A stretch of 35,247 nt of DNA from Chloroflexota bacterium (GTDB lineage: Bacteria > Chloroflexota > Dehalococcoidia > Lucifugimonadales > Lucifugimonadaceae). The stretch lies in assembly GCA_002718455.1 (NCBI GenBank), contig PBER01000005.1, forward strand, positions 77,085 to 112,331. The letters run 5' to 3'. The stretch's first letter is position 1; every line of letters begins with the position of its first letter. A program made the position numbers and the translations under genes. The notes beneath the pieces were generated by a model. The model made no database searches. It had not been told where the DNA came from and saw only the letters and a list, made by a program, of their open reading frames with translations. Below, piece after piece: positions 1 through 35,247 of this stretch.

Positions 1-286
1 CTTCATCAGGAAAAATTTCTAAGATATCAGGAGGAATTCCATTCTTCCAACCATTATAATAATTAAAGGATAAAACATCGGTGGGATAATTATTATTCAA
101 AAATTTATGATTTAATTTTTTTATTTCAACTTGATCTACCAAATATACATTAATTCGATGGTTATTTGAAATTTTTTCGGATTTTATCGTTTGTATAATG
201 GAATTTAATACGAGACTAGCGTATTCTTTCCATAAATAGGTATTGTCCCAATATATATATTTGTTTCTTCTAGAAATATTTTTCAT
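1..286 (-). CDS. ybeY: YbeY endoribonuclease / rRNA maturation factor (partial, C-terminus off the window)
   Basis: N-terminal 95 residues of a YbeY-family metal-dependent endoribonuclease, which in known bacteria acts in 16S rRNA 3'-end maturation and ribosome quality control. The reading frame begins at an ATG (284-286) and stays open to the window edge. The family signature is visible: LNHKFLNNNYPTDVLSFN at residues 58-75, matching the conserved LN..yR....TDVLSF segment. The catalytic, zinc-binding HGxLHLxGYDH motif would lie beyond position 1 and cannot be checked. The start lies 10 nt after the stop of the upstream small gene, so the two are probably co-transcribed. Identification rests on one strong motif plus correct position within the protein. 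Confidence 0.85.
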   Translation of the reverse strand, partial: MKNISRRNKYIYWDNTYLWKEYASLVLNSIIQTIKSEKISNNHRINVYLVDQVEIKKLNHKFLNNNYPTDVLSFNYYNGWKNGIPPDILEIFPDE

Positions 287-296
287 TTGAAGTTTA

Positions 297-602
297 TTAT
301 TTTATCTGTAAAATTGTTTCTCTAAGTACTCTAATTCTTGAGTATATAGAAGAAAATTTTGGATTTAAATCTACAATATCAGAAGTTAAAGCAACACAAT
401 TATTTATTTTTTCCTTAATATCAATATAAAAAAAATTTTCTATTTCAACATGTGTTCTCAGATCCAACAAAATAGGAGTTATTTTTTCGGAAAATAATAG
501 ATTTATTGTTATATCATTAATCAAAATTGAACGCACTTGAATATCCTCAATTATTGAATCTATTTCAGAGAGTATTTTGATAGTATTCTTGTTTGTTTTC
601 AT
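297..602 (-). CDS. Hypothetical protein, 101 aa, upstream of ybeY
   Basis: I do not recognise this family. The 101-residue product is Ile/Asn/Lys-rich, has no signal peptide or transmembrane segment, and looks like a small soluble alpha/beta protein with a hydrophobic core stretch around residues 20-48 and a basic C-terminal helix (RIRVLRETILQIK). It begins at ATG (600-602) and ends 10 nt before ybeY. That tight spacing, and the absence of a better frame in this interval, argue that it is a real gene co-expressed with ybeY. In many bacteria the gene before ybeY is phoH, but this protein is far too short and has no Walker A motif, so it is not PhoH. Confidence 0.6.
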   Translation of the reverse strand: MKTNKNTIKILSEIDSIIEDIQVRSILINDITINLLFSEKITPILLDLRTHVEIENFFYIDIKEKINNCVALTSDIVDLNPKFSSIYSRIRVLRETILQIK

Positions 603-696
603 TTAAATAATTATGGTTAAAGCTAATTAAATTTTATTCTAATATCGAAAGTCTTTAAAGTTATTTGTAGAATTATAAAGAAAAAAAAAGAATAAA

Positions 697-3600
697 TTGG
701 CAAAATCTAAAGAAATTATAATAAAAGGGGCCAGAGAACATAATCTCAATAACATAAATTTAAAAATACCACGTGAAAAATTTATTGTTATTACAGGTGT
801 ATCTGGTTCAGGAAAAAGTAGTTTAGCATTCGATACTATATATGCTGAGGGACAAAGAAGATATGTAGAATCCTTGTCTGCATATGCAAGGCAGTTTCTA
901 GGAAGAATGGAAAAGCCTGATCTAGATCAAATAGATGGTCTTTCCCCTTCAGTTTCTATAGATCAAAAAGGTGTGTCTAAAAATCCTAGATCAACAGTTG
1001 GAACAGTAACAGAAATTTACGATTATTTAAGATTGCTATACTCTAGAATTGGAATTCCTCATTGTTATAAGTGTGGAAATTTAATAAAAAAGCAAAGCGT
1101 TCAACAAATAACAGATAACATATTACAATTCAAAGAAGATACAAGGTTTTTAGTACTATCTCCAGTAATCAGACATTCTAAAGGCCAACATCTAAAGATT
1201 TTTGAAAATGCCAAGTCAAATGGGTTTGCTAGAGTTAGAGTTGATGGAAAAATTTTTAGCCTCGAAGAAAATTTTAATTTGGATAAAAATAAGTGGCACA
1301 ATATTGAAATAGTTATTGATAGGCTAATAAAAAACAAAGATTTAGATAAAAAAAGAGTTTCAGAATCAGTCGAAACAGCTCTCAAAATAGGGAGTGGTGT
1401 TTTATACGTTGATAAACAAGATGAAGAAGAAAAAGTTTATTCAGAACATTTAGCTTGCATTGATTGTAATATTTCATTATCTGAACTTGAACCTAGAAGT
1501 TTTTCCTTTAATACTCCTTTCGGAGCATGTAATAAATGTTCTGGTTTAGGATTTTCACTAGAAATAGATCCCCATCTTATTATCCCAGATCCTAATAATT
1601 GTATTCAAAATAATGGCATATCAGTTTTAAATGCAGGTCATGTCATTTCTAGCTGGCAAAAAAATAATTTTTACTCAATAATTGAAGAACTTAAACTAAA
1701 CTTAAATATTCCAATTAAAGATTTGCATAAATCTTTATTAAATTTACTTTTATACGGGGTTGTTGATGCAGATTTTCCTAATAAAGAAAAATTAAAAAGC
1801 ATTGAAAATCAATTACTGTATTTTGAAGGATTGATCCCTTCTATAGAAAAAAAATACCTTAACACTGAATCAGATAAAGTTCGTGAAGAAATTATAAAAT
1901 TTATGTCAGAAAGTCCTTGTTCTGAATGTAAAGGGCAAAGGTTAAAGCCTGAAGCATTATCTGTCTTTGTGTTAGGTAAAAACATTATGCAAGCAACTAA
2001 ATTATCAGTTGATGAATGTTACGAATGGATTAATGAAGAAAAAAACTATTCAAATTTATCTGAAAGTGAAAAAACTATTTCAGGAGAAATTTTTAAAGAA
2101 ATAAATTCCAGACTGTCTTTTTTAAGAGAGGTTGGACTAAACTATATTACATTGAACAGAATGTCTTCAACTTTATCAGGAGGAGAAGGACAAAGAATTA
2201 GGCTAGCCACGCAAATAGGAGCCGGCTTAACCGGAGTTTTATATGTTTGTGACGAACCTTCTATAGGGCTTCATCCAATAGATAACAAAAAATTAATAAA
2301 AACGCTCATAAATTTAAAAAACATAGGAAACACAGTAATTGTAGTTGAACATGATGAACAAGTTATGTTATCAGCTGATCATATAATAGACATGGGTCCT
2401 GGAGCAGGAAGTTTTGGTGGAAATGTTATTGCACAAGGTCCTCCAAGTGCTATTAAGGGGAATAAAAATTCATTAACAGGATTATATTTAAGTGGAAAAA
2501 AGAGCATAAAAGTACCAAAAGATAGAAGGTTGAAAAATGATAGCTTTATCAAAATTATTGGAGCTTATGAAAACAATCTAAAAAATATTGATGTTAAAAT
2601 TCCTTTAAAAAAATTTGTTTGTATATCAGGCGTCTCAGGGTCTGGCAAAAGCACATTGATTAATGAAATCTTAGCTAAAGCTTTACTACAGCAAATTGCG
2701 AAAAAGGGAATTCGTCCGGGCAAATATAATACTATTGAAGGTCTTAACAATATAGATAAAGCAATAATTATAGATCAATCACCAATAGGAAGAACTCCTA
2801 GATCCAATCCTGCAACCTATACAGGTATATTTACTCCCGTAAGAGAACTTTATTCAAAAATGCCTGAAGCTCAAAGTCGTGGTTATAAACCAGGGAGATT
2901 TTCTTTTAACGTAAAAGGAGGAAGATGTGAACATTGTTCCGGTGCAGGATATAAAGAAATAGAAATGCAATTTTTACCAGATGTAACTGTCCCTTGTGAA
3001 ATTTGCAAAGGAAAAAGATATAACGAAGATGCTCTTCAAATAAAATTTAAAGGTTTTTCAATTGCAGAAATATTAGACAAAACAGTTACTGAAGCATCTG
3101 ATATTTTTGTTAATATTCCAAATGTAAAAAACAAATTGGACACCCTAAATAAAGTTGGGTTGGGATATATAAAATTAGGTCAGCCTGCAACAACACTATC
3201 TGGAGGAGAAGCTCAGAGAATAAAACTAGGTACAGAATTATCAAAACGTTCCACAGGTAATACATTTTATATTTTAGATGAACCAACAACTGGGTTGTCT
3301 TTTGATGATTGTTCAAAATTATTAAATGTTCTTCATTCACTTGTAGATAATGGAAATTCTGTAGTAGTTATAGAACATAATTTAGACATAATAAAAAATG
3401 CAGATTGGATAATAGAATTAGGACCTGAAGCAGGAGATAAAGGAGGTTACATAATTTGTGAAGGAACTCCTGAGTATATTGCTTCTACCACTACTGCAAC
3501 GGGAGTGTATTTATCTAATGTACCAAATCTTGTTCCTAATAAAAAATCTAAAGGAAATCTAATTAAAAATATTAAAACAATAGAAAAAAAAGAAAGTATT

Positions 3601-3702
3601 AATGATTTCGATTTTATACCTGAAAGACCCAAAAACTTAAAAATCAAGAAAAGAAAATATAGTTTAAGTAGATGGCGGAGAAGGAGAGCTTTAAGGGTTT
3701 AA
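697..3702 (+). CDS. uvrA: UvrABC excinuclease subunit A, with basic C-terminal tail
   Basis: DNA damage recognition ATPase of nucleotide excision repair, which loads UvrB at lesions. Two ABC-type ATPase modules are complete: Walker A GVSGSGKSS at 34-42 and GVSGSGKST at about 645-653; signatures LSGGE at 493-497 and 834-838; Walker B DEPS and DEPT following each. Zinc-binding CxxC pairs are present (HCYKCG, CIDC/CNKC, CSEC, CEHC/CEIC). The start is TTG (697-699); no better in-frame start keeps the MAKSKEIIIKGAREHNL N-terminus. At 1001 aa it exceeds the usual roughly 940-960. The excess is a C-terminal extension from about residue 945 ending in an Arg-rich segment (SLSRWRRRRALRV). S868 occupies the position that is usually His in the second D-loop (TTGLH to TTGLS). 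I see no LexA-type operator upstream. Confidence 0.97.
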   Translation: MAKSKEIIIKGAREHNLNNINLKIPREKFIVITGVSGSGKSSLAFDTIYAEGQRRYVESLSAYARQFLGRMEKPDLDQIDGLSPSVSIDQKGVSKNPRSTVGTVTEIYDYLRLLYSRIGIPHCYKCGNLIKKQSVQQITDNILQFKEDTRFLVLSPVIRHSKGQHLKIFENAKSNGFARVRVDGKIFSLEENFNLDKNKWHNIEIVIDRLIKNKDLDKKRVSESVETALKIGSGVLYVDKQDEEEKVYSEHLACIDCNISLSELEPRSFSFNTPFGACNKCSGLGFSLEIDPHLIIPDPNNCIQNNGISVLNAGHVISSWQKNNFYSIIEELKLNLNIPIKDLHKSLLNLLLYGVVDADFPNKEKLKSIENQLLYFEGLIPSIEKKYLNTESDKVREEIIKFMSESPCSECKGQRLKPEALSVFVLGKNIMQATKLSVDECYEWINEEKNYSNLSESEKTISGEIFKEINSRLSFLREVGLNYITLNRMSSTLSGGEGQRIRLATQIGAGLTGVLYVCDEPSIGLHPIDNKKLIKTLINLKNIGNTVIVVEHDEQVMLSADHIIDMGPGAGSFGGNVIAQGPPSAIKGNKNSLTGLYLSGKKSIKVPKDRRLKNDSFIKIIGAYENNLKNIDVKIPLKKFVCISGVSGSGKSTLINEILAKALLQQIAKKGIRPGKYNTIEGLNNIDKAIIIDQSPIGRTPRSNPATYTGIFTPVRELYSKMPEAQSRGYKPGRFSFNVKGGRCEHCSGAGYKEIEMQFLPDVTVPCEICKGKRYNEDALQIKFKGFSIAEILDKTVTEASDIFVNIPNVKNKLDTLNKVGLGYIKLGQPATTLSGGEAQRIKLGTELSKRSTGNTFYILDEPTTGLSFDDCSKLLNVLHSLVDNGNSVVVIEHNLDIIKNADWIIELGPEAGDKGGYIICEGTPEYIASTTTATGVYLSNVPNLVPNKKSKGNLIKNIKTIEKKESINDFDFIPERPKNLKIKKRKYSLSRWRRRRALRV

Positions 3703-4886
3703 TTATTTATGACCACTTTATCTTCTTTTTCAACTTTTTCTTGGTCAAGTTCCATTGAAAGGCCATTCCTTGTCGGTATTCTAAATTGACCTTGCACTGG
3801 GATTTCTGGGTATTTTAAAAAATGTTGGTGTACAATATTCCATTTAATCAAAAATTCTTGATAAGGAGTATGAATAGGAATTTGTGAGAGAGAAAAGTGT
3901 AAAGTTGCATTTGATGAATGCCCATGAGGAATAATTATCAGATCATATGTACTAGCTAAGTTTGCAATTTTCATTACTTCAGATAATCCCCCTGCCCAAT
4001 AAATATCTGGTTGAAGAATATCTAATGCTTTTTTCTCTAAAAATCTAAACATTCCCCATCTGGTGTATTCATGTTCTGCACCAGATAGAGGAATATTGAT
4101 TTTTTCTTTTATTTTTTTATAAATATCGATACGATCAGGCATTACAACTTCTTCTAACCAAAATGGTCTAAAAGGTTCTATATTTCGTGCTAATTCTAAA
4201 ACATATTGATAATCCATTGATTGCCAACAATCTAACATAATGTCATAATCTTCCCCAAGTGTGTTTCTAAGGGTTTCTACAAGCTCTATATTTTTTTTCA
4301 AACCTTCTTTGCCAGACATAGGCCCATATCTAAAAAACCATTTTTGTGCATCAAAACCTTTTGCTTTGTACGCTAAAGCTCTTTCAGCAACTAAACTCAT
4401 ATCAGTCACACTAAAACCAAGCATAGAAGCATAAGCAGGTATGGAATTCCTAGTTGGTCCTCCAATTAAATTATAAATTGGTGTATTGAAATATTTACCT
4501 TTGATATCCCATAAAGCGCAATCTATTGCACTAATTGCTTGCATGGTTATACCTTGTCTCCCATGAACACTTAATCGATGCATTTGATCCCACAATAATT
4601 CAATTGCTAATGGATCTTTTCCTAATATAATTTCTGATAGATTTTTCTCTATGATAAATGCCTGTTGTTCATCTATTGGACCTGCAATTCCAGAAAGATC
4701 ATTGTCAGTATAAATCTCTATAAAAATGGATTCAGTTAAAAATTTCCCTTTTTTGTTTGTTTCTCTTTGTTCAATTTCGTATTCTGGATAAATATCAATA
4801 GGTCTAACCAATCTTTCTTCCCAGAATTGCCCATCGAAATTTATTGTTCCAAATAGCTTTCTAATTATTATTTTTGTTATTTTCAT
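3699..4886 (-). CDS. Enolase-superfamily dehydratase, L-rhamnonate dehydratase-like
   Basis: A mandelate racemase/muconate lactonizing enzyme family member of 395 aa, full length for the family. Metal-ligand candidates follow the expected barrel-strand spacing: D219 in MLDCWQSMD, E245/E246 in FWLEEVVMPD, and E271/E273 in GAEHEYTRWG. A catalytic His is at 321 in PHGHSSNATLHF. The DCW..D, GEHE-TRWG-like and PHG.S...HF motifs and the FFRYGP segment are characteristic of the L-rhamnonate dehydratase subgroup, which converts L-rhamnonate and related 6-deoxy sugar acids to 2-keto-3-deoxy acids. The exact substrate cannot be read from the sequence; other acid sugars are possible. Its stop codon interlocks with that of uvrA (shared TTAA at 3699-3702). 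It is divergently oriented from the CoA-transferase genes. Confidence 0.85.
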   Translation of the reverse strand: MKITKIIIRKLFGTINFDGQFWEERLVRPIDIYPEYEIEQRETNKKGKFLTESIFIEIYTDNDLSGIAGPIDEQQAFIIEKNLSEIILGKDPLAIELLWDQMHRLSVHGRQGITMQAISAIDCALWDIKGKYFNTPIYNLIGGPTRNSIPAYASMLGFSVTDMSLVAERALAYKAKGFDAQKWFFRYGPMSGKEGLKKNIELVETLRNTLGEDYDIMLDCWQSMDYQYVLELARNIEPFRPFWLEEVVMPDRIDIYKKIKEKINIPLSGAEHEYTRWGMFRFLEKKALDILQPDIYWAGGLSEVMKIANLASTYDLIIIPHGHSSNATLHFSLSQIPIHTPYQEFLIKWNIVHQHFLKYPEIPVQGQFRIPTRNGLSMELDQEKVEKEDKVVINN

Positions 4887-4946
4887 AATTTACATTCAAT
4901 TCTTTTGTTTATATCCAAATCAATATCAGAATTTATATTTTCATGT

Positions 4947-4958
4947 GTCAAATCTGAC
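4947..4958. promoter_or_regulatory. Small inverted repeat in divergent intergenic region
   Basis: GTCA-AATC-TGAC is a perfect 4-bp-arm inverted repeat between the divergent dehydratase (-) and CoA-transferase (+) genes. The GT...AC pattern resembles a minimal GntR-type operator, but it is short and single-copy, so this is a weak candidate. Confidence 0.2.
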
Positions 4959-5055
4959 TATCTTATATGATCAATTAATATAAAATCAGTAAAGTTTAAT
5001 GGCATAATATGTTTATAAATTTAAATTATTAAAAATATACAAAAATATAACCAAA

Positions 5056-5778
5056 ATGAAAGAGTTAAAAATATTTAATTCGTATAAAGATGCAGTAAAA
5101 GATTTAAAAAATGGCATCAGCATAATGATTGGTGGCTTTGGAGGAGAAGGAGGACAGCCAACTAATTTAATGCTTGCATTAAGAAACTCAAATATTAAAA
5201 AATTAACATTGATCGGCAATGTAGCAGGTATATCAATGACCACCGGATATGGTTGGACTAATAAAAAAGAAGCCATAGATCAAAGTATTTTTTTTAAAAA
5301 TAAGCAGGTAAGAAAAATTATCTGTTCTTTTCCTATCCCAGCTAAACAAAAACCCATTTCAGAAATTGAAAAAGCTTGGAAAAATAAAGAAACAATTGTT
5401 GAAGTTATACCTCAAGGAACTTTAGCTGAAAAAATAAGAGCAGGGGGATCCGGAATTCCCGCTTTCTATACTAAAACTGGACTAGGTACTATAGTTGAAA
5501 AAAATAAAGAAAAGAAAATAATTAATGGGAAAAAATATTTACTCGAACATGCATTACAAGCTGATGTGGCTCTCATAAAAGCGGAAATAGCTGATGAGTT
5601 TGGAAATTTGATTTATAAAGGTACATCAAGAGCTTTTAATCCTATAATGGCTATGGCTGCTAAATTAACAATAGTAGAGGTAGAAAAAATAATTCCATCA
5701 CAGGAAATCGATCCCGAAAGAATAGGAACTCCTGGTATTTATGTAAATCGTTTAGTGTGTGTAAAAAAAACAATATGA
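5056..5778 (+). CDS. Family I CoA-transferase, subunit A (3-oxoacid CoA-transferase-like)
   Basis: Alpha subunit of a heteromeric family I CoA-transferase, which moves CoA between acyl-CoA and a free carboxylic acid. At 240 aa it matches AtoD/ScoA-type subunits. The glycine-rich CoA-binding loop MIGGFGGEGGQPTNL (residues 24-38) replaces the common GGFGLCGIPENL. The PQGTLAEKIRAGGSGIPAFYT segment (about 119-139) and the G..YKGTSRAFNP segment (193-202) are typical. It is followed by subunit B with a 4-nt ATGA overlap, indicating translational coupling and stoichiometric assembly. The loop variant suggests a substrate other than acetoacetate. No clear Shine-Dalgarno sequence precedes the ATG. Confidence 0.88.
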   Translation: MKELKIFNSYKDAVKDLKNGISIMIGGFGGEGGQPTNLMLALRNSNIKKLTLIGNVAGISMTTGYGWTNKKEAIDQSIFFKNKQVRKIICSFPIPAKQKPISEIEKAWKNKETIVEVIPQGTLAEKIRAGGSGIPAFYTKTGLGTIVEKNKEKKIINGKKYLLEHALQADVALIKAEIADEFGNLIYKGTSRAFNPIMAMAAKLTIVEVEKIIPSQEIDPERIGTPGIYVNRLVCVKKTI

Positions 5779-6452
5779 ACTATCCTAAAAAATTAACTAA
5801 AGAAGATATTGCTTACAGAGCATCAATTGAATTACCAAAAAATTCTTACGTAAATTTAGGGATAGGGTTACCTTCTCTCTGTGCAAAATATATTGATAAA
5901 AAAAGAAATATAAGATTTCAGGCAGAAAATGGTGTTATAGGATTTAGTGAATTAGCTGATCAAAGAACTCTTGACCCTAATTTAATGGATGCAGGTGGTC
6001 AATTTTTATCAAGAGTGCCAGGGCTTGCTTTTTTTGATTCTGCTGAATCTTTCGATATGATACGAGGAGGACATATTGATATAAGTGTTTTGGGAGGATT
6101 ACAAGTTTCGAATAAAGGGGATTTGGCAAATTGGATGATAGAATCTAGGGGCATTGGATCAATTGGAGGAGCAATGGATCTAGTTGCAGGTGCAAAACAA
6201 GTTATCATCACAATGGAGCACGTAACAAAAAACAATGAATTTAAGATTTTAGAAAAATGCAATTATCCTTTAACAGGCAAAAAATGTGTAAATAAAATAG
6301 TAACCGATATTGCTGTTATGGATGTTATTAAACAAGGTCTTCTTTTAAGAGAAATAGCCCCTGGATGGAATTATGAAATGATACAATCTCTAACAGGAGC
6401 AAAGTTAATCAAAAACAAAGACATTAAAATATATAAAGTTAGAAGGAGCTAA
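5775..6452 (+). CDS. Family I CoA-transferase, subunit B
   Basis: Beta subunit of the heteromeric CoA-transferase, 225 aa from the ATG at 5775. The catalytic glutamate that forms the glutamyl-CoA thioester is visible as E51 in QAENGVIG. The downstream LMDAGGQFLSRVPGLAFFDSAESFDMIRGGHIDISVLGGLQV region is standard for the family (quoted here by description: residues about 70-112). The ATG overlaps the subunit A stop (ATGA at 5775-5778), which supports this start over an upstream in-frame GTG at 5757. The three-gene set A, B and NIPSNAP protein looks like one transcription unit; the NIPSNAP gene begins 4 nt after this stop. Confidence 0.9.
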   Translation: MNYPKKLTKEDIAYRASIELPKNSYVNLGIGLPSLCAKYIDKKRNIRFQAENGVIGFSELADQRTLDPNLMDAGGQFLSRVPGLAFFDSAESFDMIRGGHIDISVLGGLQVSNKGDLANWMIESRGIGSIGGAMDLVAGAKQVIITMEHVTKNNEFKILEKCNYPLTGKKCVNKIVTDIAVMDVIKQGLLLREIAPGWNYEMIQSLTGAKLIKNKDIKIYKVRRS

Positions 6453-6456
6453 ATAA

Positions 6457-6750
6457 ATGTATGCACATTTAAGAATATATACAGTTAATAAAGGAATGAT
6501 GGATGCTTGGCTAAATTTATTTAAAGAAAAACTTATCCCGTTATTAACTGAAGTGGGTATAAAAGTAGAATCAACGTGGGTGAATGAAGAAAGATCTCAA
6601 TTTATTTGGATAAGATCTTACGGTAATAATAAAGAAGAGATTGTTACTAAAGAAAAAAAGTTTTATGGAACAAAATGGTGGATAGACAATGTAGATATGG
6701 TTCGCAGTCATTTAGCTCATAGAGAAATAATAGATATCATTGCTAATTAA
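6457..6750 (+). CDS. NIPSNAP-family protein
   Basis: A 97-aa dimeric alpha/beta barrel protein of the NIPSNAP type. Diagnostic features are the N-terminal LRIYTVNKGMMDAWLNLFKEKLIPL (described: strand, turn, amphipathic helix) and the second repeat element TWVNEERSQFIWIRSY. A good AGAAGGAG ribosome-binding site precedes the ATG. Family members are small, often of unknown catalytic role, and frequently sit beside catabolic or CoA-dependent genes; placement directly after a CoA-transferase pair suggests an accessory role there. Its stop codon interlocks with the convergent fmt stop (TTAA at 6747-6750). Confidence 0.85.
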   Translation: MYAHLRIYTVNKGMMDAWLNLFKEKLIPLLTEVGIKVESTWVNEERSQFIWIRSYGNNKEEIVTKEKKFYGTKWWIDNVDMVRSHLAHREIIDIIAN

Positions 6751-7664
6751 CCTAAAACTATATTTGAAATATCAAAGTTCTTAAAGTAAGAATATGCGCT
6801 GTTTATTTTTTTCCCTTCCAATTGAATGTTTGATATAAGAATTTTTTTTGTGGAAGTATCAACATAGACTTTGTTGTTTTTAACATAAATTTTCCCCGGA
6901 GTGGTGGAATCTAAAATTGTTTGTTTTAAGTCTAATATTTTTATTTTTTTTGTATTATGAAAAGTATACAAGCCCGGCCACTTTGAATATGCTCTAATTT
7001 TAGCATTTAGTTGCAAAGAGGTTTCATGCCAACTGATTTCTCCATCTTTTTTGGAAATTAATTTTGTATATGTTGCTAAATCATTATTTTGTTTAGAAAG
7101 ACTATGAGTATTATCAAATAAATTTTGTATAGATCTATTTATTTTTTTGGAGGCACTAAAGAAAATTTTATCAGTTAAAGATTCTGTGGTGTCTTTGTCT
7201 TCAATTTTTATAGGTGTACTGTTGAATAAAATATCTCCGGTATCAATACCTTCATCCATTTTAATAAATGTAAATCCAGTATGAACATCTAAATTTTTTA
7301 TTGAATATTGAACGGGAGAAGGACCACGATATTGCGGTAATAAAGAAGGATGTATATTTATCGTTCCAAACTTTGGTATAGATAAAACTTTTTTATTTAA
7401 AATTCTGCCATATGCACAGACAACAAAAATATCTGGCTGCATACTATAAAGATTTTGGATAAATGAAGAATCAAAACTCTTAGGAGTTAAATAATCTATA
7501 CTTTCATAATTTGAAAAGGCTTCTAATTTGGATTCATTTCGTTTTCTTCTTGACAAAGAGAGTATAGAAGATTTTGAAATGATTAAGGCCAAATCAAATC
7601 TACTATATATTTTTTTAACTATTGGTAAACACGACGAAGGTGTTCCAAAAAAAACTATACGCAT
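6747..7664 (-). CDS. fmt: Methionyl-tRNA formyltransferase
   Basis: Formylates initiator Met-tRNA using 10-formyl-THF. At 305 aa it is slightly short of the usual 310-315. The catalytic triad is in place: N103 and H105 in INIHPSLLPQYRG and D141 in MDEGIDTGDI, equivalent to E. coli N108/H110/D146. The N-terminal Rossmann start MRIVFFGTP and the C-terminal beta-barrel domain (KIRAYSKWPGLYTFHN onward) are both present. It is usually next to def or priA; here it stands alone, divergent from dnaA and convergent with the NIPSNAP gene. Confidence 0.95.
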   Translation of the reverse strand: MRIVFFGTPSSCLPIVKKIYSRFDLALIISKSSILSLSRRKRNESKLEAFSNYESIDYLTPKSFDSSFIQNLYSMQPDIFVVCAYGRILNKKVLSIPKFGTINIHPSLLPQYRGPSPVQYSIKNLDVHTGFTFIKMDEGIDTGDILFNSTPIKIEDKDTTESLTDKIFFSASKKINRSIQNLFDNTHSLSKQNNDLATYTKLISKKDGEISWHETSLQLNAKIRAYSKWPGLYTFHNTKKIKILDLKQTILDSTTPGKIYVKNNKVYVDTSTKKILISNIQLEGKKINSAYSYFKNFDISNIVLG

Positions 7665-7860
7665 TTTGTATCCAAAAATTTTAATTTTCTTTTTAATGCT
7701 TGTGCGTTTAATGATAAAATTTTTCGTCTCCAGTTTATAACATTTAGTAAAAAATAAAAAAAGTTATTTTTTAATTTAATTTATTATTAAAATACATTAT
7801 TAAAGGCTTTTTTTTATTAATAATTATGTTATTTTTTTTTTAGCGATCAATCAATCATGA

Positions 7861-7893
7861 TTTCTTTAATTATATAAAAGAAATTGTTTTTTT
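7861..7893 (+). terminator. AT-rich hairpin plus T run in dnaA leader (possible attenuator)
   Basis: TTTCTTT (7861-7867) pairs with AAAGAAA (7877-7883) across a 9-nt loop, followed by TTG and a run of seven T. The stem is all weak pairs apart from one G-C, so termination would be inefficient at best. It would only matter if dnaA transcription starts upstream of it. Confidence 0.25.
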
Positions 7894-7911
7894 AATCGAA
7901 AAAAGACATTC

Positions 7912-7927
7912 GTCGCGGTGTAGTCGC
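7912..7927. repeat. GTCGC direct repeat, 11-bp spacing
   Basis: GTCGC occurs at 7912-7916 and 7923-7927 in an isolated GC-rich patch about 50 bp before dnaA. One helical turn between the copies is typical of a protein-binding site. The protein is unknown. Confidence 0.35.
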
Positions 7928-7973
7928 AATAAATTATTATGTATAGTTTTTTAATTTTTTAAAGGAGAAAACT

Positions 7974-9278
7974 CTGGATATTTTTGATCCAAAAAAAATT
8001 TGGGCTTCGGCCTTGGGATATCTTGAAATGGTTGTCCCAGATACAACGTTTCGAACATGGCTTAAAAACACCGAAGGTGTAGAAATATCTAAAACAACTC
8101 TAACCGTAAGCGCAGAAAGTATTTTCGCTATTGAAATGCTTTCACAGAGATTAAACACCACAATCAATGAAGCTTTATTGCAAACTTCTAACAAAAAATT
8201 AAAGCTAAAATATATTTTAAATGGATTAAATGTCCATCAAACACAATATTTAAATCATGGTGAAATTAGAGGAACCTGGTCGAACCCTAAATATAACTTC
8301 AATTCTTTTATTACCGGTAAATCTAATTTTTTACCATATGCTGCATCAAAAAAAATATGTGAACTTCCAGGTGAAATTTATAATCCATATTATATATATG
8401 CAAATTGGGGATTGGGGAAAACTCATTTAGCACAAGCCATTGCTAAAAACCTCAAAACAAAAGGATGCAAAGTTATTTCATCAACGGGAGAATCTTTTAC
8501 TAATGAATTCGTAAAATCTGTAAGAACAAACAATTCAAAAATAATGGAAAAATATAGAGAAGCAGATGCTTTTATATTAGATGATTTAGATTTTCTTGTT
8601 GGTAAAAAACAAACAATTGAAATGCTAATTCACATAATGAATCAACTTGCTGTATCTGGAAAGCAAATAATATTAACTTCTTACAACCATCCTAGTAAAA
8701 CACACATGCCTCATCGACTCATCTCAATGATAAAATCAGGTTTAATTGTAAAAATCAATGCTCCAGATAGTGAAACAACAAGAAAGTATATCTATAAAAA
8801 ACTAAGATCCAAAAAAATATCTATTTCCGAAAATGTTCTTGATTACATCAGTAATAAAAAATTCCAATCTATAAGTGAAATCGAGGGTATAATTAACACA
8901 CTTATTGCACATTCAGATTTATTAAATTCAACTATCAATAAAGAAATGGTGAAATCAATTATAAGAGATTACAAATTAGACGACTTAATGGATCAAACTA
9001 TTACAGAGGAAAAGGTGTTCTCTTGTATAAACTATTTATTTGGAATTCAAACAGTAGATTTACAAAGTAGAAAAAACGACCGAAAAACAAATTTTGCAAG
9101 ACATGTTGCCGCTTATTTGCTAATAGAGAAATCAAATTTTACAACAACTCAAGCAGGTCTAAAACTTGGGAAAAGAGACCATTCGACAATTATTTATTCG
9201 GTTAATAAAATAAGAAAAGAACTGTTGAATAATGTTGAACTTAAACAAGAAATAGAAAAAAGTCTTTCCTTTAACTAA
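7974..9278 (+). CDS. dnaA: Chromosomal replication initiator DnaA, divergent, probable CTG start
   Basis: AAA+ initiator, 434 aa from CTG at 7974. That start is chosen because AAAGGAG (7961-7967) lies 6 nt upstream, the added residues (DIFDPKKIWASAL) complete the domain I helix ending in TFRTWL, a stop at 7944 closes the frame, and no ATG/GTG/TTG exists before the TTG at 8013. Numbering from CTG: P-loop AxxxxGKT at 143-150 (Ala for the first Gly), Walker B ILDD at 201-204, domain IV DNA-binding motif RDHST at 401-405. By ungapped alignment to E. coli DnaA, the arginine finger R285 is M252, sensor-2 R334 is S301, and DNA-contacting R399 is N368. R281 is kept (R248). It is followed by obg, nadD and pyrE rather than dnaN/recF. 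Identity is certain; how ATP control works here is not. Confidence 0.93.
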   Translation: MDIFDPKKIWASALGYLEMVVPDTTFRTWLKNTEGVEISKTTLTVSAESIFAIEMLSQRLNTTINEALLQTSNKKLKLKYILNGLNVHQTQYLNHGEIRGTWSNPKYNFNSFITGKSNFLPYAASKKICELPGEIYNPYYIYANWGLGKTHLAQAIAKNLKTKGCKVISSTGESFTNEFVKSVRTNNSKIMEKYREADAFILDDLDFLVGKKQTIEMLIHIMNQLAVSGKQIILTSYNHPSKTHMPHRLISMIKSGLIVKINAPDSETTRKYIYKKLRSKKISISENVLDYISNKKFQSISEIEGIINTLIAHSDLLNSTINKEMVKSIIRDYKLDDLMDQTITEEKVFSCINYLFGIQTVDLQSRKNDRKTNFARHVAAYLLIEKSNFTTTQAGLKLGKRDHSTIIYSVNKIRKELLNNVELKQEIEKSLSFN

Positions 9279-9300
9279 ATGGTTTAAATACTTTTCTTTA

Positions 9301-9375
9301 AATTCATCAACCCCTTATCAATAGTTTTCAACACTTTACAACCTATAATCAAATTCAAATAACAATTTCAACATA
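9301..9375 (+). repeat. Helically phased TCAAC-like array between dnaA and obg (candidate DnaA-binding/origin element)
   Basis: CAA trinucleotides, mostly in a TT(A/T)TCAAC context, recur at 9308, 9319, 9329, 9339, 9350 and 9369, i.e. at 10-11 bp steps with one position skipped. Individual copies include TTATCAATA, TTTTCAACA, TTTACAACC and ATTTCAACA, each a few changes from TTATCCACA. The spacer from about 9284 to 9405 contains only one G on this strand. The regular helical phasing is what I see directly; binding by DnaA is an inference. Confidence 0.45.
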
Positions 9376-9405
9376 TTTAATTATTATTAATTAAAATATA
9401 AATAT

Positions 9406-10674
9406 ATGTTTTTAGATAATATAATAATAAATATTAAAGCTGGTGATGGTGGAACTGGAATAGTAAGCTTTAAAAGAAATGCAAAAACTTCTTTGGGTGG
9501 ACCAGATGGAGGTAGCGGTGGAACTGGTGGTAATGTCTGGATTCAAGCAGATTCAACGCTAAATGATTTATCTGTTTATAGATTTAATAATAATTTAATG
9601 GCTTCAAATGGTAAGAATGGGAAAAAACAAAATCAGACAGGTCAACAGGGTGATGATTATATACTAAAAGTTCCTATTGGCACCGACTTATCTATTATCA
9701 AAAATGAAAAGAAGGAACTTTTTGGTTCCTTTTATGATCCTAAAGAAAGGATTAAGCTTCTTGATGGAGGTAAAGGAGGTAAAGGTAATATAAATTTTGT
9801 TCGATCTGACAACAAAGAACCGCTACTGGCCGAAGCAGGTGCTATAGGATTAACAAAAAAAGTGGCATTAGATTTGAAAATAATATCTGATTTTGTTTTT
9901 GTATCATTGCCAAATGCAGGGAAATCTTCATTGTTATCGTTATTAAGTAATGCTAAACCAAAGATAGCAGATTATCCATTTTCCACTATTTATCCCGAGA
10001 TAGGAATACTAGAAACTAAGTTTACGAAAATTAAACTATTGGAGGTTCCTGCATTAATAGAAGGTTCTCATAAAAAATTAGGATTAGGAAATTCATTTTT
10101 GAAACATATCTCCAATACAAAAGCCTTAGTTTTGATTATTTCTTCAATAGATAATGTTAATAATTCTATTAAAATCCTTTTAAACGAAATAGAAAAATTT
10201 AATCCTAAGTTTCTAGATAAACAGTTGATTATTGTATGTTCAAAAATTGATTTGTGTAATGATTCTCAGAAATTCCGAAAGCAACTTGAAATTGCTTTAA
10301 AGAATTATCATATAAAAGAATCTAAAATTTATTATCTTTCAAATGAAAAAAATGAAAATTTAGAAGATTTTAAATCTTATATGTTAAAATATGTTTCTGA
10401 AACTAAATTACAACTGGAAGAAACTGATGTCCCCATTATTTCAATAAAATATAGTGAACCAAAAGTGATAAAAAAACATAAGAATAATTTTGAAATTTTA
10501 GATGAAAATTTTATTAGACTAGCTAACGGATCTAACCTGAATCAATGGAAAACTTTAGTTCAATTTCAATATAGGATGAGACAAAGTGAATTATTTGATG
10601 AATTAATTCGAATGGGAATTAAAGCAGGGGATTTAATAAAAGTAGGAGAGTATGAATTTATCTGGGAAGAGTAA
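9406..10674 (+). CDS. obg: Obg-family GTPase with degenerate G motifs
   Basis: Ribosome-associated Obg GTPase, 422 aa. All three domains are present: the Gly-rich Obg fold (AGDGGTGIVSF..., GGPDGGSGGTGGNVW, GGKGGKGN; residues 1-155), a G domain (about 160-335) and a C-terminal OCT domain ending in KAGDLIKVGEYEFIWEE. The nucleotide-binding motifs deviate: G1 is SLPNAGKSS (167-175; first Gly to Ser), switch I reads YPFST instead of YPFTT, G3 is EVPA instead of DxPG (213-216), G4 is SKID instead of NKID (279-282), and G5 is LSN instead of SA. The P-loop GKS is intact. These changes suggest altered or weak GTP hydrolysis and specificity. The next gene, nadD, overlaps its end by 23 nt. Identity is secure from the domain architecture. 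Confidence 0.92.
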   Translation: MFLDNIIINIKAGDGGTGIVSFKRNAKTSLGGPDGGSGGTGGNVWIQADSTLNDLSVYRFNNNLMASNGKNGKKQNQTGQQGDDYILKVPIGTDLSIIKNEKKELFGSFYDPKERIKLLDGGKGGKGNINFVRSDNKEPLLAEAGAIGLTKKVALDLKIISDFVFVSLPNAGKSSLLSLLSNAKPKIADYPFSTIYPEIGILETKFTKIKLLEVPALIEGSHKKLGLGNSFLKHISNTKALVLIISSIDNVNNSIKILLNEIEKFNPKFLDKQLIIVCSKIDLCNDSQKFRKQLEIALKNYHIKESKIYYLSNEKNENLEDFKSYMLKYVSETKLQLEETDVPIISIKYSEPKVIKKHKNNFEILDENFIRLANGSNLNQWKTLVQFQYRMRQSELFDELIRMGIKAGDLIKVGEYEFIWEE

Positions 10675-11260
10675 GGAAAAAAAATTACAAACTTCAGCCT
10701 TTTATGGAGGGACCTTCGATCCTCTGCATAATGGACATTTATCAATTATAAAAAATATAACAGAAAGCCTTTTAGTTCGAAAAGTATTTTTGGTACCAAC
10801 GGGTAATCCATATATGAAACGATTTAGTCCCATTGCTACTCCTTTTCAAAGATTAGCAATGTGTAGAATAGGCATAACGAACAAAAAAGTTCAAATTATT
10901 GATTATGAAGTAAATCGTCCAAATCCAAGCTATACTATAAAAACTTTAGATTTTTTAAAAAAAACTCAGAAAAATTTCTCTATAAAATACATAGTTTTAG
11001 GATCAGATGCTTTTAATGAATTACATTTGTGGAAAGATTATATTCAACTTATAAAATCTTATCATTTTATTGTAATCAACCGAATAGGAAATAAATTAAA
11101 CAAAAATCAATTAAACAACAAGAAGGTACACATTATAGAGAAATTAGATGATACAAATTCATCTCAGATTCGAAATGCAATCCGGTTAAAAAAGCCTATA
11201 AACAAATTTGTTTCAAAAGAAATAGAAAAATACATTACAAAAACCAATTTATATCAATAA
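10652..11260 (+). CDS. nadD: Nicotinate-nucleotide adenylyltransferase
   Basis: Converts nicotinate mononucleotide and ATP to deamido-NAD in NAD synthesis. At 202 aa it has the normal size. The nucleotidylyltransferase motif GGTFDPLHNGHL is at 19-30, the R-PSYTIKTL motif of NadD follows at about 88-99, and the C-terminal phosphate-binding TNSSQIR is present. The ATG at 10652 lies inside the end of obg with AGGAG just upstream (10644-10648), so it is translationally coupled. The obg-nadD order is common across bacteria. Catalytic motifs here are conventional, unlike those of its two upstream neighbours. Confidence 0.95.
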   Translation: MNLSGKSKEKKLQTSAFYGGTFDPLHNGHLSIIKNITESLLVRKVFLVPTGNPYMKRFSPIATPFQRLAMCRIGITNKKVQIIDYEVNRPNPSYTIKTLDFLKKTQKNFSIKYIVLGSDAFNELHLWKDYIQLIKSYHFIVINRIGNKLNKNQLNNKKVHIIEKLDDTNSSQIRNAIRLKKPINKFVSKEIEKYITKTNLYQ

Positions 11261-11270
11261 AATAATTTTA

Positions 11271-11812
11271 ATGGACAAGGATATATTACTAAAAAAAGCT
11301 CTAGAATTAAAAGCTCTAGAATATGGAGATTTTACTTTAACTAGTGGAAAAAAATCTAATTTTTATTTCGATGGGAGACGACTGACTTTAAATCCGGAAT
11401 GTTCCATAATTATTTCAAATTGGGTGATAAATGCAGCAAAAAAACTTAAATTAAAATTTATAGGAGGGCCTGTAGTTGCGGCTGTTCCTCTTATTGGTTC
11501 AATTGTTTATGCCTCATCTTTATTAAATTATCCAATAAATGGATTTTTTATTCGTTCATCTAAGAAAGAACATGGTTTGCAAAAACAAATTGAAGGTAAT
11601 TTCAAGCCAAATTCAGATGTTATTATAATTGACGATACTATTTCCACCGGAGGATCTTTAATAGAATCTATAAAAATTGTTCAACAGCAAAATTCAAAAG
11701 TTAAGCTCGTATTATCTATCTTGGATAGAAAAATGGGTGGTTCAGATAAAATAAAGCAATTAGGTTATAAATTTAATTCTATTTTTTCAATTAATGATAA
11801 GGGAGAAATAGA

Positions 11813-11816
<4 letters not shown>
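11271..11816 (+). CDS. pyrE: Orotate phosphoribosyltransferase
   Basis: Makes orotidine 5'-phosphate from orotate and PRPP in pyrimidine synthesis. 181 aa. The PRPP-binding motif DVIIIDDTISTGGS lies at 116-129, preceded by the flexible-loop segment IRSSKKEHGLQKQIEG (94-109) that carries the catalytic Lys residues. The FTLTSGKKSNFYFD N-terminal signature (21-34) is typical of PyrE. The next gene starts within its stop (ATGA, 11813-11816). Confidence 0.94.
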
Positions 11817-14661
<2,845 letters not shown>

Positions 14662-14669
14662 TTATATGA

Positions 14670-14795
14670 GATTTGCGTTTACAAATCACCTGTAAATACT
14701 ATATTAATGATCTAATTATTCAAATTAGGAATCACTTTATATCCTAAAAGAACGGAAATATAATCTTTTAGTCAGTTTGGTAAGGTGATTTTTTC
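14670..14795 (+). ncRNA. Candidate structured RNA (leader or small RNA) with alternative pairings and U-run
   Basis: Seen in the sequence: GATTTG (14670-14675)/CAAATC (14682-14687) hairpin; a competing TTTACA (14678-14683)/TGTAAA (14691-14696) hairpin; CTAATT (14712-14717)/AATTAG (14723-14728) hairpin; a 10-bp outer stem AATCACTTTA (14730-14739)/TAAGGTGATT (14781-14790) with one G.U pair; inside it CTAAAAG (14744-14750)/CTTTTAG (14765-14771). The outer stem runs into six T (14789-14794), as in an intrinsic terminator. AATCACC (14684-14690) is also perfectly complementary to GGTGATT (14784-14790). The wobble is G.U on the + strand but A.C on the - strand, favouring a + transcript. I do not recognise a known riboswitch class. 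Confidence 0.45.
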
Positions 14796-14810
14796 TAATG
14801 ATTAGCAAAA
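14791..14810. promoter_or_regulatory. Palindromic operator candidate upstream of acoA
   Basis: TTTT-T-CTAAT-G-ATTAG-C-AAAA: a palindrome centred on 14800, with only the T/C pair at 14794/14806 breaking symmetry. It lies 18 bp before the -35 element, a usual place for an activator or repressor. Confidence 0.35.
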
Positions 14811-14827
14811 TGATCCAACAATCTATA

Positions 14828-14856
14828 TTGACAATATTATTTCCCACTAAGATTAT
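14828..14856 (+). promoter_or_regulatory. Sigma-70-type promoter candidate for the aco operon
   Basis: A perfect -35 TTGACA (14828-14833) is followed after 17 bp by GATTAT (14851-14856), a 4/6 match to TATAAT. The predicted start would be about 25 nt upstream of the acoA ATG. A TATATT at 14854-14859 is an alternative -10 with a long spacer. Confidence 0.5.
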
Positions 14857-14889
14857 ATTTCCCAAGATATATTTTTTTAAGGACTATTT

Positions 14890-15879
14890 ATGGAATTATC
14901 AAAAGAGATTCAGATATTGATGTTAACCCGAATGTGGACGATAAGAAGCTTTGAGAGAAAAGTTATGGAAGTTCATCAAGCTGGAGAATTTGTTGGGCCA
15001 GCACATCCGTATATTGGCGAAGAGGCAGTTGCAGTAGGAGTTTGTTCAGCTTTAAAGGATACAGATTATATTGCAGGAAACCACCGTTCACATGGACACC
15101 CTCTTGCTAAAGGAGGGAGTATCAAAAAAGCTATGGCTGAAATTTATGGCAGGGTTGATGGTTATTGTAATGGAAATGGAGGCTCCATGCATCTTGCAGA
15201 TTTTTCTGTTGGAATATTAGGAGAATCAGGTATTGTTGCATCTTCAGTGCCTGTTGCAACTGGAGCGGGCTTAGCTTCCAAATTAGGAAAAAAAGATTTT
15301 GTTTCAGTTGTTTTTTTTGGTGATGGAGCTTCAAATCAAGGTGCTTGTCATGAATCAATGAATCTTGCATCTATATGGAAATTACCTGTTATTTTTGTAT
15401 GTGAAAACAATCAATTTGCAATTACAACCTCATACCAAGATTCAGTTGCTGTTGATAATGTATCTGATAGGGCTCCAGCTTATAATATGCCAGGAATTTT
15501 AGTTGATGGTCAAAATGTAGAGGCGATGCATGAAGCTACTGCAGAAGCTGTAAAAAGAGCAAGAAAAGGAGATGGCCCCACTTTGATTGAAGGTTTAACT
15601 TACAGATATGAAGACCACTCTCTTGGTTTAGGAAGAGTTACTAAAGGTGAATACAGATCAAAAGAAGAAATTGATAAATGGAAAGAAAGAGATCCTATAG
15701 ATATTCATACTAAAAAATTAATAGAAAGAGGAACACTTTCTGAATCAGAGTGTAAAGAAATAGAAAGTAATTCTATTGAAGAAATCGAAGAAGCTGTGAA
15801 TTTTGCTCGTAACAGTAAGTTTCCTGAGCCAGAAAATTTGTTTGATGGTATGTGGGCAAATCCCATACCTAAACCATAA
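14890..15879 (+). CDS. acoA: Acetoin dehydrogenase-type E1 alpha (TPP-dependent)
   Basis: Alpha subunit of a heterotetrameric thiamine-diphosphate E1, 329 aa. The TPP/Mg motif GDG (144-146) ... NN (173-174) has the correct spacing. The RSHGHPLAKG segment (66-75) and GGSMHL (97-102) are typical of the AcoA/PDH E1 alpha family. Acetoin dehydrogenase cleaves acetoin to acetyl-CoA and acetaldehyde; a pyruvate or branched-chain 2-oxo acid substrate is also possible from sequence alone. The acetoin assignment rests on the downstream acoX-type gene. The start follows AAGGACTATTT, giving an AAGGA ribosome-binding site. It leads a five-gene operon. Confidence 0.88.
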   Translation: MELSKEIQILMLTRMWTIRSFERKVMEVHQAGEFVGPAHPYIGEEAVAVGVCSALKDTDYIAGNHRSHGHPLAKGGSIKKAMAEIYGRVDGYCNGNGGSMHLADFSVGILGESGIVASSVPVATGAGLASKLGKKDFVSVVFFGDGASNQGACHESMNLASIWKLPVIFVCENNQFAITTSYQDSVAVDNVSDRAPAYNMPGILVDGQNVEAMHEATAEAVKRARKGDGPTLIEGLTYRYEDHSLGLGRVTKGEYRSKEEIDKWKERDPIDIHTKKLIERGTLSESECKEIESNSIEEIEEAVNFARNSKFPEPENLFDGMWANPIPKP

Positions 15880-15895
15880 ATTATTGGAGGATATA

Positions 15896-16855
15896 ATGAC
15901 TGAGAAAATTTTTGCTGAAGCTATAAATGAAGCAATAGCTGAGGAAATGAGAAGAGACCCTAATGTGTTTATTATGGGAGAAGATATAAGACTATCTGTT
16001 TATGGAACAACTGCGAATTTATTCAAAGAATTTGGGGAAGATAGAGTCTTAGATACCCCTCTTTCTGAAAATGGTTTTTTTGGTGCAGCTATAGGAGCCT
16101 CTCTTGTTGGAATGCGTCCTATTGTTGAAACGGTAACAAGTTTTATGTGGGTTGCAATGGACCAATTGATTTCACAAGCTGCAAAAATGAGATATATGTT
16201 TGGTGGGCAAGCAAATTTACCCGTTGTTTATAGAGCCTCTATGGCATATGGAGGTGGATCTGCTGCTCATCACTCAGATCGCTCTTATCCAATGTTTATG
16301 AATATGCCTGGAATTAAAATTGCCGTCCCTGCAAATTCATCAGATGCAAAAGGATTATTGAAAACTGCAATAAGGGATGATGATCCAGTAATAATATTTG
16401 AAGATGTGAATTTAGCTGGAACAAGAGGAGAGGTTTCAGATGTAGATATTCCTTTTGGAAAAGCAGAAATAGTAAAAGAAGGCAACGACTGTACTATCGT
16501 TGGTATTGCGGGCTCTGTAAAGCTTTCATTAGAAGCGGCTAATAATCTTGAAAAAGAAGGAATCTCGTGTGAAGTCATAAATCCTAGAACTTTGGTCCCT
16601 CTTGATAAGGAAACTATATTAAATTCTGTTGAAAAAACAGGTAGACTTGTAGTTGTAGACCCTGCTCATAAAGTATGTTCAGCTGCTTCTGAAATTTCTT
16701 CAATCGTTGCAGAAGAAGGGTTTTGGTTTTTACAATCACCAATCATAAAAGTAGCATCCGAACAGGTACATATTCCTTACTCGCCTAGTTTAGAAAAACT
16801 TGTATATCCTAACTTAGATAAAATAAATTCCGCTGTAAAAAGCACATTGGAATAA
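15896..16855 (+). CDS. acoB: Acetoin dehydrogenase-type E1 beta
   Basis: Beta subunit of the E1 component, 319 aa. The N-terminal FAEAINEAIAEEMRRDPNVFIMGEDI (described: helix then the TPP-contacting Glu of GED at 28-30) and the TPLSENGFFGAAIGASLVGMRPI region are diagnostic. The ATG at 15896 is preceded by TTGGAGG (15884-15890), which decides against a longer in-frame opening inside acoA. The C-terminal transketolase domain (VIGIAGSVKLSLEAA onward) is complete. It pairs with AcoA to bind TPP at the subunit interface. Confidence 0.9.
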   Translation: MTEKIFAEAINEAIAEEMRRDPNVFIMGEDIRLSVYGTTANLFKEFGEDRVLDTPLSENGFFGAAIGASLVGMRPIVETVTSFMWVAMDQLISQAAKMRYMFGGQANLPVVYRASMAYGGGSAAHHSDRSYPMFMNMPGIKIAVPANSSDAKGLLKTAIRDDDPVIIFEDVNLAGTRGEVSDVDIPFGKAEIVKEGNDCTIVGIAGSVKLSLEAANNLEKEGISCEVINPRTLVPLDKETILNSVEKTGRLVVVDPAHKVCSAASEISSIVAEEGFWFLQSPIIKVASEQVHIPYSPSLEKLVYPNLDKINSAVKSTLE

Positions 16856-16859
16856 ATTT

Positions 16860-17576
16860 ATGATAAAAGCACTTACTTTTGATCTTTTTGGAACAGTTCT
16901 GGATTTAGAAAAAAGTACGAAGGGCTCAATAAAGAATATTATTAATAATAATAATTCAAAAATTACCCCTGAAGAATTTTGGGCTTTTTTAAGACACAGA
17001 CAAAGAATAGAACAATATCAAGATAACATTTTAGATCTAGGTCATAGTGGATATTTGAAAACTGTTAAAAATGGATTTAAATATACTGCTAGAAAATTTA
17101 ATATGGAGCCAAGTGATTTAGAGTTAAGTCTGTGGGATGAGAATTGGCAAAATTTAATTCCTTTTTCAGAAGTTTCAGATGCTTTAAATTCATTATCAAA
17201 TAAATATAAACTTATTGCTTTATCAAATGGGGAAGATAAATTTTTAAGACATTTGGCCCAAAAAAGGATTAAATTCAACTTTGATAATATTATTTCTGTA
17301 GAAGAAGTAGGAGCATTTAAGCCTCATTCGGGTGTTTATAGGAAAACATCTTTAATAACAGGGTATGAACTTTCTGAAATAATGATGGTTTCTGCTAATT
17401 CGTTTGATACATTAGGAGCTAAAAGTTGTGGAATGAAAGCAGTATATGTAAATAGATATGAATTACCTTATGAAGAATGCCATGAAATGTTAAAGCCTGA
17501 CTTAATTGTTAAGAATTTTACTGAATTATCCAACAAATTAACTAAAGAAGAGGATAGCTATGCCCATAGAAATTAA
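16860..17576 (+). CDS. HAD-superfamily hydrolase, 2-haloacid dehalogenase type II-like
   Basis: A 238-aa HAD hydrolase with the L-2-haloacid dehalogenase active-site pattern: nucleophile D8 in FDLFGT, S122-N123 in ALSNG, K154 in FKPHSGVY, and S178-x-N180-x-x-D183 in VSANSFDTLGA. That S-x-N-x-x-D arrangement matches dehalogenases rather than phosphatases of the superfamily, so hydrolysis of a short 2-substituted carboxylic acid is plausible. It starts 4 nt after acoB and overlaps acoC by 17 nt, firmly inside the dehydrogenase operon, where a dehalogenase is not a standard member. Substrate is unknown. Confidence 0.85.
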   Translation: MIKALTFDLFGTVLDLEKSTKGSIKNIINNNNSKITPEEFWAFLRHRQRIEQYQDNILDLGHSGYLKTVKNGFKYTARKFNMEPSDLELSLWDENWQNLIPFSEVSDALNSLSNKYKLIALSNGEDKFLRHLAQKRIKFNFDNIISVEEVGAFKPHSGVYRKTSLITGYELSEIMMVSANSFDTLGAKSCGMKAVYVNRYELPYEECHEMLKPDLIVKNFTELSNKLTKEEDSYAHRN

Positions 17577-18738
17577 ACTCCCTCAGTGGGGAATGAATAT
17601 GAATGACGGAACTGTAGTTAAATGGCTAAAAACTGTTGGTGAGAAAATAACTAAAGATGAACCATTGGTTGAAATAGAATCAACCAAAGTTAGTTCAGCT
17701 GTTGAAGCAATGGAAGATGGTATTTTAGGAAGAATAGATGTAGAGGAAGGAGCATTGGTACCAGTAGGAACTGTTTTAGGGCTTATATTATTAGAAGGAG
17801 AAAAAATCGAAGATTTTCCAGAGACTAAAATTGAACAAAAAGTGGATAATAAATCTGAAACACAAATTGAAACACAAATTGAAAAACAAATTAGTTCAAA
17901 AAAAATACTGGCTACCCCTCGAGCAAGAAATTTAGCGAAAAAACTTAAAATTGACATAAATTTAATCACTGGTACCGGCCCGTCTGGAAGAATTACTGAA
18001 AATGATGTAACAGAGTTTAAGGATTCTAAAGATTCCGAAACATCAACAAACACAACAGATTTGTTGGATGTCAAAGAAAAAATAAAAAGTACTGGAATCA
18101 GACAAATTATTGCTAAAAGGATGTATGAAAGTGCACAAAATCCTCAAGTAACTCTTAACTCTAAAGCTTGCGTGGATAATTTAATATCCAAGCAAAAAAC
18201 TTTATTATCTGAATGGCGACAACATAGAATTAGACCACAACTAAATGACTTAATAGTTAAAATAGTCTCAAATAGTTTAGAAAAACATAGCATAATTAAT
18301 TCCCATTATATAAATGATGATTTATATATCTGGGAGAATATAAATATAGGCATTGCAATGGCAGTTGAAGGAGGGTTGTTGGTTCCAGTAATTAATAATT
18401 CACAAGATAAAAATGAATTGGAAATCTCTAAAGAAATAAGAGGATTTTCAAAAAAAATAAAAGACAAGCAATTGTTGCCTCACGAAATTTCTGGTTCAAC
18501 TTTTTCTATAACTAATTTAACTTCTTACAATGTTGAAAATTTTAATCCCATTATTAATCCACCCGAAATAGCAATCTTAGGCTTGGGTAAAATTGAAGAG
18601 GAGGTTTACATAAATGAAGGAATAGCAGCAGTAAGAAATATGATTTATTTATCCTTAACCTTTGATCATAGAGCTATAGACGGTGTTCCCGCTGCAAGCT
18701 TTTTAGAAACTCTAATAAATAACATCGAAAGTATTTAG
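17560..18738 (+). CDS. acoC: Dihydrolipoamide acyltransferase E2 (AcoC-like)
   Basis: E2 core subunit, 392 aa. In order: one lipoyl domain (1-85) with lipoyl-Lys K43 in EIESTKVSS, a charged linker (about 86-118), a peripheral subunit-binding domain (ATPRARNLAKKLKID..., about 119-155), a second linker, and the catalytic acyltransferase domain ending in DHRAIDG (369-375) with catalytic H370 and D374. The first linker contains three 12-nt tandem repeats. It accepts the acyl group from E1 and passes it to CoA. The matching E3 (lipoamide dehydrogenase) is not in the window. The ATG at 17560 lies within the end of the HAD gene. Confidence 0.9.
   Translation: MPIEIKLPQWGMNMNDGTVVKWLKTVGEKITKDEPLVEIESTKVSSAVEAMEDGILGRIDVEEGALVPVGTVLGLILLEGEKIEDFPETKIEQKVDNKSETQIETQIEKQISSKKILATPRARNLAKKLKIDINLITGTGPSGRITENDVTEFKDSKDSETSTNTTDLLDVKEKIKSTGIRQIIAKRMYESAQNPQVTLNSKACVDNLISKQKTLLSEWRQHRIRPQLNDLIVKIVSNSLEKHSIINSHYINDDLYIWENINIGIAMAVEGGLLVPVINNSQDKNELEISKEIRGFSKKIKDKQLLPHEISGSTFSITNLTSYNVENFNPIINPPEIAILGLGKIEEEVYINEGIAAVRNMIYLSLTFDHRAIDGVPAASFLETLINNIESI
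17857..17892 (+). repeat. Three tandem 12-nt repeats in E2 linker
   Basis: Two identical units GAAACACAAATT and one variant GAAAAACAAATT encode ETQI-ETQI-EKQI in the flexible linker after the lipoyl domain. This looks like recent in-frame slippage duplication in a length-tolerant linker. Confidence 0.85.
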
Positions 18739-18742
18739 TGAT

Positions 18743-19708
18743 TTGACAAAAATAGGTGTAATAGCAAATCCATCCGCGGGAAAAGATATTAGAAGATTGG
18801 TAGCCTCAGGGAGAATCATATCAAATCAGGAAAAAGCGAATATCATTAGTAGATTTATTACTGGTTTGATATCAAAAGGAATAAGAGATTTTTACTTTAT
18901 GCCAGATAAATCAGGACTATGTAAGCCAGCAATTGAAAATTATAGAGATAAAATAAATATTAACTTTTTGGACACAAAATTTTATGATGGGCCGGAGCAA
19001 ACTTTAATTGCAGCAAGTTTATTAAATGATATTAAGTGTGATTGCGTTTTGGTTTTAGGAGGAGATGGAACAAATAGATTAGTTGCCAAAAAAATTAATC
19101 AAATACCCTTGATACCTCTATCTACTGGGACAAATAATGCTTTCCCGTTAATGATCGATCCCACTATAGCTGGAATAGCTGCAGGTTTTTTTGTGAATTT
19201 ACGTAGAGGTAAAAAAAAATATTTAATAAGAAACCCTTATATTAATGTCAAAGTTGATGAAAATGAGAAAGATATTGCTTTAATAGATTTAGCAATTAGT
19301 AAACAAAATTTTGTGGGTTCAAAGGCAATTTGGGATCCGGAAATGTTAGAAGAATTGTTTCTTACAAAATCTTCACCGCTAACCATTGGTCTTTCTTCCA
19401 TAGGATCAAGAGTTCTATCAGCAAATAAAAACAAAGGTATGAGGATAATTTTTGGAGAACAAGGTAAAGTTATTTATGCACCTATAGCTCCTGGGCTTAT
19501 ATCTACATTGAAAGTTAAAAAGTGGTCACTTATGAATCCTGATGAGATAATTAAAATAGAAAATTTTTCTGGAACAATAGCTCTAGATGGAGAAAGAGAA
19601 ATAGAAATATTTGGTAATAATAAAATAGAAATTTCATATAAAAAATCAGGACCATATATCATAGATATTATAAAATCAATTAAGCAAGATAATTTATCAC
19701 AAAATTAA
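18743..19708 (+). CDS. acoX: AcoX-like ATP-NAD kinase-fold protein
   Basis: A 321-aa NAD-kinase-fold protein of the AcoX type. The N-terminal IGVIANPSAGKDIRRLV (4-20) is a hallmark of AcoX, the protein of unknown biochemical role encoded in acetoin catabolism operons. The kinase motifs GGDGT (106-110) and STGTNNAF (127-134) are intact. The start is TTG (18743-18745), 4 nt after acoC, with no good Shine-Dalgarno, suggesting translational coupling. Its presence is the main reason to call this an aco rather than a generic pyruvate dehydrogenase operon. Confidence 0.85.
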   Translation: MTKIGVIANPSAGKDIRRLVASGRIISNQEKANIISRFITGLISKGIRDFYFMPDKSGLCKPAIENYRDKININFLDTKFYDGPEQTLIAASLLNDIKCDCVLVLGGDGTNRLVAKKINQIPLIPLSTGTNNAFPLMIDPTIAGIAAGFFVNLRRGKKKYLIRNPYINVKVDENEKDIALIDLAISKQNFVGSKAIWDPEMLEELFLTKSSPLTIGLSSIGSRVLSANKNKGMRIIFGEQGKVIYAPIAPGLISTLKVKKWSLMNPDEIIKIENFSGTIALDGEREIEIFGNNKIEISYKKSGPYIIDIIKSIKQDNLSQN

Positions 19709-19721
19709 AAAGGAGATCCCA

Positions 19722-20114
19722 ATGCCTTACAACGTAAATCATATTCATATAAAGTCAAAAGATCCAAAGATAACTGCAGAATGGTTTGCAAAAGCATTCA
19801 ATGTTAAAATTATTTCTGAAACCGTAAGGCCAGTTGGAGACACTTTTATTATTACCCATACTGAAGGTGGGCTGGCTATAAATATTTCAAGTGAAAGGAC
19901 TGGTGAAACGCTTGGGGAAGCTGATGATGATGCACATTACGGTTTAGAGCACTTTGGTTTTGATACTGATGACATAGAAGCCGATATTGAACGCTTAGTG
20001 TCTATAGGAGCTGTTCACAAAGAAGGTCCTTTGCCTCAACCTGATGGTAGAAAAATAGGTTTTATTGGAGCACCAGGTGGAGTAAGAATAGAGTTAATTC
20101 AGCCAGCTCCTTAA
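19722..20114 (+). CDS. VOC-superfamily (glyoxalase/dioxygenase-fold) protein
   Basis: A 130-aa vicinal-oxygen-chelate protein. Two betaalphabetabetabeta halves are visible, with likely metal ligands at the N-terminal HIHIK (7-11), H76-region LEHFGF and the C-terminal Glu of RIELIQ. The GGVRIELIQPAP ending is typical. A strong AAAGGAG ribosome-binding site precedes the ATG. It follows acoX by 13 nt and may be the last gene of that operon or the first of the amidase group. The reaction (isomerase, dioxygenase or lyase) cannot be read from sequence. Confidence 0.85.
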   Translation: MPYNVNHIHIKSKDPKITAEWFAKAFNVKIISETVRPVGDTFIITHTEGGLAINISSERTGETLGEADDDAHYGLEHFGFDTDDIEADIERLVSIGAVHKEGPLPQPDGRKIGFIGAPGGVRIELIQPAP

Positions 20115-20146
20115 ACAACAATAGAAAGTAAGAAATATTCTCCATT

Positions 20147-20350
20147 ATGGATTTTACAAATGATGAAAAGTTTGTTGAAAAAGTTAGAAGTATTGCACCA
20201 GCAACTAAACAAGATATTGAGCAGCTAAAGGAACTTCTAAAAGGATTAAGTATTTCAACAGAACTAATGGAAAGTTTGATTCAACCTTTTGGCAGTGAGA
20301 TTGATTTTTCCAAAATGTCATCAAATGTTGATGGTGAAAACAATGGATGA
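20147..20350 (+). CDS. Small GatC/AtzG-like protein preceding amidase
   Basis: A 67-aa, mostly helical acidic protein overlapping the downstream amidase by 8 nt. Its size, helix-rich N-terminal half (KFVEKVRSIAPATKQDIEQL) and coupling to an amidase-signature enzyme resemble the AtzG-AtzE or GatC-GatA arrangement, where a short partner wraps around and stabilises the amidase. The similarity is architectural; I cannot confirm homology by eye. It is unlikely to be housekeeping GatC because no gatB is nearby. Confidence 0.55.
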   Translation: MDFTNDEKFVEKVRSIAPATKQDIEQLKELLKGLSISTELMESLIQPFGSEIDFSKMSSNVDGENNG

Positions 20351-21752
20351 ATCACTTCATTTTTTACCTTTAAGTGAACAAGTAAAACTAGTTCAGAATG
20401 GTTCGATATCTGCAGTAGAAAACGTTCAAGCACATTTGAATGTGATCAATTCCCTTAATCCTAGGCTTAATTCTTTTATTACAATTGATAGTAAGGGAGC
20501 CTTAGAACAAGCAAGAAAACTAGATCGATTGCGGTCAAAAAGAGAACCCCTTGGACCTCTTGCAGGAGTGATTTTGGGAATAAAAGACTCTATACCTACA
20601 AGAAACTTGAAAACGACTAATAATTCACGCTTATTAGAAAAATGGATCCCCAAAAATGATGCATCTGTAATCAAGAAATTACGGAATGCGGGCGCAATCA
20701 TCATAGGCAAGACTAATTTAAATGAATTTGGGTGGTCGCGACCATCAGAATTGGACCTAATGCCACCTCCATGGTCGCCTTGGAATATTGATCGAATGTC
20801 AGTGGGTTCTAGCAGTGGATCCGGGGCAGCAACAACAGCACGGATGGTGGGAGCTTCATTAGGTACAGATGGAGGTGGAAGCGCAAGACTACCTGCAGGA
20901 GCAAATAATCTATATAGCATTAAACCTACACATGGACTTGTTAGTAGATTTGGTATGGATCATAATCAACATAGTGAGATATCTCCGTTATGTAGAACTG
21001 CTCTGGATATGGCCATAATGCTAGAAGCTATGGCTGGATATGAACCTAAAGATGATATGAGTTGGCCCCAAGAAGTACCAAAATATACAAATATGATTGA
21101 AACAGATATTTCTGGTTGGAGAATTGGAGTTCCCTATAAATTCGTAACCTCTGCACCGAATGAATTAGAAGTTAAACAAGCATATGATACCTTTTTACAC
21201 ACACTCGAAGATTTGGGATGTGAATTAGTGGAGATAGATCTTCGTGGGATGTTAGAGGCTCGATCAGCAAACTTTATAGTACTAAATTCTGAAGCTTATC
21301 AACGACATCAAAAAACATTGAGATCAAATTGGGACGATTATGGTAAAATTACTCGTATTTATTTGCTTCAGGGAGCTTTCTTATCTGCAAATGATATGCT
21401 TAATGCTACTGAAATCGGACGAGAGTTCAAAATTTACTTTTCTGATATGCTCTCAGAAAACAATCTTAAGGCTATAGCTACACCAACTTCACCTTTTGCA
21501 ACAGCTGAGCGATCACGCCTACCTCAAGAGCATTCCCGTGGCGTAAATGCATGCTTTACTGCTCCATTTAATATTAGTGGGCATCCTTCAATGAGTCTTC
21601 CTGCAGGATTTGGCGAGAATGATATTCCAGTTGGGGCAATGCTCACAGGTGCACTTCACGATGACATCTCACTACTGCAATTGGCTTTTGCATACGATCA
21701 ACGGACTAGCTGGAGTGATCTGACGCCAGAATTATTAGAACAAAGAACATAA
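20343..21752 (+). CDS. Amidase-signature family hydrolase
   Basis: A 469-aa amidase with a Ser-cisSer-Lys triad: Lys in GIKDSIPT, cis-Ser in VGSSSGSG, and nucleophile Ser in GTDGGGSAR, followed by IKPTHG. It hydrolyses a C-N amide bond; substrate unknown. The ATG at 20343 is chosen because it overlaps the preceding small gene and removes an N-terminal stretch absent from the family; a longer in-frame opening exists. Codon use looks slightly more GC-rich than the neighbours (for example runs such as GCATTCCCGTGGCG), which could reflect horizontal acquisition, though I have not measured it. Confidence 0.88.
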   Translation: MDESLHFLPLSEQVKLVQNGSISAVENVQAHLNVINSLNPRLNSFITIDSKGALEQARKLDRLRSKREPLGPLAGVILGIKDSIPTRNLKTTNNSRLLEKWIPKNDASVIKKLRNAGAIIIGKTNLNEFGWSRPSELDLMPPPWSPWNIDRMSVGSSSGSGAATTARMVGASLGTDGGGSARLPAGANNLYSIKPTHGLVSRFGMDHNQHSEISPLCRTALDMAIMLEAMAGYEPKDDMSWPQEVPKYTNMIETDISGWRIGVPYKFVTSAPNELEVKQAYDTFLHTLEDLGCELVEIDLRGMLEARSANFIVLNSEAYQRHQKTLRSNWDDYGKITRIYLLQGAFLSANDMLNATEIGREFKIYFSDMLSENNLKAIATPTSPFATAERSRLPQEHSRGVNACFTAPFNISGHPSMSLPAGFGENDIPVGAMLTGALHDDISLLQLAFAYDQRTSWSDLTPELLEQRT

Positions 21753-21766
21753 ATAAACATGTTTAG

Positions 21767-21785
21767 AGCGATACTATATATCAAA
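21767..21785. promoter_or_regulatory. TGATA-N5-TATCA-type site, copy 1
   Basis: CGATACTATATATCA (21769-21783) shares 13 of 15 positions, in reverse complement, with copy 2. It lies in the convergent spacer between the amidase and mannonate dehydratase genes. It could be an operator or a weak hairpin near transcript ends. Confidence 0.35.
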
Positions 21786-21810
21786 TATACTTCTTTAGTT
21801 GGCTTTTAAT

Positions 21811-21829
21811 AATGATACAATATATCAAA
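21811..21829. promoter_or_regulatory. TGATA-N5-TATCA-type site, copy 2
   Basis: TGATACAATATATCA (21813-21827). Its reverse complement differs from copy 3 at 24402-24416 only at the central base. It sits 8 bp beyond the stop of the mannonate dehydratase gene, so a weak terminator hairpin is an alternative reading. Confidence 0.4.
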
Positions 21830-21834
21830 AGAGT

Positions 21835-22869
21835 CTATTCCTTTCTCACCCATGAAATATCTCTTTTCTCGTTTATTCCCTGTAACGCTGCTGTGATGTA
21901 CCCATAACAGTATGCGAACGCTACTCCAGATGAATTTTCTCCAGAAATGGTTGGAACATGGTCGGGCATAACCATATATTCATATCCAACTTCTTGGTAA
22001 GTTTTAATTGCTTCAATCATGTCTATAGAACCTTCATCAGGAAATACTTCCATGAAATCAAGTTTTTTTCCTAAAATATTTCTAAAATGTACATTAAATA
22101 TTTTCTTTCGATGTCCAAAATACCTAATAATATCAAATATTTCTTTTCCTGGATCATCTAACATTTCGGTAATGGTCCCTTGGCAAAAATTCAAACCATG
22201 ATAAGGGCTTTCGTGTAGTTGTATATATTTTTTCAATCCTTCAATTGTTCCCAAAACCCTGTTTACTCCCATATATCCATCGGGTGTATAGGGATCATGA
22301 GGATGACAAGCGAGTCTAATTTTATATTCTTCAGCTACGGGAACTATTTTTTCCAGAAAATAATCTATTCTTTCCCAATTGGTATCAACATCAACTTTTC
22401 CTGAGATATTAGGAGGTTTATTTTTATCCATTTTTTCCCATCGAAAAGTAGAGTTAATTGAATTTCCTCTACCCCTTTCACTTTCAGATCTGGGTATTCC
22501 TATTATGTTCATATTATATTTAACTGCAGGAATACCAACTTGAGAACACATTCTAATAATATTTTGAATTGACTCTATTTCTTTGTCTCTTTCAGGTGAT
22601 TTTCCCAACATGATATTTGGACTTTGGGATTTTTCAATAGGAGTAGAAGATAAAGGAATTTGAACCATATCTAAAGTTAACCCTTTTGAATTTATAATTT
22701 CTTTATGTTTTTCTAAATCGTTCAAAGTCCAATGATGTGGATTTGTTCCTTTGAAAGTTCCATCATTGTTAGAAATGAATGGATCAGTGCAAACATTATT
22801 TACTCCCAATTGTGACCAAACTTCTAAATCCGTTATATTTCTTGGTGCAACCTGCGTTCCTAAATACAT
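21835..22869 (-). CDS. uxuA: Mannonate dehydratase
   Basis: Dehydrates D-mannonate to 2-keto-3-deoxygluconate in hexuronate catabolism. 344 aa, TIM-barrel fold. Metal-binding and active-site motifs of UxuA are present: CHPHDPY, LNFCQGT, NVHFRNI and MPDHVP. It begins 2 nt after the glycerol kinase stop, and its GGAGGA ribosome-binding site is formed by the last codons of that gene, so translation is coupled. KDG, its product, would be phosphorylated by the KDG kinase at 29355-30356. Pairing with a glycerol kinase is unusual; a uronate isomerase or fructuronate reductase is not seen here. Confidence 0.88.
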   Translation of the reverse strand: MYLGTQVAPRNITDLEVWSQLGVNNVCTDPFISNNDGTFKGTNPHHWTLNDLEKHKEIINSKGLTLDMVQIPLSSTPIEKSQSPNIMLGKSPERDKEIESIQNIIRMCSQVGIPAVKYNMNIIGIPRSESERGRGNSINSTFRWEKMDKNKPPNISGKVDVDTNWERIDYFLEKIVPVAEEYKIRLACHPHDPYTPDGYMGVNRVLGTIEGLKKYIQLHESPYHGLNFCQGTITEMLDDPGKEIFDIIRYFGHRKKIFNVHFRNILGKKLDFMEVFPDEGSIDMIEAIKTYQEVGYEYMVMPDHVPTISGENSSGVAFAYCYGYITAALQGINEKRDISWVRKE

Positions 22870-22871
22870 TA

Positions 22872-24353
22872 TTATTCCTCCACAATGGAAATGTTGTTTC
22901 TTACTTTATCCATCCATATGTTATATTTATCTCTCAGCAATGTCATATTATTTTTATTTGGTAAATATTTTTTATAATCATTATCATATTCCAATTTTTC
23001 CATGATTTTTTCAGAAGCAAGCCTAGCTACTCCTAAGCATGTCATTTCAGTGTTTTCAGATACCAGAATGGGTATCCCTAATAAGTCTGCTTGAAATTGC
23101 ATTAAAAACTTATTATTAGTTAAACCTCCATCAACCTTTAGAGTTTTAAAATTAATTTTTGTTTTGTTGCTAATAGAATCTATGACAGCTTTCGTGGAAA
23201 AAGCAACTGATTCTAATGCCGCCTTAATAATACTTTCTCTATTTGAAGCAAAATTTATTCCTTCTATACTTGCTTTTATTTTTGAATTCCAAAATGGTGC
23301 CCCTAAACCATTAAGGGCGGGAATGAAGAATAAATTTTCGTTATTTTTTTCTGAAAAATGTTGGAACTGGAGATTTTGAACATTTTTTATCATTCCAATA
23401 TTTTTCAACCATTCAATTATTGATCCAGCTGAAAAAACACTTCCTTCTAATGCATAATAAATTTCTTTATCTTTTTCCCAAGCAACTGTAGAGAGAAAGT
23501 CATTTTGATATGAATAACGTTTATTGAAGGTATTTAACAATATAAATGCTCCAGTACCATAAGTACATTTAATTTCATTTTCATTGTTGGAAGAATGGCC
23601 ATATAATGAGGCATGTTGATCTCCTAAAACTGCTGTGATGGGTACTTCAGATCCCAAAATTTTTTTATTAGTAGTTCCAAAATTATAATTAGAAGGGACA
23701 ATTTTGGGTAAAATTTTAACAGGTATATCAAAATATGAAAGAATTCTTTTATCCCAATTTAATGTTTTGGTGTTAAGCAAACCAGTTCTGGACGCATTAC
23801 TAAGATCAGTTAGATGAGGATTATTATTTAATAAATTAAACATTAACCAAGAATCAATTGTTCCCAGCTTTAATCTATCATTTTTAAGAGCTTTTTTTAC
23901 ATCAGGAGAGTTTTTTAATATCCAACTAATTTTTGTCGATGAAAAGTAGGGGTCTACTTTCAATCCAGTGACATTGTTAACATAATTTTCAAAATCAGTA
24001 TCTCTAATTTTTTGACATAATGTATCACCTCTAAGGCATTGCCAACTAATTGAATTATACAAACTTTTACCTGTAATGCTGTCCCAACATACAATCGACT
24101 CTCGTTGATTAGTAATTCCTATGCAAGTTATTTCAGAAAAAGATATGTTGATTTTATCCAAAGAAAGATTAATTGAATTTATTACAGCTTCTAAAATTTC
24201 ATTTGGATCTTGTTCAACCCATCCAGGTTCAGGATAAAATTCTTTATTTTGAATCCTCTTGGTCACAAGCACTTTAAATTTTTCATTGAAAATAATTGAG
24301 CGTGTTGAAGTAGTACCTTGGTCTATTGCTAAAAAAAATCTTTTGTTTTTCAT
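22872..24353 (-). CDS. glpK: Glycerol kinase (FGGY family)
   Basis: A 493-aa FGGY kinase. Glycerol-contacting residues match GlpK: R84-E85 in NQRES, Y136 in DPYFSSTK and D245 in LGDQHA. The ATP-site YGTGAFILLNT and ALEGSVFSAG motifs are typical. It makes glycerol 3-phosphate. Since it heads an operon with mannonate dehydratase, a different polyol or sugar substrate cannot be excluded, but the substrate-site residues support glycerol. The divergent ZIP gene shares its 98-bp upstream region, which contains a TGATA-N5-TATCA site. Confidence 0.88.
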   Translation of the reverse strand: MKNKRFFLAIDQGTTSTRSIIFNEKFKVLVTKRIQNKEFYPEPGWVEQDPNEILEAVINSINLSLDKINISFSEITCIGITNQRESIVCWDSITGKSLYNSISWQCLRGDTLCQKIRDTDFENYVNNVTGLKVDPYFSSTKISWILKNSPDVKKALKNDRLKLGTIDSWLMFNLLNNNPHLTDLSNASRTGLLNTKTLNWDKRILSYFDIPVKILPKIVPSNYNFGTTNKKILGSEVPITAVLGDQHASLYGHSSNNENEIKCTYGTGAFILLNTFNKRYSYQNDFLSTVAWEKDKEIYYALEGSVFSAGSIIEWLKNIGMIKNVQNLQFQHFSEKNNENLFFIPALNGLGAPFWNSKIKASIEGINFASNRESIIKAALESVAFSTKAVIDSISNKTKINFKTLKVDGGLTNNKFLMQFQADLLGIPILVSENTEMTCLGVARLASEKIMEKLEYDNDYKKYLPNKNNMTLLRDKYNIWMDKVRNNISIVEE

Positions 24354-24399
24354 ATTGTTATTCTATTATATTTTTTCTTTTAAATCGTTTGTATTAAAT

Positions 24400-24418
24400 A
24401 ATGATATAATGTATCATT
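24400..24418. promoter_or_regulatory. TGATA-N5-TATCA-type operator, copy 3, overlapping a -10
   Basis: AATGATA (24400-24406) and TATCATT (24412-24418) are perfect 7-bp arms around a 5-bp spacer. A consensus -10 TATAAT lies inside it (24405-24410) on the + strand, towards the ZIP gene; no convincing -35 is seen at 17 bp. Occupancy would affect glpK, the ZIP gene or both. Confidence 0.5.
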
Positions 24419-24451
24419 TCATTATATTTGTTGATATAGAAAGAAAATTGA

Positions 24452-25210
24452 TTGAATACACTGCTTCTTTTAATAATTGTGGGTTTAACTTCATCTGTTT
24501 TATCTTTATCTTTAGCATTGATTCTAATTGCTAATGATAAATGGACAAAATTTATAGCGTTTTATGGAACACCACTTGCAGCAGGTGTTTTGTTAATAGC
24601 ATTCAGAGATCTAGTACCCCATGCAATCGAAGAAGGGTTATCTCCTACTACAGCTATCACTAGTTCAATAATTGGAATTATGATTTTTTTTCTATTCGAA
24701 AAAATTTCTGGAGGGTTTCATCATCATCACGAAGAAGATTCTGATTCTACTAATAAAGCTCAAGGGTGGTTATTTTTGACCGGTGATACTTTTCATAATT
24801 TTGTTGATGGAATTGCTCTTGGTGGGGCCTTTCTTGTAAGCCCTGGAACTGGAATAATTGCCGCGATTGCTTTAACTGCTCATGATTTACCTCAAGAAGT
24901 GGGTGAATTTGGGGTGCAAATAAGAAGTGGATTTACAAAAAAGCAAACAGTAATAAGAAATATTATTGCTTCTTTAGTAACTGTTATAGCGTCTTTAATA
25001 GCATTCCAATTTGGGAACTCAATAGATTTACCAATGGGATATCTTTATGCTGGGATAGGAGGTTTTTTACTTTACATTGCTTTGAGTGATATTATTCCTT
25101 CAATTCATAGAACTGAAACATCTCGTCTAGGTCTTCAAACTTTAATGTTGTTTATTGGGTTAACTATTGGTTTTACAGTAGGTATTGTAGCGCATCAATA
25201 TATTGGGTAA
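24452..25210 (+). CDS. ZIP-family divalent metal transporter
   Basis: A 252-aa inner-membrane protein with about eight transmembrane segments. The metal-site helices IV and V are diagnostic: HNFVDG (115-120) and HDLPQE (144-149), the latter with Asp for the commoner Glu of HELPQE. A cytoplasmic His cluster HHHHEED (90-96) lies in the III-IV loop, as in ZIP proteins. It probably imports zinc or a related divalent metal. Start is TTG at 24452 with a weak AGAAAG ribosome-binding site. It is divergent from glpK. Confidence 0.9.
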   Translation: MNTLLLLIIVGLTSSVLSLSLALILIANDKWTKFIAFYGTPLAAGVLLIAFRDLVPHAIEEGLSPTTAITSSIIGIMIFFLFEKISGGFHHHHEEDSDSTNKAQGWLFLTGDTFHNFVDGIALGGAFLVSPGTGIIAAIALTAHDLPQEVGEFGVQIRSGFTKKQTVIRNIIASLVTVIASLIAFQFGNSIDLPMGYLYAGIGGFLLYIALSDIIPSIHRTETSRLGLQTLMLFIGLTIGFTVGIVAHQYIG

Positions 25211-25263
25211 TAAAATAATTATTCTTATTTTTCTTAAGTTCAATAATTATTTATAATATTTTT

Positions 25264-25800
25264 ATGACTCTAGAAGAAATTATAATCTTAATCGCAAGAA
25301 TTATTGGATCATTATTAGTTTTCAAATGGAATTTTTTCGGAGCAATTATTGCTATTCTTGTTGATTTTTCTGATTTATTTATGATGAATTTACTCCATTT
25401 AGGTGGAGTAAGAAATTATCAAATGTTTGATAAAATCATCGATTTGTTTTATTTAATTTTCTTTTTAATTGTTACTTTCAAATGGACAAAAAAACTAAGA
25501 AATATTAGTATCTTCCTTTTTATGTTACGAATTATAGGATTTGTTCTTTTTGAAATTTTTAACAATAGAATGATTTTATTTATTTTTCCAAATGTTTTTG
25601 AATTTTGGTTCTTGGCTATAGCTTATATGAAACTGTTTAAGTATGAAATTACAACAAGAAAATTAGTAATAATTTTCACGATAGTTTTGATTTTAAAATT
25701 AATTCATGAATATATTTTGCATGTTTGGAAAGTTTTAGATAATTATAGAGCAATAGATGTTCTTAATAATCTATTAAAGTTTTTAAATATATTAGATTGA
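25264..25800 (+). CDS. Hypothetical integral membrane protein
   Basis: A 178-aa very hydrophobic protein, not recognised. Five or so transmembrane stretches can be seen (about residues 4-36, 58-72, 80-97, 103-122 and 132-150), separated by short basic loops. The segment DFSDLFMMNLLHLGGVRNYQ between the first two is the most polar and could be functional. It lies 53 bp after the ZIP gene on the same strand. No function can be assigned. Confidence 0.7.
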   Translation: MTLEEIIILIARIIGSLLVFKWNFFGAIIAILVDFSDLFMMNLLHLGGVRNYQMFDKIIDLFYLIFFLIVTFKWTKKLRNISIFLFMLRIIGFVLFEIFNNRMILFIFPNVFEFWFLAIAYMKLFKYEITTRKLVIIFTIVLILKLIHEYILHVWKVLDNYRAIDVLNNLLKFLNILD

Positions 25801-25876
25801 TTTCATTGTTGTTGATATGCTATTAACATGCAGAATTTTAATTGAACAATATAATGCCTGGAGATAAAAATTAAAT

Positions 25877-27061
25877 ATGGAAAAACCTGATAAAAATGGA
25901 AGATTTGGTAAATATGGTGGAAGATTTGTTCCCGAAACGCTTACTTCATCCCTTGAAGAAATTGAATTAGAATTCAATAAAATATTAAAAGATAAAACTT
26001 TTTGGGAAGAATTGACCAATTTACAAAATGATTTTATTGGACGCCCAACCCCACTTTATTATGCAAAAAATTTATCTCTTCAAATCAGTCAAAATTTGTG
26101 GATAAAGCGAGAAGATTTAGCCCACACAGGAGCTCATAAAATTAATAATGCTATAGGACAAGCATTATTAGCCAAAAGAATAGGGAAAAAAAGAATAATA
26201 GCTGAAACCGGAGCAGGACAACATGGAGTTGCAACAGCAACAGCATGTGCAATGCTTAATTTGGAATGTATTGTTTATATGGGATCAGAAGATATAAAAA
26301 GACAGGCCCCAAATATTTACAGAATGGAAATGCTAGGGGCAAAAGTGATTCCTGTCACATCTGGTTCAAAGACTTTAAAAGATGCAGTTAATGAAGCTAT
26401 AAGAGATTGGGTTACTAATGTAGAAACAACTTATTATATTATTGGTAGTGCAGTTGGACCTCATCCATACCCATATATTGTTAGAGAATTTCAATCTGTA
26501 ATAGGAATAGAATCAAGAAAACAAATTTTAGAGAAAACAGGTTCTCTACCAGATTACGTTATCGCTTGTGTTGGAGGAGGTTCAAATGCTATTGGGATAT
26601 TTTCTGGTTTTATTGATGATGAGAAGGTATCTCTAATAGGAGTAGAGGCTAGTGGCAAAGGTTTAAACACTGATAAACATGCAGCAACTCTTACTAAAGG
26701 GTCTATTGGGGTCTTACATGGCTCTATGAGCTATGTTTTGCAAGATGATTATGGACAAATATTAGAAGCGCACTCAATTTCAGCAGGATTAGATTACCCA
26801 GGAGTAGGTCCAGAACATTCTTATTTAAAAGATATAGAAAGAGCAAAATATTATTCTGCTTCGGATGATACGGCTCTTAAAGGTTTCAAGCTTTTATCCG
26901 TAACTGAAGGTATTATTCCCGCTTTAGAACCAGCACATGCTTTGGGCTTTTTAATTGATTGGTGTAAAGAAATTCCAAAAAATCAAAACATTCTCTTTTT
27001 ACTTTCTGGAAGAGGAGATAAAGACATGGAAATTGTTTCAAAAAAAATGGACTCTAATTAA
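25877..27061 (+). CDS. trpB: Tryptophan synthase beta chain
   Basis: PLP enzyme that joins indole and serine to tryptophan, 394 aa. The N-terminal [18 protein letters not shown]-lysine [22 protein letters not shown] and phosphate-loop GGGSNAIG are all intact, as in standard TrpB1. GGAG at about 25861 is a distant ribosome-binding site. trpA is absent: the next gene is a CoA-transferase. It is therefore an orphan trpB in this neighbourhood, and the partner alpha subunit must be elsewhere if it makes tryptophan from indole-glycerol phosphate. Confidence 0.96.
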
Positions 27062-27102
27062 TTTTTTAGTATAATTCTAAAAAATGAATAATAGAGGATG
27101 TA

Positions 27103-28380
27103 TTGAAAACAGTTTCGAATGGGCCACTTGAAGGATTAGTTGTTGTAGAATTTGGAAATTTTGTAGCTGGTCCAACAGGAGGACAACTTTTAACTGATTT
27201 AGGGGCTACAGTAATAAAAATTGAGCCTCCTATGGGAGAGCCCTGGAGACACTCTTCTCCTTCTGATCCTCCTGCCGAAAGTAGAACATTCATAGCAATA
27301 AACAGAGGAAAAAAAAGTGTTTGTATAGATTTGAAAACTAAACAAGGACAAAAAGTTTGCCATGACATTATTGCTAAAGCCGATGCAGTAATTTCAAATA
27401 ATAGACCTTCTACTTCAAAGAAATTAAAATATGATTGGAAGTCGCTTTCAAAAGTGAACCCAAAATTAGTTTATTGCGAAACTACTGCATACGGTCCTTT
27501 AGGTCCAAAAGCAACTGAGCCAGGATTTGATCTTATTATGCAAGCTTATTCTGGAATAATGTCAACTGAACATAAAATATATCACGGTGCTCCTAGTGCA
27601 GTTAATTCTTCTTCTTATGTAGATTATTCCACAGGTTATGCATTGGCTTTAGGAGTTGTTTCTGGAATATATCAAGCAAGGTCTACAGGTAAAGGATTGC
27701 TGTTGCAAACTAGCTTATTGGCAAATGCAATTTCAATGCAAGCAATGCAAGTTGTAGAAGTAGAGAATGATTTAAGTGGTGCGCAGAAATGGTTAAAATC
27801 AAATAATAATAACAATGATTCTTATGAAGAAATCCATAATGAATATTCTAATCTAAGAGGAGCTCCTCAAATTGCTCAATATTATAGGGCATATAAGACT
27901 AGAGATACTGCCTTAGCATTAGGTTGTCTAGCTATTCATGCCCGAAAAAGAGTAGCTAATTTATTTGGTATAGAAGATGTAAGATTTAATACTGAAAAAA
28001 AATTTTCACAAGAAGAATTATTTATAATAGGAAAAAATTTTGAAAAGAAAATGGAAGAAAAATTTTTAGAGAAAAAGACTAATGAATGGATAGAATATTT
28101 GAGATCTCATGACATTCCATGTGAACCTATGCAGTTTACTGAAGAATTAGTTGATAATGAACAGGCAATAGAAAATAATTATATTGTCAATTTAAAGCAT
28201 AATACTGGTAAAAAGGTTAGATCTTCAGGTCCTATTTTTAAAATTTCAACAGGAGAAGTTGAACTCAAATCAGCACCAATGCTTGGAGAAAATACTGCAG
28301 AAGTCCTTATATCTATTGGTTATAAAAACTCTGAGATTGATAATTTAATCTCTAAAAGCATTATTGGAAAAAAACTTTAA
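27103..28380 (+). CDS. CaiB/BaiF family (family III) CoA-transferase
   Basis: A 425-aa family III CoA-transferase, which transfers CoA between an acyl-CoA and a carboxylic acid through an aspartyl-CoA intermediate. The N-terminal PLEGLVVVEFGNFVAGPTGG and INRGKKSVCIDLK are typical; the catalytic Asp is in EPGFDLIMQAYSG. The start is TTG at 27103 with AGAGGA just upstream; the nearby ATG (27098) runs into TGA after two codons. Substrate cannot be inferred. It follows trpB by 41 nt. Confidence 0.9.
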   Translation: MKTVSNGPLEGLVVVEFGNFVAGPTGGQLLTDLGATVIKIEPPMGEPWRHSSPSDPPAESRTFIAINRGKKSVCIDLKTKQGQKVCHDIIAKADAVISNNRPSTSKKLKYDWKSLSKVNPKLVYCETTAYGPLGPKATEPGFDLIMQAYSGIMSTEHKIYHGAPSAVNSSSYVDYSTGYALALGVVSGIYQARSTGKGLLLQTSLLANAISMQAMQVVEVENDLSGAQKWLKSNNNNNDSYEEIHNEYSNLRGAPQIAQYYRAYKTRDTALALGCLAIHARKRVANLFGIEDVRFNTEKKFSQEELFIIGKNFEKKMEEKFLEKKTNEWIEYLRSHDIPCEPMQFTEELVDNEQAIENNYIVNLKHNTGKKVRSSGPIFKISTGEVELKSAPMLGENTAEVLISIGYKNSEIDNLISKSIIGKKL

Positions 28381-28398
28381 TAATTCAAATGAGAGGAC

Positions 28399-29295
28399 TT
28401 ATTCTTTTTTTTGTAAAGAATAATATGAACCAATAACTACAAAAAAGGTTGCTGCAATAAGTTCTAATCCCGGTTTTTCATTTAATATAATCCATGCCAA
28501 AATTACTCCAAATATAGGTTGAGAAATTGAAATTAATGTTACACGCGAGGGTAGATAATTTTTTAAAAGCCAAGTTTGGCCAATGAATCCAAATCCAGCA
28601 ATAATTATTCCTTGATAAATTAAAGCTAATAATAAACTATAACTAAAAATAAAAACCTCTTTTTCAAATATGGTAGAGAAGATTAGAAAAGAAATAATGC
28701 CTATAATTGCTTGAGATAAAAGTATATTGATTTGCTCAATGTCTTGTGCAATTTGTGAAATATATATTTGTCTTGCTCCCAATAATATTGCTGAACAAAG
28801 CATTAATAAATCTCCAAACAGATAGTCATTTGCAGTTCCAACTACAGAATCCCAAAACAAAATAACTACTCCTAAATATGCGATTATCATACCGATCAAT
28901 CTTTTTTTGTTTAATTTGTCTTTAGGGATTAAAATATGTGAAAAAACCGATGCCCATAAAGGAAAGGTGGATATCACAATTACTCCGTGTCCTGCTGATG
29001 TATAAGATTGACCAATATTCATAAAACTTAATTGTATTGCAAATAATAGCCCTACTCCACATAAAGGAAGTAAGTCAGTTTTATTAAGTTTTATATTTTG
29101 TTTAGTGTAGATTGCCCAAATAATGGCGACGAAACCTCCTAACACGAATCTCATCCATCCCAATCTTAAAGCTGGAGCATCTTCCAACCCTATTTTTATT
29201 GAAATAGGGTTCCCGGACCATAATAATGAAAATAAAAAAGCTAAAGAAGTTCCTTTTTTATCCAAATATTTCCTTCTATCTCTTGATATAGACAT
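28399..29295 (-). CDS. EamA/DMT-family transporter
   Basis: A 298-aa inner-membrane protein with ten predicted hydrophobic segments in two EamA repeats (about 15-150 and 160-295). The repeat signatures are visible: GLEDAPALRLGWMRFVLGG in the first half and SRVTLISISQPIFGVILAWIILNEKP in the second. Drug/metabolite transporters of this type usually export metabolites or amino acids. It is convergent with the CaiB gene (18-bp gap) and divergent from the KDG kinase. Confidence 0.88.
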   Translation of the reverse strand: MSISRDRRKYLDKKGTSLAFLFSLLWSGNPISIKIGLEDAPALRLGWMRFVLGGFVAIIWAIYTKQNIKLNKTDLLPLCGVGLLFAIQLSFMNIGQSYTSAGHGVIVISTFPLWASVFSHILIPKDKLNKKRLIGMIIAYLGVVILFWDSVVGTANDYLFGDLLMLCSAILLGARQIYISQIAQDIEQINILLSQAIIGIISFLIFSTIFEKEVFIFSYSLLLALIYQGIIIAGFGFIGQTWLLKNYLPSRVTLISISQPIFGVILAWIILNEKPGLELIAATFFVVIGSYYSLQKKE

Positions 29296-29354
29296 AAGTA
29301 GATTTTCAAATGAATAAATATTTATTAATTGTATTTGTATGATATTTTTAATGT

Positions 29355-30356
29355 ATGACTAAAATAGTTACATTTGGAGAAATATTATTACGTTTAACTA
29401 CGATTAATAAAGAAAGATTTACACAAGCGAAAAACTTTGAGCTTACATATGCTGGATCAGAATGCAATGTGGCCGTTTCTCTATCTCATTTTAATCTAGA
29501 TACTTATTTTGTTTCTTCTGTGCCAGATAATCCTATTGGTCAATCGTGTATAAATTATGTGAGACAATTTGGAGTCAATATGGATTATGTTTGTAAAACA
29601 AATGATAGATTAGGAGTATATTATTTGGAAAATGGTGCTTCGATGAGACCTTCAGACATTGTATATGATAGACAAAATTCTTCATTTTCAAAAATTACCC
29701 CAAATCAATTTGATTGGGATAAAATATTTGAAAACTGCGATATTTTTCATTTTTCCGGCATCTCACCTTCACTTTCTAAAAGCGCAAAAGAATTAACTGA
29801 ATACGCGGTAAAAAAAGCAAAAGAAAAACAAATATTAATTTCTTGTGATTTGAATTTTCGATCCAATTTGTGGTCTCCATCTGAAGCACAGAAAACAATG
29901 GTTCCTTTAATGGAATATGTTGATATTTTAATAGGTGGTAAAATGGATCCAGAAATAATGTTAGGTATTGGGGCTAAGAACGAGAGTGATGAATCATATG
30001 AAGAATTATTATTAACATTGTCTGAAAAGTTCGCATTAAAGTTTTTGGGATTATCCTTGCGTGAAAGCTTTTCAGCTGACCACAATGATTGGTCTGGTTT
30101 GTTTTTTTCCAATAATGAAATTTATAAATCCAAGAAATATGAAATACAAATTGTCGATAGAGTTGGAGCAGGAGATGCTTTTTCTGCAGGACTGATTTAT
30201 GGCATTATTAAAGGATTAGAACCTCAAGATACTGTTGATTTTGCTATAGCAGCATCAGCATTAGCTCATACTTTTCAAGGTGATTTCAATTTGTCTACGA
30301 TTGATGAAATAAAAGGTGTAGCTAGTGGAGATGTTTCAGGTAGAATAAAAAGATAG
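29355..30356 (+). CDS. kdgK: 2-keto-3-deoxygluconate kinase (PfkB family)
   Basis: A 333-aa ribokinase/PfkB-family kinase. The N-terminal GEILLRLT, the substrate segment YAGSECNVAVSLSHF and the catalytic DRVGAGDAFSAGL (around 268-280, base D274) are clear, and CDLNFRSNLW is characteristic of KDG kinases. It would phosphorylate KDG to KDPG, the step after the mannonate dehydratase encoded 6.5 kb away. The ATG at 29355 is chosen over an ATG at 29351 that meets a stop after three codons. No Shine-Dalgarno is obvious. Confidence 0.87.
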   Translation: MTKIVTFGEILLRLTTINKERFTQAKNFELTYAGSECNVAVSLSHFNLDTYFVSSVPDNPIGQSCINYVRQFGVNMDYVCKTNDRLGVYYLENGASMRPSDIVYDRQNSSFSKITPNQFDWDKIFENCDIFHFSGISPSLSKSAKELTEYAVKKAKEKQILISCDLNFRSNLWSPSEAQKTMVPLMEYVDILIGGKMDPEIMLGIGAKNESDESYEELLLTLSEKFALKFLGLSLRESFSADHNDWSGLFFSNNEIYKSKKYEIQIVDRVGAGDAFSAGLIYGIIKGLEPQDTVDFAIAASALAHTFQGDFNLSTIDEIKGVASGDVSGRIKR

Positions 30357-30357
30357 C

Positions 30358-30909
30358 ATGAATTTTCTTTCTTTTAACAAAATATTTTTTGTGTCTTTGT
30401 TTACATTATTTCTATTTTCTACTATAAATTTAACTGCTCAAGGGGAAGGTTATTCTTCATACGAATTATTTTACCAAGAAGAAAATGGAGATATGCAGAT
30501 TGATATTTTTGTTTCTCCTAAAAAAATATCAGTAGGACAAGTAATTTTTTCTATTAAAATTTCTGACATTGTTTTACAGAAACCTATTGAAGATTTAAAG
30601 GTAGATATTTATGCAACTCCATTTTTTGATTATGAAAAACTATATTCTCCAGGTTTAAGTTCTTCGGATATTCCAGGTAACTATCAAGCAAAATTTCAGC
30701 TTGAAAGATCAGGAAAATGGGTTTTTGATTTTATTATTGAAAATGAAGAAAAATCAATAGTTATATCAGAACAAATAAACATTATTGATAGAAATAGAAA
30801 TTCTTCAAAATTTGGACTGGGATTCATATCTATACAATTTATATTTTTAGCTGGAATTGGCTATATTATCTATTCATCTAAAAAAACTAAGAAAAAAATA
30901 AGTTTATAA
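30358..30909 (+). CDS. Exported membrane-anchored protein, FixH/YtkA-like fold possible
   Basis: A 183-aa protein with an N-terminal signal peptide (about 1-28, cleavage near LTAQGEG), an extracytoplasmic beta-rich domain, and a C-terminal transmembrane helix (about 151-172) followed by a basic tail KKTKKKISL. The domain contains a pattern seen in FixH/YtkA-like proteins: VGQVIFSIKISD, then SSSDIPGNYQAKFQLERSGKW with its PG.Y..........G.W spacing. Those proteins are linked to copper handling or oxidase assembly, but this similarity is weak. It starts 1 nt after kdgK and overlaps the convergent gene by 6 nt. Confidence 0.65.
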   Translation: MNFLSFNKIFFVSLFTLFLFSTINLTAQGEGYSSYELFYQEENGDMQIDIFVSPKKISVGQVIFSIKISDIVLQKPIEDLKVDIYATPFFDYEKLYSPGLSSSDIPGNYQAKFQLERSGKWVFDFIIENEEKSIVISEQINIIDRNRNSSKFGLGFISIQFIFLAGIGYIIYSSKKTKKKISL

Positions 30910-31893
30910 GTTTAAATTTTGTAAATAATTGTATATTGACACGTTAGTACCAGTATTTAAAATGATCAAATTTTTATCAGATAATTTTTTCGAATTTTCA
31001 ATAACATAAGATAGAGTTTTACAATCATTTGAAGGATTGAATAATATATTTTCTTTTTCACTAGCTAAACGTATTGCCTGTTTATTTTTTTCTGAAAGAA
31101 CACCGTAATCATTAGAAACGTCACATTTTTCTTCTAAATCTTTACCAGAAAAAATGATATCTGTATTAAATAAATCATTACTTTTTGTTTCTATGATTTT
31201 CATCATTTTTTCAAGATTAATGTTTGATTCAATTTGAATTCCTATAAATTTCCAATTGTAATTGAAAAGCTTTGATGCCAATAAAAGACCTAAAAACGAT
31301 TCATTTAAGGTACAGAGAATATATGGGTTTTTTATTTTTTTTGCCTCTAATTGAGCTTTAAGTTCTATTCCTGCGTTAATATATGCCAGTGATTTTAAAA
31401 ATATTATTTCCTCGTTTTTGTGAATCAAAATAGGATTAAAATTATTCTTTTTTAAATCTGATTCAACACGTTTTGTGTAATCATCAATATTTGATGACCA
31501 AAATTCATCTAATGAATGAACCTCATTCGAAAAAAGCTTACAAATTAGTATATTTCCTGAAGAATGTTTATGTGCGGCATTTTTAGTGATAAGAAAATAA
31601 TCTAAATCATATTTTTTAGATATCATTGATCCTACAATTCCATCATTTGAATGATAATCATTAACATTTAATATGGAGTTATAACTATTTGATTTTATAT
31701 AAGGTAAAATATATTCGTAAAATCTTACCTCTTCACCTCCTAAAAAATTTGTATGATCATCTCTTTTTACATATAAATTTTGCAAACCAAATTGTCTAGC
31801 TATTTTATCTAAATTTTGAAGAGGAGTTATATCATTCAATAAATTGCATTTAGGTATCGTTTTATATTTTTTTAAAATTTTTGACGTATTCAT
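30904..31893 (-). CDS. D-cysteine desulfhydrase/ACC deaminase-fold pseudoenzyme A (PLP lysine lost)
   Basis: A 329-aa protein aligning along its length with DcyD/ACC deaminase, fold type II PLP enzymes. Retained: TPLQNLDKIARQFG and VKRDD (42-46), the YINAGIEL helix, and the C-terminal NILFNPSND...LIILNTGT. Lost: the PLP-Schiff-base Lys of GGNK is Glu (GGEE, 52-55), the following RK is RF, QSNH is HSND, and the Gly-rich phosphate loop SGSxGT is TLNESF. It cannot bind PLP in the usual way, so a catalytic role of that kind is unlikely. It overlaps its paralog B by 4 nt (ATGA). A non-PLP binding or scaffold function is possible. Confidence 0.8.
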   Translation of the reverse strand: MNTSKILKKYKTIPKCNLLNDITPLQNLDKIARQFGLQNLYVKRDDHTNFLGGEEVRFYEYILPYIKSNSYNSILNVNDYHSNDGIVGSMISKKYDLDYFLITKNAAHKHSSGNILICKLFSNEVHSLDEFWSSNIDDYTKRVESDLKKNNFNPILIHKNEEIIFLKSLAYINAGIELKAQLEAKKIKNPYILCTLNESFLGLLLASKLFNYNWKFIGIQIESNINLEKMMKIIETKSNDLFNTDIIFSGKDLEEKCDVSNDYGVLSEKNKQAIRLASEKENILFNPSNDCKTLSYVIENSKKLSDKNLIILNTGTNVSIYNYLQNLNL

Positions 31894-32882
31894 TTTAATA
31901 AAATATCTTTATCAGAAAAAATTTCTATAAAATTGCCAGAATTTATAAAAACTATTTCTTCATTTTTTTTAATTTGATTATTTTTTATCTTTTCCATTAA
32001 GTAGAACATGGATTTGATGGAAGAATTCATATCTAATAACAATCCTTTAGTATTTGCGAATAAAATAAGTATTTTCTTATATTTTTCTTTTATATTTATT
32101 TCTTTATTTTCTTTGATAATTTTTATATTAGAAAGATCAAAATCCAAATTTATTTTTAGATGTTTAAATGCATTTAATATCTTTGTTTTGATGTCTTTAT
32201 ATTTAATGCTTGAAGAAGTATATGTAAAAGTCCACTTTAATTTTCTTAGCTCAGCATATAGATATAAACCTAGAATAGTATCAGTTTCTGCAGACCAAAA
32301 ATTTGGAGATTCTAATCCTAATTGTTTAACTTGTTCTTCTATTTCTATACCATAATTTATGTAAGCTAATATTCCTGCTAAATTAAATATTGATTGTTCA
32401 TGAATTACATAAGTTTTAATGAGATCTTTTTGCTTATCTTTAGTAATTTTATTAATTAATTGTTTTGAATATTCTTCAGGGGATTTATGCACTTTTGCCC
32501 CATATAATTTAGAAATAATGTAATTGGAATCATTTAGATCACTATTTGTTTCAACTATTTCTATTTTTAAATTATGTTTTGAACATAAAGACGTTAAAGT
32601 TGTAGACATATTAACATTATTTTTACTCAAATAAATAATATCGTTAAATTCTTTTTTATTTATATCTCCTAAAATGTATTCTAATTTTCTTAATTCAGTA
32701 CCACTTGTATTATAATTTACTTGATTTTCATCTTTAAAAAATATTTTAAAATCTGAAAACATTTTTTTATCTTCAAGAATTTCGATTGAAGTCGAAGTAT
32801 GTATTAATTTTATTTTTGGGAAATCAATGATTTTTTTTATTTCCTTTTTTGACAAAGGATCTTTTTTTATTATTCTTTCCAT
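31890..32882 (-). CDS. D-cysteine desulfhydrase/ACC deaminase-fold pseudoenzyme B (PLP lysine lost)
   Basis: A 330-aa paralog of A. The best-preserved region is SGTELRKLEYILGD (60-73), which aligns with GGNKLRKLEFLAAD of DcyD and again has Glu (E63) for the PLP Lys. The KRDD motif has decayed to KDEN (50-53), QSNH to NVNM, and the phosphate loop to SAETDTILG. The C-terminal GLLLDMN...EEIVFINSGN still follows the family pattern. The predicted fold therefore survives while the cofactor site is gone. It overlaps the upstream enolase-superfamily gene by 13 nt and gene A by 4 nt, so A and B are very probably made together and may form a heteromer. Confidence 0.75.
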   Translation of the reverse strand: MERIIKKDPLSKKEIKKIIDFPKIKLIHTSTSIEILEDKKMFSDFKIFFKDENQVNYNTSGTELRKLEYILGDINKKEFNDIIYLSKNNVNMSTTLTSLCSKHNLKIEIVETNSDLNDSNYIISKLYGAKVHKSPEEYSKQLINKITKDKQKDLIKTYVIHEQSIFNLAGILAYINYGIEIEEQVKQLGLESPNFWSAETDTILGLYLYAELRKLKWTFTYTSSSIKYKDIKTKILNAFKHLKINLDFDLSNIKIIKENKEINIKEKYKKILILFANTKGLLLDMNSSIKSMFYLMEKIKNNQIKKNEEIVFINSGNFIEIFSDKDILLK

Positions 32883-34051
32883 ATATTCCCATTGAAATTT
32901 ATATAAGCCTTGTCTAAAGTTGAACCTAATCCATGGTTATCACTCAGAATGTAGTTTCCATTATTAATAGATTCACTTGGCAATAATAATTCTTTTCTCC
33001 ATTCTACTTCATCAATGGCATGCTCAAGTGGCAAGTGTGCTTGAATTGCAGATGTTACATGTGCCGAAGTGAGCAATGATATTGGACCAGAAGGGCAATG
33101 CATAGAAATAACTTTTTTACCATTACTTAATGCTTTATATAAATTTATTACTTCAGTAGGGCCTCCACAAAATTTTACATCTGGCATCACAATATCTAAA
33201 ATATTTTCACGAATTAATCTTTGCATAATTTCATTTCCGTAAGCCATTTCAGCTCCTGCTAAAGGTATTTTTGAATAAGATTTAATTTTTTTTGTTTCTT
33301 CTGGAAACATTTCAGGATCCATAGGCTCTTCAAACCATGATACATTTCTCTTTATCAATTCATCATGGACATAAAAACTAGAATCTAAATCAAATCTAGA
33401 ATGACAATCAACCAATAATTTAGTTTTATTGGAAATAACATCTGATATGCCTGAAAGCCTTTCCAATCCAACGATGGCTTCTGAAGGCAAACAATTTTGC
33501 GTGTTGAATGGTGCTTTACATTCATCAAAAGGTGCACATTTTACTGTTTTGAATCCTCTTTTTACGGCAGAAAGTGCTTCATTAGCAAAAGTTCTTGAAC
33601 TTCTTTCAACAGGACCATTATTATCAGGGAGTAAAGATCTATTTATATTTGCATATAATTCTATTTCGTTAGAAAAATTTAAATCAATATTAGAATTAAT
33701 ACATAAAAATTTTTTCAAACTCATTTCCATTCTTCGTGAAAACAAATCTAAGAAAGCTGAACGTATACCACTTATAGCTGTAGCTAAAACTAAACTATTT
33801 GTTGCTTTTAGCTCGTCATATTTTATATATTCAAGTAGTTGTTCTTCATCATTTAATGTTTGACCACGAAATTTATTTGACAATTTTGCTACTAGTTCAG
33901 AAACAGAAGAATTTAACTGAGTGTCTGTTATTTCTGAAATTCCTGAAATATTATCATCAGAAATAAATTCCATAAACTTCCATTCGGTTTTGCCTCTAAC
34001 TTTTATTGAATAAAAATTTAGATCCTTTATCCTAACCCATGACTTATCCAT
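32870..34051 (-). CDS. Enolase-superfamily dehydratase (galactonate/mannonate dehydratase-like)
   Basis: A 393-aa mandelate-racemase-group enzyme. D215-x-H217 in LLVDCHSRFD matches the metal-ligand/base pair of acid-sugar dehydratases such as GalD and ManD. Other metal-ligand candidates are E241/E242 in WFEEPMDPE and E268 in AGAEMAYG. H318 in SMHCPSGPIS is the likely second acid/base. K171 is the only Lys of the usual KxK strand (K-C-A). The substrate is probably a sugar acid or a related hydroxy acid; it is not one I can name. It starts 2 nt after the Gfo/Idh stop. Confidence 0.85.
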   Translation of the reverse strand: MDKSWVRIKDLNFYSIKVRGKTEWKFMEFISDDNISGISEITDTQLNSSVSELVAKLSNKFRGQTLNDEEQLLEYIKYDELKATNSLVLATAISGIRSAFLDLFSRRMEMSLKKFLCINSNIDLNFSNEIELYANINRSLLPDNNGPVERSSRTFANEALSAVKRGFKTVKCAPFDECKAPFNTQNCLPSEAIVGLERLSGISDVISNKTKLLVDCHSRFDLDSSFYVHDELIKRNVSWFEEPMDPEMFPEETKKIKSYSKIPLAGAEMAYGNEIMQRLIRENILDIVMPDVKFCGGPTEVINLYKALSNGKKVISMHCPSGPISLLTSAHVTSAIQAHLPLEHAIDEVEWRKELLLPSESINNGNYILSDNHGLGSTLDKAYINFNGNIWKE

Positions 34052-34053
34052 AC

Positions 34054-35241
34054 TTACTCAGTAATTAAATTTTTTTCTTTAGATCTAAATTTTGAAAATT
34101 TTTCAGATGTAATAAATTCATCTATATTGATCTTATCTCCGTTCAGTAAATTAGATGCATTAGCTGCTAAAACAGATGCGATAGAGTTTATAGAATTTTC
34201 ATAATTGCATCGTAATTTTGATTTATCATTTGAATCCATAGCCTCGACAAAGGTTCTAATCATTTTATAAGTATTTTCAAATTCCATCATAGGTTCTTTA
34301 CTAGGATTTTTGGATATAATTTTTCTTAAATCTTTTAAATCTGGTTTATCTGATGGTGGCCAATCTTGATCTAAATACTCATAAGCTACATAGTCATCTT
34401 CAAATTTTACTGTTGAGTGAGTAGTTATTATATATTCATAGTTTTCGGAAAAGAAAGATTTTGCTGGTTTTGTGTATAACAAATTAGCTACACAACCATT
34501 TTCAAATCCATAAACTACAGAATAAGCTATGGGATTTGATCCTTCTTGATCTTGAAGATTTTCAGGTCGTTCTGTGTAATTTGCTTGAACCCATTTAATA
34601 TCAGAATTAGTCCAATATCTCATAATATCTGTATAGTGTATTCCGTTTTCAACTATAGAAGTGCCTGACCATTTTTTATCAGCAGTCCAAATTCTGTCAG
34701 ATCTTCCTCCTAGTGTTTCTGTTTTGGTATGTTTAACTCCATGACCCTCTACAGCTCCCAGTACAGCCATTGTAATAGCCGCAGTCCATTTATTTGAAAG
34801 GTATTTTTTTATATCTGTATATCCATCATCATATCTCATTTGAAACCCGACAGTGGAAATTGTATTTGAACTGTTTATACTATCATTTTGTTTTAATATT
34901 TCATCCAAAAATAATGATTGAGGTTTTTCTGCAAGAATACCAATAGATTTTTTTGCAGCTAATTCTATTTCTCCATTATGCTGATTCGGAGGCATGGCAA
35001 ATATTATGCCATCTGAGATATTATCATTTATTAAATCTTTGGTATTAGAAAATTTTTTTATTTTTGAAACATCTGAAATATTTAAAGTTTTCGATATTTT
35101 TTCATCAGATAAATTTTCTTCGAATGGATCTGCAATTGCTGCAATTTCAATTAAATCCTCATCTGACAATCTCCCTAATGATTTTAGATGAACCATTCCT
35201 CTTTGACCTAATCCTACTAAAGAAATTTTTAATTTACTCAT
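34054..35241 (-). CDS. Gfo/Idh/MocA-family oxidoreductase
   Basis: A 395-aa NAD(P)-dependent oxidoreductase. The Rossmann motif GLGQRG (10-15) and the family EKP motif in ILAEKPQS (about 108-115) are present, followed by the alpha/beta C-terminal domain (IVENGIHYTDIMRYW, with the catalytic His in a HYTD segment). Such enzymes oxidise or reduce sugar or inositol carbonyls. It heads the four-gene minus-strand operon within this window; its ATG is 6 bp from the window edge, so upstream genes may continue. Confidence 0.9.
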   Translation of the reverse strand: MSKLKISLVGLGQRGMVHLKSLGRLSDEDLIEIAAIADPFEENLSDEKISKTLNISDVSKIKKFSNTKDLINDNISDGIIFAMPPNQHNGEIELAAKKSIGILAEKPQSLFLDEILKQNDSINSSNTISTVGFQMRYDDGYTDIKKYLSNKWTAAITMAVLGAVEGHGVKHTKTETLGGRSDRIWTADKKWSGTSIVENGIHYTDIMRYWTNSDIKWVQANYTERPENLQDQEGSNPIAYSVVYGFENGCVANLLYTKPAKSFFSENYEYIITTHSTVKFEDDYVAYEYLDQDWPPSDKPDLKDLRKIISKNPSKEPMMEFENTYKMIRTFVEAMDSNDKSKLRCNYENSINSIASVLAANASNLLNGDKINIDEFITSEKFSKFRSKEKNLITE

Positions 35242-35247
35242 TTAATA

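Follow-up and report, generated by a model that had tools for sequence, protein, structure and literature searches.

In all nine species of a SAR202-group genus of small-genome ocean bacteria, the replication initiator DnaA was found to lack three residues together, with sensor-1 D269 replaced by Tyr, the arginine finger R285 by Met or Ile and sensor-2 R334 by Ser (E. coli numbering). Fixation of the triple loss in nine of nine species rules out both chance and an assembly error. The losses and their fixation are shown, and so is the fact that this DnaA meets the domain definition of the family and fails at the residues that define the ATP switch. On balance we favour the view that the genus starts replication without the textbook ATP switch, which is an inference with no biochemistry behind it. 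It is an open question whether ATP-DnaA is needed for DNA opening or only for timing (PMC6727663). In this genus all three, sensor 1, sensor 2 and the finger, have been lost in the course of evolution while the gene and a conserved box array next to it were kept, so that a natural protein makes the question directly testable, and partial losses elsewhere in Dehalococcoidia provide graded intermediates. If there is indeed no ATP switch, the "invariant" arginine finger and the ATP-ADP cycle would be dispensable in nature.

The gene was found in the window, by which we mean the whole stretch of DNA that was analysed (35,247 nucleotides). The window belongs to contig C5 of a genome (G000) of 16 contigs and 1.30 Mb that is 83% complete, and close relatives of this genome carry the names SAR202 cluster or Dehalococcoidia. 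The neighbours of dnaA are fmt on one side and obgE on the other.

7974..9278, + strand: dnaA, 434 aa, CTG start; domains I, III and IV

The start codon at 7974 is preceded by AAAGGAG and the stop codon is at 9276-9278. CTG was the sole plausible start in four species (G000, G003, G006 and G007). GTG or ATG lies ahead of the CTG in G001, G004 and G005, and the codon at the CTG position is TTG in G002 and ATG in G008; the loci of the relatives are L035-L042.

The protein satisfies the Pfam domain architecture of DnaA, with DnaA_N (31.3 bits, cut-off 24.6), Bac_DnaA (140.5 bits, cut-off 23) and Bac_DnaA_C (52 bits, cut-off 31.5) all above threshold. TIGR00362 matched it over nearly its full length (311.1 bits, E 1.4e-92), below the curated cut-off of 343.9, which was missed by eight of the nine members of the genus. 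It does not fit the definition of Hda, an AAA+ protein without domain IV, since domain IV is present and TIGR03420 gave only 65 bits against a cut-off of 194.8. The nearest solved structure was B. subtilis DnaA. An AlphaFold model built with five sequences (mean pLDDT 63, pTM 0.36) was too poor for side-chain placement; a Foldseek search with this low-confidence model ranked DnaA structures at the top. One Bac_DnaA_C protein was detected in each genome checked. A canonical second dnaA, which the preliminary description had named as a result that would refute its reading of altered ATP control, was looked for in the genome and not found; the remaining Bac_DnaA matches were a tandem-AAA+ loader-like protein and RuvB. 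The dN/dS of dnaA in three species pairs of the genus ranged from 0.036 to 0.091, similar to relatives, and because these values are low (0.04-0.09) we consider the protein functional. Both the single dnaA and the selection on it are shown. No paper on SAR202 DnaA was found in the literature searched.

The residues were determined with MAFFT and HMMER, using E. coli and B. subtilis DnaA as references. The alignment started from dnaA of 60 relatives plus E. coli and was later widened to the whole family, then to the class and then to other Chloroflexota classes; the final set contained 174 DnaA besides E. coli, nine from the genus and 165 others. The positions concerned are listed below, with replaced residues in E. 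coli numbering.

8400..8423, + strand: Walker A (ANWGLGKT), G-K-T intact, K178 and T179 in 9/9
8571..8585, + strand: Walker B (FILDD), D235 and D236 in 9/9
8682..8684, + strand: Tyr237 in place of sensor-1 D269; Tyr in 9/9 of the genus, Asp in 142/165 others, the remainder Asn or Glu and one unreadable
8727..8729, + strand: Met252 in place of arginine finger R285; Met or Ile in 9/9 of the genus, Arg in 160/165 others, one unreadable
8733..8735, + strand: Lys254 at R285+2 (position 287); Lys in 9/9 of the genus, rare elsewhere; candidate compensating residue
8874..8876, + strand: Ser301 in place of sensor-2 R334; Ser in 9/9 of the genus, Arg in 161/165 others
9075..9077, + strand: Asn368 in place of the DnaA-box contact R399; Asn in 8/9 and Thr in 1/9 of the genus, Arg in 154/165 and Lys in 7/165 others

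The genus has retained box VII R281, the AID residues R227 and L290, K243 and the DNA-binding helix. The first outgroup set had 63 conserved columns; the genus kept 46 of these and lost only 10 completely, which argues that its DnaA is not in general decay. Fixed gains of Lys numbered 11, scattered over domains III and IV, and included K244, K304 and K329.

Most of the preliminary description, made from the sequence alone, was confirmed. Its coordinates for the gene, its assignment of Met252, Ser301 and Asn368 to R285, R334 and R399 (in both alignments) and the retention of Walker A and B all held. Its alignment was not strictly ungapped as claimed, as the protein is one residue shorter between sensor 1 and box VII. 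The Ala at the first Gly of the P-loop, which it had pointed out, was rejected as a special feature, being common in the order; most relatives carry Ser or Ala there. The loss of D269 had been overlooked, and because this residue is gone too the reading of altered ATP control is strengthened. That DNA and nucleotide binding are likely kept and ATP-switch control is altered or weaker was supported by inference only, without data on ATP binding, hydrolysis or oligomerisation. It had also allowed for compensating Arg residues; none was gained at or beside the R285 and R334 sites, and the only candidate in place of Arg was the invariant Lys254.

In other Chloroflexota classes D269, R285 and R334 were all present in 20 of 20 DnaA checked; these were picked mostly among low scorers and used as background. 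Elsewhere in Dehalococcoidia R285 was lost in G052 (Val; L055), G193 (Gln; L165), G156 (Gly; L166) and G190 (Ser; L167), and R334 in G103 (Asn; L169), G153 (Asn; L210) and G190 (His). Both were lost only in the genus and in G190, which also carries D269N. The global rarity rests on the literature, where the finger is stated to be invariant (PMC8287927); other phyla were not sampled. Long stem branches (2.7 and 4.8 changes per site) lead in the tree to our genus and to a second genus of the family, g10, and the position of the two with respect to each other was weakly supported. Genus g10 has a different eroded set (D236G, D269N, R281E and D433P, with R285 and R334 retained) in 7/7 species, and no DnaA boxes were recognisable near dnaA in its loci (L043, L044, L045, L111-L114). 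The DnaA of family f55 of Dehalococcoidia (L151-L160) is very divergent, with 170-231 bits to TIGR00362; D269E and replacement of His434 were seen in 10/10, which suggests an altered DnaA-box code.

Next to dnaA we identified a likely origin of replication. The intergenic region between dnaA and obgE was taken as candidate oriC because the GC skew peaks there and it holds an array of variant boxes.

9279..9405, + strand: gap between dnaA and obgE, candidate oriC; variant DnaA boxes arranged head to tail, one end AT-rich
9325..9333, + strand: variant DnaA box TTTTCAACA
9365..9373, + strand: variant DnaA box ATTTCAACA, the most conserved, adjoining the AT-rich end
9381..9389, + strand: TTATTATTA, possible DnaA-trio run (YTR three times) after the last box; chance is not excluded in such AT-rich DNA

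The consensus used for the comparison of TTATTATTA was the YTR of the DnaA-trio (PMC8235120). In the dnaA-obgE gaps of the nine species (123-140 nt) the motif NTWTNAACA occurred 24 times in forward and never in reverse orientation, with 2 to 4 copies per gap, against 2.4 expected and a maximum of 8 in 1000 dinucleotide shuffles. Because the nine species share ancestry, the shuffles treat their sequences as more independent than they are. Shuffling of the AACA core alone in single genomes was too weak, and the result was clear with full motifs pooled over species. The motif was absent from the gaps upstream of dnaA in the nine species, and the best-conserved part of the gap alignment was the block nearest the AT-rich end. 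No exact TTWTNCACA box was found near dnaA in the genus; such boxes were present in relatives. The GC skew at third positions, corrected for gene strand, peaked at dnaA-obgE on a 130-kb contig of the window genome (p 0.0055); in G005 the peak lay near this gap (p 0.10), and G002 gave an ambiguous result. The conservation of the box array is shown, whereas origin function is inferred and there are no binding data for the variant boxes. Of the features of a basal unwinding system origin (DnaA box, spacer and trios), the region shows the clustering of boxes beside dnaA, with variant boxes whose motif departs from TTWTNCACA. At box position 6, A has taken the place of C, a change that coincides with R399N/T in domain IV; a causal link was not shown. 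D433N was rejected as an explanation of this change: AACA boxes occur in G000 and G002, where the residue is still Asp, and CACA boxes persist in other genera that have Asn.

A further element was detected upstream of dnaA.

7909..7927, + strand: TTCGTCGC..GTCGC element (TTCGTCGCR-N-TCGC), possible regulatory site

A search of the nine genomes found this element a single time in each, in every case a short distance upstream of dnaA. It forms a GC-rich paired half-site within very AT-rich DNA.

Taken beside the canonical DnaA of E. coli, B. subtilis and A. aeolicus, the genus protein shares domain I, the AAA+ domain III, Walker A and B, box VII, the AID residues, the helix-turn-helix of domain IV, the single copy and a candidate origin beside the gene. 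It differs in having no arginine finger, sensor-1 Asp, sensor-2 Arg or R399, in scoring below the TIGR00362 cut-off and in its array of NTWTNAACA instead of TTWTNCACA boxes.

The explanation that we prefer, by a modest margin, is a working initiator whose AAA+ domain no longer reads or hydrolyses the gamma-phosphate and which is controlled by its amount; it is inferred, without binding, ATPase or in vivo data. The AAA+ domain would keep its nucleotide pocket and most contacts between protomers. With sensor 1, sensor 2 and the trans arginine finger gone, nucleotide may be held and would be neither hydrolysed nor signalled in its state to the neighbour; if bound at all, its role would most likely be structural. 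The box array between dnaA and obgE would line up DnaA head to tail, possibly acting like an origin whose sites have no requirement for ATP, and the adjacent AT-rich DNA would be opened without an ATP-ADP cycle. Initiation would depend mainly on how much DnaA is present, and timing would need another control. Control by amount is suggested, by inference only, by the unique upstream element and the weak CTG start codon.

Published work bears on this ATP independence in both directions. Work in E. coli has given D269 a supporting role in stable nucleotide binding and R334 one in hydrolysis (PMC4245941). Initiation complexes can do without R334, and both intrinsic ATPase activity and the ATP-specific cooperative binding at low-affinity sites require R285 (PMC5742627). 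The lethal R285A of E. coli DnaA is rescued, with poor timing, by the altered origin oriC-allADP (PMC6727663), and we propose a similar pairing here, of a finger-less DnaA with an origin that does not demand ATP. However, R285A is a single change in a laboratory mutant, whereas the genus has a natural triple loss across all its species. Several DnaA open DNA with ADP (PMC8287927), and origin opening that does not need ATP, as for DnaA of Helicobacter pylori, Synechococcus elongatus and Deinococcus radiodurans, is proposed for the genus as well. Those three proteins, however, keep and need the arginine finger. When Ala was put in place of the finger, the DnaA of B. subtilis, S. elongatus, H. 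pylori and D. radiodurans no longer separated the strands, including cases in which ATP was dispensable (PMC8287927), which speaks against uncoupling. The perfectly kept Walker A and B also suggest that nucleotide still matters, and Lys254 could possibly act as a finger. A bolder reading, that a free-living lineage starts replication with a DnaA without any ATP switch on an origin with a changed box code, is one we lean slightly against.

Among the alternatives to an uncoupled initiator, a rewired switch remains possible. Here Lys254, perhaps with the gained K329 near sensor 2 (E. coli numbering), K244 and K304, would sense the gamma-phosphate, and ATP would still drive assembly. In its favour, Lys at position 287 is found in 9/9 and is rare elsewhere, K244, K304 and K329 are fixed gains as well, and Walker A and B are intact. 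Against it, an AT-rich genome raises Lys everywhere, as the 11 fixed gains across domains III and IV indicate, and there is no on-site replacement for D269 or R334. The AlphaFold model, too poor for side chains, gives it no structural support.

It is unlikely that DnaA has been demoted to a transcription factor or accessory role with replication beginning in another way. In favour of this, cyanobacteria have lost the dependence on DnaA and oriC several times, with some species keeping dnaA (PMC7198777), and the GC skew was weak in two of three contigs. These cyanobacteria resemble the genus in a lineage-specific loosening of DnaA control; however, their dnaA is dispensable or absent, whereas in the genus it is under strong selection with a conserved box array adjoining. 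This array, the skew peak of the window genome at dnaA-obgE (p 0.0055) and the retained AAA+ interface residues speak against demotion, as does a search for a Rep_3 initiator, which found none.

A mixed assembly, in which a DnaC-like tandem-AAA+ helicase loader supplies the arginine finger and DnaA-loader contacts replace those between DnaA protomers, is very improbable and without interaction data. In its favour, the nucleotide face of DnaA is kept and the finger lost, and this genome encodes, after dnaB, a loader-like protein of 457 aa that contains two AAA domains. Against it, relatives with a finger-bearing DnaA have this loader too, so that it is not tied to the loss.

The 457-aa protein itself (L002, 1351-2724, contig C10 of G000) has an IstB/DnaC-like and then a DnaA-like AAA+ domain, lies directly after dnaB and is likely an unusual tandem helicase loader. 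The pair of IstB/DnaC-like and DnaA-like domains in one frame was seen across the order; genus g5 has a shorter frame of only some 283 aa.
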